From the IMG/VR virus record IMGVR_UViG_3300048597_000641, positions 1-49,401 of that record: 49,401 nucleotides of DNA. One strand, given 5' to 3'. The notes under the pieces were generated by a model. The model saw nothing but the letters and a program-made list of their open reading frames with translations, made no database searches and was not told the origin of the DNA. Positions within the stretch are counted from its first letter, which is position 1. Every line of letters starts with the position of its first letter. Position numbers and translations under genes: made by a program. Source of the DNA: a virus. Shown in pieces: positions 1 through 49,401 of this stretch.

Positions 1-984
1 TCAGTTTTGTGGTTTCAGAGCAGCGCGCACCACGTCGCCTTGCGCAGCAGCGTCACTACGCATGTAACCGCGCAGAACGCGCTCGCTCTTGTGGCCAGTC
101 TGTTTCTGAATCTTCCACTCGGCTTCGCCGGCCATCGATGCAAGGGTGGGTAGAGTAGCGCGCAGCGTGTGGCCTGCGAAGGGGGCAGAGTCCAGTCCGG
201 CCATTTCGGCGGCCAGCTTGACGATCTTTGCCACGGTTGCCGGGTTGATGTGATCGCGATCTTCGACCTTGTCATTGCGGCCGATCTTGCGAAAGACGGC
301 GCCGGCTTGAATGCCTGACGCGGTGATCCACGCTTCGTAGGCGGCGACCGGGCAGAGGTCGTGATACAGGCGCGGCACGTATTTCTCTGCGCCGCGGCCC
401 TCCTGGTCGGTCTTCGAGCGGGCAATATAGATCGTCATGCCGTGCGATGTGACAACGATGTCGCTCACCTTCAGCGCGGCCAGGTTGCCACGTCGCAGCG
501 CGCTGCCGACGCCCAGCAGGATGATGGCCTTCGACATTTGTCCGCGCAGGTCGCGTGGCAGCTCGTTGATGATGGTCTGGAGCTGCTCCGTCGTGAAGGC
601 ATCCTTCTTCAGTGGCCGGGTGCCGTTCTCGCGACGGATGCCGGCCATGACTGTACGCACCATCTGGTCTTTGCCCGGGTTATATTGCCCAGGGCGCTGC
701 TGGTGCATGAAGGTGATCGCGGCAAGCGCCTGCTCGATGGTGCTGACCTTGTAGCCGGCGTCGCCCAGGTGCGACAGGTAGGTGATGATCGTCACCGGTT
801 GCGCCGGCAACGATTCGCGCTTGGTCTGCTCGCACCAGGTTTTGAAAGCCTGCCATGCCTTGGCGTAGGCGCGGCGTGTGTTGCCGGCCTTCGAAGCGTT
901 CAGGTATTTGGAAATGCTGTCTTTTTCGGCATCGCTGAGCGACACTGAGATGGGCAGCGGGGTTTGCAGGACGATCTCTGTCAT
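1..984 (-). CDS. Cre-like tyrosine recombinase / phage integrase
   Basis: Site-specific tyrosine recombinase of 327 aa. The catalytic set is visible: Arg in ALRRGNL (about residue 164), Lys in ARSKTDQ, H272-x-x-R275 (GHTLRAT), H298 (TGHKS) and nucleophile Tyr307 (RGYMRSD). The N-terminal half looks like a SAM-like core-binding domain. Spacing of motifs, an IRREN element before the catalytic domain and the length resemble P1 Cre (343 aa) more than lambda Int; there is no obvious arm-binding domain. ATG at 984 directly follows a perfect lox-like inverted repeat (1001-1037), which suggests self-contained recombination and possibly autoregulation. The role could be integration or dimer resolution of a plasmid prophage. 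The recombinase family is certain; Cre-like function is inferred. Confidence 0.93.
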   Translation of the reverse strand: MTEIVLQTPLPISVSLSDAEKDSISKYLNASKAGNTRRAYAKAWQAFKTWCEQTKRESLPAQPVTIITYLSHLGDAGYKVSTIEQALAAITFMHQQRPGQYNPGKDQMVRTVMAGIRRENGTRPLKKDAFTTEQLQTIINELPRDLRGQMSKAIILLGVGSALRRGNLAALKVSDIVVTSHGMTIYIARSKTDQEGRGAEKYVPRLYHDLCPVAAYEAWITASGIQAGAVFRKIGRNDKVEDRDHINPATVAKIVKLAAEMAGLDSAPFAGHTLRATLPTLASMAGEAEWKIQKQTGHKSERVLRGYMRSDAAAQGDVVRAALKPQN

Positions 985-1000
985 TTCCTCACTTTGTCAC

Positions 1001-1037
1001 TACTAGGCGCGATAACGCCTGCTTATCGCGCCTAGTA
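1001..1037. repeat. Lox-like recombination site (perfect inverted repeat)
   Basis: Two perfect 15-bp arms, TACTAGGCGCGATAA at 1001-1015 and its exact complement at 1023-1037, flank the asymmetric 7-bp spacer CGCCTGC. This is the architecture of a simple tyrosine-recombinase core site (loxP and FRT have 13-bp arms and 8-bp spacers; lambda overlap is 7 bp). It lies 16 bp upstream of the recombinase start. No T-run follows it on either strand, which argues against an intrinsic terminator. Alternative: an operator for the recombinase gene. Confidence 0.7.
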
Positions 1038-1046
1038 AATCGAGTT

Positions 1047-1307
1047 TCAGAACGTCATATCGACGTTGTTCAGATCAGTCGTATTTGGCTCGGTGTGGCC
1101 TGGGCGCATGTCAATACGCCAGACCCCATCGGATTCCTGGGTCACAGCAGTCACCGTGTATAGCCAGAAGCCGGTTGGGACTTTCTCACTTAGCTTCAAT
1201 CCCACTTCTGGCAGCTCGTCGACGTATGTCTCCTGCAGCAGTTTGGGTGGGAACCCATCCTGCGCATGGAAGAATCTGACTGGGATGTTTCCGGTGTTCG
1301 TTTTCAT
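1047..1307 (-). CDS. Hypothetical protein, 86 aa
   Basis: Small protein with an even mix of charged and aromatic residues and no recognised domain, signal peptide or membrane segment. The sequence looks like a compact beta-rich fold (LYTVTAV, WRIDMRP). ATG at 1305-1307 is the only good start; the Shine-Dalgarno is weak. It lies between the HerA-like gene and the recombinase and is the last gene before the lox-like site. A role as recombination accessory factor is possible only from position. Confidence 0.6.
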   Translation of the reverse strand: MKTNTGNIPVRFFHAQDGFPPKLLQETYVDELPEVGLKLSEKVPTGFWLYTVTAVTQESDGVWRIDMRPGHTEPNTTDLNNVDMTF

Positions 1308-1358
1308 CGTTTTATTGGATTGCCTGTGAACTCAAGCAATGCCCGCAGGCTAAATTCG

Positions 1359-1381
1359 ATTTCTGAGAAAACGTCAGAAAT
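1359..1381. promoter_or_regulatory. Small inverted repeat between operon segments
   Basis: Arms ATTTCTGA (1359-1366) and TCAGAAAT (1374-1381) around a 7-bp AT-rich spacer, in the 82-bp gap between the HerA-like gene and the 86-aa gene. It may be an operator or a weak terminator/processing hairpin; there is no U-tract. Function unknown. Confidence 0.3.
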
Positions 1382-1389
1382 TCAATTTC

Positions 1390-3099
1390 TCAATCAAATA
1401 ATTCCTCACTTGCCCTCAGTTCATTGCGTCCGGTGATGAGCTCCAGCGTGCGCAGCCGGCTCAGCGCGTTGTTGAACCCGCCGCCGTCGGCTGAATAGTT
1501 CGTGGCAAAGGCCAGCTCAGTCTTCGTCCGCGATTTCGGCCATGCACCGGCGAGCACTTCGAGGATGGCACGCTCGGCCTTGCCAAGCTGGTTCAGCCAG
1601 TGCGCCAGCAGCGCGGCCCCGCTCGGCAGCGGTGTCCAGTTGCCGAGTGCATCGAGGCCGGCGTCGGTCGCGACCAACTGGTCGCCGGCGCGCTCAATGT
1701 AGCCTTTCGAGGTCAGCGCACTGACGGCATTGTTGAATCCGCCGCCGTTGATGGCGTAGCCAGTCAGGATGGCGATCTGGCGCTTTGATCGACCGGCTGG
1801 GTATTGTGCGAGCGCAGTCAGGATGGCGCGCTCCGCTTTGGGTAGCCCCACCCCGCCGGCGCTGGCTGGCTGACGTGGAGCGTTGACGCGCAGGTAGTTG
1901 CGTGCGCGTAGATCGGCCAGGGCCGGATCGACGCGCCGTGAGCTGTCAACGGCCGGCACATGCACTACGGCCTGTTTGGCTGTTGCCTCGCTTAGCGCTT
2001 GGTTGAATCGCTCAATGGACGCCTGCAGCCGGTTCTGCAATGCAGTCACGTTGTTGAGTGCATCTGTGATCGCCGCATTCAACTCGCGCCCGGCTGCCGT
2101 GATCTCCGCCGGCACCACTTGCACCTCGACACGCTGCACGATTGGCGCTGCGGGCGATGGGGCCGGCTGCCGCTTCAGTTGCTGCTCCAGATCAGCGATG
2201 CGCCGGCGCAACTCACGCGGGTCGTTGGCCTTCGACTGCTCTTCCGCTTCAGCGAGCGACTGCCTGATGATGCTGAGATCAACCTGCGCAAGCGTGGCCG
2301 GCTCGGTGATCGCTTCGTCCCCGTCGGGCGTGCGGCCAGAATCGAAGGTCTTGATGCGCGGGAATGCCACGCGCTGCAACACGCCCTGTTCCGGCGCCCA
2401 TACCCAACCCTCGCCACGCTGGAGGCGCGCGAGCGATTGCAACACCTCTCGCCCTTCCGCATCATCGGCCTGTCCAGATATCCACGCCTCGATGGCTTTG
2501 CGATCCTGCGGCGCCGTCAGTCGCATGGCGATAAGCGTGTTGGCCTGCGTGAGCACGTTCTTGTGCAGCACCGCCGGCCGCTGCGTGATCATCATCACGC
2601 GAAAGCCGCGCACGCGGCCGCGCCGCACGATGCGGTCTACCTGATGCAGCATGCGCTTCGACTCCGGCAACGGATTCTGCGGCGCGAATTCGTCGGCCTC
2701 ATCGATGATCAGGTGCAGCGGCGCGCGATTCAGTCGGTGGATCGCCTCGGCGAACTCGGTCACGAAGCGTTGCCGTGCACCGATGAGCATGTCGCTCAGG
2801 TCGATGACGAGCGGCAGATTGCGTGTGGCGATCAACTCGGCGACGGCATTGCCACTGGTCTCAGAGATCGGCGCGTCGCGATGCTCACCGCCCAAGATGA
2901 CGACGGGATAGCCGGCGTGCTGGCCGTCGGCGCTGGAGCGCAGGCCATACCACACGCCGGTGGGATCAATGACGCACACGCGCTGCTTGCGGTCGAGTAG
3001 CGACTCGACGATGCCCCGCGCGGTGTAGCTCTTGCCACTGCCGGTTTTGCCGACGATGGCGATATGCTGACTCAGGGCTTCGGTTGGGATCGCGCTCAT
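1390..3099 (-). CDS. HerA/FtsK-like ATPase with tandem winged-helix C-terminus
   Basis: P-loop ATPase of the HerA-FtsK class, 569 aa. Walker A is GKTGSGKS (residues 17-24) and Walker B is LIIDEADE (D133-E134), followed by a MITQRP element typical of HerA. A basic coiled-coil stretch (around 285-320) leads to two repeated winged-helix-like units, each with a core like GGGFNNA-x-S-L, near residues 440-500 and 515-565. Such ATPases pump or translocate DNA, usually with a nuclease partner; none is adjacent here. The start chosen is the ATG at 3099, which overlaps the upstream stop as ATGA; an upstream extension of 17 codons is less likely. Membership of the family is clear; the job in the phage (DNA processing, segregation or transfer) is inferred. 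Confidence 0.85.
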   Translation of the reverse strand: MSAIPTEALSQHIAIVGKTGSGKSYTARGIVESLLDRKQRVCVIDPTGVWYGLRSSADGQHAGYPVVILGGEHRDAPISETSGNAVAELIATRNLPLVIDLSDMLIGARQRFVTEFAEAIHRLNRAPLHLIIDEADEFAPQNPLPESKRMLHQVDRIVRRGRVRGFRVMMITQRPAVLHKNVLTQANTLIAMRLTAPQDRKAIEAWISGQADDAEGREVLQSLARLQRGEGWVWAPEQGVLQRVAFPRIKTFDSGRTPDGDEAITEPATLAQVDLSIIRQSLAEAEEQSKANDPRELRRRIADLEQQLKRQPAPSPAAPIVQRVEVQVVPAEITAAGRELNAAITDALNNVTALQNRLQASIERFNQALSEATAKQAVVHVPAVDSSRRVDPALADLRARNYLRVNAPRQPASAGGVGLPKAERAILTALAQYPAGRSKRQIAILTGYAINGGGFNNAVSALTSKGYIERAGDQLVATDAGLDALGNWTPLPSGAALLAHWLNQLGKAERAILEVLAGAWPKSRTKTELAFATNYSADGGGFNNALSRLRTLELITGRNELRASEELFD

Positions 3100-3323
3100 T
3101 TCATCTTCCTTGCGACGCGCTTGTCGCTGCCGATGTGATATCTGCCGCACACGACGCAGCGATAGATCGCCATGCGGCTGGGCCGGCCATGCGTCATCTC
3201 GATGCGCACGGCATCGGCTTCGGCGTGGCTGTCATATGCAATCTTGCGTTCGCAGCTTTCAGCCCGGCGAAGATCGCGGATGCGCTGGCGCCGGCGTGGA
3301 TCACGATACCGGCGCAGAGTCAT
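3096..3323 (-). CDS. Small Arg-rich zinc-ribbon-like protein
   Basis: 75-aa, very basic protein (many Arg in the first 30 residues) ending in a knuckle YRCVVCGRYHIGSDK; with the earlier Cys in ESCERK this could complete a metal site. Similar tiny zinc-knuckle proteins are common in phage early regions and usually bind nucleic acid. Both ends are ATGA overlaps (start at 3321-3323 with the HD gene stop; stop with the HerA-like start), which fixes the start over an ATG 24 bp upstream. Function unknown. Confidence 0.7.
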   Translation of the reverse strand: MTLRRYRDPRRRQRIRDLRRAESCERKIAYDSHAEADAVRIEMTHGRPSRMAIYRCVVCGRYHIGSDKRVARKMK

Positions 3324-3769
3324 TGCATCTCCTCTGCGCGCAGCCACACCAGGTAGCGCGCATATTTCTCACGGAAGCGCACCGCCACATCTGCCGGCAA
3401 ATCGACATAGCGCCACTCGGATGAGTTGTCTGTCGAATCTGCGATCTTCACGCGGCGGGCAACGGGGTTGGCGCGCACGCGGCGGATGTAGTCGATCTGC
3501 GGCTCGCCGGTGCGGTGCGTGACTGCATCGACGGCGTCGGCAATCTCGTCGCCAAAGCACCCGCGGATGTCTTCGACCGTGATGTAGGTGTCTTCGACCA
3601 CGTCATGCAGCCAGGCGACAACGCGGTCGGTGGGATCGTGCAACTGCGCGACAACGCGCGCGATGTGGCTGATGTAGCTGCGCGCGCTGCGGTCGGCCTG
3701 ACCGGCATGCACCGATGCGGCCAACGCGGCGGCACGACACTCGATGCGCGCCTCCTCAGTGATGACCAT
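3320..3769 (-). CDS. HD-domain hydrolase, SpoT/MESH1-like (putative alarmone hydrolase)
   Basis: 149 aa. Motifs match the hydrolase half of RelA/SpoT and small alarmone hydrolases: H35 (YISHIARVV), H55-D56 with E59-D60 (WLHDVVED), the FGDEIADAVDAVTHR segment and D111 (KIADSTDN). The HDxxED pattern is what distinguishes (p)ppGpp hydrolases from synthetases; no synthetase or TGS domain is present. It would act in the cytoplasm on alarmones such as (p)ppGpp or (pp)pApp. AAGGAG four bases before the ATG at 3769 fixes the start, shortening the longer open frame by 16 codons. Known phage relatives neutralise toxic alarmone synthetases; that role here is inference. Confidence 0.8.
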   Translation of the reverse strand: MVITEEARIECRAAALAASVHAGQADRSARSYISHIARVVAQLHDPTDRVVAWLHDVVEDTYITVEDIRGCFGDEIADAVDAVTHRTGEPQIDYIRRVRANPVARRVKIADSTDNSSEWRYVDLPADVAVRFREKYARYLVWLRAEEMQ

Positions 3770-4118
3770 TGCGCTCCTTGATTTCATTGATGGCTTGCTC
3801 GAACGGTTCGCCAACATGCGGCCACATCTCCAGCCACGTGCGTACCTGCTGCAGGTCGTAGTTCGGCCAGACGTGCAGGGTAAACACGACGGGTTCCTGC
3901 GCCGGCGCGCTCGGCATTACCGGCTGCCCGATGATGATGCGCATCAGTTGCGGCGCATCGTTTTCGTCAAGCGAGATCGGCTTGAGATTACCGAACAGGA
4001 TGCACTCGGTTTTGAGGAACGAGCGCGCCGGCGCGCTGACGGCGTAGAGCATCAGACAGCGGTCGCATTGCTCAGACTGCTCGATGACAAGTTCGCGGTT
4101 CGGTTGTGGTTTGTTCAA
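3756..4118 (-). CDS. Hypothetical protein, 120 aa (TTG start)
   Basis: No recognised domain. It contains a Cys pair (EQCDRCL) near residue 20 and a soluble mixed alpha/beta composition. AGGAG four bases before a TTG at 4116-4118 makes that the likely start; an upstream in-frame TTG at 4133 lacks a ribosome site and overlaps the preceding gene. Its 3' end overlaps the HD gene by 14 bp. It sits between the RuvB-like ATPase and the HD protein and is presumably co-translated with them. Function unknown. Confidence 0.6.
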   Translation of the reverse strand: MNKPQPNRELVIEQSEQCDRCLMLYAVSAPARSFLKTECILFGNLKPISLDENDAPQLMRIIIGQPVMPSAPAQEPVVFTLHVWPNYDLQQVRTWLEMWPHVGEPFEQAINEIKERNGHH

Positions 4119-4125
4119 TGTGCTC

Positions 4126-5199
4126 CTATGCAAACAGTGCCGGTTGCCGGGGTGTTTCCAGTGACTTCTTCAGCGCGTCCAGCGCCTCACGCCCGCTGAG
4201 GCCGTGCGGGTCCACGATGTTGACGCGGGTGATCTCGCGTCCATCGCGCAGTTGCCGGATGTAGCCAAGCTGCACGAGATACGGCTCGATCTCATCGCGC
4301 ACGCGCTCGGACTCGACATCTGGCAGCATCGACAGCAGCCGGCGCTCGCCCACCGGCCCACCCTCTCGCGCCAGCACCTCCAGATATTGCAGGTCGTTGA
4401 GTGTCAGGCCGTTGCGTGAGGCGATGCCGCGCCCGAGCATGACGCGGCGCACGCATTCATCGATGTTGGCGCCTTCGCTAATAGCGATCTCGTCACGCAC
4501 GTCGCGCGCAATGTCCAGCGCGGCGCGGGGCACGCGCCGGCCACACATGGCGATGCGGGTGTGAATCTCCGCCGGCAGATCGGCGAAGCGGCGCGCCACG
4601 ATCTGCGCGACCTCCTCGACTGTGTAGCGCGACAGGACGATCTCGGTGCAGCGCGAGCGGAAGGCGTCATCCAGCTCGCTGGCCTTCGTGGTGGCGAAGA
4701 TGAAGAAGGCCTGTTTGAGCACCGCGACGAAGCGACCATCGCGGCCTTTGATGACGGCGCTGCGGTCGTCGCTTTCTATCGCGGTGAGCAGGCTCTCCTG
4801 CGTGCGCAGGCCGAGCGTGTGCACCTCGTCGATCATCACCGCGAAAGGTGGATATTCCAGGACGCGCATACCGCTCTGCTCGCCGGTGTGCTTGGCGGTC
4901 TGGCCGACGGTGAACAACTTCTCGTCGATCATGTCGAACAATTCCTCGCGTGTCTTTACGGCGTGGCCGTCGAGCCGGATGAACGGCACACCGAGCGCGC
5001 CGGCGACGCGCTTCGACAAATCCGTCTTGCCGGTGCTGGCCGGCCCCACCAGCAGGAACGTGCGGTCGAGATAGATCGGCTCGCGGCTGAGTGCGATGGC
5101 CAGTGAGCGCTTGACGGCATACACGGCGTTGCTTTGGCCGATGAAGCCGTCGAAGGCCTTTTCGACGGTGCTGCGGATGTTGGTGGTGATCGCGGTCAT
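4126..5199 (-). CDS. RuvB-like AAA+ ATPase
   Basis: 357 aa, near the usual RuvB length. Walker A GPASTGKT (52-59), Walker B MIDEVH (D124-E125), sensor-1 FATTKASEL (about 169-176), arginine finger region FRSRC (R181/R183), then an AAA+ lid and a C-terminal winged helix (SLPDVESERVRDEIEPYL-like segment). The opening IGQ / AVKRSLAIAL layout is as in RuvB. RuvB drives Holliday-junction branch migration, but no RuvA or RuvC-like gene is nearby. The start at 5199 overlaps the upstream stop (TGATG) with AGGAG 11 bases before it. Likely acts in phage DNA recombination or replication; could instead load a different machine. Confidence 0.85.
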   Translation of the reverse strand: MTAITTNIRSTVEKAFDGFIGQSNAVYAVKRSLAIALSREPIYLDRTFLLVGPASTGKTDLSKRVAGALGVPFIRLDGHAVKTREELFDMIDEKLFTVGQTAKHTGEQSGMRVLEYPPFAVMIDEVHTLGLRTQESLLTAIESDDRSAVIKGRDGRFVAVLKQAFFIFATTKASELDDAFRSRCTEIVLSRYTVEEVAQIVARRFADLPAEIHTRIAMCGRRVPRAALDIARDVRDEIAISEGANIDECVRRVMLGRGIASRNGLTLNDLQYLEVLAREGGPVGERRLLSMLPDVESERVRDEIEPYLVQLGYIRQLRDGREITRVNIVDPHGLSGREALDALKKSLETPRQPALFA

Positions 5200-5510
5200 C
5201 AGAACAGGCTCTCCTGTTTGGCTTGTGGTGCGGTCGGCTCCAGCTTCACTAGCCGCAGACAGTAGCCCACCCAACTGTTGATGCCTGGCTCGATCTCTGC
5301 CGGCGTGCTGCTCGATACGCGATAACCAACGCGCTTCAGGTAAGCGACGAAGATTTTCATTTCGGCTTCGTCCGGCGCTTTGTTCACGCGCGTGATGATG
5401 AGTTGTTGGTTGTCGGCGTCGTAGTCGAGGCGAGCACCCCGCTCCAGATGCGCTGGCGTCGCGCGCCTGCCGGCGATGGTCTCGCTGAGAATAAATGCCA
5501 GTGGTTCCAT
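5199..5510 (-). CDS. Hypothetical protein, 103 aa, first gene of operon
   Basis: No domain recognised. The C-terminus QAKQESLF resembles a short clamp-binding tail (QxxLF-type), a motif by which many DNA-repair proteins dock on the sliding clamp; this is suggestive only. It is translated from the ATG at 5510, just 15 bases after a dyad operator (5525-5563), and its stop overlaps the start of the RuvB-like gene, so it leads the accessory DNA-processing operon. Confidence 0.6.
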   Translation of the reverse strand: MEPLAFILSETIAGRRATPAHLERGARLDYDADNQQLIITRVNKAPDEAEMKIFVAYLKRVGYRVSSSTPAEIEPGINSWVGYCLRLVKLEPTAPQAKQESLF

Positions 5511-5524
5511 ATTTTGTGTTTGTG

Positions 5525-5563
5525 AGTAACCCGAAATGCTGTGTTTGCGCGTTTCGGGTTACT
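5525..5563 (-). promoter_or_regulatory. 39-bp dyad operator, copy 1
   Basis: Arms AGTAACCCGAAA (5525-5536) and TTTCGGGTTACT (5552-5563) form a perfect 12-bp dyad with a 15-bp spacer, 15 bp before the 5510 start. The same GTAACCCG / CGGGTTAC core with identical 21-bp core spacing recurs at 7259-7297. The placement before two operon heads indicates a shared regulator-binding site. Confidence 0.6.
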
Positions 5564-5588
5564 ATGAATTCCTGCGAAGTGGTGTTTC

Positions 5589-5687
5589 CTACCTGATGAT
5601 CTGTGCCAAAGCGAACCCGAAAACAATTCCCAGCGCCATTCCAAGAAGGAGAAAAACGAGTGGGTAGTTAATTTCTCGTTTGTTCAT
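5589..5687 (-). CDS. 32-aa single-pass membrane micro-protein
   Basis: Reading the minus strand from the ATG at 5687 gives 32 codons ending in TAG. After a polar head (MNKREINYP) comes a hydrophobic helix LVFLLLGMALGIVFGFALAQ with a small-residue GxxxG-like pattern that favours helix packing. AGGA from the end of the upstream gene lies six bases before the start, and only two bases separate the genes. Placement at the end of the membrane-protein operon supports it. Function unknown. Confidence 0.55.
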   Translation of the reverse strand: MNKREINYPLVFLLLGMALGIVFGFALAQIIR

Positions 5688-5689
5688 GT

Positions 5690-6121
5690 TTATTCCTTCG
5701 CGTGTTGGCGCTGCGCGAGCCAGTCACGCAAAACATCATCGTCAACACAAAACACATATTCGCGCCACACCCGTTCGATCAACCCTGCCCTGCGCAGGAT
5801 GTTGATTGCGCTGTGATGCAGCGATGCGCTGCCATGCGATTCCGGGCAACCTGCAAAAACGGCGGCGCGATTCGTAACGCCGTGCGTCACCATCCATGTG
5901 ATGACCGCCTCTTTGCGCTCGGCGCGGCTCAACGTGCGCGCTGGCGCATCGTGTCCAGTTTTTGTCTCGTGTCCATAGACCTGAGACTTACCCACCCACC
6001 TACCCACCTGCCCACCCTGGGGTAAGTCAGCGGTTTTCGGGCAGGGCAGCACCTGCACGCCGGCAGGGGGGTGCAACTCACTACGCGCGCGCACGCGGAT
6101 GTGGTCAGGTCTATTCATCAT
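5690..6121 (-). CDS. Hypothetical protein with winged-helix-like C-terminus
   Basis: 143 aa. The C-terminal half (about residues 75-140) has the helix pattern of a winged helix: RAERKEAVITWMVTHG, then a recognition-like helix SALHHSAINILRRAGLI-type and a short wing before VLRDWL. The N-terminal half is Pro/Gly-rich and disordered-looking. It starts at a double ATG (6121/6118) overlapping the previous stop. Its mRNA contains a G-quadruplex-type tract (5991-6017). Probably a DNA-binding accessory protein; unrecognised family. Confidence 0.55.
   Translation of the reverse strand: MMNRPDHIRVRARSELHPPAGVQVLPCPKTADLPQGGQVGRWVGKSQVYGHETKTGHDAPARTLSRAERKEAVITWMVTHGVTNRAAVFAGCPESHGSASLHHSAINILRRAGLIERVWREYVFCVDDDVLRDWLAQRQHAKE
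5991..6017 (-). other. G-quadruplex-type motif in coding mRNA
   Basis: The plus strand has CCCACCCACC, TACCCACCTG and CCCACCC in succession, so the transcribed minus strand carries five GGG runs separated by loops of one to five bases. This satisfies the usual intramolecular G-quadruplex pattern and lies inside the 143-aa gene. Confidence 0.5.
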
Positions 6122-6818
6122 TGATCTCACCATCCCCGTAAATCCACTCGCGGTCCTTGCCCTGCTGCGCCGGCGTGCACATGCCCCACCCCGCCAGCAC
6201 ATCAAGCGCCTTTGAAATGTGGCCGTTCGATGTGATGTTGCACAGCCGGCGCACGTTGTCCTGTGTGGGCGGGATCTGCTGCAAATACATGCGGTTGTGG
6301 ATGTCGGTCGCCATGTTGATAAGCATGTCGCGACTGATCATCTGGTTGTCGCCGGCCTTTACCAGATCGGCTTTAGCGACCTGCGTCGGGCGCTGCGATT
6401 GCGCCGGCGGGTTGATCTGGATCGGCGTGCGGTTCATGCTCTGGCCGGTGATCTGAATCAGCGCGCCCATCACGGCGCTGTTCTGCTCGATGGACGAGCG
6501 AACAAGTTGGTTGGTTTCACTAACTTGTTGCGCCACGCCGGCGACGCTGGCCTTGCTGGTCTCACGAATGACCCAAATCAGCACAGGAATGCCACCAACC
6601 AGAATGGCGATGAGTGCGCACGACACAACGGTGAGCAGTAGCGCAACCTTGTAATCAGCAACAAATTCGCCCACAAACAAACGCACGAGAATGAACGCGC
6701 CGACGAGCACGCCGGCGATATACAGCATGAAGCGCGGCCCTTCGCGCAGCACGTTTGCACCCCAGCCGGACGACCGCTCAGTCGTCACGCCGGCGTCGTT
6801 GTTCACCACTTGCGCCAT
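6111..6818 (-). CDS. Two-TM membrane protein with winged-helix-like tail
   Basis: 235 aa. Two strong membrane segments (FMLYIAGVLVGAFILVRLF near residue 30 and a longer one, VALLLTVVSCALIAILVGG plus IPVLIWVI, near 58-85), then a coiled region (VAQQVSETNQLVRSSIEQNS) and a soluble C-terminus that looks like a winged helix (NVRRLCNITSNGHISKALDVL). The chosen ATG (6818) follows GAGGA; it overlaps the upstream gene by 16 bp. A membrane-anchored DNA-binding protein is plausible; unknown function. Confidence 0.65.
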   Translation of the reverse strand: MAQVVNNDAGVTTERSSGWGANVLREGPRFMLYIAGVLVGAFILVRLFVGEFVADYKVALLLTVVSCALIAILVGGIPVLIWVIRETSKASVAGVAQQVSETNQLVRSSIEQNSAVMGALIQITGQSMNRTPIQINPPAQSQRPTQVAKADLVKAGDNQMISRDMLINMATDIHNRMYLQQIPPTQDNVRRLCNITSNGHISKALDVLAGWGMCTPAQQGKDREWIYGDGEINDE

Positions 6819-7246
6819 TTGCTTGCCATCCTCATCAGTGCGCCCACGCTGGCGCACATCAGCACAATTCCGATCACGCACCACAGCTCTATAGGCAGCC
6901 CCGTGTGCACATCGTCCGGCGCCGGTGTGCTCGTCGGCGCGGCAGTCGGCGCCAATGTTTCAGTTGGCATACTGGTTGCTGTTGGCACCGGCGTGTTGGT
7001 GGGTCGTGGCGTTGCTGTGGGCGCGTCGGTCGCCGTCGGTGCTGGCGTCCATGTGGGCGCTAGTGTCGCCGATGGCAGCGGCGTAGCCGTCGGCGGCGCT
7101 TCGCGCGTGATCACTGCCCGGGCAGTCGCACGCGCTGCGCTCACCACAGCCGTCGCTTCCTCGCAGCCTGGCACTGTGCACTGTGCAACTGCTGGCTGCG
7201 CAATCATCACGCATGAGATCAACGTCGCCACCATCCTCCTCGTCAT
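6803..7246 (-). CDS. Secreted/anchored Pro-Thr-rich protein
   Basis: 147 aa. An N-terminal signal peptide (MTRRMVATLISCVMIAQPAVA) precedes two Cys, a linker of about 60 residues made of PTATP/PTNTPVPT-type repeats, and a C-terminal membrane helix (LWCVIGIVLMCASVGALM). Pro/Thr linkers of this style are a hallmark of Chloroflexota surface proteins. It would be displayed outside the membrane. It heads an operon behind the dyad operator at 7259-7297. It may alter the lysogen surface (for example superinfection exclusion); that is inference. Confidence 0.75.
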   Translation of the reverse strand: MTRRMVATLISCVMIAQPAVAQCTVPGCEEATAVVSAARATARAVITREAPPTATPLPSATLAPTWTPAPTATDAPTATPRPTNTPVPTATSMPTETLAPTAAPTSTPAPDDVHTGLPIELWCVIGIVLMCASVGALMRMASKWRKW

Positions 7247-7258
7247 GTTGCTTTTCTC

Positions 7259-7297
7259 AGTAACCCGAAACGCATATCAGGAGCATTGCGGGTTACC
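7259..7297 (-). promoter_or_regulatory. 39-bp dyad operator, copy 2
   Basis: GTAACCCG (7260-7267) and CGGGTTAC (7289-7296) with a 21-bp spacer, the same geometry as the 5525-5563 copy; flanking AAA after the left arm is also conserved. It ends 13 bp before the start of the Pro/Thr-rich protein at 7246. Likely regulator site shared by both operons. Confidence 0.6.
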
Positions 7298-7304
7298 TCA
7301 TCGT

Positions 7305-7460
7305 TCATCTCTGATCAAAAAACGAGCGACTGCGCTGATGCTCGTGTCGCAGCGATTCGTTCGTCGGCGGGTTTGTGGTCACCACGACCGCTATCGCGAT
7401 CACGGTGCCCACCGCAATAACAACAATGACCGCGGCCAACGCCATCAGCAACGCCTCCAT
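7305..7460 (-). CDS. 51-aa single-pass membrane micro-protein
   Basis: Minus-strand frame from ATG 7460 to TGA 7305. It opens with a long hydrophobic helix (MEALLMALAAVIVVIAVGTV, continuing IAIAVVV) and ends with a charged tail (ESLRHEHQRSRSFFDQ), so N-out or N-in cannot be decided. The start overlaps the upstream stop as TGATG, which strongly supports translation. Function unknown; one of several tiny membrane proteins in this region. Confidence 0.6.
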   Translation of the reverse strand: MEALLMALAAVIVVIAVGTVIAIAVVVTTNPPTNESLRHEHQRSRSFFDQR

Positions 7461-8041
7461 CACAGCCTCCACGACGCCAGCGGCACAAAACCCCAGCGCT
7501 TGCCACTAACCATCACGCCATACAAAATAGGGTCGATGGCCGGTCGCGCAATGCTGGCAATGTCACTCACCAGATGCGCCACCGGCAGCCGGCGCGTGTC
7601 TGGATATGTGCCCATGCACCACGCCGGCACTTCGTGCGCGATCATCAGCACCGTCGCCCATGGCGTGCGACCCAGCCACTTGCGCGCATGACGCGGCAGC
7701 GCGCGTCCCTCCCACTCGCCATACACCGGATCAATGTGTATGGCGAACGTCGCCCAGTGCGATGACACACCGGCTGTCGTCTTGGTGACATACATCGCCG
7801 GCGGTCGGCCTTTGACCGCAAACGAGAACTCCATGCTCAAGCCTGCCGGCAGCGCAGCGCTGCTGGCCGTCAGTCGCTCGGCATCGAGATCGCGTGGCAT
7901 CGTCACACCGGCAGGGGGTGGGATATACAGCCGCCCGGCACGCGGCACAGGTTGAACGCTGCGTGGCTCTTGCTCTGGAATGGACGGAGCAACATTCGCC
8001 AACAACATTTCCCATGTAACAGTTTTGGTTTGCTCACTCAT
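7460..8041 (-). CDS. Hypothetical protein, 193 aa
   Basis: No recognised domain. The N-terminal third is Pro-rich and probably flexible; the remainder is globular with several Trp and Leu. GGAG ten bases before the ATG at 8041 supports the start. It follows the ParM/ParR-like pair by 12 bp and is probably in the same transcript, so a plasmid-maintenance role is possible but unsupported by motifs. Confidence 0.6.
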   Translation of the reverse strand: MSEQTKTVTWEMLLANVAPSIPEQEPRSVQPVPRAGRLYIPPPAGVTMPRDLDAERLTASSAALPAGLSMEFSFAVKGRPPAMYVTKTTAGVSSHWATFAIHIDPVYGEWEGRALPRHARKWLGRTPWATVLMIAHEVPAWCMGTYPDTRRLPVAHLVSDIASIARPAIDPILYGVMVSGKRWGFVPLASWRL

Positions 8042-8053
8042 ATTTCAACTCTC

Positions 8054-8272
8054 CTACATCATGAATCCTTCAAGCTCATCGCGCAGATCATCGCGGTCAT
8101 CAGGTGTCGTTTCTGTTTGCGCCGGCTGCCGGCCTTCGAGCGCATTAACGACCAGCCGGCCCTTGTTGGGTGCGTGATCGATGAGGTCAATCAAGCGCTG
8201 ATCGCGCTCCGGGTGCAGCGACACTTTGATCACGCGCTTGACGAGTTGGACCGGCGACCGTTTGCGTCCCAT
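8054..8272 (-). CDS. ParR-like ribbon-helix-helix centromere-binding protein
   Basis: 72 aa. The stretch RVIKVSLHPERDQRLIDLI followed by NKGRLVVNALEG has the strand-helix-helix plan of StbB/ParR proteins, which bind centromere repeats and cap ParM filaments. The acidic C-terminal tail (TTPDDRDDLRDELEGFM) resembles the filament-contacting tail of ParR. It begins one base after the stop of the ParM-like gene, the standard parMR order. Length is shorter than R1 ParR (117 aa). Confidence comes from position plus fold pattern, not from a search. Confidence 0.65.
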   Translation of the reverse strand: MGRKRSPVQLVKRVIKVSLHPERDQRLIDLIDHAPNKGRLVVNALEGRQPAQTETTPDDRDDLRDELEGFMM

Positions 8273-8273
8273 G

Positions 8274-9239
8274 TCACTTTGCAGCCTGCATGAGGCCGAA
8301 CTTGTAAAGGCCGCGCGCGACGCTCAAGACCGGCTCGTCGCTCTCGATCAAGCGCGAGCGAAAAAGATCGCCGAGTGCATCACGCAACAACAGCGCGCCA
8401 CCGCCGACGCAGATGACGTGATCAAAACGAGCAGCAGCATCACCCCATTTCCGCTCGATGTGGCCATGCACCTGCGCGCCCCACTTCGAGAGGGCCGCGG
8501 GTTCATCGAGCGAACCAGCGCGCAGGCGCACATCGAGTTCGCCGAGTGAGAACAACGAGCGACGGCTCTCGTTCACCAGCTCCAGAAAGCGCCTGACACC
8601 CAGCTTCTCGCCGGCGGTGAAACGCGCAACGGCTTGGTTGTCTCGCAACACCAAGAGTTCAATCGTGTTGAACCCGATGGAGATCACGGCGATTTCCTTC
8701 CCTTTTATCTGGCGACCAGCCGGCTGGCCGGCGGCAGTCAGCAACCAGTCGAGATATGCCGCGTGCGCTTGAGACACACAGCCGACGCGATTGACGACTG
8801 CAATGTGCTCGACCTTGTCGGCACGCCAGACGTGCGCGCCGGCTAGCCACAATTTCACGGCGTCCACGCGCTTCTTGCTGTCATCACCAGCGGCGAGGCC
8901 GAGCGGCAGTCCGATCATCAGCGCGATGGGATCGTCCTCACGTGTGTTTTGTGATGTCAGCGCGGCATACACCAGCGCCTTCATCTCAGGGCTGCCGGCG
9001 AGTTTGTCGTAGTCAAGTCGCTCGACCGGCGTGCCGGCGTCATGCGCGCCTTCGCCGACGAGCAACCGGCCGCTTCCATTCAGGATCGTCAGTGGCCGGC
9101 GTTTGGCGCTCATACCGAGCGCCTTGAGGTCAATGTCCTCTTGCACGGGCATCGCGACTTGCGAGAGGATCACCTTGCCGCCGGCGTCGCTCCACAACTT
9201 CGTGGCACCCATGCCCATGTCCAGTCCGATTGTTCGCAT
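8274..9239 (-). CDS. ParM/StbA-like actin (PRTRC protein D type)
   Basis: 321-aa actin-fold ATPase. Phosphate-1 motif IGLDMGMGATKL (Asp7), phosphate-2 VISIGFNTIELLVL (about 185-198) and adenosine motif VICVGGGALLL (about 280) are all present. Plasmid ParM polymerises to push sister plasmids apart; PRTRC cassettes regularly carry a ParM relative designated protein D. AGGAG six bases before the ATG at 9239 fixes the start. A dedicated promoter/operator (9346-9374) precedes it, so it is separately controlled from the PRTRC genes immediately upstream. Confidence 0.85.
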   Translation of the reverse strand: MRTIGLDMGMGATKLWSDAGGKVILSQVAMPVQEDIDLKALGMSAKRRPLTILNGSGRLLVGEGAHDAGTPVERLDYDKLAGSPEMKALVYAALTSQNTREDDPIALMIGLPLGLAAGDDSKKRVDAVKLWLAGAHVWRADKVEHIAVVNRVGCVSQAHAAYLDWLLTAAGQPAGRQIKGKEIAVISIGFNTIELLVLRDNQAVARFTAGEKLGVRRFLELVNESRRSLFSLGELDVRLRAGSLDEPAALSKWGAQVHGHIERKWGDAAARFDHVICVGGGALLLRDALGDLFRSRLIESDEPVLSVARGLYKFGLMQAAK

Positions 9240-9296
9240 GTGTCGCTCCTATATACTGATCACGTCGCGGGGTTGGGTCGCTCCGCTCCGTGGCAC

Positions 9297-9322
9297 GTGC
9301 CGGCGGTGACAGCCGCCGGCAC
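9297..9322. other. GC-rich hairpin before parM-like gene
   Basis: Perfect 10-bp arms GTGCCGGCGG (9297-9306) and CCGCCGGCAC (9313-9322) around a 6-base loop. It lies between the parM promoter and the parM start, so it would be in the 5' leader. No U-run follows on the minus strand. It may be a leader structure, part of a centromere, or built from the host's GCCGGC palindrome. Confidence 0.45.
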
Positions 9323-9345
9323 ATTTCGTGTTACCCAAAAAGATG

Positions 9346-9374
9346 ATACGAAATCGGGTTACCTATTTCGTCAA
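9346..9374 (-). promoter_or_regulatory. Promoter with embedded ACGAAAT dyad operator (parM-like gene)
   Basis: On the minus strand -35 TTGACG (9369-9374) and -10-like TCGTAT (9346-9351) are 17 bp apart. A palindrome ACGAAAT / ATTTCGT with a 10-bp spacer (9348-9371) overlaps both boxes. The same arrangement occurs at 19582-19610. A GTAACCC-type half-site also lies in the spacer, linking this site with the 5525 and 7259 dyads. Confidence 0.6.
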
Positions 9375-9381
9375 CATGTTG

Positions 9382-10215
9382 TTAAACCGTCACGCCGCAG
9401 ACGCGGGAGAGCGTCGGCTGGTCGATGACGAGCGGTGATGCACCGCCCCACACGGCATCGAACGCAAGCGCGAAGTAGCGCAGGTCGCCGCGCAGAAACG
9501 CATCGAGCATGGTGAGCGCGTGGGCGGCCACCATGCGATTTACCATTAGCCCTTGCTCACCGGCGGTGGTCAGTTCGGCGCATGACGCGCCACTTCGCAG
9601 CTTCTTTGCCTTTGGCACGGCGATGAGGTCGGGATACACCACATGCGGCGCCGGCAGCCGCTCGATCATGCCGAGCGCGGCGCCCCCGCGCATGGACTGC
9701 TTTGTAGGCGCGTTGCCGATGCAAACCTGCCCGCTGTGCCGTTCGTTGCCGCAGTCGAGCCACCACAGGTTGCCGGCGGCGCGGTCGACGGCCTGTGCGA
9801 TAACCGTGCGGGCTGCGGGGTTGTCGACCGCGCCGACGACCAGATTGAGTGTGTGCGCATCGCTGGCGACGAACGTTTCCTTGATGTCGCGCTCGTCGAT
9901 CGGCGTGACGCGATGCAGCACCGGCAGCCCGAACGACTGCATGAGGCGATGCGTGAGCGCCTTCGATTTGTGTTTGCCGATGTCGCCCTTGGCGAAGAGT
10001 TGCCGGCCAACGTTTTTGGCCTCGACGGTGTCGCCGTCGATGAGCGTGAGCGCACACTCGATGTTGCGCGTGACCAGCTCGCCCACCAGCGTGGCCAGTC
10101 CGCTGGCGAGATGCGAGCCGGTGCCACCGCAGCCGACTAACGTGAGTCTGACGTGCTTGTAGGGCGGCAGGCGCAGCGTGAGCGCTGGCGCGGTGTCAGC
10201 GAGCAGATTCAGCAT
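9382..10215 (-). CDS. ThiF/E1-like adenylating enzyme (PRTRC ThiF-family protein)
   Basis: 277 aa, Rossmann-type E1 domain. Nucleotide loop GCGGTGS (28-34); LIDGDTVEAKNVGRQ with D60/D62, N68 and Arg71; K81/K84; and GAVDNPAAR with D131. DCGNERHSGQV (C155) replaces the usual DAG-type loop. E1/ThiF enzymes adenylate the C-terminal Gly of ubiquitin-like proteins. GGAGG six bases before the ATG at 10215 fixes the start, which overlaps the JAMM gene by 20 bp. Order and content match PRTRC cassettes, where this is the ThiF-related component. The substrate is presumably the ubiquitin-like protein at 12530-13009. Confidence 0.88.
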   Translation of the reverse strand: MLNLLADTAPALTLRLPPYKHVRLTLVGCGGTGSHLASGLATLVGELVTRNIECALTLIDGDTVEAKNVGRQLFAKGDIGKHKSKALTHRLMQSFGLPVLHRVTPIDERDIKETFVASDAHTLNLVVGAVDNPAARTVIAQAVDRAAGNLWWLDCGNERHSGQVCIGNAPTKQSMRGGAALGMIERLPAPHVVYPDLIAVPKAKKLRSGASCAELTTAGEQGLMVNRMVAAHALTMLDAFLRGDLRYFALAFDAVWGGASPLVIDQPTLSRVCGVTV

Positions 10216-10837
10216 CGATGTCCTCCGATTCATAGAGATCGCGCACGGGATAGCCGAGTCCGAAGTCATCGAAGATAGACGCCAGCGGCACATCCATGTG
10301 AAGGCCATATATGCCGACCCGGGCGCGCGCCGTTGGCATGGCCTGATCGAGATTGCCGATCACCACGTAGAAGCGCAGTCCCAGCTCGTCAGCATCGTCG
10401 GTGGATGACCAGAACGGATCCATGACTGCGTGGCTGTGAATGTCCACAACTGAAAGCGGGTTGTCGTCGAAGTGCACCGACGTGGGTAAGGCGCTTTGCT
10501 CTGGCATGATCGCGCGCCATTGATTGCGCTGTAGAATCATCTGGAACACGCATTCATTGGGCAGGTGCCGGCGCATGCTGCTCAGAATCGACCACAACCA
10601 CGATGCTGGTATGTCGTGGCCTTTCAGGCGCGCATACGGCTCCAGATGCACCAGGCCACCCACAGACGCCGGCGTCTGCAGCACCATCGCCTCCATGCGC
10701 GTGTCTTCGGCACGCACAAAGATGCCGTTGCCGGCGAACACGTATTCGAAGCCGAGCGCCTTGATCGGCGGCGGGTTGAGTCCCTGCCAATCGGGCGTGT
10801 CGGCGATGCGATGGCATGCAAGATTCAGCTCGCTCAT
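10196..10837 (-). CDS. JAMM/MPN peptidase (PRTRC protein A)
   Basis: 213 aa. A complete JAMM zinc-peptidase motif is present: H134-S-H136, then S144-x-x-D147 (HSHAVMDPFWSSTD), as in deubiquitinases such as Rpn11 and AMSH. The domain occupies the C-terminal half; the first 120 residues are a PRTRC-A-type extension. Such enzymes cleave after the terminal Gly of ubiquitin-like proteins, for maturation or deconjugation. It overlaps the E2-like gene (ATGA at 10837) and the ThiF gene. Catalytic competence is supported by the intact motif; its substrate is inferred. Confidence 0.87.
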   Translation of the reverse strand: MSELNLACHRIADTPDWQGLNPPPIKALGFEYVFAGNGIFVRAEDTRMEAMVLQTPASVGGLVHLEPYARLKGHDIPASWLWSILSSMRRHLPNECVFQMILQRNQWRAIMPEQSALPTSVHFDDNPLSVVDIHSHAVMDPFWSSTDDADELGLRFYVVIGNLDQAMPTARARVGIYGLHMDVPLASIFDDFGLGYPVRDLYESEDIDAESAR

Positions 10838-11658
10838 GCTTCGTTCTCCATGCCGTATTCCATCTCGTCTTCCGTTGTGTCTTCCATCAGGCCGGGGTAG
10901 TCATAGCCATGCTCGTCGACAAGCGTGGTCGGCTGGCGCTGGATGTTGAGCACGTGGCCTACGTCGTTGCGATACCTGTACAGGCGCTGCATCGGGAATC
11001 GCTTGCTGCTGGCGATGGTGCGATAGAAGTTGAGCAGCGATTCCGTCCGCTGCGACACTTCGTTTCTTGCAATGGGATGCGGGCGCGCCGGCGCAATCTT
11101 GTCTGCGCTCAAGTCGTGGTTGAACTCGGACCCGAAGAACAGGTCGGCGGCCTGGTGGATGGATCTCAGCGTGCACGGCGGGAAGGCAACATTGCCGGCA
11201 CAGATCATGCCGTCGGCGTGGATGTTGGGCAGCGGCGCCGTAAACAGTTCGTCGCGCTCGGCCATCGGGCGCACTTTCGCGGCAAAGATCCAATATTGCG
11301 TGCCGGCACCGAGAAACATCCAGCCCGGCATTGGCACATTCAGCTTCACCACGCGCTTGCCGCTACGCCAGGCGATCTCGCGGCGCGCCGGCGGCAGCCA
11401 GATCGCGATGCGCTCGTATTGCGCCTTGCGCTGCCAGAACAGCACGTCGGGCGGCAAGAGGCCAGTCATGGCTTCGAAGCCATGAAACGCGCCGCCCAGG
11501 TCGGCGACGTTGACGGGATAGGTGCTGGCCGGCTTGCCCTTCAGATCGTGGCGTGTGAGCCAGCATGTTTCGTCGGTGACGGTGATGGTGAAGCGCGGCG
11601 TGCGGTCGTAGGCGTCCGCCGGCAGTTTGGTTTTGTTGGTCTTGGTGGTTCGTTTCAT
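10834..11658 (-). CDS. E2-like conjugating protein (PRTRC protein B)
   Basis: 274 aa. The segment PMPGWMFLGAG followed by APLPNIHADGMICAGN carries the conserved prokaryotic E2 family signature with candidate catalytic Cys153 next to Gly-Asn. The N-terminal 100 residues and acidic C-terminal tail are accessory. An E2 would accept a ubiquitin-like protein from the ThiF/E1 and pass it to a target. ATGA overlaps join it to F upstream and A downstream. Assignment to PRTRC-B is from the signature and gene order; conjugation activity has not been shown for this family as far as I know. Confidence 0.82.
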   Translation of the reverse strand: MKRTTKTNKTKLPADAYDRTPRFTITVTDETCWLTRHDLKGKPASTYPVNVADLGGAFHGFEAMTGLLPPDVLFWQRKAQYERIAIWLPPARREIAWRSGKRVVKLNVPMPGWMFLGAGTQYWIFAAKVRPMAERDELFTAPLPNIHADGMICAGNVAFPPCTLRSIHQAADLFFGSEFNHDLSADKIAPARPHPIARNEVSQRTESLLNFYRTIASSKRFPMQRLYRYRNDVGHVLNIQRQPTTLVDEHGYDYPGLMEDTTEDEMEYGMENEA

Positions 11659-12533
11659 TCGGTCACCTGCTCGATGGCGTCGAGGTCGCCGTGGATGACG
11701 CGCGACATCAGCATCAGTCTGTCTTTGCCGCCGGCGTCGATGAACGCGGCACAATTGCCGATGTCGGTGAGGATCGGTGCGCAGACGTTCCAGTTCTCGA
11801 TCAGCGCGCGGATTTCGTCGGCGTTCCAAGGTGGATAACAATCGCACTCTTCGAGATACAGCGTGGTCTCGTCGAGCCAGCCGTAGCCAGTGTCGTTGGT
11901 CACCCAGCGCACCAGCGTGTTGAGGTCGCCCCAGGGCCGGCGCCACTTGCCCCCTGCTGGCGGATCGAGCAGCCACGAGCGCACCTCTGGCATGCCCTCA
12001 CGCACACATGCCACAAGCGCCGGCGCGCCGAAGGCCTTCAGCGCATCGGGTGCGCGCTTGTGAATTTCTTCGTCCTTGAGGCGCATGCGCACGCGGACGC
12101 CGGCCTGCACATCGATGACGACCGAGCAAGCCATGTACCAGATCATCTGCACGCTGAGCGGCTGGCTGTCGATGTAACCGCCTTCGTCGTCGAAGCCCTG
12201 CACATTGATCGGCACGCCGTCCCACCACCAGTAGTCACTGTCGTTGTAGCCGCTGTTCCACTGTGTGAAATAGTCATATGCATAGGGCAGGATCGGGAAC
12301 GGCAGGTGATTGAGCAGAGTGGCATAGCATTGCATCTGTGTACGCTCGCGGGCCGGCAGCGCGCGCCATTGCTGCGGGCAGAACTCGCGCAGCAGGTCGA
12401 TGAACGATACATCCGGCACGACCTGGGACAACGCACCGACCAGCCACGAGCGGCGCAGGCTGGCCGGCTTGCCCCGCCACGTGCGGGGCAACTTGATGTG
12501 TTTGATGGTCGGCGCAGCATCGAGCGAGATCAC
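11655..12533 (-). CDS. PRTRC system protein F-like
   Basis: 292 aa, Trp-rich (for example SDYWWWDGVP, WRRPWGDLNT) and soluble, with no catalytic motif I recognise. It lies between the ubiquitin-like gene and the E2-like gene, both joined by ATGA overlaps, which is the place of protein F in PRTRC cassettes. A C-terminal segment with ECDCYPPW could bind metal. The function of PRTRC-F is unknown; a scaffold or target-recognition role is only a guess. Confidence 0.7.
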   Translation of the reverse strand: MISLDAAPTIKHIKLPRTWRGKPASLRRSWLVGALSQVVPDVSFIDLLREFCPQQWRALPARERTQMQCYATLLNHLPFPILPYAYDYFTQWNSGYNDSDYWWWDGVPINVQGFDDEGGYIDSQPLSVQMIWYMACSVVIDVQAGVRVRMRLKDEEIHKRAPDALKAFGAPALVACVREGMPEVRSWLLDPPAGGKWRRPWGDLNTLVRWVTNDTGYGWLDETTLYLEECDCYPPWNADEIRALIENWNVCAPILTDIGNCAAFIDAGGKDRLMLMSRVIHGDLDAIEQVTE

Positions 12534-13009
12534 AGCAGCGCCTCCCCATCGAGCGCGACGGCCGGCGGGATATCGCGCAGCCGGTCATGCAGCGCATCGA
12601 CGGCGGCGGACTCGGCGCGCTGCCACTCGATCTGCAAGCTGTCAGGTTCGGCTGGCAAGTTGTTGCGGAGCGCAATGGCCACCGTGACGAGCGCCGGCGA
12701 AATGTGCGCGGCTGGCACCTGGCGCAAGACGCACTGAATGTCGCGGGTCGGCGCGATGTCCCCAGATCCTCGTTCCTCTGTCCGAGTAACGAGGACTGAG
12801 GATCGGGGACGCTTTGCCCCCTTGCGTCCGGCCTTCTTGGTGAACACGTAAACCGTGTCGTCGCCGGCGCGCTCGGTCTTCACATCAGGGTCGGCCAGCT
12901 CGGGGAAGTGCCGCGCCATGATTTGCTTGGCCTGTTCGAGCGTGTAGCCGTCCATGGGGAATTTTTTATCCCCATATGAAATCCATTTCTTTCCAGTCGT
13001 CTCACTCAT
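12530..13009 (-). CDS. Ubiquitin-like protein (PRTRC protein C) with C-terminal extension
   Basis: 159 aa. Residues 8-64 match the short PRTRC-C / prokaryotic ubiquitin-like pattern: WISYGDKKFPMDGYTLEQ, then HFPELADPDV and TVYVFTKKAGRKG, a beta-grasp-like unit ending at Gly61 and Gly64. Family members usually stop about here (70-80 aa). This one continues for 95 residues: first a 17-codon insertion from a palindromic repeat (12759-12809), then an unfamiliar alpha-rich domain (RDIQCVLRQVP onward). The extension could be removed by the adjacent JAMM peptidase to expose a terminal Gly; that is inference. GGAG five bases before the ATG at 13009 sets the start. Confidence 0.8.
   Translation of the reverse strand: MSETTGKKWISYGDKKFPMDGYTLEQAKQIMARHFPELADPDVKTERAGDDTVYVFTKKAGRKGAKRPRSSVLVTRTEERGSGDIAPTRDIQCVLRQVPAAHISPALVTVAIALRNNLPAEPDSLQIEWQRAESAAVDALHDRLRDIPPAVALDGEALL
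12759..12809. repeat. 51-bp palindromic element in frame, copy 1
   Basis: Bounded by TCCCCAGATCCTCGTTC on the left and its approximate complement (GACTGAGGATCGGGGA) on the right. It is exactly 17 codons long inside the PRTRC-C gene and matches the 16916-16966 copy at both ends. The encoded peptide is P-R-S-S-V-L-V ... E-R-G-S-G-D. Confidence 0.75.
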
Positions 13010-13505
13010 GGTTCTCCTTCGATGCGATGATGGCGGCTTCAAGCGCGCCAGTCGGCGCTGTGCTGTCACCTTCGATCACCGGCAGGTCGGCAGGTGCGAC
13101 CCCCACGGGCACGACCAATTGGTCGCCCTGCTCCGGCGCGGTCTCTTCGACGGTTTCGGTGCTCGCTTTGTCCATGACATCTGCGAATTCAGTGGATTCG
13201 CCGTTGTCATCGGTGGTCTCGCTCTCGACTTCGTCACTCTCTTTCACATCCGCCTTGCCTGCGGCAGGTTTTGCCGCTTTCGGCTCGGTGACCGTGGGCG
13301 TCTGGTCGGGCCGGCGCAGCAGATCGGCCCACATCTGGTCGAGCAGCGCATGGCGCTCGGCAAATGTGCCGGCTTTGATCAGCGGCATCTCGCCGGCGGG
13401 CGCGCCGGAGATGACGAGCGCGCGCATGCCCTTCTTCGGCTCGCCGATCTCCAGCGTGATCACGACGCGCTTTGTGGCGGGTGTTGTATTGGTCTTGGTT
13501 GCCAT
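13002..13505 (-). CDS. PRTRC system protein E-like
   Basis: 167 aa. A globular N-terminal unit (residues 12-65: VVITLEIGEPKKGM, ALVISGAPAGEMPLIKAGTF, ERHALLDQMWADLL) is followed by a long acidic, Thr/Glu-rich disordered tail. PRTRC-E proteins have a similar small beta unit followed by a low-complexity tail and precede protein C. Here it is the first gene of the PRTRC run and overlaps the ubiquitin-like gene by 8 bp. The identity rests mainly on position; sequence support is modest. Confidence 0.6.
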   Translation of the reverse strand: MATKTNTTPATKRVVITLEIGEPKKGMRALVISGAPAGEMPLIKAGTFAERHALLDQMWADLLRRPDQTPTVTEPKAAKPAAGKADVKESDEVESETTDDNGESTEFADVMDKASTETVEETAPEQGDQLVVPVGVAPADLPVIEGDSTAPTGALEAAIIASKENHE

Positions 13506-13508
13506 GTT

Positions 13509-14159
13509 TCACTTCGTGGCGATCACGCCGATGGTGACCGGCGCGTCGCAGTCGGAGCAATGCCAGCCGTCGGCCTGGCGCACGTAGCTCTCAGGGATGG
13601 ACCCGCATGAGGGGCAGAAGTCGGTGAGCGTGGTTGCCGGCCCTTCGACAAGCTCAGGGTGCCACGCCGGCGGCTCTTCGACGACCTCCTCGATCAGTGG
13701 TTTTTGCTCGACCTTCGGCTTCGGGTTGATGACGCGCTCGACCACCTTCGCGACGACCTCGGCGGTCGCGGTCGCCAGCGACTTGCCCTCGCGCTTCAAC
13801 TCCTTCGAGACGGCTTTCAGATTCGTTTCGGCTTTCGGCGAGTAGGCGACACGCGCGATCTCACGCGCAACCGCTTCGTTCCTCGGCAATTCGCCGGTCA
13901 TCGCTTCGACTTTCACCGCAACCTGCGCGGCTTGGATGAGACGCTCGCCGTGGCGCAGACCGAAGCCGAACTCGCTCTCGCAATACGCCTCGAATGATGT
14001 GAAGCCTTTCAGCCGATGGCCGTCGGCGGCCTTGATCTCAGCGAGCGCGTTGCCCACGTCGATGAACGTGCGCAGCCCTGCGCGGATGCGCGTTTCGAGT
14101 TGTTCGAGATCGAACAGCGTGAGCTGGCGTGGCACGTCGGTGGTCTGGATGTTGCTCAT
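13509..14159 (-). CDS. DNA-binding protein with C-terminal zinc ribbon (possible ParB-role protein)
   Basis: 216 aa. An N-terminal helical domain (TRIRAGLRTFIDVGNALAEI, FEAYCESEFGFGLRHGERLI) matches the phage DUF3102-like helix-turn-helix type. A long basic/acidic helix follows (KELKREGKSLATATAEVVAKVVERV), then a Pro/Glu linker carrying a host repeat (13641-13659), and a four-Cys ribbon FCPSCGSIPES with HCSDCDAP. The start is the ATG at 14159, overlapping the upstream stop as ATGA. It occupies the place of the ParB homologue in PRTRC cassettes but lacks a recognisable ParB nuclease domain. Confidence 0.65.
   Translation of the reverse strand: MSNIQTTDVPRQLTLFDLEQLETRIRAGLRTFIDVGNALAEIKAADGHRLKGFTSFEAYCESEFGFGLRHGERLIQAAQVAVKVEAMTGELPRNEAVAREIARVAYSPKAETNLKAVSKELKREGKSLATATAEVVAKVVERVINPKPKVEQKPLIEEVVEEPPAWHPELVEGPATTLTDFCPSCGSIPESYVRQADGWHCSDCDAPVTIGVIATK
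13641..13659. repeat. Short palindromic repeat, CCCTTCGACAAGCTCAGGG type
   Basis: A 19-bp imperfect palindrome, in frame in the zinc-ribbon gene (read as PELVEGP). Close relatives are at 19314-19354 and 40306-40324. This core is a widely dispersed short repeat in several bacterial genomes. Confidence 0.6.
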
Positions 14160-14809
14160 GCCGGCTCCTGCACCGCGTCGACGTTGTGCGGATGCGTCTC
14201 GACGCAATACTCACATTGGTCAGAGAGGTCGTCGGGGTGATGCCACTGTTCGATGGCCGGCGAATCCCACTTGACCAGGATGTTGCGGCGGATGCCGCGA
14301 CCGCGCCTGATCTCTTTGATGATGCCCATCGACTCGCGAATTTCATCGAAGGCTTCACGCTCAGATGCGGTGATGTGCTGCCATGCGATGAAGACCGGTT
14401 CGCCGACGCGCAGTGTGATTTCTCTGCCGTTGATGATGATCTGTGTGTCGCTGGCTGGCGTCGTCGCCACCGGCGTTGGTGCAGGTTTGGGGTTGCCGAT
14501 TGCGCCCGGGGCCGGCTCGATGAATGTGCCGTCGGGCAGGCCGGCGACCTGGCCAGATTGCTGCTTGCGACGCCGGCGCCGCTTGATGGGTTTGATGACC
14601 TTCGGCGCGGGTAGCGCGGCGCGCTTGGCTTTGATCGTGACCGGTGCATTGGTCTGAATCGCCGGCGCACCTGCACCAACGTGGCGCACTGGTTGCTGGT
14701 TGCGCAGTGCGTCGAGGATCAGCGCGTGATACGGGTTGGGCCGGTCGGCGATGGTGATTACGTCACCGTCCGCGTCAGAAATAATGAACTTGCCGATGTT
14801 GGTTGTCAT
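14156..14809 (-). CDS. Hypothetical protein, 217 aa, basic centre
   Basis: No known domain. An N-terminal 40 residues (IGKFIISDADGDVITIADRP) are followed by a highly basic patch (PIKRRRRRKQQ), a Pro-rich linker and a C-terminal globular part with REITLRVGEPVFI and a Cys pair CEYCVETH. AGGAG seven bases before the ATG at 14809 supports the start, and the stop overlaps the zinc-ribbon gene. The basic patch suggests DNA or RNA contact. Likely part of the replication/partition transcript. Confidence 0.55.
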   Translation of the reverse strand: MTTNIGKFIISDADGDVITIADRPNPYHALILDALRNQQPVRHVGAGAPAIQTNAPVTIKAKRAALPAPKVIKPIKRRRRRKQQSGQVAGLPDGTFIEPAPGAIGNPKPAPTPVATTPASDTQIIINGREITLRVGEPVFIAWQHITASEREAFDEIRESMGIIKEIRRGRGIRRNILVKWDSPAIEQWHHPDDLSDQCEYCVETHPHNVDAVQEPA

Positions 14810-14854
14810 TGGTTTCTCCTGTGCCGGCAGGTTGTTAATGCCGCCGGCGAATTG

Positions 14855-15136
14855 CTATCGCTCACCGCGGTCGCCGTGGAAGCGCCCGATGTGAAAGTTC
14901 GGCTCTCGCTTGCGAATCACGATCTGTTGGTGTGGCCGGCGTTGCACAACGACGACTGCGTCAAAGCGCATGTGCCTGGTGGCCTGCAGGCCGGCACGTT
15001 GCATCTCGTCGCGGAGGGTGCCGGCGGTGTCTGCATCGGCGCAGGTGATCGTGAGATTCATCTGCGTTTGCGATGTGCTGAGTGCGCGCTCGCCGGCGAG
15101 CGTGAGCGCGATGGTGCTGATCTGGTCGGGTGTCAT
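14855..15136 (-). CDS. Hypothetical protein, 93 aa
   Basis: Compact alpha/beta pattern: an N-terminal Thr/Ser-rich strand region (QTQMNLTITCADADTAGTLR) then a helix and a strand (RFDAVVVVQRRP). Resembles a small ferredoxin-like fold but no family is recognised. The start overlaps the replication gene's stop (ATGA). Function unknown. Confidence 0.55.
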   Translation of the reverse strand: MTPDQISTIALTLAGERALSTSQTQMNLTITCADADTAGTLRDEMQRAGLQATRHMRFDAVVVVQRRPHQQIVIRKREPNFHIGRFHGDRGER

Positions 15137-16242
15137 GGCTGTTGTGTCTCCTTTGGCATTTCGGCCATAGCCTGCTCGTGCTGCGTGATGAGATTCGTAA
15201 TTGCGCTGCGCGTCACTGCGCCGATGTTGTGGATCGGCGCGACCGTTGCGCCTTGTTCGCGCGCCCTGTCGCGTGCGACGGCGTCGTCGGCGACTTCGTC
15301 GATGACGCCGTCGATGTGACTTCTTTGCAGGCCGGCCCGAATGGCGCGCCGCGCGAGGTCATCGGCGGTGTTCTTCCAGATTCCAGCCGCCTGCAAAGAT
15401 TGAGATATCGCTCTCGTCATCGATTCCACACCCACTTCGCCGCCTGCGGCGTGGGTGTGTGGAATGTGATCACCGTCTCCTGCCGGCTTTTCTGCATGGT
15501 TTTCCTGCACAGTCTCTTGTGTTGAGGAATGCTGGTTTTCGGGAAATCGACTTCCTGATTTTCGGGAAGTCGATTTCCTGTTTTTCGGCATGTCGACTTG
15601 CTGATTCCCATGAAGTCGACTTGCTGAAAACAATGAAATCGAAATTGGCGTAAGCAGGAACTCGCTCAACCCCGCTTCGTCGTCGATCCTGATGGCCGCC
15701 ACTGGCGGCGCAAGCTGGCCGGCGTCGTCAGGGAACGTAATTCGGGCCTGCCCGAACCCCTGAGCTTGCCACCACGCTTTCAGGCGGACGAAATCGACGC
15801 GATAGTGCGTGCAGGGCGATGCCATATCACGTCGCCGGTTGACCACAACCGACTGCATCAGCCCTATACCGTTACGCGTCCTGGACGTGCGCACCTGACC
15901 GCGGCCTGCGCGGTCGCTGGTGTATGCAATGCTCCGGTAAACCACCGGCACGCAAAGCATGTCCAACGCGGTTTCGCACTCGGCCCGACCCAGATACAAC
16001 TCGGCACACCACTCGCGGATGCTCTTGTAGAACCAGCCACCAGCTGCCCACATGGATGACGAGCGGATGCTGCTGAGATGTATTGCGCGAGACAGCACCA
16101 GTGCTGCTTCGCGACTGTCGAGCGCTTCGGCGATCTCTGGTTGATAGCGAACCCAGCCGGTGACCGATTCGTCCACCCATTGCCAGAAAGCCTGCTCTCT
16201 GGAGGGCGTCGATTTGGGTGCGTTGTTTGCCGGCTCGCCCAT
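15133..16242 (-). CDS. Replication initiator-like protein with internal origin iterons
   Basis: 369 aa. The N-terminal 170 residues (REQAFWQWVDESVTGWVRYQPEIAEAL, SSMWAAGGWFYKSIREWCAELYLGR, THYRVDFVRLKAWW) follow the helix-turn-helix plan of phage lambda-O/DnaD-type initiators. A hydrophilic middle (about residues 200-245) is encoded by iteron DNA (15535-15649). The C-terminal part is helical (DDLARRAIRAGLQRSHIDGVIDEV). Because the iteron period (23 bp) is not a multiple of three, the peptide there does not repeat, so the DNA and not the peptide is under selection. This is the lambda O/ori arrangement. The initiator call is inference from plan and iterons. Confidence 0.7.
   Translation of the reverse strand: MGEPANNAPKSTPSREQAFWQWVDESVTGWVRYQPEIAEALDSREAALVLSRAIHLSSIRSSSMWAAGGWFYKSIREWCAELYLGRAECETALDMLCVPVVYRSIAYTSDRAGRGQVRTSRTRNGIGLMQSVVVNRRRDMASPCTHYRVDFVRLKAWWQAQGFGQARITFPDDAGQLAPPVAAIRIDDEAGLSEFLLTPISISLFSASRLHGNQQVDMPKNRKSTSRKSGSRFPENQHSSTQETVQENHAEKPAGDGDHIPHTHAAGGEVGVESMTRAISQSLQAAGIWKNTADDLARRAIRAGLQRSHIDGVIDEVADDAVARDRAREQGATVAPIHNIGAVTRSAITNLITQHEQAMAEMPKETQQP
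15535..15649. repeat. Iteron array, putative replication origin
   Basis: Four 23-bp direct repeats at 15535, 15558, 15581 and 15604 plus a degenerate fifth at 15627. The plus-strand consensus is roughly ATTTTCGGGAAGTCGACTTC followed by CTG; GTCGACTT is the best-conserved core. The array is inside the initiator-like gene, as in lambda ori. Binding by that protein is the expected function. Confidence 0.75.
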
Positions 16243-16246
16243 TTCG

Positions 16247-16588
16247 TTAACTCACGACTGCCTTGTAGACGCGCGCGAGCTTGTTGCTGCGCGTGAGGCG
16301 CTTGTCGTCGCTCTTGTAGATCAGGCGCTGCCGGCCACTCGTGAGCGGGTTGCCCTCAAGCTCCCACAAGCGCGGTCGCACTGAGTTGCCGTCGAGCGAT
16401 GTGATTGCCTGAATCTCGTCGCTGGTAAGGCCACCGCGCTCGACGATGAGCGCGTAGATCTGCTGGCGCTGTTCTTCAGTCTTACCGGCGATGGCGAGTG
16501 CAGCGGCCTCGCTGGTGTCCACATGACTATGCGGCGGCAAGGTCATGGCAGCGGCGTATTCGAAGAGCGTGATTGGCGGTTGGTTCAC
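16247..16588 (-). CDS. Winged-helix protein, 113 aa (GTG start)
   Basis: The C-terminal two thirds form a plausible winged helix: TEEQRQQIYALIVERGGLTSD-like helix 1, a recognition segment GNSVRPRLWELEGN and a wing with TSGRQRLIYKSD. It starts at a GTG overlapping the previous stop (GTGA), with GGGAGG eight bases upstream. It sits directly before the initiator-like gene. Such small proteins often act as helicase loaders or regulators; no family assignment. Confidence 0.65.
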   Translation of the reverse strand: MNQPPITLFEYAAAMTLPPHSHVDTSEAAALAIAGKTEEQRQQIYALIVERGGLTSDEIQAITSLDGNSVRPRLWELEGNPLTSGRQRLIYKSDDKRLTRSNKLARVYKAVVS

Positions 16589-17823
16589 GCCGGCACCTCC
16601 CGCCCTTCTGACTGCGCGGCGAGAACGGCGCGCAGTTCGATGGCGGCGCGCGGGTTGGTGGACATGGACGCGTTGTTGCGCTTGGCTGGCCGCAGCCAGG
16701 CATGCAGCGCGTAACGTTGGGCGTCGCTGAGGTCGGCATAGCTTTCGCGTTCGAAGACGATCTTGGTGAACTGCTGCCGGCGCTCTTTGGAGCCGGCGAT
16801 GCTTTCGAGTGCCTGCACGATTTCGGCGGCCTGCCACTTGTTCATGACGCGCCCGCCGCTTTTGACGGCGGCGCTGCGCAGGTCGCGGATGACGCCGGCG
16901 GTGTCGATCACCATTTCCCCAGATACTCGTTCAGAAGGACTCGGAACGAGAGCTGAGGATTGGGGAGGCGGCTGCTGTGGTGTTGGCTGAGTCATTGTCT
17001 GCGCACCCTGTTTGGCGGCGATGAGGTTGCGCACGGTGCCGATGCGAAGCTCGATCACGTCGAGCGTGGCGTGGTCGATGTCGTAGAACTCTGCCGGCAC
17101 CTCGACGCCGGCCTGCTTTGCGTCTGCCAGCAACGCGGCGAGCTGGTCACATGCCGTATTGAGCGTAGCTGCCACGTTGCTTTCGTAGACCTTGACCAGC
17201 GCAGCAATCTTGTCTTTGACGCTGGCAATGGTGTCCACGTCATAGAGGCCAAGCTCCGCCGGCACGTTACCAAACTTGGCCGTCTGGTCATGCCAATGCA
17301 GCCAGTCCCTGCGCAGTTCGGCGGGGATTTCGATGTGTTGTTGCGGTTGCGCTGGCGCGGTTGCTGCAATGCGCTCGCCCAGCGTGGCAACAGGTGGATT
17401 CAGCGGCACGTTGCCTTGCTTGTGTTCTATCTTCTCGGCGAGCTCGCCTCGCAGGGGCTTGGCCGGCTTGCGGTTGCCGCCGAACTTGATCAGCGTTTCC
17501 CACTTGAGATTCTTCTCGGCGACGGTGCCGCTGGCGACGCGGCGAAAGCGAATGTCCTGCCCTTTATCATCGTCCTCGGTGCTGCGGTAGCGCTTGAAGA
17601 TGCGTCCGTTCCAACTCACTTCGGTTGCGCCGTGACGGTCGAACGCTTCGACGTGCGCGCCGATGGTGTCCCAGTCGAAGCCGGCGTAATCCTCAAGCTT
17701 GCGCTGGAGATTTGGCGCTGGCCGGTCTGGTTGCGCTGCGAACAGCATCGCGTTGTGATGCTCCAGTGCATTGGCGATGCGTGTTATCTGCTCAATAAAT
17801 GCACTCAGTAGAAGTTGATCCAT
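16585..17823 (-). CDS. Conserved-looking early protein, 412 aa, with in-frame palindromic insert
   Basis: Unrecognised. The N-terminal 150 residues have FDWDTIGAHVEAFDRHGATE and VSWNGRIFKRYRS motifs followed by FRRV and WETLIKF, a pattern reminiscent of phage single-strand-binding or annealing accessory proteins, though I cannot name one. A long helical centre and a helical C-terminus (WQAAEIVQALESIAGSKERRQQF) follow. A Pro/Gln linker near residue 295 contains the 17-codon palindromic element (16916-16966). The ATG at 17823 is chosen; a hairpin (17841-17872) lies in its leader. Confidence 0.6.
   Translation of the reverse strand: MDQLLLSAFIEQITRIANALEHHNAMLFAAQPDRPAPNLQRKLEDYAGFDWDTIGAHVEAFDRHGATEVSWNGRIFKRYRSTEDDDKGQDIRFRRVASGTVAEKNLKWETLIKFGGNRKPAKPLRGELAEKIEHKQGNVPLNPPVATLGERIAATAPAQPQQHIEIPAELRRDWLHWHDQTAKFGNVPAELGLYDVDTIASVKDKIAALVKVYESNVAATLNTACDQLAALLADAKQAGVEVPAEFYDIDHATLDVIELRIGTVRNLIAAKQGAQTMTQPTPQQPPPQSSALVPSPSERVSGEMVIDTAGVIRDLRSAAVKSGGRVMNKWQAAEIVQALESIAGSKERRQQFTKIVFERESYADLSDAQRYALHAWLRPAKRNNASMSTNPRAAIELRAVLAAQSEGREVPA
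16916..16966. repeat. 51-bp palindromic element in frame, copy 2
   Basis: Same ends as the 12759-12809 copy (TCCCCAGATACTCGTTC and AGCTGAGGATTGGGGA), same 51-bp length and the same reading frame relative to the host gene; the middle differs. It encodes P-Q-S-S-A-L-V ... E-R-V-S-G-E in the linker of the 412-aa protein. Confidence 0.75.
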
Positions 17824-17840
17824 TTTGTGTGTCCCACCCT

Positions 17841-17872
17841 GCTGGGCACTGCCCCATGAAACAGTGCCCAGC
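17841..17872 (-). promoter_or_regulatory. Strong leader hairpin
   Basis: Arms GCTGGGCACTG (17841-17851) and CAGTGCCCAGC (17862-17872) with a 10-base loop, extendable by four pairs past a one-base bulge. It lies 18 bp upstream of the 17823 start and 40 bp after the preceding stop. A smaller GCGGAG/CTCCGC hairpin is at 17887-17906. No U-tract follows on the minus strand, so a translational or processing element is more likely than a terminator. Confidence 0.5.
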
Positions 17873-17912
17873 GGGTCCAACCCAAAGCGGAGAAAGGAGA
17901 CTCCGCCGCCAT

Positions 17913-18305
17913 TTAGCTGATGTCTGCCTCGCTGATGAGGCCGGACTCGCTGTCGTTCACGATGTCGCCGGCGTAGTCGCCGTTGTGCAGCAGGTCGCCG
18001 GCTCGGTCGATCTGCGCGTCAATCAAACATCGACTTAATTTCGTTTGCAGCGCGTCGATCTCGGCGTTCTTGCGATGGATGATCTGCACCTGCACATGAA
18101 TCATGTGTTTGAGCCGTTCTAACTGCTGCACGCTCATGTGCAGTGCCGCATCAAACGTGCGGCACTGACGCTGGAGCCGGTTTGCACGCACGACGACGCG
18201 CCGGAAATCATCAGCGGACAGATTGCCGCCGGCAATAGCGACGCAGGCATCGTGAAATTGATAATGCGCGCGGATAGATGCTTCGCAGATCGTGACTGTG
18301 TTCAT
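17913..18305 (-). CDS. Hypothetical helical protein, 130 aa
   Basis: Mostly helical, with a coiled-coil-like stretch in the middle (RANRLQRQCRTFDAALHM, QLERLKHMIHVQVQIIHRKN, EIDALQTKL) and an acidic C-terminus. The start at 18305 overlaps the upstream stop (ATGA). No family recognised; possibly an oligomeric adaptor. Confidence 0.55.
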   Translation of the reverse strand: MNTVTICEASIRAHYQFHDACVAIAGGNLSADDFRRVVVRANRLQRQCRTFDAALHMSVQQLERLKHMIHVQVQIIHRKNAEIDALQTKLSRCLIDAQIDRAGDLLHNGDYAGDIVNDSESGLISEADIS

Positions 18306-18613
18306 CGCGTCACCTCTGGTAGATATGCGCGTGGCGTCATGCACTGCATCTCAGGTCGCGGCGCGCTGCTGATCTGGCACCACGGCTGGCCGATCTCCTG
18401 CGCGTGGGCGCTATTGGCTGCAACGGCCAGCGCGAGCAGGATGACGATGAGCGCGATCAGCACGATGCTGGTGATGCCAAGCCGGCGCTTTGCGGGCAGC
18501 TTGGTTTGCAGCGGCGATGCGTTGCGCAATCGCTGTGTGTTGAGCGTCTGGTAAAGCTGACCGTCGACGCGCTGGATGGTTTGCAATGTCGGTGGATTGC
18601 CGTGGCGCTTCAT
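18302..18613 (-). CDS. Small membrane protein, 103 aa
   Basis: A basic cytoplasmic N-terminus of about 45 residues precedes one membrane helix (SIVLIALIVILLALAVAANS) and a short exported tail with two Cys (PWCQISSAP, MQCMTP) that could form a disulphide. ATGA overlaps on both sides tie it to its neighbours. Function unknown; a membrane-active early gene product. Confidence 0.6.
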   Translation of the reverse strand: MKRHGNPPTLQTIQRVDGQLYQTLNTQRLRNASPLQTKLPAKRRLGITSIVLIALIVILLALAVAANSAHAQEIGQPWCQISSAPRPEMQCMTPRAYLPEVTR

Positions 18614-19050
18614 GGTTTGACCTCAAACTTGATGCGCGTGGTTGGCGCTGTTTCTTTTGCCGAGCGCATTGACAAAATTTCGGGATGCGCCACTGCGAAG
18701 CCGAGCAGGGCTCGGTCATCCCACGACACACACTCGCCGGCGCGCACGTATTCGACGCGCCCAAACTGCGTGCGGACCGTCTCGCCGCCGGCGATGACGA
18801 TGGATGCGATGAGCGCTTTCAATTCATCGAGATCGTTTTGCAAGGGCGTGATGATCTCGGCGGTTCGGGCCTTGATTTTGTCATCGAGCCGGCAGGCTTC
18901 TTCCATGAGCGACTCGACGCTGCGCTCGGTTTCACCCGCGCCGTCGCAATCTGCGCAGGGCAGTTGGGTGAGCTGGCCGCGGTCGACGATGGTCGTCTGA
19001 CTGCCGTCGCCGTGGCAGGTTTTGCAAGGTGCGTTGATGGTGCTGTTCAT
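18610..19050 (-). CDS. DnaJ-type zinc-ribbon plus Gam/Mu-like protein
   Basis: 146 aa. The N-terminus has two CxxCxGxG-type knuckles (CKTCHGDGSQ and LPCADCDGAG), the DnaJ zinc-finger repeat. A coiled helix follows (SVESLMEEACRLDDKIKA, ITPLQNDLDELKALI), then a C-terminal unit (TVRTQFGRVEYVRAGECVSW, LLGFAVAHPEIL) of a kind often seen in phage proteins resembling the host-nuclease inhibitor Gam. Starts at the ATG 19050 by ATGA overlap. Possible protection of phage DNA ends; tentative. Confidence 0.6.
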   Translation of the reverse strand: MNSTINAPCKTCHGDGSQTTIVDRGQLTQLPCADCDGAGETERSVESLMEEACRLDDKIKARTAEIITPLQNDLDELKALIASIVIAGGETVRTQFGRVEYVRAGECVSWDDRALLGFAVAHPEILSMRSAKETAPTTRIKFEVKP

Positions 19051-19211
19051 CGTGCGAATGCTCCTGCCAGGGCGGCGATGATTGCGAGCAGCATGCAGCC
19101 GAAGGCGATGGGCGCGATGATGGCCGACGGGATGGTGACGGTGCGGACGACTGTTTGCGGTTTTGCCGGCGGCACGTGGCGTTGCGCCGGCGTGGACTGT
19201 GTTCGTTTCAT
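19047..19211 (-). CDS. 54-aa membrane micro-protein
   Basis: Minus-strand frame from ATG 19211 to TGA 19047. A Pro/Lys-rich N-terminus (MKRTQSTPAQRHVPPAKPQ) is followed by a hydrophobic helix (IPSAIIAPIAFGCMLLAIIA ALAGAF). Both ends are ATGA overlaps, which is strong evidence of translation. Function unknown. Confidence 0.6.
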   Translation of the reverse strand: MKRTQSTPAQRHVPPAKPQTVVRTVTIPSAIIAPIAFGCMLLAIIAALAGAFAR

Positions 19212-19564
19212 GCTGCACCTCGCTTAGAGGTGCTATAGCGGCGGGCGGCCGGAGAGGGGGAGGACTGCGACCGCCCGCCGCTGATAGCCTGTTTGGGAAT
19301 GGCAACGCTGGCGCCCTTCGACAAGCTCACCACCCCCTGGGGGTGGCTCAGGGGTTGCGCGTCGCGATGCTGATACGCTTCGATCATGACGTGCGTGGTG
19401 TCGATGGCGAAGCACATATCGTCTTCGCTGCATTCGGTGTAGAGCCGGCCACCGATCGCTGCCAGCCAGCCACCATCGAGCGTGGGCATGACCTGAATGC
19501 CGCGATACACGAATGCCTGCCGAATGCCGTTTTGCACGCCGCGGGTGTTAGTCAATGTGTTCAT
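19208..19564 (-). CDS. Hypothetical protein, 118 aa, with host repeat in its tail
   Basis: The first 75 residues look globular (RQAFVYRGIQVMPTLDGGWL, LYTECSEDDMCFAIDTTHVM). The last 45 residues are low-complexity and derive in part from a composite palindromic repeat (19314-19354), so the original protein may have ended earlier. It is the first gene after the promoter/operator at 19582-19610. No family recognised. Confidence 0.55.
   Translation of the reverse strand: MNTLTNTRGVQNGIRQAFVYRGIQVMPTLDGGWLAAIGGRLYTECSEDDMCFAIDTTHVMIEAYQHRDAQPLSHPQGVVSLSKGASVAIPKQAISGGRSQSSPSPAARRYSTSKRGAA
19314..19354. repeat. Composite palindromic repeat
   Basis: CCCTTCGACAAGCTCA, then a perfect-looking CCACCCCCTGGGGGTGG dyad (19330-19346), then CTCAGGGG: the common CCCTTCGACAAGCTCAGGG repeat split by the second palindrome. 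Both component families recur elsewhere in the window. Confidence 0.6.
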
Positions 19565-19581
19565 GCTGCGCTTGAATCAGG

Positions 19582-19610
19582 ATACGAAATCGCGTATTGC
19601 ATTTCGTCAA
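19582..19610 (-). promoter_or_regulatory. Promoter with embedded ACGAAAT dyad operator (second copy)
   Basis: Minus-strand -35 TTGACG (19605-19610), 17-bp spacer, -10-like TCGTAT (19582-19587). The palindrome ACGAAAT / ATTTCGT (19584-19607) has a 10-bp spacer exactly as at 9348-9371, and flanking GAT and CAACATG are also identical. It drives the operon beginning at 19564. Confidence 0.6.
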
Positions 19611-19629
19611 CATGCTTGGGATAAAAGTC

Positions 19630-20016
19630 TTAGGCGTTACGTGCCTCCGGCACCTGATTGAGCTTCAGCACACCTGCGAGCAGGCAGAACTGCTCGAACA
19701 GAAGCGGCAACACGGCTTTGGCGACGCGGTAACGATTGGTGGCGGCGCGCACGTGGAGCGTGAGCACCCATCGGTTGTGCAGTGGGTCCCACGCGGCGTG
19801 GTAGCGCACGTCCATGCCGGCGTTGCGGGCATCGGCCAGGCAGCATCCAAAGTTTTCAATTTCGGTTTCGGGCAGCGTGCCGTATGGCCCGATTGGGACG
19901 ATGGCCTCGACAAGGTCGGCGAGACAATCGCCGAGCGTGCGCGCGTGGATGGTGCGGGCGTGACCGTCGGCGTGCACGCATAGCTTGGTTGCGGGATGAA
20001 AGTCTGCGAACATCAT
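19630..20016 (-). CDS. Hypothetical protein, 128 aa
   Basis: Alpha/beta composition with several Cys and His (VHADGHARTIHARTLGDC, ENFGCCLADARNAGMDV), then a strand-rich part (NRWVLTLHVRAATNRYRV). AGGAG seven bases before the ATG at 20016 (a second ATG follows at once). It ends 20 bp before the second ACGAAAT promoter. No family recognised. Confidence 0.55.
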   Translation of the reverse strand: MMFADFHPATKLCVHADGHARTIHARTLGDCLADLVEAIVPIGPYGTLPETEIENFGCCLADARNAGMDVRYHAAWDPLHNRWVLTLHVRAATNRYRVAKAVLPLLFEQFCLLAGVLKLNQVPEARNA

Positions 20017-20231
20017 GCGCCGGCTCCTTTACCGCGCTCTGCGGCGGCGGCCTTGCCATATTCCAGTTGCCTGCGCGTCCAGTTCTTCAGTCCGCTCAAT
20101 GGCTTCGGATTGTGTTCGGACTGGGCGCGCGACCAGTAGATAGCATCGAGTGATCTCATCGAAGCGATCTCGTCACGTCGAACTTCGATCAATGTGCCAG
20201 CAGCAGGTGAGTAGAGGAAATGCTGTGTCAT
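20013..20231 (-). CDS. Hypothetical protein, 72 aa
   Basis: Small protein: a short strand pair (HFLYSPAAGTLIEVRRDEIA) then a basic helix (GLKNWTRRQLEYGKAAAAERG). ATGA overlap with the upstream gene and a three-base overlap downstream. Unknown function. Confidence 0.55.
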   Translation of the reverse strand: MTQHFLYSPAAGTLIEVRRDEIASMRSLDAIYWSRAQSEHNPKPLSGLKNWTRRQLEYGKAAAAERGKGAGA

Positions 20232-20470
20232 GCTGCACCGCCTTCGACGTGCTCGGTGTTGGGCTGCTGGTCTTCGTAATAGCAGGCGCTAGCGAGCGGG
20301 GCGGCGAAGAAGCCGCCGGCGTGCATACGCGATGCGCGGCGCACGGCGTTGCGCTTCGATCGGGCTGCGCTGCGCTGCTTGATCGACATACCCTTGCAGT
20401 CGCGCATGTGCTGCGTGCTACTGTAGGGTTTGCCGCAGCGCCGGCAGCGGCCAGGTTTGTTCAGTGCCAT
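20228..20470 (-). CDS. Small zinc-finger protein, 80 aa
   Basis: The N-terminus CRRCGKPYSSTQHMRDCKG fits a C-x2-C ... H-x3-C zinc finger, followed by a very basic stretch (KQRSAARSKRNAVRRASR), so it probably binds nucleic acid. AGGAG five bases upstream of the ATG at 20470 supports the start. It is the first gene of the early leftward operon after the regulatory gap. Confidence 0.65.
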   Translation of the reverse strand: MALNKPGRCRRCGKPYSSTQHMRDCKGMSIKQRSAARSKRNAVRRASRMHAGGFFAAPLASACYYEDQQPNTEHVEGGAA

Positions 20471-20487
20471 GTGTCTCCTTTTGTATG

Positions 20488-20519
20488 TTGACGATTTGGG
20501 TAGGAGGCCGCGCTATAAT
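20488..20519 (+). promoter_or_regulatory. Plus-strand promoter for small RNA
   Basis: TTGACG (20488-20493) with a perfect TATAAT at 20514-20519, spacing 20; an alternative -10 CGCTAT lies at the standard 17-bp spacing. The TGTTGACGA context matches the ACGAAAT promoters. No plus-strand gene follows within the region, but a terminator does. Confidence 0.5.
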
Positions 20520-20524
20520 GCAAG

Positions 20525-20618
20525 CAGCCTCTTGAGTTCGATCTTTTTCGGGGTCGGTTCTCGGTGGTTTTGATCGCCGGCGCTGTGTTGCCCACTCCAG
20601 CCGGCGATCTTCTTTTTT
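20525..20618 (+). ncRNA. Candidate antisense small RNA (about 90 nt)
   Basis: Transcription from the TATAAT at 20514 would begin near 20525 and stop at the hairpin 20572-20609 (10-bp perfect stem GATCGCCGGC / GCCGGCGATC) followed by TTCTTTTTT. There is no credible ORF. The RNA would be complementary to the 3' end and trailer of the RHH repressor mRNA and to any readthrough into the early operon. This recalls lambda OOP RNA in position and size. Transcription itself is not shown. Confidence 0.5.
20572..20618 (+). terminator. Rho-independent terminator
   Basis: Perfect 10-bp stem (20572-20581 with 20600-20609), 18-base loop and tail TTCTTTTTT ending at 20618. The U-run exists only for plus-strand transcription. 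Confidence 0.75.
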
Positions 20619-20953
20619 CATCCCACAACCTCCAGTTCAAGGGCCTGTGCAAGGGCCTGATTCACGATGTCGTTGACGTTGCCTCCGGCGCGCTTGACGG
20701 CCTGCGCGATCGCGGGGTGGAGCGTGACGGTGGTCTTGAGAAGGGCGCCGTCGCTGTCGAGCGCAGAAGGTGAAAAGCTCTCGATCTTTTCTTCGATGAG
20801 CTGCTTGACGACGCGGCTGCGGTTGGTGCTGGTCTGCTGCGCCACCTCATCCAGCCACTTGATGTAGCTGTCTTCAAGCGAGATACTCGCATTGCGCGCC
20901 AAGCCTTTGTTTGTGGCTTTTAGCGTCTTGAGGAAGTCTTCTGGTGTCTGCAT
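20618..20953 (-). CDS. Ribbon-helix-helix repressor
   Basis: 111 aa. SISLEDSYIKWLDEVAQQ with NRSRVVKQLIEEKIESF is the strand-helix-helix unit of CopG/Arc-type repressors; a second similar unit (TVTLHPAIAQAVKRAGG, VNDIVNQALAQAL) follows, giving tandem RHH domains that could bind DNA as a pseudo-dimer. GGAGGG three bases before the ATG at 20953 and a strong promoter (TTGACA, 17 bp, TATCAT) support expression. It is divergent from the Cro/CI-like gene at 21061 and probably controls the early leftward genes. Confidence 0.8.
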   Translation of the reverse strand: MQTPEDFLKTLKATNKGLARNASISLEDSYIKWLDEVAQQTSTNRSRVVKQLIEEKIESFSPSALDSDGALLKTTVTLHPAIAQAVKRAGGNVNDIVNQALAQALELEVVG

Positions 20954-21060
20954 TTGCCCTCCGTTTTGTCCTTCTGTAGAAGGATGATAATCACTTGGCG
21001 GCATCTTGTCAAGGGATGAATATCACTACTGTAGAAGGAAAGCCTAGAATCCTTCTCTAG
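20954..21060. promoter_or_regulatory. Divergent immunity switch region
   Basis: Minus-strand promoter: TTGACA (complement of 21007-21012), 17-bp spacer, TATCAT (complement of 20984-20989), reading into the RHH gene. Plus strand: TAGAAT at 21045-21050 could be a -10 whose start point falls at the ATG 21061, giving a leaderless message. Repeated operator-like words: CTGTAGAAGGA at 20974-20984 and 21029-21039, and GGATGATAATCACT (20982-20995) against GGATGAATATCACT (21014-21027). Confidence 0.65.
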
Positions 21061-21528
21061 ATGGGCAACACGATTCAGGACGATGCACTCTTTCCGTCAT
21101 GGCTGCGCGACACCCTCAAGGATCGAAGAATGCGGGTCATGGACTTGGCGACAGAAATCGCACGCCGTGAGGGGATCGACGAAAGAGACAAAGAGGATTT
21201 CCGCAGACGGTCTAAGGCGGTTCACGGGCACATTTCAAACATCATCAATCACGAAAAGAATATTGGCGCCGACTACGCCGTCAAAATTGCTGACGCGCTT
21301 GAGTTGCCCCGTGAAAGCGTGATGCGGATTGCCGGCCTGCTGCCGACTGATAAAACAGAGGTGGCTGTGCCGGCGACGGCTCGGGGAAAGATCGAGGCGC
21401 TGCTGGCGTCGCTACCACCGGAGAAGCAAGATGAGGCGATCCGGTTCCTTGAAGCGTATGTCATTACACAGTTTCGGGAACAGGCAACACCTCAATCCAG
21501 CAAAAAGCAAAAATTGAAAAAGGCGTGA
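21061..21528 (+). CDS. Cro/CI-family (XRE) helix-turn-helix regulator
   Basis: 155 aa. The HTH spans roughly residues 15-95 with an insertion: WLRDTLKDRRMRVMDLATEI, then VHGHISNIINHEKN and DYAVKIADALELPRESVMRI, a typical XRE domain ending in a GLLP loop. The C-terminus is a short helix (PPEKQDEAIRFLEAYV) and a basic tail, with no LexA-type peptidase, so it is not RecA-cleavable. No Shine-Dalgarno is visible and a -10 lies 11 bp upstream, which suggests leaderless translation, as for lambda cI from PRM. Probable lysogeny repressor or its antagonist. Confidence 0.85.
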   Translation: MGNTIQDDALFPSWLRDTLKDRRMRVMDLATEIARREGIDERDKEDFRRRSKAVHGHISNIINHEKNIGADYAVKIADALELPRESVMRIAGLLPTDKTEVAVPATARGKIEALLASLPPEKQDEAIRFLEAYVITQFREQATPQSSKKQKLKKA

Positions 21529-21622
21529 TTGTTGATATATGGTTGCGGAATCTGCTTGCAGTCCATGCGCAGATTCATTTTGTCGCCACAGACTTGCATC
21601 GTGTCAAGAGATTGACAGCGAT

Positions 21623-21898
21623 ATGGTAGCCAAATGGCTGATGACACACTCCGCTAACTTTCCCATAATCCATGCTGTGTTGAAGTGGCAACGTTTGAAG
21701 TTGTTGTTGCGCGTGGCGTTGACTCTCGTAAGCGAAGAGCACCTATGGCAGGCATTGGCGGCGCGGTTTCCTGGCGAGGCGTCCGTGGTGACGAATGCTG
21801 ATGTGTGGATTGACCCGCGCAAGCGGCGATGGGAGATCATCGATAACGTTTCTGCGCGCCGGCATGTGATTGGACAACCTGCTGCAGCATATCCATGA
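21623..21898 (+). CDS. Hypothetical protein, 91 aa
   Basis: Open frame ending just before a terminator. Helical N-terminus (FPIIHAVLKWQRLKLLLRVA), then a short strand part (VVTNADVWIDPRKRRWEII). An upstream ATG (21539) would add a Cys-rich segment that looks non-coding, so 21623 is preferred; neither has a good ribosome site. No family recognised and coding status is uncertain. Confidence 0.4.
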   Translation: MVAKWLMTHSANFPIIHAVLKWQRLKLLLRVALTLVSEEHLWQALAARFPGEASVVTNADVWIDPRKRRWEIIDNVSARRHVIGQPAAAYP

Positions 21899-21901
21899 AA
21901 A

Positions 21902-21927
21902 GGAGTCGCAAAATGCGACTCCTTTTT
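21902..21927 (+). terminator. Rho-independent terminator
   Basis: Stem GGAGTCGCA / TGCGACTCC (21902-21910 with 21914-21922), three-base loop AAA, followed by TTTTTGATTTTT. The preceding AAAA can pair with the tail, so it may act on both strands. Confidence 0.85.
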
Positions 21928-22045
21928 GATTTTTCTTGCTGCAACTTTGGAACGAGTATTCGCTGTCATCATCACAAGTTGGCAACATCGCTGCGCCAAG
22001 CGCGAAAGTTGCATATCAAGTAACGGCTAGTAAAGGAGAAACATC

Positions 22046-22879
22046 GTGGCAGTACCAAACAAGGTCAAAGAGCGGATGGTCGCCGGCGTCAAGCGCTTCC
22101 AGCCCATTCTGGCGAATGCCAAGGCGCGCGACATCAATGAAACGGACACCGTCACCATCGTCAAGGATCTGCTGGCGGAGATATTCGGCTTCGACAAGTA
22201 TTCGGAGATCACATCTGAATATGCCATTCGCGGCACGTATGTCGATCTGGCGATCAAGCTGGCCGGCACGCTGGAGATGCTGATTGAGGTGAAGTCCATC
22301 GGCCTGGAGGCGAAAGACGCCTACATCAAGCAAGCCGTGGACTATGCCGCCAATCAGGGGGTGGAGTGGGTGGTGTTGACCAATGGTGCAAGCTGGCTGG
22401 TGTATCGCGTGTCATTCAAGCAGCCGATCGAGCATGAGCTGGTGGTGCGGCTGGATCTGCTAAACGTCAACCCCAAGGACGATGACGACCTGGACGCGCT
22501 GTATCTGATGTGCAAGGAAGGCATCATGAAGTCGATGCTGGGCGAATACCATGCCCAGCGGCAGGCGCTGAGCCGTTACTTTATTAGCGCCATGATGCAG
22601 ACCGACCCGGTGCTGGATGTGATCCGGCGCGAGCTGCGGCGCATCTCGCCGGATGTGAAGATCACGAACGAGCAGATTTGCGACGTGCTGCTGCAGGAAG
22701 TACTGAAGCGCGATGTGGTGGAAGGCGAGAAAGCTGAAGATGCGAAGCGCAAGATCAGCCGCTATGCCGCCAAGCAGCAACGCCGGCAGGCGCGTGAGAA
22801 TGGCGGCACGAGTGCGGAGCCGGTGTCGGTGGATGAGTCGCAGCAAGCGGCGCTCGCAAACGGTGCTGCAGCAGCGTAG
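22046..22879 (+). CDS. HsdR N-terminal-like PD-(D/E)XK protein
   Basis: 277 aa, GTG start with AAAGGAG seven bases upstream. Residues about 40-110 have the restriction-endonuclease fold signature of the HSDR_N type: a leading acidic residue in SEITSEYAIR, GTYVDLAIKL (Asp) and LIEVKSIG (E-x-K). The remainder is helical, with no helicase or methylase, unlike a type I restriction subunit. Similar stand-alone proteins are common in bacterial and phage genomes and their role is unclear. Located in the cargo region between the repressor and surface-protein genes, it could be a superinfection or anti-defence factor (inference). Confidence 0.75.
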   Translation: MAVPNKVKERMVAGVKRFQPILANAKARDINETDTVTIVKDLLAEIFGFDKYSEITSEYAIRGTYVDLAIKLAGTLEMLIEVKSIGLEAKDAYIKQAVDYAANQGVEWVVLTNGASWLVYRVSFKQPIEHELVVRLDLLNVNPKDDDDLDALYLMCKEGIMKSMLGEYHAQRQALSRYFISAMMQTDPVLDVIRRELRRISPDVKITNEQICDVLLQEVLKRDVVEGEKAEDAKRKISRYAAKQQRRQARENGGTSAEPVSVDESQQAALANGAAAA

Positions 22880-22893
22880 CTTGGGGATTCAAT

Positions 22894-23283
22894 ATGAAAC
22901 AGCGTAACATCGCAGCGCTTATTTTCGTCTGCGTGTGTTTCGTCATAGCCGCGGCACTGCCGGTCAGTGCGCAGGGCTTGTCGCCGGTGTCGTTCTTGCC
23001 AATCGTGCGGCGCGATGTATATACGACGCCGACGCCATCACCCAGTCCATCGCCGACGGCCCAAGCCACGTTCACACCGGTGCCGACGACGGCGCCGGCC
23101 CCAACCGCCGCACCGACGACCAATCCTCAGCCGCCTAATCCGCCGGGCGGCATACCGTGGTGCGCCGGCAGCACGGGCACGACGCGCGTGGGCGCGATTT
23201 GCAATGACGGCTCGTCGAGCACATCGACCGGCAGCGGGACGTGCAGCCGGCATGGCGGCGTGCGGTGCTGGATTGGAAGGTGA
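22894..23283 (+). CDS. Secreted Pro/Thr-rich protein with C-terminal Cys module (DUF3761-like)
   Basis: 129 aa. Signal peptide (MKQRNIAALIFVCVCFVIAA), then a Pro/Thr/Ala linker of about 50 residues with PTPSPSPSPT-type repeats, and a C-terminal four-Cys module: WCAGST, GAICNDGSSS, GTCSRHGGVRCW. The last element matches the CSxHGGV pattern of DUF3761-type exported domains. Exported and probably disulphide-bonded. Likely lysogenic-conversion cargo rather than a virion protein, as it lies in the repressor-side cluster. Confidence 0.75.
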   Translation: MKQRNIAALIFVCVCFVIAAALPVSAQGLSPVSFLPIVRRDVYTTPTPSPSPSPTAQATFTPVPTTAPAPTAAPTTNPQPPNPPGGIPWCAGSTGTTRVGAICNDGSSSTSTGSGTCSRHGGVRCWIGR

Positions 23284-23336
23284 TAAACAGTGCGTGATCG
23301 GATAACGCTTTAGACTATCTTTTTAGGAGCCATTCC

Positions 23337-23540
23337 ATGAAATACATTCTCGCAATTTTCCTACCTCCCGTGGCCGTGCTGATGTGCGGCAAGCCTGGCG
23401 CGGCGCTGCTCAATTTGCTCTTGTGTGTTCTGCTATGGATCCCGGGCGTGATCCATGCGTTCATCGTGATCAGCCAGACCGAGAGTGATAAGCGCACTGA
23501 GAAGATCATGAAGAAGATTGCTGCCGAACAAGACAAGTAG
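23337..23540 (+). CDS. Pmp3/YqaE-family small membrane protein
   Basis: 67 aa. Two membrane helices with the family signature: ILAIFLPPVAVLMCGKPG, then LLLCVLLWIPGVIHAFIVI, followed by a charged tail. Pmp3/YqaE proteins are found in stressed plant, yeast and bacterial membranes and affect membrane potential and ion leakage. AGGAG seven bases before the ATG. A host-derived copy in the cargo region; effect on the lysogen unknown. Confidence 0.88.
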   Translation: MKYILAIFLPPVAVLMCGKPGAALLNLLLCVLLWIPGVIHAFIVISQTESDKRTEKIMKKIAAEQDK

Positions 23541-23567
23541 CACTTTGAAAATAGAAAATACGGATCA

Positions 23568-23595
23568 GGCCGGCATTTCTATGGAAACGCCGGCC
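23568..23595 (+). terminator. Hairpin terminator after Pmp3-like gene
   Basis: GGCCGGC-A-TTTC against GAAA-C-GCCGGCC (23568-23579 with 23584-23595), 11 pairs plus one A-C mismatch and a 4-base loop. The downstream T content (AGTTTAATT) is weak, so termination efficiency is uncertain. Confidence 0.55.
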
Positions 23596-23702
23596 AGTTT
23601 AATTGGGAGTGGGGCGTCAGCATGAGCGAGTCATCCGTCAGCGTTTGTCAGGTTATTTTCATGTTCCTCTTAAACTTTGGCCGATAATTTTTGACGCTTG
23701 AT

Positions 23703-23808
23703 GGGGACGCGCACTGCGCAGCCTCCACCAGCAGACAATTGAATACATCACACGCCATCAATTCCTGCACAGACGGATAAGCCGGCTGGCGGAGGCAAGA
23801 GCGTCCCC
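23703..23808 (+). ncRNA. Structured 106-nt element (leader RNA or REPIN/MITE-like)
   Basis: Nested pairing is visible: GGGGACGC (23703-23710) with GCGTCCCC (23801-23808), GCCTCC (23721-23726) with GGAGGC (23791-23796), CCAGC (23728-23732) with GCTGG (23785-23789), and AATTGA (23737-23742) with TCAATT (23758-23763). It ends 18 bases before the ribosome site of the next gene. The rest of the gap 23541-23837 holds only a terminator and no ORF. It does not match a riboswitch I know. The alternative is a RAYT/REP-type mobile palindrome, since such elements often have GGGGACG ends. Confidence 0.5.
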
Positions 23809-23837
23809 TGAGAGACAAATCATTTCAGGAGGTGCTC

Positions 23838-24143
23838 GTGTCTAAGCCAACTAAAAAGGAACGATGCTGGAAGCAATTAGTCCGAGGAGATGGTCGGGAG
23901 TTCAGAAGGGTAAAGAGAGCCGCGGTAGATATTATTTTGGCCTCTCTTTGCTTGGTTTGGGTGTTCGTCTCGCTTCAAATAAGAGACCAATGCCTCCATC
24001 TGTTCCATGACCCTGAGACAGTGAGAAGCTTTCTCCAGCTGACGAACATTATTATTGTGTGTGGTGTAATCAAGCTTATCCGAACGCTTGCTGGAAAACA
24101 GGTTGATTCTAAGATTCTGAACGTGCCAATTAGCATTAACTGA
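23838..24143 (+). CDS. Two-TM membrane protein, 101 aa (GTG start)
   Basis: AGGAGG five bases before a GTG at 23838 fixes the start (another GTG at 23832 overlaps that site). A basic N-terminus (MSKPTKKERCWKQLVRG) precedes membrane segments AAVDIILASLCLVWVFVSL and LTNIIIVCGVIKLIRTL. A terminator follows directly. The codon use is less GC-rich than its neighbours, consistent with cargo DNA. No family recognised. Confidence 0.6.
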   Translation: MSKPTKKERCWKQLVRGDGREFRRVKRAAVDIILASLCLVWVFVSLQIRDQCLHLFHDPETVRSFLQLTNIIIVCGVIKLIRTLAGKQVDSKILNVPISIN

Positions 24144-24168
24144 TCGTTGTAATCGATTAAGATCGTGC

Positions 24169-24197
24169 AGCCCGCCTTCATAGGCGGGCTTTTTTTT
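24169..24197 (+). terminator. Rho-independent terminator
   Basis: AGCCCGCC (24169-24176), loop TTCATA, GGCGGGCT (24183-24190), then a run of seven more T. Textbook terminator ending the cargo segment. Confidence 0.92.
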
Positions 24198-24265
24198 GTC
24201 CAAAGCCAGCACGATGATAGAAGTTGCGCTATTATTCATCTCGTTTCAGAACACATGTTCACAAA

Positions 24266-24559
24266 ATGAAATATATGGCGCAAGACATCATAGATGCACT
24301 AAAAACTGATGAATTGCTTTTGCGGTTGTGCGAACGCATTGCAAAATCCGAGCGCATGAAGGCTGCCGCGCTTGAACTTTACAAACGCGTGGAGATTTTG
24401 GACATTCTGGAGCAGGCCGGCAAACCGCAAAACAACGCATCTGCGCTCATCATCTTCGATGGCGGCCGGGTGACGAGTGTTTTGAACGTGGACGAGTCGC
24501 TGCAGATTCGCGGCGGCGGGTTCGTGCCATTGCCGCGCAAGGGAAAAGGGGTAACATAG
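24266..24559 (+). CDS. Hypothetical helical protein, 97 aa
   Basis: Mostly helical first half (MAQDIIDALKTDELLLRL, ERIAKSERMKAAALELYK), then ALIIFDGGRVTSVLNV and a basic C-terminus LPRKGKGVT. The final codons lie inside the 81-bp duplicated module (24545-24625), so the C-terminus may have been set by that duplication. ATG 24266 or 24275; no good ribosome site. Unknown function. Confidence 0.5.
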   Translation: MKYMAQDIIDALKTDELLLRLCERIAKSERMKAAALELYKRVEILDILEQAGKPQNNASALIIFDGGRVTSVLNVDESLQIRGGGFVPLPRKGKGVT

Positions 24560-24625
24560 GCGCGGCTGTAGCAGATTGAATTGCGCGGTCGTCTCATTTC
24601 GAGACGACCGCGCTTTTGTTTTTCC
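24545..24625 (+). repeat. 81-bp duplicated module, copy 1
   Basis: Identical over 81 bp to 35925-36005. It contains GGGGTAACATAGGCGCGGC, GTAGCAGATTGAATT and a full rho-independent terminator. It lies just before the fibre/lysis module. Confidence 0.9.
24583..24623 (+). terminator. Rho-independent terminator within duplicated module, copy 1
   Basis: Perfect 13-bp stem GCGCGGTCGTCTC / GAGACGACCGCGC (24583-24595 with 24601-24613), loop ATTTC, tail TTTTGTTTTT. Confidence 0.92.
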
Positions 24626-24631
24626 AGCGTG

Positions 24632-24907
24632 ATGACTGGCATCCTGACCGTTCGTGGCGAAGTTTGGAACCCGGCGTGCATCGATTGGACGCCGGTGGAA
24701 CTGACTTGTGTTCCCGTCGGTGCGGTGCAGGTGGCGGCTGAGTTCACCGTGACTCGCGTCGGCGCCGTGTTGCATGGAAGGGCGGATGACTATCTGGTCG
24801 TCGATGCCGCCGGCAACATGATCCCTATCCCGCGCGAGATTGCGCTACTGCTATTCGCCCCAGTGATTCCTCACATCAAGAAGGAGACCGATTCACATGA
24901 CCGCTGA
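24632..24907 (+). CDS. Hypothetical protein, 91 aa
   Basis: Beta-rich small protein (GILTVRGEVWNPACIDWTP, VAAEFTVTRVGAVLHGRA, DDYLVVDAAGNMIPIPREI) with a hydrophobic end (ALLLFAPVIPHI). It starts seven bases after the duplicated terminator and overlaps the holin-like gene by 11 bp. Probably a virion- or lysis-associated accessory; not recognised. Confidence 0.55.
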   Translation: MTGILTVRGEVWNPACIDWTPVELTCVPVGAVQVAAEFTVTRVGAVLHGRADDYLVVDAAGNMIPIPREIALLLFAPVIPHIKKETDSHDR

Positions 24908-25187
24908 ACAACTGTCTGCACTGGCCGGCGTGATCCTCTCGCTGGCGTTTTCGTATCTGCCCGGACTCGCGCCGTGGTTCGACAAGCTGGAGCCGACCGT
25001 GAAGCGACTGGTGATGGCCGCGTTGCTGCTTGTCGTTGCTGCCGGCGCATTTGGGCTGAGCTGCGCCGGCGTGTTGGACGCCGCCGTTTGCACACGGGTT
25101 GGCGCATGGTCGGTGCTGAACGTGTTCGTCGCTGCGCTGGTGGCGAATCAGGCGACGTATCTCATCAGCCCGAAGCCGGCGCGTTGA
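24897..25187 (+). CDS. Holin-like membrane protein, 96 aa
   Basis: Three hydrophobic stretches: LAGVILSLAFSYLPGLAPW, VMAALLLVVAAGAFGLSCAG, WSVLNVFVAALVANQATYLI, with short charged loops, the size and plan of class I holins. AAGGAG ten bases before the ATG. It is followed by a single-TM coiled-coil protein, a common holin/spanin-like pair, although no endolysin is adjacent. Lysis role is inferred. Confidence 0.6.
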   Translation: MTAEQLSALAGVILSLAFSYLPGLAPWFDKLEPTVKRLVMAALLLVVAAGAFGLSCAGVLDAAVCTRVGAWSVLNVFVAALVANQATYLISPKPAR

Positions 25188-25483
25188 TCAACAGAACAGT
25201 CGCTGTGGAGATCAATCTCTTGTCGCAAACCGTTTCGATCATCGTCGACGTGCTGATTGCCATCATCGTGCTGGCGCTGTTCGTGACCCTCAGAAACGAC
25301 CGTCAATCGTCAAACAAAATTGCCGAGACGCTGGACCGCATCAGCGCCACCCAGTCACAAATCAGTGTCACGCAATCACAGATCAGCGAAACACAGAAAG
25401 ACCAGTCGCGAATTCAGCAGGACATGCTGACGCGGCTGGCGGTGATGGATGCAAAAGGGTGGGGCAATAACCCAAATGGGTGA
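25184..25483 (+). CDS. Single-TM coiled-coil protein, 99 aa (TTG start)
   Basis: A TTG overlapping the previous stop (TTGA) gives one membrane helix (VSIIVDVLIAIIVLALFVTL) followed by a heptad-rich coiled coil with a repeated SATQSQIS / SVTQSQIS / SETQKDQS unit. An alternative GTG at 25205 would also keep the helix. The plan resembles i-spanins or holin-associated proteins. Probably part of the lysis module. Confidence 0.55.
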   Translation: MINRTVAVEINLLSQTVSIIVDVLIAIIVLALFVTLRNDRQSSNKIAETLDRISATQSQISVTQSQISETQKDQSRIQQDMLTRLAVMDAKGWGNNPNG

Positions 25484-25725
25484 GGGCGGGTCGCGCGCCG
25501 GCGGCGGCTCGCCTGCGACATGTGCTGGTCGCTCATTTCGACATGAACGACCTGCAAATGCTGGCGCAGGATGTGGGTGCAATGTGGGATGCACTTCGCG
25601 GTGACACACTGGTGATCAAGGCGATTTCGCTGGTGCAGTGGGCAGAGCAGCGCGCGCAGCTCGATGTGCTGGTGGCAGCCGTAGTGAAGGCGCGCCCAGC
25701 CATCGACTGGCGCCTGAGCGCATGA
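25480..25725 (+). CDS. Free-standing effector-associated (Death-like) domain protein
   Basis: 81 aa. The segment LRHVLVAHFDMNDLQMLAQD, then VGAMWDALRGDTLVIKAISL, VQWAEQRAQLDVLVAAVVK and ARPAIDW follows the helical pattern of bacterial effector-associated domains (compare F-xx-DEL-xx-L ... KA-xx-LV-x-W-xx-R-x-x-L-xx-LV-xx-V-xx-x-RP). In bacteria these Death-like domains link sensors to effectors in conflict systems such as trypsin- or caspase-containing modules. Here the domain has no partner in the same polypeptide. GTGA overlap with the upstream stop. A decoy or anti-defence adaptor is possible; inference. Confidence 0.65.
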   Translation: MRAGRAPAAARLRHVLVAHFDMNDLQMLAQDVGAMWDALRGDTLVIKAISLVQWAEQRAQLDVLVAAVVKARPAIDWRLSA

Positions 25726-25729
25726 TCCG

Positions 25730-26026
25730 ATGGCGAACTATCAACAGCTTCCGGCAGAGATCAACATCAACATCGTGGCTGGTGACGGTCTGGTGATGCA
25801 ATTCGATGCATCCATCGACCTGACCGGTTACACCTTTCAGGTGTCGGTCGATGACACATTCCCAACTATCACTGTGTCGCCGGTGGATCTGGCCGCCGGA
25901 AAATTCAATCTGGTCATCCCAGAGAATGGACCCGCAGTGAGCACACGTTGGCGATTGCGCTGGACGCCGGCGGGCGGAGTGCGCCGCACGGCATATGCCG
26001 GACGGCTGGTGGCGAGCGAGGCATGA
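25730..26026 (+). CDS. Small beta-sandwich virion protein (BppU-N-like), 98 aa
   Basis: MANYQQLPAEININIVAGDG, then ASIDLTGYTFQVSVDD, and TRWRLRWTPAGGVRRTAYAG: the pattern of small phage tail/baseplate accessory domains that describe a linear-element constructor (BppU_N-like). Five bases after the preceding gene and ATGA-overlapped with the next. Probably part of a fibre or receptor-binding assembly. Confidence 0.6.
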   Translation: MANYQQLPAEININIVAGDGLVMQFDASIDLTGYTFQVSVDDTFPTITVSPVDLAAGKFNLVIPENGPAVSTRWRLRWTPAGGVRRTAYAGRLVASEA

Positions 26027-26352
26027 GCAACATCACCACGATCATCGTTGCGGACGAAATTACAGCATCGATTCAGGGCGCAGGTACCGTGCTAACGGCG
26101 GTGACGCCGCAGCCTATTTCCACATCGATCTCTGCCGTCGGCGCGTCAGGCGCGAGCAGCCAAGTTCATGTGCATACGCAATCATCGCCGGCGTTGACGT
26201 GGGTGATCAACCACAACCTTGGGTTCAAACCGGTGATATCGCTACTCACGGTGGGCGGCGTCGAGATGTTTGCGGAGGTGGTTCACACCTCTATCAACCA
26301 GGTGACTGTTCTGTTTGTGCAGCCAACGGCAGGACTCGCCCGCTGCATCTAG
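26023..26352 (+). CDS. Fibre-associated virion protein, 109 aa
   Basis: Thr/Ser/Ile-rich N-terminus, then SPALTWVINHNLGFKPVISL followed by MFAEVVHTSINQVTVLFVQP. The W-x-I-x-HNLG phrase is common to phage tail-fibre and decoration domains; the neighbouring gene (26366-27157) has the related DITHNLNTRDVKVEV phrase. ATG 26023 overlaps the stop of the previous gene. Confidence 0.6.
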   Translation: MSNITTIIVADEITASIQGAGTVLTAVTPQPISTSISAVGASGASSQVHVHTQSSPALTWVINHNLGFKPVISLLTVGGVEMFAEVVHTSINQVTVLFVQPTAGLARCI

Positions 26353-26365
26353 TTCTAGGAGAGAC

Positions 26366-27157
26366 ATGGCAACGCAAATTCTGACTGACCTTGATTTGGT
26401 AAACGCCGCGCGCGTGATCAACCTGCCCAACCCAGCCAGTGCGCAGGACGCCGCGACGAAGGCGTACGTGGACTCGTTGGTGGAAGGGCTGTCTTGGAAG
26501 GACTCGGCGCGGGTGTCCACGCAGGGCAATGTGAACCTGGCGTCGCCTGGCGCAACGATTGACGGCATCACGATGACCTCCGGCGACCGCGTGCTCGTGC
26601 GCGCGCAAAGCACCCAGTCTCAAAACGGCGTGTATATCTGGAATGGCGCGGTCACGCCAATGACGCGCGCGCTGGATGCAAGCACTGTCGGCGAGCTGGA
26701 GCAGGCTGTCGTGACCGTTGAAGAGGGAACGGACGCCGGCGCAACATTCCGGCAGACGCAGGTGAACTTCACGCTCGACAGCGGAAACGTGATCTGGTCG
26801 GCCTTTGGCACGAGCGCGCCATCTGCCAGCGAATCGACGGCCGGCATCGCGGAGATCGCGACTCAGGCAGAGACCGACGCCGGCACCGATGACGCGCGCA
26901 TCGTGACGCCGCTGAAGCTGGCGACGTGGTCGGGGCGATTGCGGCGCGTGGCTGCCAACGTGGGCGACGGCAGCGCAACCCAGTATGACATCACCCACAA
27001 CCTGAACACGCGCGATGTGAAAGTGGAAGTGTTTCGCAATAGCGGCAACTACGACACGGTGCTGGTCGATGTGTATCGCACCAGCGTGAACGCGGCGCGA
27101 CTGGTGTTTGCCGCAGCGCCGGCCTCCAATGCATATCGCGTCGTTGTAATCGGCTAA
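26366..27157 (+). CDS. Tail fibre protein, 263 aa
   Basis: LDLVNAARVINLPNPASAQD AATKAYVDS is the classic phage fibre/collar phrase. A beta-rich middle (GDRVLVRAQSTQSQNGVYIW, NGAVTPMTRALDASTVGELE) and a SESTAGIAEIATQAETDAGT DDARIVTPLKLA repeat (T4 gp-type fibre linker) are followed by a C-terminal HNLN domain. AGGAG four bases before the ATG. Host-recognition fibre component. Confidence 0.82.
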   Translation: MATQILTDLDLVNAARVINLPNPASAQDAATKAYVDSLVEGLSWKDSARVSTQGNVNLASPGATIDGITMTSGDRVLVRAQSTQSQNGVYIWNGAVTPMTRALDASTVGELEQAVVTVEEGTDAGATFRQTQVNFTLDSGNVIWSAFGTSAPSASESTAGIAEIATQAETDAGTDDARIVTPLKLATWSGRLRRVAANVGDGSATQYDITHNLNTRDVKVEVFRNSGNYDTVLVDVYRTSVNAARLVFAAAPASNAYRVVVIG

Positions 27158-27163
27158 CACCAC

Positions 27164-27694
27164 ATGGAAGCCCTTGTAGACATCAAGAACCTCAGCGCAG
27201 TGTCCGCGTTCACACTTGGGCCGACTGGCCCACGTGGGAATGATGGCGCAGCTGGTGCGTGGACGATGGTTAAGAAAACCAGCGACACCACGCGCACGGC
27301 GAACACGACCATCACCGCGGACCCTGCGCTTTCGTTTGCGTTGGCTGCAAACACGAAATACTTTGTTCGGGTCAGGGTGTTCTTCGATACGACCGCGGCG
27401 GGTGACTTCAAGTTCAGGCACACAGGCTCTGCATCACCCACGCTGGTTCGCTTGCGTAGAGCGCATGTCGTGCCCGGCGCAACGGCCTTTGCCGGCATCG
27501 CAGTAGATCAGGCATTCAGCGCGTCCGATGTGGCGGTGGCTGGCACCGGCACGAACGGTGGATACGTTGAGATTGAGGGCGTCATTCACAATCTGAATGC
27601 CGGAACGTTCGCTTTCGCGTGGGCGCAGAACACAAGTGACGCTGGAAACACCAGCGTGCGTGCCGGCAGTTATATCGAGTACATGACTGTGTAG
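27164..27694 (+). CDS. Fibre/adhesin protein with collagen-like start, 176 aa
   Basis: A short collagen-like GPTGPRGNDGAAG segment, then a beta-jelly-roll-like domain (residues 40-176) ending in GTGTNGGYVEIEGV and NTSDAGNTSVRAGSYIEYM. The same domain forms the C-terminus of the next protein (27736-28908), so the two are paralogues. Likely trimeric receptor-binding tip. Confidence 0.7.
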   Translation: MEALVDIKNLSAVSAFTLGPTGPRGNDGAAGAWTMVKKTSDTTRTANTTITADPALSFALAANTKYFVRVRVFFDTTAAGDFKFRHTGSASPTLVRLRRAHVVPGATAFAGIAVDQAFSASDVAVAGTGTNGGYVEIEGVIHNLNAGTFAFAWAQNTSDAGNTSVRAGSYIEYMTV

Positions 27695-27735
27695 GCTATG
27701 GCTATTACAGCGGCGCGGCGCTGACAAAACATCAA

Positions 27736-28908
27736 ATGGCTTTCATCGCCTCATCTCACGCCTACGTTGGTTCTGGCATAAATGACTTGACGGCAGACAA
27801 ACCATCAGGCACGCTCGAGGGGCACCTGATGGTGGCGGCGCTGTTCTACTACAGTCCAACGGGTATCAGTAGCGAACCGGCAGGATGGACGCAGATCGGG
27901 CAGGCCGACGACTCAAATGCTGACCGACTGCGCATGTATTACAAGGTGGCCGGCGCGAGTGAGCCGGCCACCTATACGTGGACATTCGCAGCCGGCACAT
28001 ATCATGCAGTCGTAATTGCCACCTACGATGGGATGGACGCCGCGCCGCTGGATGTGTCGGTGGTGCAATACAACGGCGATTCCTCAGCAGTGAGCGCGGC
28101 CAGCCTCACGACGACCGTTAACGGCGCGCTGTTGATCTTTGCGGGCGGCTCATCGGCGCTATCCGGTTCCATCTCGGCGAGCGCGCCGAGCGGGTTTACG
28201 GAGCGTGAGGATTACTACAACACGTATCGATGGCTTTACATCGCCGATAACGTGCAGGCCAGCGCCGGCGCTTCGGGCGGCGTATCGACCACGATCACGG
28301 TGAGCAGTCTCAACATGGGCGCGCTTGTCGCGTTCAAGCCGGCGGCGGCGCCAAGTTCTGGCATCACCGCAGCAAGTTCGCTTGCGTTCAATTCCGTGAA
28401 TGCATTCGACACAACAACGGGCGGTCCAACCGGCCCAACGGGATACGCATACGGATTCGGGCAAGTCACAAAGAAGCCGGCAACGACAACACGCTCAGCG
28501 ACAGCCACGCCGGCGGCAGATCCCGCGCTTGTTGTCACCGATCTAGACGCAAGCTCGACCTACCTGTTCCACACAGTTGCGTTCTTCGACACAACCGCGA
28601 ACGCGGATTTCAAGTTGGTGATGAGCTTTGCCGGTGCATCGTCAGTGAGGTGTGTCCGCAAATCGGTTGCCGCCGGCGCAACTGCGTTCACAGTGTCGTC
28701 AGACCTGACAGCAGGCTCATCGTCACCAACAATGAGCATTACCGGCACAGGCACGAATGGCGGCATGGTGGATGTGTATTGCATTGTCGCATTTGGATCG
28801 TCAACCCCACAGGCGGCGTTTACGTGGTCTCAGGATACGTCGGATGCCGGCAACACGTCAGTGCTGGCCGGCTCGTTCATTGAATTCATTAAGGTGACGG
28901 GAGCATGA
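27736..28908 (+). CDS. Two-domain fibre/adhesin protein, 390 aa
   Basis: The N-terminal 200 residues form a lectin-like beta-sandwich common in phage and exported proteins (GTLEGHLMVAALFYYSP, SSEPAGWTQIG, YHAVVIATYDGMD, NGALLIFAGGSSALSG). A short GGPTGPTGYAYG linker leads to a C-terminal domain paralogous to 27164-27694 (GTGTNGGMVDVYCIV, DTSDAGNTSVLAGSFIEF). Likely a second receptor-binding variant. Confidence 0.7.
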   Translation: MAFIASSHAYVGSGINDLTADKPSGTLEGHLMVAALFYYSPTGISSEPAGWTQIGQADDSNADRLRMYYKVAGASEPATYTWTFAAGTYHAVVIATYDGMDAAPLDVSVVQYNGDSSAVSAASLTTTVNGALLIFAGGSSALSGSISASAPSGFTEREDYYNTYRWLYIADNVQASAGASGGVSTTITVSSLNMGALVAFKPAAAPSSGITAASSLAFNSVNAFDTTTGGPTGPTGYAYGFGQVTKKPATTTRSATATPAADPALVVTDLDASSTYLFHTVAFFDTTANADFKLVMSFAGASSVRCVRKSVAAGATAFTVSSDLTAGSSSPTMSITGTGTNGGMVDVYCIVAFGSSTPQAAFTWSQDTSDAGNTSVLAGSFIEFIKVTGA

Positions 28909-29258
28909 ACACGAGAAAGCCGATCATTATTGGGTTAATGGTGTCGTGTGTGGTCGCTGGTGCCGCTATTGCCCAGCAGCCATCTCCGCCGGCGGCGGCC
29001 AGCGCGCAGGCACCCATCCCGCCGGCCCGATATCAGGTCATTGCCGACATGGCGACTATGGAGCAGCAGATCGCCGATCTGCAACGAGATATGGCCGCGA
29101 CACGCGAAGACCTACGCGATGCGCAGGGGCAGATCGGGGCGTTGATGCTGTTGCGGGCACACGATATCGAGTTGGCAAATGCTCGGCGTGTGGCGGATAG
29201 CAAACGGCTGGCCAGCGTGGAATGGAATGTGAACACGCTGTGGAGCGTGTGCAAATGA
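28905..29258 (+). CDS. Exported coiled-coil protein, 117 aa
   Basis: Signal-peptide-like N-terminus (PIIIGLMVSCVVAGAAIAQQ), Pro/Ala linker, then a long coiled coil (MATMEQQIADLQRDMAATRE, DLRDAQGQIGALMLLRAHDI) and a final Trp/Cys segment. ATGA overlap with the fibre gene. Might be an outer spanin-like or periplasmic accessory protein; not recognised. Confidence 0.6.
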   Translation: MNTRKPIIIGLMVSCVVAGAAIAQQPSPPAAASAQAPIPPARYQVIADMATMEQQIADLQRDMAATREDLRDAQGQIGALMLLRAHDIELANARRVADSKRLASVEWNVNTLWSVCK

Positions 29259-29485
29259 ACCCGCGCATTGCGGTCGTGCGCAGCGCGGAATGCCCTGGCA
29301 GGGGCGTTACGGTTGGCAGGTGTCCCGACGTGGCCGCCGGCGAGCTTTCTGGCAGCCGGCCACCACCCCAAGGGGGTGGCAAGCACACCACCCGCCAATC
29401 CGCCCAACGATCACGACCGCAATGCTGTTTCGGGTGCGCGCAACAATATTGTATACAAGTATACGATTTAAGGTTGAGTGAGTGA
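29255..29485 (+). CDS. Uncertain small ORF, 76 aa
   Basis: ATG overlaps the preceding stop (ATGA). It contains a short host palindrome (29363-29379) and several Cys near the end (RPQCCFGCAQQYC). A frame shifted by one gives a smoother peptide from a TTG at 29268 (67 aa). Neither has a ribosome site, so this 231-bp stretch may be non-coding leader for the methyltransferase. It also holds a GTATACAAGTATAC near-palindrome at 29451-29464. Confidence 0.3.
   Translation: MNPRIAVVRSAECPGRGVTVGRCPDVAAGELSGSRPPPQGGGKHTTRQSAQRSRPQCCFGCAQQYCIQVYDLRLSE
29363..29379. repeat. CCACCCC-type palindrome
   Basis: CCACCCCAAGGGGGTGG, one member of a family also at 19330-19346 and 32941-32957. Confidence 0.5.
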
Positions 29486-29489
29486 CACA

Positions 29490-30410
29490 ATGAACATGCA
29501 AATTGAAATTGCGGCTATCGCGTCACTGTCGTTGATGCCGGCGGAGATCGTGCCAATTCACTACACCGAGCGCGATCTCGATGTGGTGCGGCATCTCATC
29601 GTCGAGAACGGCCAGCGACTGCCGGTATTGGTGCAGCGCGAATCCGGCCGCGTTTTTTGGGGCGGCGACATCTGGCTTCAGATGCGCGCCATGAACAAGA
29701 CTGACATCGCGGTGATCTATCACGATGTCGATGACCGCGAGGCTGCGCGGATCGCCATTCGCCTTCGGCGCGCCGGCGAACTGGCTGAGTGGAGCGAGAA
29801 GGAACTCGCCGAAATCCTCGCACAGATGGAAGACCCAGAGACGATGGGTTTCTCCGATGAAGAATTTGAGGAGCTGCTGGCCACCGTCTCGCCGCCCAAG
29901 GCCGAGCCGACCGGCGAAGACCCCGGGCCGTTGGAGCCATCGAAACTGACTGAACTCAAGGCCAAGTGGAACACTGCACTCGGCCAGCTTTGGATCATTG
30001 AGAGCAAGTCTGTGCTGGGCCGGCAGCATCGTTTGCTGATCGGCGACAGCACGAAAGCCGACGACGTGCGCCGGTTGATGAATGGTGAACGCTCGAAGCT
30101 GTTCTCGACGGATCCGCCATATCTGGTCAACTATGACGGCACCAACCACCCGGGCGATGCCAAGAACAAAGACTGGAGCGATACCTACAACGACTGGGAT
30201 GGTGATGATCAGGGCGAGCAGTTCTATCACGCCTTCATCAGCACCGCGATTCGTGAAGCCATTACTGATCATGCTGCGTGGTATTGCTGGCATGCGAGCG
30301 CGCGTCAATCCATGCTGGAGCGCATTTGGAAAGAGCATGGCGCGTTCATGCACCAGCAGATCATCTGGACGAAGACGCGACCTGTTTTGACACGTTCTTG
30401 GTATCGCTGA
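29490..30410 (+). CDS. ParB-domain/DNA methyltransferase, N-terminal part (in-frame UGA)
   Basis: 306 aa up to a TGA at 30408-30410. Residues 15-90 form a ParB-like nuclease domain (VPIHYTERDLDVVRHLIVEN, GRVFWGGDIWLQM). Residues 160-306 open an amino-methyltransferase with motif IV DPPY at 208-211 (LFSTDPPYLVNYDG). The same frame continues past the stop with HEPCMFGW and motif I (30426-30773), giving a 427-aa beta-type enzyme that would methylate N4-C or N6-A. In relatives the residue at the stop is typically Trp (x-W-x-HEP), one base from TGA. So this is either a nonsense mutation, readthrough or an assembly error. Confidence 0.8.
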   Translation: MNMQIEIAAIASLSLMPAEIVPIHYTERDLDVVRHLIVENGQRLPVLVQRESGRVFWGGDIWLQMRAMNKTDIAVIYHDVDDREAARIAIRLRRAGELAEWSEKELAEILAQMEDPETMGFSDEEFEELLATVSPPKAEPTGEDPGPLEPSKLTELKAKWNTALGQLWIIESKSVLGRQHRLLIGDSTKADDVRRLMNGERSKLFSTDPPYLVNYDGTNHPGDAKNKDWSDTYNDWDGDDQGEQFYHAFISTAIREAITDHAAWYCWHASARQSMLERIWKEHGAFMHQQIIWTKTRPVLTRSWYR

Positions 30411-30425
30411 GCGCACGAACCCTGC

Positions 30426-30773
30426 ATGTTTGGGTGGATCAAGGGCAACAAGCCGGCGCGATTTGCGAACGATGTGCCATCAACGCAGTGGGAAGCCGAC
30501 CAGGAGATTCTTGTCGGCGAAGAGACGCTGCACCCAACGCCCAAGCCGACAAAGCTTTTTGAACTGCCGATGTTGCAGCACACGCAGGTGGGCGACATCT
30601 GCTACGAGCCATTCAGCGGCAGTGGCTCGCAGCATGTGGCCGGCGAAAAGCTGGGCCGGCTGGTTTACGGAATGGAGAAGGAGCCGGCCTATGTCGCCGG
30701 CATCTTGGAGCGATTGAGCAAGATGGGACTAGCGCCGGTGTTGGAGGCGGCAGCTCAGCCGGCAATCTCTTAG
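30426..30773 (+). CDS. DNA methyltransferase, C-terminal part after UGA
   Basis: Same reading frame as 29490-30410; coding sense resumes at 30411 (A-H-E-P-C before the Met at 30426). It supplies YEPFSGSGSQHVAGEKLGRL, the AdoMet-binding FxGxG motif I, and a closing helix typical of this fold. No ribosome site precedes 30426, so independent translation is unlikely, and alone it would be inactive. Protects phage DNA from restriction if a full protein is made. Confidence 0.75.
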   Translation: MFGWIKGNKPARFANDVPSTQWEADQEILVGEETLHPTPKPTKLFELPMLQHTQVGDICYEPFSGSGSQHVAGEKLGRLVYGMEKEPAYVAGILERLSKMGLAPVLEAAAQPAIS

Positions 30774-30837
30774 TTTGCGCGTGGAAATATTCACATCATG
30801 GGTTCACATTTTCGCGGATTCGCCGGCTAAACGAAAT

Positions 30838-30877
30838 AACTATCGCGAAGGAACTATTGCGAATTAACTATCGCGAA
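30838..30877. repeat. Three direct repeats before terminase genes
   Basis: AACTATCGCGAA at 30838-30849 and 30866-30877, AACTATTGCGAA at 30852-30863: exact 14-bp period, ending 10 bp before the small-terminase ATG. Likely a packaging (cos/pac) binding site or an operator. Confidence 0.65.
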
Positions 30878-30887
30878 ACGAGACGAC

Positions 30888-31511
30888 ATGGCACGCACGC
30901 GCAACACCAACAAGGAGATCACGCAGCATCACGAGATGCGAGCGTTTGAATTGCGGCAACAGCTCTGGACACACGAGCGCATTGCCAAAGAACTAGGCGT
31001 CGAGCGTAGCACTGTTACGAAGATGCTGAAGCGCATCAACAAGCGCTACAGCGACAAGCTCGAAGATGAGGTGAAGCGCATTCGCGCCGAGCACACGCTG
31101 CATTTAGAGCATATGGCCGACGAGGCCATGCAGGCGTGGCTCGCATCGAAACAGCCGGCGAAAGATGCGCGCCGGCGTAAAACGGTGCGGCGCGGTGAGG
31201 AAGAAGAGAACCGCGTACAGACGCAAAACGCAGACCCGCGCTTTTTGGCAGAGGCACGAGCTGCACTCGCGGACATACGCGACATTTGGGGCGCAGACGC
31301 ACCGTCGAAGTTGGCGCCGACTGACCCGACCGGCGAGAAAGAGTTCGGACAAGATGCAGGCATATCCGACGAGCAGCGAGCTGCGCGAATTGCTGCCCTA
31401 TTTGACGCCGCGCGAACGCGACGAGCTGGACCGGCTGCTGGCGATGGACAAACGCCTATGGAAGCCGCTGCCGGGGCCGCAGACGATGGCGTATCACAGT
31501 CAGGCGGATGA
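30888..31511 (+). CDS. Terminase small subunit
   Basis: 207 aa. An N-terminal helix-turn-helix (RAFELRQQLWTHERIAKELG, then VERSTVTKMLKRINKRY) is followed by a long charged coiled coil and a disordered C-terminus, the plan of small terminases that recognise packaging sites. It directly precedes and overlaps the large terminase. Iterated DNA repeats lie just upstream. It guides the large subunit to the phage DNA. Confidence 0.8.
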   Translation: MARTRNTNKEITQHHEMRAFELRQQLWTHERIAKELGVERSTVTKMLKRINKRYSDKLEDEVKRIRAEHTLHLEHMADEAMQAWLASKQPAKDARRRKTVRRGEEEENRVQTQNADPRFLAEARAALADIRDIWGADAPSKLAPTDPTGEKEFGQDAGISDEQRAARIAALFDAARTRRAGPAAGDGQTPMEAAAGAADDGVSQSGG

Positions 31512-32862
31512 GCTGTTGTATGGCGGCAGCGCCGGCGGTGGCAAAACCGATCTGCTGGTGGGGCTGGCAATCAACGAGCACCGGCGCGGGATTATTTACC
31601 GGCGTGAATACACGCAGCTAAAAGACATGGTGGATCGGAGCAGAGAGATCGTGCAAGACAAGGGACGCTTCAACGCCAACGACAACATCTGGCGCGGCCT
31701 GCCGGGCGCGCCGGGTGGCCGCGTGTTGGAGTTTGCCGCCATGCAGCGCGAGACCGACTGGCAGAAGTTTCGTGGGCGCGCCAAAGACTATTACGGCTTC
31801 GACGAACTGACCGAGTTTGTGCGCATGCAGTTCAAATCAGTCATCGCATGGAATCGCACGACGGTGCCAGGTCAGCGCTGTCGTGTGGTGTGTGCGAGTA
31901 ATCCGCCGGCGTCGAGTGATGGCGAGTGGGTGATCGAGTATTGGGCGCCGTGGCTGGATGACCAGCACCCACAGCCGGCGGTCGCCGGCGAAATTCGCTG
32001 GTTTGCCGTCATTGACGGCAAGGACAAAGAGGTTGAGAACGGCCGCCCCTTCGAACACAAGGGTCTGACGGTCAAGCCCAAATCGCGCACATTCGTGCCG
32101 GCGCGGGTGACGGATAACCCGTTCTTGATGGCGACCGACTACATGACGACGCTGCAGAACCTGCCGGAGCCGCTGCGGAGTCAACTGATGTTTGGTGACT
32201 GGAAGGCCGGCCGCAAAGAGGATCCATGGCAGGTGATCCCAACGCGATGGGTGGAGATCGCGCAGCGGCGCTGGCGCGAGACGCCAAAGCCTGACATGCC
32301 GCTCACGGCGCTCGGCGTGGACGTGGCGCGTGGTGGCGATGACAAAACCGCCATCGCGCCGCGTTACGGTGCGTGGTTTGCGCCGGTGATTACATATCCC
32401 GGCAGCCAGACGCCGGATGGGCCGATGGTGGCCGGCCTGGTGCTGAAGGAGCGCACACACGACGAGGTGGACATCAACGTCGATGTGATCGGTGTGGGCG
32501 CGAGTGTGTATGACGCCATTCGCGGGCAGATCAGTCGCGTGACTGGCGTGAACTTTTCTGCTCACAGCGACGCGCACGACCGCAGCGGCAAGCTGAACTT
32601 CGTCAATGTGCGCGCAGAGGCATATTGGACGCTGCGTGAAGCACTCGACCCGGACTATGGCGCGAAGGACATCGCGCTACCAGACGACCCGGAGTTGAAG
32701 AGCGACCTGTGCGCGCCGCGCTGGTCATTGAAAACGAACGGTATTCAGGTGGAGAGCAAAGAGGACATCATCAAGCGACTCGGGCGCTCTCCCGACAAGG
32801 GCGACGCGGTGGTGCTGGCGAACCTGATCCGCCGGCGTGCGCTGTTGTTCGCAAGCGTGTGA
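31354..32862 (+). CDS. terL: Terminase large subunit
   Basis: 502 aa. ATPase: Walker A GGSAGGGKT (57-65), Walker B YYGFDE (D150-E151). Nuclease (RNase H-fold): D323 in GVDVARGGDDKTA, D378 in DVIGVG and D484 in KGDAVVLA. Translocates DNA into the prohead and cuts it. The ATG at 31354 overlaps the small terminase by 158 bp in another frame; the longer upstream extension in this frame is shadow sequence. Both catalytic sites appear intact. Confidence 0.95.
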   Translation: MQAYPTSSELRELLPYLTPRERDELDRLLAMDKRLWKPLPGPQTMAYHSQADELLYGGSAGGGKTDLLVGLAINEHRRGIIYRREYTQLKDMVDRSREIVQDKGRFNANDNIWRGLPGAPGGRVLEFAAMQRETDWQKFRGRAKDYYGFDELTEFVRMQFKSVIAWNRTTVPGQRCRVVCASNPPASSDGEWVIEYWAPWLDDQHPQPAVAGEIRWFAVIDGKDKEVENGRPFEHKGLTVKPKSRTFVPARVTDNPFLMATDYMTTLQNLPEPLRSQLMFGDWKAGRKEDPWQVIPTRWVEIAQRRWRETPKPDMPLTALGVDVARGGDDKTAIAPRYGAWFAPVITYPGSQTPDGPMVAGLVLKERTHDEVDINVDVIGVGASVYDAIRGQISRVTGVNFSAHSDAHDRSGKLNFVNVRAEAYWTLREALDPDYGAKDIALPDDPELKSDLCAPRWSLKTNGIQVESKEDIIKRLGRSPDKGDAVVLANLIRRRALLFASV

Positions 32863-32869
32863 GATCAAC

Positions 32870-35236
32870 ATGAGCATCATCGATTCGATCCTTGGCCGGC
32901 TCGGCTATGCCCGCGCCGCTGCGCCGCACAGCGTGGGGAGCCACCCCCAGGGGGTGGTGGGCGGGCTTCAATATGGCACGATGCCGTCGGCATATCCGCT
33001 GACCTTTCCCGGCTGGGACCCGAATGGAGGCATTCGTGCGCCACAGACCACCAGCGACATGGCGATTGCATCAGCGTGGGTGGCGAGCGATCTGGCGGTG
33101 ATTGCGCGCGAAATGAGCACGGCTGAACTGGACGTGTTCACAACAGACGCCGCTGGCAACCCGACCGAAGATCTGAATCACGCGTTTGCGAATCTCTGGT
33201 ATGCGCCGAACCCGTTCATGGGCCGGTCGTTCATCGCGCAATTTCAGTTGTATCAACTGATGCTGCGTGGTGCGTGCTACTACTTCATGTCGCCGCTCGG
33301 CAACACCATCGCCGAGCTGTGGCCGATTCCGGCACAGATGATTCGGCCTGCCGGCGACGATGAGAATTTCATCAGCGGCTATCGCTTTCAAAGCCGGCGC
33401 GACCGCGAGCCGGTGATCATTCCGCCCGAATACATCGTCTATACGCGGTTGCCAGACCCGAATGACCTGCGCAAGGGGCTGCCACCCATTGCCGCTGCGC
33501 TTGGCGCCGTCGGCCTCGATGCGGCGCAAATGCAATGGAATGTCGAGTTCTTCGGCGAAGGCAACGCCGTGCCCAGCGCGCTGGGCATTGTGCCGAAGGA
33601 CACCAGTGAAGGCGAGTTCCTGCGCGTGAAGGCTGAGGTGCGCGAGTTCTTTACCGCCGGCAAGCGGCGCATCGCCGTGACGCGTGCCGGTGATCTTGAC
33701 TTCAAGGTGCTGACCCAGACGCTGAAGGACATGGAGTTTTTGCGCGGGCGCGAGTTCAATCGCGACGAGATCGACCGCGCACTGGGTTTCCCGGGCGGCT
33801 ACTGGAACGCCAATGCAACGGAGGCCAACGCACGCCATGCAAAAGCTGTGCTGATCGAGCATGTGATCTGGCCACTGCTGACGTTGATCCAGGAAGACAT
33901 CAACGCGCAGGCCATGCCGCGCTGGTATGGCGACAACGTGTATGTGGAGTTTGAAGACATCCGTCCGCGCAACGTGGAGATGGAATTGCGCCAGCAGCAA
34001 ACGCGCCAGGCGTATTGGACGATTGACGAGCTGCGCGAGGTGGACGGCATGGAGCCGTTGCCGGATGCGCGTGGTGTGCGGCTGATCGCCGAGCCGGTCG
34101 GCACTGGCGTAGCGAATCCACAGGCCGATCCATTGGCGGAAATTGCATCAAAGATCGATCAACTTGCGCAATTGATTCAGCAGCGCGACGCCGAAGATGT
34201 CGCTGAAGACAGTGCCGAAGATACAGCCGAGCCGCCGGCACAGAATGAGCTGCCCAACAACACAGCGCCGGTGCAGGATGATGAAGATGCGGCGCAGATT
34301 GACGAAGCAAAGAGTGTGGGCGACCAATTGCGGAACGTCCCTGTGGGGGTCGCGTCTGACCTTGAAGACGCACCGAACGGCGGCGACGTGGGGCTGCATC
34401 TCGATCTGGTGCGCTGGCGCAAGAAGGCGCTGAAAGCGGTCAAGGCTGGCAAGCCGGCAGACGTGGAGTTCATTTCGAGCGCCATCGATGCCGGCAGCAT
34501 GGTTGCGATTTCACGCGGGCTGCGCGCTTGCGAAACCGCCGACAACGTGCGCGATGTGTTCTTGACCGCTGACTATCGCAAGGCCGCGCCGGAGGGTATG
34601 TCGCCGGATGAGAAGAAGCTGTATGACGCGCTGGTGGACATCCTGAGCAAGGCCGGCGGCGCGGTGGCAAAGAAGATCAAGGCCGGCGAGCCGATCACAT
34701 GGGATGATCTCGACGCGCAGATAAAGGCTGCGCTCGAGCCGATCTTGAGGGAGATCATGCTGGCGAATATGGACGCGGCAATGGCGCAGGTCGGCGTGGC
34801 GCTGGGCGACGGCGTGGCGGCCACGTCGTCGAGCGAGTGGGCAAAGCAATATGCCGGCGAGTTGATCAAAAACGTCTCGACGGTCACGCAGAAACTGACG
34901 CAAGACACCATCGGTTCGTATCTCGCGAACAGCACCATGACGCTGGGCGATGTGGTGGCCGCGCTGTCACCGGCGTTCGGCGCATCGCGCGCGGAGGCGA
35001 TAGCGATCACTGAGGTGACGAACGCATCGGCAGCCGGCATGACTTCGTATCAAACCGAGGTCGGGAAACTGGGCGTCAAGACGATGCGCATCAGCAACAC
35101 GAATGAGGATGACAAAGTGTGCCCGATCTGCAAACCGCTGGATGGCAAACCAGAGAGTGAATGGCCGAACGTGAAAGGCCCGAGTTGGCATCCCCGGTGC
35201 AGATGCTTTGTCACTTTGAAAGTGATCGTCGAGTAA
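32870..35236 (+). CDS. Portal protein fused to MuF-like head protein
   Basis: 788 aa. Residues 1-430 are a phage portal (TSDMAIASAWVASDLAVIAR, WPIPAQMIRPAG, DLDFKVLTQTLKDMEFLRGR, FNRDEIDRALGFPGG). An acidic linker rich in Asp/Glu/Ala (about 440-500) joins a C-terminal Phage_Mu_F-type domain (residues about 640-788) ending in KVCPICKPLDGK and WHPRCRCFVTL. Portal and MuF are usually separate neighbouring genes. The dodecameric portal forms the packaging vertex. Near residue 24 a host palindrome (32941-32957) is read in frame. Confidence 0.88.
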   Translation: MSIIDSILGRLGYARAAAPHSVGSHPQGVVGGLQYGTMPSAYPLTFPGWDPNGGIRAPQTTSDMAIASAWVASDLAVIAREMSTAELDVFTTDAAGNPTEDLNHAFANLWYAPNPFMGRSFIAQFQLYQLMLRGACYYFMSPLGNTIAELWPIPAQMIRPAGDDENFISGYRFQSRRDREPVIIPPEYIVYTRLPDPNDLRKGLPPIAAALGAVGLDAAQMQWNVEFFGEGNAVPSALGIVPKDTSEGEFLRVKAEVREFFTAGKRRIAVTRAGDLDFKVLTQTLKDMEFLRGREFNRDEIDRALGFPGGYWNANATEANARHAKAVLIEHVIWPLLTLIQEDINAQAMPRWYGDNVYVEFEDIRPRNVEMELRQQQTRQAYWTIDELREVDGMEPLPDARGVRLIAEPVGTGVANPQADPLAEIASKIDQLAQLIQQRDAEDVAEDSAEDTAEPPAQNELPNNTAPVQDDEDAAQIDEAKSVGDQLRNVPVGVASDLEDAPNGGDVGLHLDLVRWRKKALKAVKAGKPADVEFISSAIDAGSMVAISRGLRACETADNVRDVFLTADYRKAAPEGMSPDEKKLYDALVDILSKAGGAVAKKIKAGEPITWDDLDAQIKAALEPILREIMLANMDAAMAQVGVALGDGVAATSSSEWAKQYAGELIKNVSTVTQKLTQDTIGSYLANSTMTLGDVVAALSPAFGASRAEAIAITEVTNASAAGMTSYQTEVGKLGVKTMRISNTNEDDKVCPICKPLDGKPESEWPNVKGPSWHPRCRCFVTLKVIVE
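32941..32957. repeat. CCACCCCCAGGGGGTGG palindrome in portal gene
   Basis: Perfect 8-bp arms around one central base, in frame near the start of the portal gene (read SHPQGVV, the same peptide that the 19330 copy encodes in the 118-aa protein). Confidence 0.6.
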
Positions 35237-35240
35237 CGGC

Positions 35241-35531
35241 ATGAATCCAGACAAGGCCCTGCGCATTGTGCGAACGGAAATTCGGCTGCTGGCTATTGCG
35301 GCGGCAGACGAGTGCATCCGCATCAAGCGCGAGTGCCGGCGGGATGTCGAGAATTCTGAACATGAGTACGAGTCTCTGGTCGATGCGCTGCAGCAGCGCG
35401 CGCTGGACGCGCTGTGCGCCATCGAAGCCGGCCTGAAGGAGCAGCAGTATGGGCGCAGAGTTGAACGTCGACGTGAAGGGCGTCGAAAAGATCGTAAACG
35501 CGTTGACGGGCAAGCTCGACCCGGCGCTTAA
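35241..35531 (+). CDS. Hypothetical protein, 96 aa
   Basis: Helical, charged protein (RIVRTEIRLLAIAAADECIR, DALQQRALDALCAIEAGLKE) with an Arg-rich end that overlaps the next gene by 83 bp. It occupies the usual place of small head-assembly genes. The overlap region in this frame may be shadow; if so the gene is shorter in effect. Unknown function. Confidence 0.5.
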   Translation: MNPDKALRIVRTEIRLLAIAAADECIRIKRECRRDVENSEHEYESLVDALQQRALDALCAIEAGLKEQQYGRRVERRREGRRKDRKRVDGQARPGA

Positions 35532-35913
35532 GCGCGCGAGTCTGGCGATTGCGACGACGATTCACGAGCGCATCGCGCCGTATCCGCCGGCGACCGAGGC
35601 CAACTCGCCGCGGGATGAGCCGCCATACTGGTATGAGCGTGGCTTCGGCACGCGCACCAAGGGCGGCAAGGGCCGGCGCACCAGCGAGACACTGGGGCGC
35701 AAGTGGAACATTGAGTCGCGTGGCACGATCGGCGCGGCGGTGACGAACACGGCCAGCTATGCGCCGTATGTGCACGACTATGTGGATCAGGCGTGGTTCC
35801 ACGCGCAGCGCGGCTGGAAGACCGATGAAGAGGTTACACGCGCGGTGGAGAGCGACGGCACGGCGGAGCGATATGTGAGTCACTTTGTCGCGCAGATACT
35901 CGACGACGATTGA
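35449..35913 (+). CDS. HK97-gp10-like neck/tail completion protein
   Basis: 154 aa. N-terminal VKGVEKIVNALTGKLDPALK, middle IHERIAPYPPATEANSP, and C-terminal AVTNTASYAPYVHDYVDQAW, with the Y-A-x-Y-V-H phrase of the HK97 gp10 family. These proteins act at the head-tail joint or tail terminus. Here it precedes the capsid gene, which is earlier than in HK97. Followed by duplicated module copy 2. Confidence 0.75.
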   Translation: MGAELNVDVKGVEKIVNALTGKLDPALKRASLAIATTIHERIAPYPPATEANSPRDEPPYWYERGFGTRTKGGKGRRTSETLGRKWNIESRGTIGAAVTNTASYAPYVHDYVDQAWFHAQRGWKTDEEVTRAVESDGTAERYVSHFVAQILDDD

Positions 35914-35924
35914 CGAGCAAGAGG

Positions 35925-36005
35925 AAAGGGGTAACATAGGCGCGGCTGTAGCAGATTGAATTGCGCGGTCGTCTCATTTCGAGACGACCGCGCTTTTGTT
36001 TTTCC
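35925..36005 (+). repeat. 81-bp duplicated module, copy 2
   Basis: Identical to 24545-24625. Lies between the gp10-like gene and the protease-capsid gene, so the segment 24545-36005 is flanked by direct repeats. Confidence 0.9.
35963..36003 (+). terminator. Rho-independent terminator within duplicated module, copy 2
   Basis: Same 13-bp stem, ATTTC loop and TTTTGTTTTT tail as copy 1. It sits inside the late operon, directly before the capsid gene, so late expression would need readthrough, antitermination or a new promoter. Confidence 0.9.
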
Positions 36006-36017
36006 TTTTGCATTTCC

Positions 36018-38534
36018 ATGCCACAGAACATCCAGCCGGGCGACCGGCGCCCAGCACTGAAAGCCGGCGCGCGCAACAGCGCCGCCGATCTCGCCTTGAT
36101 CCAGCAGATCGCCGATCTGGCCGCCACGCTCGGCGCGGCTGCCAATGTGACCGATCCCGCTGCCACAGACGCCGGCGCGCCGCAGATCGATGTGACGGCG
36201 CATGTAGCGCTCATCCAATCGACCAGCGTGACGGCATATTACGAAGCGGTGCGCGATGCTGTATATGACCTACCGGCGATGCCAACAGGCGACGGTGATT
36301 TCGACTACCCGTATTGCACCTTTGTGTATCTCGGCTACTGCATCATCAACTTTGGCAAGCAATATTTCCGCACCACGTTCAACATCGTCGACGGCAAGAT
36401 CAAGTTGGCGCCGTGGATGGACTGGATCGAAGTGAAGCACGAATGGGTGGTGAAGGCACTCACCAGCGCGCGGCAGATGGCCGCGAAGAGCGCTGAGGCG
36501 AACGTGTCGGCGCCGGATCGCATCGGTGGCTATGCGCTGATTTACGGCACCGCGATCAAGACCGATCTCTACACCGAATATTTCTCACGCGATACAGCGT
36601 TCTGGCTAGGGGAATGGAAGACCCGCCCGATGATGTATCACCACCGGCTGCAGAACAATGACGTGCTGCGCGTGCCGATCGGCGTGATCGACACCATCGA
36701 ACAGGATGAGGCCGGCATCTACGTCGAGGGCACGTTGAAGAGCGCAGACGAGATCGCCGCGTTCATCAATGGCGAACTGGAGAAGGCGAAGGAATATCGC
36801 GATGCCATTCACCAGCTCGTGCAAAAAGGTGTGCTGCACTGGAGCACAGACAGCGCGCCGCACCTCGTGGACCGCGTGCCGCAAAGCAACAAGAGCGTGT
36901 GGCTGAAGACGTGGCCGTTTTACGGTGCGTCGCTGACGCCCACGCCGGCAGAACCGCGATTGCCGCCAGTGGCCGAAATCAAGTCGGCATACCAAACGCT
37001 CGGTCTGCCCATTCCTCAATCACTCAACCAGTCACTCAGTGAGACGCAGTCAAGCAGCGCAAAGGCGACGCCGGCGGACGGCACGCAAGGCGCTGCGAGC
37101 GAGACGGCTCAAAGCAATGCATCGAATGCCCAGGGAGGCAAAACAGCCATGAAGACATTTGCAGAAATTCTGGAAGCCGCCGAGCAGGCTGCGCTCGATG
37201 GCAAGGTGGACGAGGCGAAGGCGCTGCAGGATCGCGCCGCGACGCTGAAATCCATCCAAGACATGAAGGCAGCCAGTAAGCCAGCCGGCACGCCGGCGCG
37301 GCCGCCGTTCGGCAGCACCGAAGACGCCGGCGAGCAGAGCGGCGAGAAGGGGGGCGAGGACGCTGCGCAAGCCACGGCCATCAAGGCGTGGTATGTGAAG
37401 CGCTTCGGCGAGCCGGACAAGGGCGCAGAGCAGATCGCAAAGGAACTCTACGGTCAAGACTTCAAGTCGGTGACGTATTACAAGACGGCCGACTTCCGGC
37501 GCTTCCTGCGCAGCGGCATGTATGACCCGAAGCTGGGCAGCATGTTGCTGCTGTCGCCTGACCAAATCATGGACATCGTTGCCGACGGCATTCCGGTGTC
37601 CGAGATCCGCGCGACGATGGTGGAGAGCCGCGACACGCTCGGTGGGTATCTGGTGCCGGAAGATTTCCGGCTCGACCTGATCGAGCGGCTGCCGGGACTG
37701 ACCACGGTGCGCCCGCTGGCATCCGTGTCGCGCACGAGCCGCGACATGGTGAGCCGGCTGAAGTCGAAGGGTGGCAACAACCGCTATCCCAACGGCGTGC
37801 GTGTGGAGTGGGTCGACGAATTGCCGTCTGCACTCAATACGCAGAACACGTCGTATGGGCGGATCAACATCCCGATTCACACGGTGATGGCGGTGGCCGA
37901 GCCGAGCCGCAATGACGTGGAGGACTCGCAGTTCGATCTGGTGGGACACCTGCAGGACTCGCTCTCGATTGCCAGCGCGCTGGACGAAGACGAGAAGTTC
38001 CTGACCGGCAAAGGCATCGGCAGCCCGCAGGGCATCTTCGCGACCAATGCCGACGGCACGCTGATGAACTCCGACATTGTCGTGGTGAACAGCGGCAATG
38101 GCAGCGCGCTCACGCCCACGTCGTTGATCGACGTGACGTGGATGCTGGATGCGCAATACCGGCGCTCGCCGAGTCTGCGCTGGGTGTTCAACAAGAGCAC
38201 CGCGTCGGCGATCTCGAAGATGCGCGAGGACGGCGCGACCGGCCCATTCTTGTGGACCGAGCGCAACACGCAGCTCGGCCAACAGACGACGCAGCTGCGC
38301 GGGTATGCCTTCAGCGAGAACGAAGTGATGCCGGACGTGGCGGCCAACGCCTATCCGGTCGGTTTCGGCGATCTGAAGGCCTACGAGATCGTGGATCGCA
38401 TCGGCATGAGCATCGAGCGCTATCTCGACAGCCCGCTGGCCAGCCGCAACGTGATCCAGTTCATCATGCGCCGCCGGCTGGGTGCGTTCCTCAACGAGGG
38501 CTATCGCATGGCCGCGGTCAAGGTGTCGGTCTAG
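36018..38534 (+). CDS. Prohead protease - scaffold - HK97-fold major capsid polyprotein
   Basis: 838 aa in one frame. An unusual N-terminal domain (residues 1-155: FDYPYCTFVYLGYCIINFGK, IKLAPWMDWIEVKHEWVV) precedes an HK97-type serine protease (about 165-315) with His at MMYHH (208/209) and Ser276 in LHWSTDS. A helical scaffold/delta region (from Met378) leads to the HK97 capsid (about 490-838: SRDTLGGYLVPEDFRLDLIE, RLKSKGGNNRYPNGVR, LRGYAFSENEVMPDVAANAY). The protease would cleave itself from the capsid. A second start at 37149 with its own ribosome site may make extra capsid. Confidence 0.9.
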   Translation: MPQNIQPGDRRPALKAGARNSAADLALIQQIADLAATLGAAANVTDPAATDAGAPQIDVTAHVALIQSTSVTAYYEAVRDAVYDLPAMPTGDGDFDYPYCTFVYLGYCIINFGKQYFRTTFNIVDGKIKLAPWMDWIEVKHEWVVKALTSARQMAAKSAEANVSAPDRIGGYALIYGTAIKTDLYTEYFSRDTAFWLGEWKTRPMMYHHRLQNNDVLRVPIGVIDTIEQDEAGIYVEGTLKSADEIAAFINGELEKAKEYRDAIHQLVQKGVLHWSTDSAPHLVDRVPQSNKSVWLKTWPFYGASLTPTPAEPRLPPVAEIKSAYQTLGLPIPQSLNQSLSETQSSSAKATPADGTQGAASETAQSNASNAQGGKTAMKTFAEILEAAEQAALDGKVDEAKALQDRAATLKSIQDMKAASKPAGTPARPPFGSTEDAGEQSGEKGGEDAAQATAIKAWYVKRFGEPDKGAEQIAKELYGQDFKSVTYYKTADFRRFLRSGMYDPKLGSMLLLSPDQIMDIVADGIPVSEIRATMVESRDTLGGYLVPEDFRLDLIERLPGLTTVRPLASVSRTSRDMVSRLKSKGGNNRYPNGVRVEWVDELPSALNTQNTSYGRINIPIHTVMAVAEPSRNDVEDSQFDLVGHLQDSLSIASALDEDEKFLTGKGIGSPQGIFATNADGTLMNSDIVVVNSGNGSALTPTSLIDVTWMLDAQYRRSPSLRWVFNKSTASAISKMREDGATGPFLWTERNTQLGQQTTQLRGYAFSENEVMPDVAANAYPVGFGDLKAYEIVDRIGMSIERYLDSPLASRNVIQFIMRRRLGAFLNEGYRMAAVKVSV
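37149..38534 (+). CDS. Nested in-frame start: major capsid precursor (delta domain plus capsid)
   Basis: GGGAGG at 37133-37138 lies ten bases before an in-frame ATG (37149), at the exact junction between the Gln/Ser/Ala-rich linker after the protease and the helical delta region (MKTFAEILEAAEQAALDG). Translation from here gives a 461-aa capsid precursor without protease, which fits the excess of capsid over protease that proheads need. Comparable to nested scaffold starts in lambda. Inference from the ribosome site and domain boundary. Confidence 0.5.
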   Translation: MKTFAEILEAAEQAALDGKVDEAKALQDRAATLKSIQDMKAASKPAGTPARPPFGSTEDAGEQSGEKGGEDAAQATAIKAWYVKRFGEPDKGAEQIAKELYGQDFKSVTYYKTADFRRFLRSGMYDPKLGSMLLLSPDQIMDIVADGIPVSEIRATMVESRDTLGGYLVPEDFRLDLIERLPGLTTVRPLASVSRTSRDMVSRLKSKGGNNRYPNGVRVEWVDELPSALNTQNTSYGRINIPIHTVMAVAEPSRNDVEDSQFDLVGHLQDSLSIASALDEDEKFLTGKGIGSPQGIFATNADGTLMNSDIVVVNSGNGSALTPTSLIDVTWMLDAQYRRSPSLRWVFNKSTASAISKMREDGATGPFLWTERNTQLGQQTTQLRGYAFSENEVMPDVAANAYPVGFGDLKAYEIVDRIGMSIERYLDSPLASRNVIQFIMRRRLGAFLNEGYRMAAVKVSV

Positions 38535-38557
38535 TTTGACTCTTGGTTTGCTGATGG

Positions 38558-38589
38558 GTTTGCGCTCCGGCTGATGCTGGAGCGCAAAC
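38558..38589 (+). promoter_or_regulatory. Hairpin after capsid gene
   Basis: Perfect 11-bp stem GTTTGCGCTCC / GGAGCGCAAAC (38558-38568 with 38579-38589), 10-base loop, no U-tract. Position between capsid and decoration genes suggests an mRNA-stability or partial-termination element. Confidence 0.55.
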
Positions 38590-38624
38590 ATGCCTTGGCA
38601 ATCTATAGCAATTGGAGCAATCAC

Positions 38625-39077
38625 ATGCACACACTCACTGAAAACACGGTGTTCAAGCAACTGCTTGCACCGCAGATCGTGGCCGGCACCGGCGCATACG
38701 TGAACGCCGGCACGCGCGAAAGCATCGTTGGCGCAGAGAACGCGGTCGTGCTGATCGATGTCGGCAATTGCGATGCGTCGACCCAGCTCGATTTCAAAAT
38801 CGTGCAGGCCGATGCCGCGAGCGGTGGCAACACCAAAGACCTGACCGGCGCAGCGCTGGCGCAGATCGATGACGCAACCGGCGAGAACAAGTTGTATTGC
38901 ATTGAGGTGAAGGCTGACCAGTTCGACTGGAAGAATGGCTATATCTTCTTCACGGTGGCGTATCGCGTGACGAACGCGAAGAACGCGCCGATGGCCCTCA
39001 CCAGCCTCAAGCACAACCTGCGCGAAGCGCCGGCGGCCAGCAATGGCCTGACGCAATCCGTCTACGTCCTGGCGTGA
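38625..39077 (+). CDS. Capsid decoration-like protein, 150 aa
   Basis: Beta-rich: NTVFKQLLAPQIVAGTGAYV, ENAVVLIDVGNCDASTQLDF, IVQADAASGGNTKDLTGAAL, VKADQFDWKNGYIFFTVAYR. The VQAD / S-x-x-D-F-K phrases and the position right after the capsid fit small head decoration or stabilisation proteins. GGAG eight bases before ATG 38625 is preferred over an upstream ATG inside the hairpin. Confidence 0.6.
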   Translation: MHTLTENTVFKQLLAPQIVAGTGAYVNAGTRESIVGAENAVVLIDVGNCDASTQLDFKIVQADAASGGNTKDLTGAALAQIDDATGENKLYCIEVKADQFDWKNGYIFFTVAYRVTNAKNAPMALTSLKHNLREAPAASNGLTQSVYVLA

Positions 39078-39100
39078 TCTGCACTGATGGCAACTGACTG

Positions 39101-39676
39101 ATGGCGATTGTCACGCTCGACCAGGTCAGGGAATACCTGAACATCAGCACGCCGGTTGCGTCGAAGGACGACGCGCTGCTCATGCGGCTGATCGACGCTG
39201 CGCAGTCGCTGATCGAAGAGCGCACACGCCGGCGATTCGAGCCGCTCGCAGCGACTCGGTATTACGGCCAAGAGCATGTCGCCGGCGCGCTGCTGTTTCT
39301 GGACGATGACTTGCTGACGGTGACAAATCTGATGGACGGCACGGGCGCAACTGTGTCGTCCACGGATTACAAGCTGGAGCCGCGCAACTACAAGCCGTAT
39401 TCGATGGTGCGCATTGGTAGCGCACGCGCATGGTTGTTCAACCCAGACGGCGAAGTGGCGATCACTGGCACATGGGGCTATGACGACACCTGCCCGCACT
39501 TCGATGTGGCGGTGCAGGCGGTGATTCGCACGGTGGCGTGGCTGTATCGCCAGCGTGACACGAGTGGGGACCAGGATCGTCCCATCGCGAGCGACTCGGG
39601 CATGTTGATCATGCCGAGCCGGCTGCCGTCGGACATCTACGACATGATCCAGCCGCTGCGCAGGGGGAACCGATGA
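39101..39676 (+). CDS. Head-tail connector (HK97 gp6-like)
   Basis: 191 aa. ITLDQVREYLNI-type start (VTLDQVREYLNISTPVASKD), DALLMRLIDAAQSLIEERTR and later AVQAVIRTVAWLYRQRD are signatures of the gp6/connector family that forms a ring below the portal. A beta-insert (FLDDDLLTVTNLMDGTGATV) fills the middle. Next gene begins by ATGA overlap. Confidence 0.82.
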   Translation: MAIVTLDQVREYLNISTPVASKDDALLMRLIDAAQSLIEERTRRRFEPLAATRYYGQEHVAGALLFLDDDLLTVTNLMDGTGATVSSTDYKLEPRNYKPYSMVRIGSARAWLFNPDGEVAITGTWGYDDTCPHFDVAVQAVIRTVAWLYRQRDTSGDQDRPIASDSGMLIMPSRLPSDIYDMIQPLRRGNR

Positions 39677-40158
39677 GCGTGCTGCGCGATATCTATCGCT
39701 TTGTGGCCGGCACGTCCGTGTCATTCGCGTCACCGACGCAGGCCGAAATCGTGCAGCCGGCGGTGCGTGATCTGGACACACTGCGCAACAGCGAAGCGTC
39801 GGCAGAGTTGCCATTGCGGCTGCTGTTGCCGGTTAGTCAACTCGACGGGAACGCATTCGCATTCCCGACGTATTGCGGCTCAGCAGAACTGACATGGAAC
39901 ATCACCGACCTGCTGCTGTGGCGCGCGCTGGCGCAAGGCTTCGGGTTGACGGATGCGGCAGAAGACCTGGTGCTGTATGCAGCGGCGTATGCAGATGCGG
40001 TGCTGACGATGCGAGATGGCCTGCCGGAATCGCTCGACACAATCAGCATCACAAATGCGCGCATTCAGCCGGGCGTGTTTGAGTTTCCAAAGGGCAGCGG
40101 CGTGCGCTATCTGGGCGTGGAATGCACGCTCATGTTTACTGAGCGATTGGAGCAGTGA
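39673..40158 (+). CDS. Head-closure / tail-terminator-like protein, 161 aa
   Basis: No firm family. Position after the gp6-like connector and before the tail tube suggests stopper or terminator. Regions: IYRFVAGTSVSFASPTQAEI, LPLRLLLPVSQLDGNAFAFP, ELTWNITDLLLWRALAQGFG, ending VRYLGVECTLMFTERLEQ, where a C-terminal strand like this is typical of tail terminators. Confidence 0.55.
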   Translation: MSVLRDIYRFVAGTSVSFASPTQAEIVQPAVRDLDTLRNSEASAELPLRLLLPVSQLDGNAFAFPTYCGSAELTWNITDLLLWRALAQGFGLTDAAEDLVLYAAAYADAVLTMRDGLPESLDTISITNARIQPGVFEFPKGSGVRYLGVECTLMFTERLEQ

Positions 40159-40159
40159 C

Positions 40160-40363
40160 ATGTATCAACTCACAACGAACATTCTGCGCGATGGCGAGCT
40201 ACTGGCCGCCGGCACGCGGATGACCACAGAGGAAATCGGCGGCGAGACCATCTTGCAGCGCTGGCTGCATTTTGGGATGTGTGTGCCGGTCCAATATGAA
40301 GCCGGCCCTGAGCCTGTCGAAGGGCTGCCGGCGGTTGAGCCGACGCCCGAAGCGGTTGGCTGA
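40160..40363 (+). CDS. Small structural-region protein, 67 aa
   Basis: MYQLTTNILRDGELLAAGTR leads to LQRWLHFGMCVPVQ and a Pro/Glu tail. The tail contains the host repeat 40306-40324, read GPEPVEGL. GGAG seven bases before the ATG. Similar small proteins precede tail-tube genes in many siphophages; function unknown. Confidence 0.55.
   Translation: MYQLTTNILRDGELLAAGTRMTTEEIGGETILQRWLHFGMCVPVQYEAGPEPVEGLPAVEPTPEAVG
40306..40324. repeat. Short palindromic repeat, CCCTGAGCCTGTCGAAGGG
   Basis: Complement of the 13641-13659 type with one change. In frame in the 67-aa gene. A widely dispersed host-type repeat core. Confidence 0.6.
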
Positions 40364-40374
40364 CAAGGAGCAAG

Positions 40375-41052
40375 ATGCAAGGCAACAAAATCACCGGCAA
40401 GAACGCGACAGTGCTGCTGGGTGCAAGCGCCACGGCGATGTATGCAGTGTGCGACATTGCGGCCAAGATTGAAGTAGACCGCAAGAAGAACGTTGAGGAG
40501 ATCATCACCTACTGTGAGGTTGAGCCTGTCGACGGCGCCGGCACGGCATCGATGAAAGGCACGCTGTATGCGAAGAAGGGCGCCATCGGCGTGCTGGTGT
40601 CCATCGCCGTAACTGCCGGCGGCAGCGGCTACACATCTGCGCCGACGGTGTCGTTTACGGGCGGCGGTGGCACGGGCGCGGCGGCGACGGCAGTGATCGA
40701 CCCGCAGACGGGCAAGGTGATCGCGGTGATCGTCACGAACAACGGCAGCGGCTACACATCTGCGCCGGCGGTGTCGTTTACGGGCGGCGGTGGCACGGGC
40801 GCGGCGGCGACGGCGAAAATCGCTGGATACAACGCTGACTGGCTGGAGCCGCTGTTCGAGGGATCGAACAGCGTGGGCGGTCGCATCTATTACGAGATCC
40901 GTCCTGACGGCGACGGCACTGGCAAGCCGACCTACACCGGCTATTTCTTGCCGGGTGGGTGGAAGATGGCAATGCCTGAAGACAAGGGCGCATGGTCATT
41001 TGAGTTCGATGGCACGTGCAACGGCTGGCCGGCGCGCGCCCTGCAACCGTAA
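40375..41052 (+). CDS. Tail tube protein with duplicated beta-repeat insert
   Basis: 225 aa. The N-terminus (TVLLGASATAMYAVCDIAAK) and C-terminus (YYEIRPDGDGTGKPTYTGYF, WSFEFDGTCNGWPAR) form a tail-tube fold. Between them are two copies of a GGSGYTSAPTVSFTGGGGTG unit (about residues 82-108 and 123-149), a beta module often attached to phage surface proteins. The DNA copies (40620-40691 and 40743-40814) differ at one base, so the duplication is recent. Neighbours (chaperones and tape measure) support the tail-tube role. Confidence 0.8.
   Translation: MQGNKITGKNATVLLGASATAMYAVCDIAAKIEVDRKKNVEEIITYCEVEPVDGAGTASMKGTLYAKKGAIGVLVSIAVTAGGSGYTSAPTVSFTGGGGTGAAATAVIDPQTGKVIAVIVTNNGSGYTSAPAVSFTGGGGTGAAATAKIAGYNADWLEPLFEGSNSVGGRIYYEIRPDGDGTGKPTYTGYFLPGGWKMAMPEDKGAWSFEFDGTCNGWPARALQP
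40620..40691 (+). repeat. 72-bp direct repeat in tail tube gene, copy 1
   Basis: Second copy at 40743-40814, 123 bp away, in frame; one mismatch. Confidence 0.85.
40743..40814 (+). repeat. 72-bp direct repeat in tail tube gene, copy 2
   Basis: Pairs with 40620-40691. The spacing of 123 bp (41 codons) would let recombination add or delete exactly one beta-repeat. Confidence 0.85.
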
Positions 41053-41054
41053 AC

Positions 41055-41453
41055 ATGACTGAACAAATAATCAAGGGGCGCCGGCGCTATAACCCGATGG
41101 TCAAGCGCGTCGTGTCTGGCGGCGACTACGACGAATGGTTCGAGATTCGGACGAAACCGACGTTGGCCGATTTCCTCGAAGCGTCGCGAGCCGGAGAGAC
41201 TGAGCTTGAGCAGGGCGTGGCGCTGGCCTCACGCTTGATCAAGCGGTGGAGCATCAGCACGCTTGAACCACTCAACCCTGCGCATGACCCGCTGGCAGCC
41301 GGTGAAGACCTGAGCGATGAGGAGATCGAGCAGATGTATCGGCGCGTGCCCGAACCGATCACGCAGGACGCCATCATGACGCTGCCGCTCGACATGGTCA
41401 TGCCACTACTGGAGGAGATGCAGAGCCTCGCAAATTTTCAGAAAGCCGCGTAA
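41055..41453 (+). CDS. Tail assembly chaperone G-like
   Basis: 132 aa, acidic. Domain phrases: NPMVKRVVSGGDYDEWFEIR, PTLADFLEASRAGETELEQG, AIMTLPLDMVMPLLEEMQSL. Directly after the tail tube and before the tape measure, the position of lambda gpG. The last sense codons before the TAA contain a frameshift site (41432-41438) that lets some ribosomes make the longer GT form. Confidence 0.82.
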   Translation: MTEQIIKGRRRYNPMVKRVVSGGDYDEWFEIRTKPTLADFLEASRAGETELEQGVALASRLIKRWSISTLEPLNPAHDPLAAGEDLSDEEIEQMYRRVPEPITQDAIMTLPLDMVMPLLEEMQSLANFQKAA

Positions 41454-41650
41454 CGGACGACGAACGGCTTCTCATCGAGATGTGGGTGAAGGGCGTAGAG
41501 GTCGAGATTCCGTTCGACGTTACGCTGGCCGCGATGGTGGACCGGCTGAAGCTGCCGCCGTCGGTGCTGCTCAAAGAAAGCGCTGCGCTGATGCTGCGCA
41601 TGTGGAACCTGATTGGTGCGCTCGACGAAGCAAAGGCGGTAACGCAATAG
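41055..41650 (+). CDS. Tail chaperone GT-like, made by -1 frameshift
   Basis: join(41055..41438,41438..41650), 198 aa. The slippery heptamer A-AAT-TTT (41432-41438) is in the G frame; a -1 slip continues S-E-S-R-V-T-D-D-E-R-L-L-I-E and then MWVKGVEVEIPFDVTLAAMV, DRLKLPPSVLLKESAALMLR to a TAG at 41650. Stimulatory hairpin candidate: AAGCCG (41443-41448) with CGGCTT (41465-41470), five bases after the site. GT would recruit the tape measure as gpGT does in lambda. Confidence 0.75.
41432..41438 (+). promoter_or_regulatory. Programmed -1 frameshift slippery site
   Basis: AAATTTT read as A AAT TTT in zero frame, matching X XXY YYZ, fifteen bases before the TAA of the G-like gene, with a short hairpin after it. 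Confidence 0.78.
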
Positions 41651-41681
41651 CAGGTCTTTATAGCCGGAATGGCAGGTCATC

Positions 41682-43895
41682 GTGAGCAAAGTCGTTGAAA
41701 TCGTCGTCAATGCGGTCGACAAAGCGTCCGGCATCCTGGGTGGGATTGGGCGCTCGGTCGGCAACATCGCGAATGCCGCCGGCAGCGCCGTGGGCAAGGT
41801 CGGCGGCTTTTTTCGCGATGCGTTTGCCGTGGCCACAGGCGGCCTGATCTCCGGCGCCCTCAGCGAGATACAAGCCAGCTTCGGCAAGCTGGTCGACGGC
41901 ATGATCGGCGGCAACGCCGAATTCGAGCGCTACCAAACCCAGTTTCAGGTGCTGCTCGGCTCGTCCGACGCTGCAAAGAAACGCCTCGAAGAGCTTGCCA
42001 AGTTCGGCGCAAGTACCCCTTTCGAACTGCCCGAGGTCGTCAAGGCCGACAAGATCATTCAGGGCTTCGGCCTGCACTCCGAAGAAGCCGCAAAGAAATT
42101 TGGTTTCAGCGGCGAGCAGATCCGCACCATCGCTGGTGACGTAGCGTCCGGCACCGGCATCTCCTTCGAAGAGGCCGCGGGTTACATCGGCAAATTCTCC
42201 GCCGGTGCAACTGGCGAAGTCATCAGCCGGTTCCAGGAACTCGGCATCATCACGCGCGAAGAGCTGACCAAACTTGGCCTTGAATTCTCGAAGAGTGGCC
42301 AGTTGATGTCGCCGCTGCCGCAGGCGACAGAAGTCGTGCTTCAACTGATGAAGAAGAAGTATGGCGGCATGATGGATGCCCAATCGAAGACGTTCGAGGG
42401 CATGATGTCGAACTTGCAGGACTGGGTGGCCGGCACGCTCCGCCAGATCGGCGCGCCCATCTTCGAAGTCCTGAAGGACAAGCTGCAATTCCTGCTGACG
42501 TTCCTTGGCTCGCCACAGGTGCAAGCAGGCATCGCCGGCTTTGCGACGTTTCTGGCGACGACGATAGGGAAGGGCGTGGAGATGGCCACGCCAATTCTCG
42601 AAGGGATCATCAACACCATCGGGCGGTTGCCGACGATCATCACCACGCTGCGCAGCGGCTCGCCGGTGCTGATCGCGCAGGCGCTCGGGATGTCGCCTGA
42701 ACTGGTGACCACGGTTATGGGCGTGGTCAATCAAATCATTGCCGCGGTGCAGGGCGTGGTGGCGTGGTTCACGACTAATTGGCCGGCGATTCAGGCAGTG
42801 GTCGGCCAGGTCATCGCCGCAGTTGTGGCGGTCATCAGCGATCCACTCGTCCCGATTTTTCAAGTCGTCCTGGGCGTGGCTGGTCAGATCGTGCAGTGGT
42901 TTCAGGCTAACTGGCCGGCAATCCAGGCTGTCATTGCGGCCGGCATTGCAGCGGTGGTCGCCATCATCAACGATCCACTGGCGCCGATCTTCCGTTTCAT
43001 CGCAGAAATCGCTGGTCAGATCGTGCAGTGGTTTCAGGCTAACTGGCCATTGATCCAACAGACGATCACGACAGTGGTCAACGCAATTGCGCCAGTTGTG
43101 CAGGCTGCGCTGCCGATCGTAAAAACGATTTTCGAAACGGTGTTTGGCGCAATCAAAGTGGTGGTAAAGACCGTCGTCGACACGGTGCTGGCCGTGGTGA
43201 AGGCCGGCATGCAACTGCTGAACGGCGACACGAAAGGCGCGCTAGAGACGCTGCGGCAGGCCTTCGAAGGCAAGTTCAACGCGGTGGTGCAGTTCCTGCG
43301 CGATCTTGTGCCAAAGATGCTGGCGCTCGGCAAGAACATCATCGACGGCATCCACCAAGGCATGGTCGACGCCGGCAACAAGATCAAAGAGTTTTTGATT
43401 GGCCTGATCAAAAGCGCGTTGGGCAAGTTCGCGGACTTTCTTGATATGCACTCGCCATCCATGTTGATGCATTACTACGGCAGGATGATCGTGCAGGGCC
43501 TTGCCAACGGCATACGCGAATCAGCAAGCGTTGCGGTGCGCGCGGCCGAGGCCGTGGCGCGCAGTACGTCTGAGGCTGTGCAAGGTGTGGCGACTGGCAG
43601 CGGGCTGACCGGAGACGCAGCGGTTGGTGGCGGTGAGCGACACACATTGAATCCCGACGAAGGGCGAGGCCAGACCGTCCCAACCGGCCCGACGAACAAC
43701 AACGATGATGCGCACGACCGCGCAGCAGCGCGCGAAAGCGGCAGCCGTGCTACGCGGCAAATTGTGCGCAGTTCGCAGCGCCAGCAGCCAATCCAAGTGC
43801 AATTGAACGTCGACGGGCAGCAGATCGCGGCTGCTGTGCATGATCGCATCGCAGGAGCCGTGGCCAGTGGTGGCCGTCGCGCATATGCGCAGTGA
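41682..43895 (+). CDS. Tape measure protein
   Basis: 737 aa, GTG start. Opening VVEIVVNAVDKASGILGGIG and a hydrophobic N-terminal part, then a TMP family region (QFQVLLGSSDAAKKRLEELA, FGASTPFELPEVVKADKIIQ). The middle has repeated membrane-like units with phrases VQWFQANWPAIQAV and VVAWFTTNWPAIQAV (three copies near residues 355-455). At about 1.5 angstrom per residue this would set a tail of roughly 110 nm. Follows the G/GT genes as in lambda. Confidence 0.9.
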   Translation: MSKVVEIVVNAVDKASGILGGIGRSVGNIANAAGSAVGKVGGFFRDAFAVATGGLISGALSEIQASFGKLVDGMIGGNAEFERYQTQFQVLLGSSDAAKKRLEELAKFGASTPFELPEVVKADKIIQGFGLHSEEAAKKFGFSGEQIRTIAGDVASGTGISFEEAAGYIGKFSAGATGEVISRFQELGIITREELTKLGLEFSKSGQLMSPLPQATEVVLQLMKKKYGGMMDAQSKTFEGMMSNLQDWVAGTLRQIGAPIFEVLKDKLQFLLTFLGSPQVQAGIAGFATFLATTIGKGVEMATPILEGIINTIGRLPTIITTLRSGSPVLIAQALGMSPELVTTVMGVVNQIIAAVQGVVAWFTTNWPAIQAVVGQVIAAVVAVISDPLVPIFQVVLGVAGQIVQWFQANWPAIQAVIAAGIAAVVAIINDPLAPIFRFIAEIAGQIVQWFQANWPLIQQTITTVVNAIAPVVQAALPIVKTIFETVFGAIKVVVKTVVDTVLAVVKAGMQLLNGDTKGALETLRQAFEGKFNAVVQFLRDLVPKMLALGKNIIDGIHQGMVDAGNKIKEFLIGLIKSALGKFADFLDMHSPSMLMHYYGRMIVQGLANGIRESASVAVRAAEAVARSTSEAVQGVATGSGLTGDAAVGGGERHTLNPDEGRGQTVPTGPTNNNDDAHDRAAARESGSRATRQIVRSSQRQQPIQVQLNVDGQQIAAAVHDRIAGAVASGGRRAYAQ

Positions 43896-43913
43896 GGCAG
43901 CAGCGAGATAGAC

Positions 43914-44300
43914 ATGGCAAATTGCTATATCACCCTCGGCGGTCTGAAACTGGACATTGTGTATGGCAGCATCGATGGCGAATGGGACGCGAATGACCAG
44001 GTGCGCAAGACGCTGAACAACAAGACGTACAAATCGCTTGGCACCACGCTGGAAGAATGGTCGTATGTAGTCAAAGCGCGCTATGTGCCGGCATCGGGTT
44101 ACGCGGGCTACAGCCAACTTCGCACATGGCGTTTCGACCGCACGGTTGCCGGCAACACGCTGGCGTTCATCGATGAGTTTGGCACGAATCAGGGCAACGC
44201 CACCATCACCGATATGACCAAGCCAAAGCCGGTGGGGAAGAATCTGGATGGCGGCAGCGCGGTCTACACGGCCACGGTCAAGCTAGTGAAAACGCCATGA
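43914..44300 (+). CDS. Tail-tip protein, 128 aa (Dit-like position)
   Basis: Beta-rich (CYITLGGLKLDIVYGSIDGE, WSYVVKARYVPASGYAGYSQ, TLAFIDEFGTNQGNATITDM). It lies between the tape measure and the large tail-tip protein, where distal tail proteins are found, and is joined to the next gene by an ATGA overlap. Too short for a full Dit; family not recognised. Confidence 0.6.
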   Translation: MANCYITLGGLKLDIVYGSIDGEWDANDQVRKTLNNKTYKSLGTTLEEWSYVVKARYVPASGYAGYSQLRTWRFDRTVAGNTLAFIDEFGTNQGNATITDMTKPKPVGKNLDGGSAVYTATVKLVKTP

Positions 44301-47300
44301 GAAACGTTGGCAGCACCATCATCAATGCCGAGCGCGCGAGCATCGTCGCGCCAGTTCACGCTGTGAAGGCGCGCAACGAGCTGCTGTCGTTTGCGCTGTT
44401 TGCTTCACCCAGCGCGGCGCTTTTGGATACCGAACTACCCGCGTCATTCGTCATGCGCGCATCTGGTGCACTGGCCTATGCCGCGTTTCGCCGCACCGAC
44501 GGCACGAGTTACCTGCGCGTGTTTGACACATCGAACAACGCCGACTATGCGCTCAGCAGCGCGTCGGCCACATCGATTGCATACAACACGATGCGGCACG
44601 GGCTGGTGAATGAGGCCGGCACGATTCGCGTTTATAGCGCGGACATCAGTGGCGCCGGCGTGCAGGTGAAGCGCGCCACGCTGACAGGCACGAGCAACCC
44701 CGTCACCGTGAGCTGGTCGAATCATGGGCCGGCGTTTGGCGATATGTTCGTAAATACATCAACGCTGGTGCGGCGGGTAGAGGCGGTGTGTCCAACCGAT
44801 GGTGGTGGTGTGGTGGTCGCCGTCGGCGTGCATGATTTCACGGCGGCACTCAGCACGCTGCAGTTTTACTGGTTGCCCGACGCCAGCACGGTGATCGCGC
44901 TCAACACGTTGATTCAGATGCCGCTGACAGAAGCTTATGCCGGCAACTGGTATGGCAATGCGAAGTATTGCGCATTCATCAACGCGTTCTATGACACGAC
45001 GAGCGGGCGCACGGTGGTGATCGCCAGCGACCAGACGCGCGGCCGCGCGATGATGTGGAGTATTCAGAACGGCATCGAAAGCCAGGTGCGACCAGTGATC
45101 CCGCTCGATCCAGAATCAGCGAACATCCTGTTGATGCCGGTGAGTGTGAGCAAGTTGAACGGGCTGTATTACCTGACGGCACGCTTCAGCAGAACATCGT
45201 CGAGTGAGTTCGTCACGGCGTTCGACTGCTATCTCACCTCATCTGACGGCCTGAACTGGAGTTTCGGAGAGCGCAATTTCTTCATCGCGCAATCGCGCTT
45301 CTATGGCACGCTGCTGATGCGTAGCGATTCGCCAACGGTGGTGTATTGCGCCGGCAACAACGCCGGCTACAGCGCGCCGGCGACGAAGGTGCAGTCGAGC
45401 GCATCGACGCTGGAGACGGTGCTCGACGATTACCTGTATGAGTGGTCGCTCGACCAGGTGGCGAACGGCGCGGACAAACTGACGCTGACGCTGCTTAACC
45501 CGCCAGTCGCCGGCGGCAATGGCGCGCTTACGAACAACGCCAACGTGCGACGCGGCGGCACGCTGTATTTGCAGTCAGGGCAGGGCGGAACGTTGGCCGA
45601 CGTGGGCGTGTATGGCATTGACGATGTGAGCGAGACGATCAACATCGACGGGCGTACGACATTAAAGGTGACCGCGCGCGATCTCGGCAACAAGCGCATG
45701 ATCGACACCAATCTGCCGCTGGAGATGCCGTTTGAGACGCGCGTTAACACGCTGAAGCAGCTCGCAGATCTAGCCGATCTCATCATCAAAACACCGCAAG
45801 TTGATGTGAAAGCAGACGGCCTGGCCGGCTGGACATACACCGGGCGCAACGATCCACTCATCGCGTATTGCGAGGCGGGTGAGGGCGGCGACGCGCTGAT
45901 GAAGGCGACGATCACGCCGTCTGGTGGTGACGCATATCACCTTTCTTCATTCGGGTTTGTCTTTGGCGCGTCGGACTCCGGCGCTGGCAATGTGCTGCTG
46001 GTGCCGAAGCAATCGAGCTGGGCCGAAGGTGGCGCGAAAGACCGTCCGGTGCTGCGCCGGCTCAATCTCAACGCTGTGGACCCGTCCGACCCGAAGAAGG
46101 CCGACACAGGCTGGAACCTCTCGCCGCACATCAACAGCCTCTGGCAATCTGCGGTTGTGAATGGTGCGCGCACAGCGGCCATCAATGGCCCGTCGCCACG
46201 CCTCAACAACGCATGGGCAATGTCGCCGGCACAGACCTATGATCTTGCAGGCATGATCAGCGGACGGCGCGCGTTGCTGTTTGCAAAGATGCGCGTGACC
46301 AGCACCAGCACCTGGGCGGCCAACGCTGGCTACACGCTCATCGCCGATTTTGTGTTTGACTGGCAGGCAAAGCGCGCACAGTTTGGCCGCGACTGGTGCG
46401 GACTGGCCACGGGGCAAGATGTGTGGGTGGATATCCCCAGCTTTGCGGCGGCGGCCTATGACGACATCGAGCAAACACTGACCGAGGTCGGCAATTACGC
46501 TGCGCTTGCGGACTTTGGCACGCAGTCGATGCAATGCTCCACCAGCGCCGACAAGGTGACGCTGGTTTGTATCAGTACGCCTTCCAATTTTGCAGTCGGT
46601 CAATACGTGCGCCTGCTAATTCCGAGCTACGGCGATGCGCGGTATCGCATCACAGCCATCAGCAGCAACAACGTGACAGTGACGCCCACCTATGGTGCCG
46701 GCATCCCAAATGGCACGACGGCGTATCTGTACAACCTGTACCCCGCTGATGAATGGGGATATGCGAACTGCGGCAAAAAGTCATACAACGAATACGGCGG
46801 CAAAAAGATCGTGATCGATCCGCTCGCGACAAAAACGCCGCGTGCCATCGCCGGTCGCGCGGCATTCGTAAGCGACGACTCAACGGCCATCGCGATGCGC
46901 TTCGTCGCATCCGACGGTGTGACCCTTCGACTGCGCAGTGGTAGCGAGGGCGCCGGCGGCAGCCGCGTGGGCTGGGATCGACAGACCAACCCCATTGCGC
47001 TGGCTGACGATGCGTTCTACTCGTCGGGCAGCGAGCCGAGCGTGTGGCGCGCTGTGTTCCATCACGGCTATGTGTTCGCCGGCACGCCGACCGCCAAGAA
47101 CCTGCCAGCAACTGGCATGCTCGATGTCGAGGACGAGTGCGTGCGTTACGCCGGCTTCACCTTCTATCGGCGCGGGATGCAGGATCAGGTCACATGGACG
47201 CTGATCCCGACATATTACGCACCGCTGGCTGCCGCGAGCGGCCCGACCAGCGTGATTCGCAATTGGCTGGCGAATGGCATGTCAATTGTGACAGGTGACG

Positions 47301-48886
47301 ATTTCGGCGACATCCCCAACGCAGCCGGCCTGCTGGTGGAAATCTCCAGCCGTAACGGCGGGGTGATTCGCGGCGACAAACAGTATTACGTGGCGAGTGC
47401 GACGAAGATCGCAAGCCCGACGATCAACAGTACATCGTATATCTCGCTCGACAAAGCATACGAGAACAACGTGCAGGATACGGACCCTGTGACGTTTGCG
47501 GGCAATGGTGACATCGCCATCGTGAGCGGTCGCGGGCAATTTGGCACCAAGAAAACCACGCATGACGCTGATGCGCCGGTGCGATATTCGCCCCGTGACG
47601 CCGCCGGCAACCTGCCGTCGATCAAAGTCGCGTCGTGGGACTGCTTCAGCGGCTCGTATCAATCGATTGAAGATGTGATCCGGCGCATGGCTGCGCTGGC
47701 CGGCCTGCGCTCACCGGCATTCCGCAATCGCTTCACCACGCCGGCATCGCCGGTCACCACGACACTTTCGACGACGCCGACTGCACTGCCGATCGACGGC
47801 AACCTAGCAAACTTCACACTCGATGCGCGCGTGCATGTGCCGGGCAACAGCACCAACGCCGGCGGCATCATCAACGCCAACGCGCTGCGCATCTCGTTCC
47901 GCAATTACTATCAACTGTGGATCGGGCAATATGCGACCGCAGCCGACTATGCCGCTGGCCGGCCCGGCGTCATTCGCGTGGGGCTGGCAACTACGTCGAC
48001 GGACATCAGCGCAGCTGCAGATGGCGTGCGCTGGCTGGAGTGGGCTGCGGTGCCGGTGACTGATTGGAACGTGGCCGGCACAGTGAGTGGCAGCAATCCG
48101 AACTACACGATCAGCGAAGATGTGGCGCGGTTGGTCGACCTGCGCGTGGCCGTGCGCGACAACCTCATCACGGTGGAGATCAACGGGCGGCCAATCTGGA
48201 CATTCAATTTGGATCGCCTGACCACTGGCACAGTCTCGTTCCGCAAAGACACGCCCAGCACGATCTCGATGGACTATGCGCTCTCGGTGCCGGCCTACAT
48301 CGCGACGATTCGCGTGCTGGATTTGGGCGAGGAACTGGAGAGCTATGTGGCGCAGCGCGGGTCGAGCGTGTCAAGCGCAATCAGCACGGTCTCGCAGTCG
48401 CGCCGACTGCGCACACGCACGACACCTACTGGCGTGGTGGAGTTCAGCCGCTTCATTGTGCGCGATGACGCGGGCGCGCTGAATGAAAATCTGTGGCAAG
48501 ACCAGTGGACGATGACCGATCTGAACCAGCGTGGCCACTATCTGGTGGCCGGCGAGTCGACCGGCGAATATGCCGACGCGACGATCATCGCTGCCGAGGG
48601 CTACAGCTTTGCAGCCAGCATGAATGATGACGTTCTGACAGCAGAGGACGCGGCCAATGAGGCGAAGTTGCTAATGCGCGAGGCGGCTGAATTCAACGAG
48701 GTGCGCGGCATCGATGGGGTGGGGCTGCTCGAAGCGCAGCCCGAAGACAAGATCGCGCTGGTCTATGCCGGCCCGGGCGATACGCCGCAACATCCATCGA
48801 GCGACCATGTGGTTACACAGGTGCAACTACGCGCGAATGGTGCTGAATGCATCGGCAGCTACACGCTGCGGAGGTATGTAGCATGA
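44297..48886 (+). CDS. Large tail-tip / central fibre protein, 1529 aa
   Basis: The longest gene here. The N-terminal 400 residues are a beta-propeller-like array (phrases such as GTSYLRVFDTSNNADYAL, LNGLYYLTARFSRTSSSEF). A hub-like central region follows (SLDQVANGADKLTLTLLNPP, INIDGRTTLKVTARDLGN, TRVNTLKQLADLADLII). Later parts carry glycan-binding-like beta sandwiches, and the C-terminus (GHYLVAGESTGEYADATIIA, RGIDGVGLLEAQPEDKIALV) resembles tail hub ends. Likely forms the baseplate hub and central fibre for host binding; boundaries are approximate. Confidence 0.75.
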   Translation: MRNVGSTIINAERASIVAPVHAVKARNELLSFALFASPSAALLDTELPASFVMRASGALAYAAFRRTDGTSYLRVFDTSNNADYALSSASATSIAYNTMRHGLVNEAGTIRVYSADISGAGVQVKRATLTGTSNPVTVSWSNHGPAFGDMFVNTSTLVRRVEAVCPTDGGGVVVAVGVHDFTAALSTLQFYWLPDASTVIALNTLIQMPLTEAYAGNWYGNAKYCAFINAFYDTTSGRTVVIASDQTRGRAMMWSIQNGIESQVRPVIPLDPESANILLMPVSVSKLNGLYYLTARFSRTSSSEFVTAFDCYLTSSDGLNWSFGERNFFIAQSRFYGTLLMRSDSPTVVYCAGNNAGYSAPATKVQSSASTLETVLDDYLYEWSLDQVANGADKLTLTLLNPPVAGGNGALTNNANVRRGGTLYLQSGQGGTLADVGVYGIDDVSETINIDGRTTLKVTARDLGNKRMIDTNLPLEMPFETRVNTLKQLADLADLIIKTPQVDVKADGLAGWTYTGRNDPLIAYCEAGEGGDALMKATITPSGGDAYHLSSFGFVFGASDSGAGNVLLVPKQSSWAEGGAKDRPVLRRLNLNAVDPSDPKKADTGWNLSPHINSLWQSAVVNGARTAAINGPSPRLNNAWAMSPAQTYDLAGMISGRRALLFAKMRVTSTSTWAANAGYTLIADFVFDWQAKRAQFGRDWCGLATGQDVWVDIPSFAAAAYDDIEQTLTEVGNYAALADFGTQSMQCSTSADKVTLVCISTPSNFAVGQYVRLLIPSYGDARYRITAISSNNVTVTPTYGAGIPNGTTAYLYNLYPADEWGYANCGKKSYNEYGGKKIVIDPLATKTPRAIAGRAAFVSDDSTAIAMRFVASDGVTLRLRSGSEGAGGSRVGWDRQTNPIALADDAFYSSGSEPSVWRAVFHHGYVFAGTPTAKNLPATGMLDVEDECVRYAGFTFYRRGMQDQVTWTLIPTYYAPLAAASGPTSVIRNWLANGMSIVTGDDFGDIPNAAGLLVEISSRNGGVIRGDKQYYVASATKIASPTINSTSYISLDKAYENNVQDTDPVTFAGNGDIAIVSGRGQFGTKKTTHDADAPVRYSPRDAAGNLPSIKVASWDCFSGSYQSIEDVIRRMAALAGLRSPAFRNRFTTPASPVTTTLSTTPTALPIDGNLANFTLDARVHVPGNSTNAGGIINANALRISFRNYYQLWIGQYATAADYAAGRPGVIRVGLATTSTDISAAADGVRWLEWAAVPVTDWNVAGTVSGSNPNYTISEDVARLVDLRVAVRDNLITVEINGRPIWTFNLDRLTTGTVSFRKDTPSTISMDYALSVPAYIATIRVLDLGEELESYVAQRGSSVSSAISTVSQSRRLRTRTTPTGVVEFSRFIVRDDAGALNENLWQDQWTMTDLNQRGHYLVAGESTGEYADATIIAAEGYSFAASMNDDVLTAEDAANEAKLLMREAAEFNEVRGIDGVGLLEAQPEDKIALVYAGPGDTPQHPSSDHVVTQVQLRANGAECIGSYTLRRYVA

Positions 48887-49401
48887 ACCGGCCCAGCACG
48901 CTGTTCGGCGACTACCTGAATCGTCCGCCGAAGCCCGATGCGTCCGGCACTGTGCTAAGCGTGTCACCGCTCGGCACGGTGGATGTGCAGCTTGCGTCCG
49001 GCGAGATCGTGCGCAGAGTCGATCTGGCTGGCGCTGCGTCCGCCGGCGACGAAATTCGTTTGCGCTATGACAGCGGGCGGTATGTTGCACAGGGCAGCCG
49101 CGCGGGTGGGGATCGCAGCGGCGGAGCATACATTTTGGGTGGAACGGGCGGCGGGTCCACCGGCGCACCCTCTCCGCATGACCTGCTCGGCGTGCACCAC
49201 ACGCTGCCGACGCTGTCGGCGAATCTGTTTCTCGCATCGCCGGTGATCGCCGGCCTGCCGTCGTTTCGCGCCATCGTGCCGAGCGACCTGCCCGGTCAGT
49301 TTGCCGGATTCGCCAACCCGACTGCGCAGATTGGGCTGAGCGCGGTCAACGGCGTGGCGACGACGGCGATGCGCAGCGATGCGGCGCCGGCGCTCGACCA
49401 G
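48883..49401 (+). CDS. Receptor-binding / tail fibre protein, 5' part (runs off the window)
   Basis: Starts by ATGA overlap with the preceding gene and stays open for 173 codons to the window end. The N-terminus has a beta-barrel-like unit (TVDVQLASGEIVRRVDLAGA, DEIRLRYDSGRYVAQGSR). A Gly-rich linker leads to a fibre region (HDLLGVHHTLPTLSANLF, FRAIVPSDLP), a phrase typical of host-range fibres. The C-terminus is missing. Confidence 0.75.
   Translation, partial: MNRPSTLFGDYLNRPPKPDASGTVLSVSPLGTVDVQLASGEIVRRVDLAGAASAGDEIRLRYDSGRYVAQGSRAGGDRSGGAYILGGTGGGSTGAPSPHDLLGVHHTLPTLSANLFLASPVIAGLPSFRAIVPSDLPGQFAGFANPTAQIGLSAVNGVATTAMRSDAAPALDQ

Follow-up and report, generated by a model that had tools for sequence, protein, structure and literature searches.

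Six overlapping genes on a viral genome raise the question of whether a bacterial virus can carry a complete ubiquitin-type conjugation pathway and, if so, what that pathway would act on. The window, the whole 49,401-nt stretch of DNA analysed (IMG/VR record IMGVR_UViG_3300048597_000641), had been read by the original prediction as encoding an E1, a JAMM peptidase, an E2-like protein and a ubiquitin-like protein (Ubl), with E- and F-like partners, as a PRTRC cassette. PRTRC corresponds to operon type 6d of Iyer 2006, where conjugation was already predicted (PMC1779556). In the literature searched, we found neither a test of this 2006 prediction nor any PRTRC biochemistry. PRTRC itself is not new; the additions made here are carriage by phages, a Ubl ending in Lys-Gly (KG) with a variable continuation, the poly-Ubl of Bacillus phage KLEB27-3, and fusions of the E domain to ParB.

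The cassette and its phage setting

An ORF check of the window confirmed all six genes as a tightly packed operon running from 13505 to 9382 on the minus strand (Table 1). Stop and start codons overlap by 4 bp at C-F, F-B and B-A, and E and C overlap by 8 bp, which agrees with the six overlapping genes first described. The order E-C-F-B-A-ThiF is the canonical PRTRC order (compared with loci L014, L148 and L149). None of the window proteins passed the curated PRTRC cut-offs. The record is that of a tailed phage, in which TerL, portal, MCP and tape measure were found; an integrase lies at its left end, and on the right the record breaks off within an ORF. The phage setting proved genuine and is not a one-off. 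PRTRC-type cassettes were present on at least 25 distinct phage contigs carrying terminase or portal and in two isolated phages, BgVeeders33 and KLEB27-3, and E1, E2, JAMM and Ubl occurred together on 36 distinct IMG/VR contigs (37 loci, one a duplicate). A viral scan with B alone as the query gave no match. The window cassette is a PRTRC-type system on a phage genome.

Table 1. Positions of the cassette genes and of neighbouring DNA-handling genes in the window.
Feature	Position	Strand	Evidence
HerA/FtsK-like ATPase	1390..3150	-	DUF87/HerA_C; homologues directly behind ThiF in L006, L007, L068
RuvB-like AAA+ ATPase	4126..5274	-	homologue directly behind ThiF in L005
Candidate ParR-like adaptor, a small basic protein that follows ParM	8054..8272	-	position only; no Pfam match
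ParM-like actin-type partition protein, PRTRC-D-like	8274..9239	-	phrog_691 partition protein E=8.5e-26
ThiF-like E1 (adenylating enzyme)	9382..10215	-	TIGR03736 E=1.4e-41; PF00899 61 bits
PRTRC A, JAMM/JAB metallopeptidase	10196..10837	-	TIGR03735 E=3e-15; ligands E95, H134-S-H136, S144, D147
PRTRC B, E2-like (family D)	10834..11658	-	Prok-E2_D (PF14460) 78.7 bits, cut-off 25; Cys153
Protein in PRTRC F slot, 292 aa	11655..12533	-	coherent slot family in 81 loci
C-terminal extension of Ubl, 95 aa + stop	12530..12817	-	same open frame; disordered linker, then predicted helices
PRTRC C, beta-grasp Ubl core, 64 residues, end ...KKAGRKG	12818..13009	-	hhalign to plasmid PRTRC C; AF2
Protein in PRTRC E slot, 167 aa	13002..13505	-	family fills this slot in 65 loci; plasmid E reached weakly
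Protein in ParB slot, directly upstream of E	13509..14159	-	position; region resembling a helix-turn-helix by eye; C-terminal Cys pairs as in a zinc ribbon

Enzymes and partner proteins

The profiles, residues and predicted folds upheld the component reading of E1, JAMM, E2 with Cys153 and Ubl. The ThiF ORF is open from 10308, with an ATG at 10215 after GGAGG as the likeliest start, giving an E1 of about 278 aa with a single ThiF domain. It scored 142.4 bits against TIGR03736, falling 2.3 bits short of the curated cut-off (144.75). Along with the GCGGTGS loop already noted, it carries a conserved SC214 as a candidate thioester cysteine; key residues were invariant or nearly so among 149 homologues (C214 in 144 of 146), which together with the TIGR03736 and PF00899 matches bears out the E1 assignment. 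The peptidase scored 56 bits against TIGR03735 (cut-off 101.8), and its profile found AMSH-LP, weakly, as the best solved-structure match. All of the JAMM metal-ligand residues are present in the window and near-invariant, being kept in 120–124 of 121–124 homologues, and the claim of a JAMM peptidase with every ligand in place stands.

The start of B was placed at 11658 (MKRTTK..), correcting the original prediction. B matched PRTRC_B (TIGR03737) at E=1e-16 (60.5 bits, under the cut-off of 131), and all 63 aligned B homologues matched Prok-E2_D. The candidate active-site cysteine within LPNIHADGMIC153AGN was invariant (134/134 homologues). When the AF2 model of B (pLDDT 85) was compared with known structures by VIA, E2s made up 18 of the 19 best chains over residues 66–226 (Z 5.4–3.4; next unrelated chain, Z 3.0). 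Foldseek of the same model against the PDB gave no significant E2 match, so that the E2 fold was seen by VIA alone, with a Z that is modest (5.4 at best); a sequence-profile search of the PDB with B or C found nothing. B is predicted to have an E2 (UBC) fold with Cys153 as the candidate active site. With the beta-grasp predicted for C (below), the component reading survives both outcomes that the original prediction had named as fatal to it. An E2 with a conserved His downstream of the Cys was proposed for type 6d (Iyer 2006, PMC1779556); a downstream His (FNH) is present in the window B and, for relatives, in 6 of 11 rows of alignment A2.

The E and F slots hold coherent families, in the same order in phages, cyanobacteria and Chloroflexota. 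Neither window protein had an NCBIfam match. An iterated HMM of E met plasmid PRTRC E weakly (0.0017–0.03, in a small pool), that of F reached plasmid F at E=0.8 at best, and hhalign of phage-group E and F against their plasmid counterparts, with few sequences, gave nothing. The E and F labels of the window proteins rest mainly on position.

A proposed ubiquitin-like precursor

With its start at 13009, C is a Ubl of 64 aa followed by an extension of 95 aa. The original prediction had correctly named a ubiquitin-like protein, and the predicted structure is indeed a beta-grasp. But that first reading took C for a plain Ubl; the precursor architecture that it missed provides the strongest argument for conjugation. 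The match to TIGR03738 was weak (17 bits, E=0.0036). The assignment is nevertheless secure because of a profile from phage and plasmid homologues, together with an hhalign comparison of phage and plasmid C that gave E=1.2e-8 across the whole Ubl. The core was modelled by AF2 with a pLDDT of about 95, and Foldseek returned beta-grasp matches, none at E≤0.001. Residues 71–90 had a pLDDT of 43–47 and helices were predicted at 91–146, with the Ubl/extension junction sitting within a predicted disordered linker. GC3 was 0.76 in both the extension and the core.

K63 and G64 were the sole invariant columns among 46 aligned Ubls, KG ended the core in 104 of 109 domains, and a stop codon lay directly behind the glycine in 17 of the 24 Ubls with ≤10 residues past it. 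The Ubl gene continued into a tail domain, itself lacking a Pfam match, in 59 loci. In nine others the tail domain was the next gene, so Ubl and tail can function as separate chains. The window extension was rejected as a member of this common tail domain, since a leave-out HMM ranked it among shuffles. We infer that the JAMM peptidase cuts behind G64 and so frees the core of this extension.

A second architecture was found in Bacillus phage KLEB27-3, whose Ubl gene encodes four head-to-tail Ubls, every joint exactly KG followed by M, with a 7-aa end. Its E2 retains the Cys, and JAMM and E1 are separate proteins. The units share 89–100% protein identity with pS of 0.59–0.83 against pN of 0.007–0.06 and saturated synonymous sites; pS being so far above pN at this identity indicates selection on each monomer, as in polyubiquitin. 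Duplication during assembly was rejected, as the repeats differ at 27–36 of 171 bases. No further poly-Ubl phages were found in the IMG/VR scans or the phage collection. The longer precursors and this four-copy "polyubiquitin" in related phages strongly suggest real tagging.

Proposed role, alternatives and related systems

The recurrent neighbours of the cassette were partition and DNA-handling proteins (ParB-like, ParM, HerA), and no metabolic enzyme was constant across neighbourhoods. Among related viral loci, 22 distinct ones have ParB, and the E domain was fused to ParB in 11 other loci, ten on viral contigs and one on a bacterial contig; L022 is one example. The window protein in the ParB slot had no ParB match in Pfam and falls in the same 18-locus cluster as a DUF3102 protein (L046). 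The ParM-like protein matched TIGR03739 (PRTRC D) at E=2.5e-14 (53 bits, cut-off 214.8), with ParM equally close. The fusions make the partition link stronger, as context, than the original prediction knew, but are not proof of a substrate.

We favour, as reasonably probable, a phage-borne PRTRC-type conjugation pathway with a JAMM-matured precursor, in which the earliest targets would belong to the partition/replication complex. Conjugation chemistry is likely, and the site of action is probably ParB/DNA complexes. The JAMM peptidase would cut C after the Lys-Gly that ends the beta-grasp core, and also undo conjugates. The mature C-terminal glycine would be adenylated by the ThiF-like E1 and passed, probably via Cys214, to Cys153 of B, which would join C to an amine of its target. 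Since related phages fuse the E domain to ParB, E probably recruits the conjugation machinery to a DNA-binding protein of ParB type; the first substrates would therefore lie in the partition/replication nucleoprotein complex, with the phage in a lysogenic or plasmid-like state. Neither an E3 nor a proteasome or unfoldase that would act on tagged substrates was identified. A wider version, in which phages and plasmids reversibly modify their own ParB-type complex and tagging controls copy maintenance or the lysogenic/lytic switch, is put forward tentatively and is rather doubtful.

The same chemistry could be aimed at a host or competitor, one of the options that the original prediction had raised, in a prophage antiphage or counter-defence system. 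Temperate phages often carry superinfection defence, and PADLOC E1-E2 proteins are distantly similar to the window ThiF. Bil operons hold an E1/E2/JAMM/Ubl set as described in PMC11354881, and CBASS employs ubiquitin-like conjugation (PMC10097602). Against this, A, B and C had no PADLOC match, the operon has no effector or sensor, its neighbours and ParB-E fusions point to partition, and relatives are carried by 397 plasmids. Nothing was found in support of tagging of host or rival-phage proteins, and we consider this use unlikely. A sulfur-carrier or cofactor relay of the ThiF-ThiS or MoeB-MoaD kind would convert the C-terminus of the Ubl to a thiocarboxylate; it would suit a ThiF-like E1 and the need of ThiS/MoaD for a free C-terminal glycine, and a PAPS-reductase-family gene lies near the cassette on some plasmids. 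Yet the Ubl ends in KG rather than GG, there is a dedicated E2 with an invariant Cys in the 134 homologues, neighbourhoods lack a constant metabolic enzyme, and Iyer 2006 kept type 6d apart from sulfur operons (PMC1779556), making this relay highly improbable. We gave the least credence to a device for assembly or maturation that conjugates nothing, with Ubl-tail and poly-Ubl as structural partners and E2 and E1 as scaffolds. It would fit the fact that no conjugate has been seen so far and that Ubl and tail are often a single chain, but degenerate or scaffold use is unlikely because catalytic residues are near-invariant in all three enzymes, and exact KG ends and head-to-tail poly-Ubl also speak against it.

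Plasmid PRTRC (TIGR03735–TIGR03739; type 6d, PMC1779556) shares with the window the gene order, the four enzyme and modifier families, adjacent partition genes and a Ubl with a conserved C-terminal Gly. The window differs in lying on a tailed phage, in scores below curated cut-offs, in an F unrecognisable by sequence and in the replacement of ParB by another protein; the small Ubl of type 6d is standalone, whereas that of the window keeps the Gly and continues for its 95 further residues. BilABCD (Millman 2022, per PMC11354881) likewise combines Ubl, E2, JAMM and E1 in one operon with a Ubl precursor. Within what that source describes, BilA has two tandem Ubl domains, BilD is a two-domain E1 and BilB has a CEHH motif, whereas the window has one Ubl, a short single-domain E1, a family D E2 with C153AGN and no CEHH, extra E and F proteins and no defence association. 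The suggested kinship with Bil received no support.

If the favoured pathway is real, bacterial viruses not only are targets of host Ubl defence but also carry complete pathways of ubiquitin type that serve the biology of their own replicons. The comparative data make the PRTRC prediction testable, through a predicted cut after G64, the four-fold poly-Ubl that occurs naturally in an isolated Bacillus phage, and a ParB fusion that names a likely partner. The type 6e polyUbl operons of Iyer 2006 resemble KLEB27-3 in their tandem Ubl domains. They have two to three of these, however, their E2/RWD-like protein is inactive and JAB is mostly fused to E1, whereas the phage has four units that are nearly identical, its E2 keeps the Cys, and JAMM and E1 are not joined. 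Eukaryotic polyubiquitin, like the KLEB27-3 protein, consists of near-identical monomers set head to tail that diverge at silent sites and finish in a short C-terminal stretch, which, if the reading holds, would mean that head-to-tail modifier genes also arose in a bacterial-virus Ubl system. Ubiquitin-ribosomal protein fusions resemble the phage Ubl-tail in joining a Ubl via its terminal Gly to an unrelated protein. Both differ from the phage Ubl, which belongs to a different protein family, ends in KG instead of GG and is found in a bacterial virus.

The cassette and its predicted chemistry

The 49,401 bp IMG/VR virus record belongs to a genuine tailed phage: it encodes a terminase, a portal, a major head protein and a tape-measure protein, and has an integrase at the left end of the window. 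The original prediction placed a complete PRTRC ubiquitin-like conjugation cassette on this genome, and this observation was confirmed; the genes overlap and form one operon on the minus strand. NCBIfam and Pfam searches identified ThiF (E=1.4e-41), A (E=3e-15), B (Prok-E2_D, 79 bits) and, weakly, C. The identity of C was confirmed when its profile was aligned with that of plasmid PRTRC C (E=1.2e-8). None of these hits reached its curated PRTRC cut-off, and the cassette was therefore considered a diverged branch. The E and F labels are mainly positional: iterated searches weakly reached plasmid E from the E-slot family and found no link from the F-slot family to plasmid F.

The catalytic residues supported the predicted conjugation chemistry. 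The E2 Cys153, P142 and N145 were each present in 134/134 B homologues. Conservation of E, H, H, S and D in JAMM was 120-124 of 121-124, and in E1 the nucleotide loop was essentially invariant over all homologues, with Cys214 in 144 of 146. AlphaFold2 predicted a beta-grasp core for C (pLDDT about 95), in agreement with structural matches. The model of B (pLDDT 85) gave no significant match with Foldseek alone; in a VIA comparison, eukaryotic E2 enzymes made up 18 of the 19 best chains, set apart from unrelated rows, which supports a predicted E2 fold. Profile matches of the E1 included UBA6, UBA3, UBA2 and UBA5, and those of the JAMM protein were weak (AMSH-LP and an RPN11-like protein).

The operon was classed as type 6d by Iyer et al. 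2006, who predicted that its Ubl is conjugated and that JAMM carries out processing and removal; the passages describing type 6d make no mention of phages (PMC1779556). The component reading is thus already known. In open-access journal literature, no test of PRTRC function was found. Measured against that literature, what the present analysis appears to add is the spread of the cassette among phages, the organisation of the Ubl as precursor and poly-Ubl, and the fusion of E to ParB.

Coordinates of features in the window and in homologous loci (L-numbers)
Feature	Position	Strand	Remark
Operon: E-slot protein, Ubl (C), F-slot protein, E2-like B, JAMM A, ThiF	window:13505-9382	-	NCBIfam, Pfam, position
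ParM-like gene	window:8274-9239	-	after ThiF
HerA/FtsK-like ATPase	window:1390-3150		homologues directly behind ThiF in L006, L007, L068
Thr/Pro-rich repeat protein	window:6803-7246		TPTAT-type
HSDR_N_2-type protein	window:22046-22879		phrog_17239 matched over near-full extent
ParB-like/N6-N4 DNA methyltransferase frame	window:29478-30773		in-frame stop at 30408-30410
Tail domain as separate gene	L032:239-487; L033:7572-7820		fused to Ubl in L096 and others
Four-unit poly-Ubl gene	L004:694-1458 (OM634661.1, 172930-173637)		Bacillus phage vB_BauM_KLEB27-3; annotated hypothetical
ParB with C-terminal PRTRC-E-like domain	L018, L022, L024, L028, L030, L033, L038, L039, L042, L050, L132		
Single cassette with two PRTRC ThiF genes	L151:4272-7684		Deinococcus proteolyticus plasmid

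The Ubl as a probable precursor

Lys-Gly ended the core in 104 of 109 Ubl domains and was absent from five, and K63 and G64 were the sole invariant columns of a 46-sequence alignment, counts to be read with caution because the domain model was seeded with KG-trimmed sequences and the aligned rows were picked for reaching its end. The Gly was directly followed by a stop codon in 17 loci, by an in-frame tail domain, about 80 aa long, in 59, and by a few residues in others. In nine loci the same tail domain was a separate next gene; in L032, the Ubl ends in ...AGTKG, with the start of the tail gene three bases further on. This domain, which had no Pfam match and frequently contains the motif NPA and ends in GF, is an unnamed PRTRC component. 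Fusion and fission at one point suggest that the Ubl and tail chains work apart, so that cleavage of the fused forms would be expected behind KG, with the operon's own JAMM enzyme as the obvious candidate protease. The 95-aa extension of the window Ubl was predicted as a disordered linker (pLDDT 43-47) followed by helices, and its membership in the common tail family was not demonstrable.

In phage KLEB27-3, a single ORF consists of four head-to-tail Ubl units, joined exactly at ...AGVKG|MARTVKYG... and ending in seven additional residues. The units are 89-100% identical in protein with saturated synonymous sites (pS 0.59-0.83 and pN 0.007-0.06 over all pairs); units 2 and 3 encode identical protein and differ at 32 of 171 bases. 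This silent-site divergence speaks against an assembly duplication. Near-identical protein with divergent silent sites among repeats is the signature of polyubiquitin genes, which the phage gene shares, and points to selection on each released monomer. A version with two units was present in an Anaerolineae contig (L139).

Distribution and partition context

Canonical plasmid cassettes are ordered ParB-E-C-F-B-A-ThiF, and E-C-F-B-A-ThiF was also found in three other IMG/VR contigs (L005, L006, L007; Ubl identity to the window up to 69%, ThiF 52-55%). In a wider scan, 57 loci were viral and 80 bacterial; most of the bacterial ones came from Chloroflexota and cyanobacteria. E1, E2, JAMM and Ubl occurred together in 37 viral loci (one a duplicate); in 26 of these (25 distinct) the contig also encodes a terminase or portal. 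Two isolated phages carried the cassette, KLEB27-3 and Burkholderia phage BgVeeders33 (circular, 32.9 kb). Phage copies required at least 11 label changes on the ThiF tree (21 by parsimony), indicating frequent transfer of the cassette between phages and other replicons. The window clustered with L005, L006, L007 and one Chloroflexota contig. Thr/Pro-rich repeat proteins are common in Chloroflexota, and the one in the window fits the cassette's Chloroflexota relatives.

A ParB-family protein lay near the cassette in 22 distinct viral loci, and fusion of the E domain onto the ParB C-terminus was seen in 11 loci, 10 of them viral. The window's ParB slot is occupied by a protein from a DUF3102-related cluster. 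The original interpretation was supported for the chemistry, not for the targets, and nothing found supported tagging of host or rival-phage proteins. The gene fusion and the ParB/ParM surroundings suggest a ParB-type nucleoprotein complex as the most likely place of action. Elsewhere in the window, the ParB-like/methyltransferase frame continues past its in-frame stop, with the methylase domain behind it.
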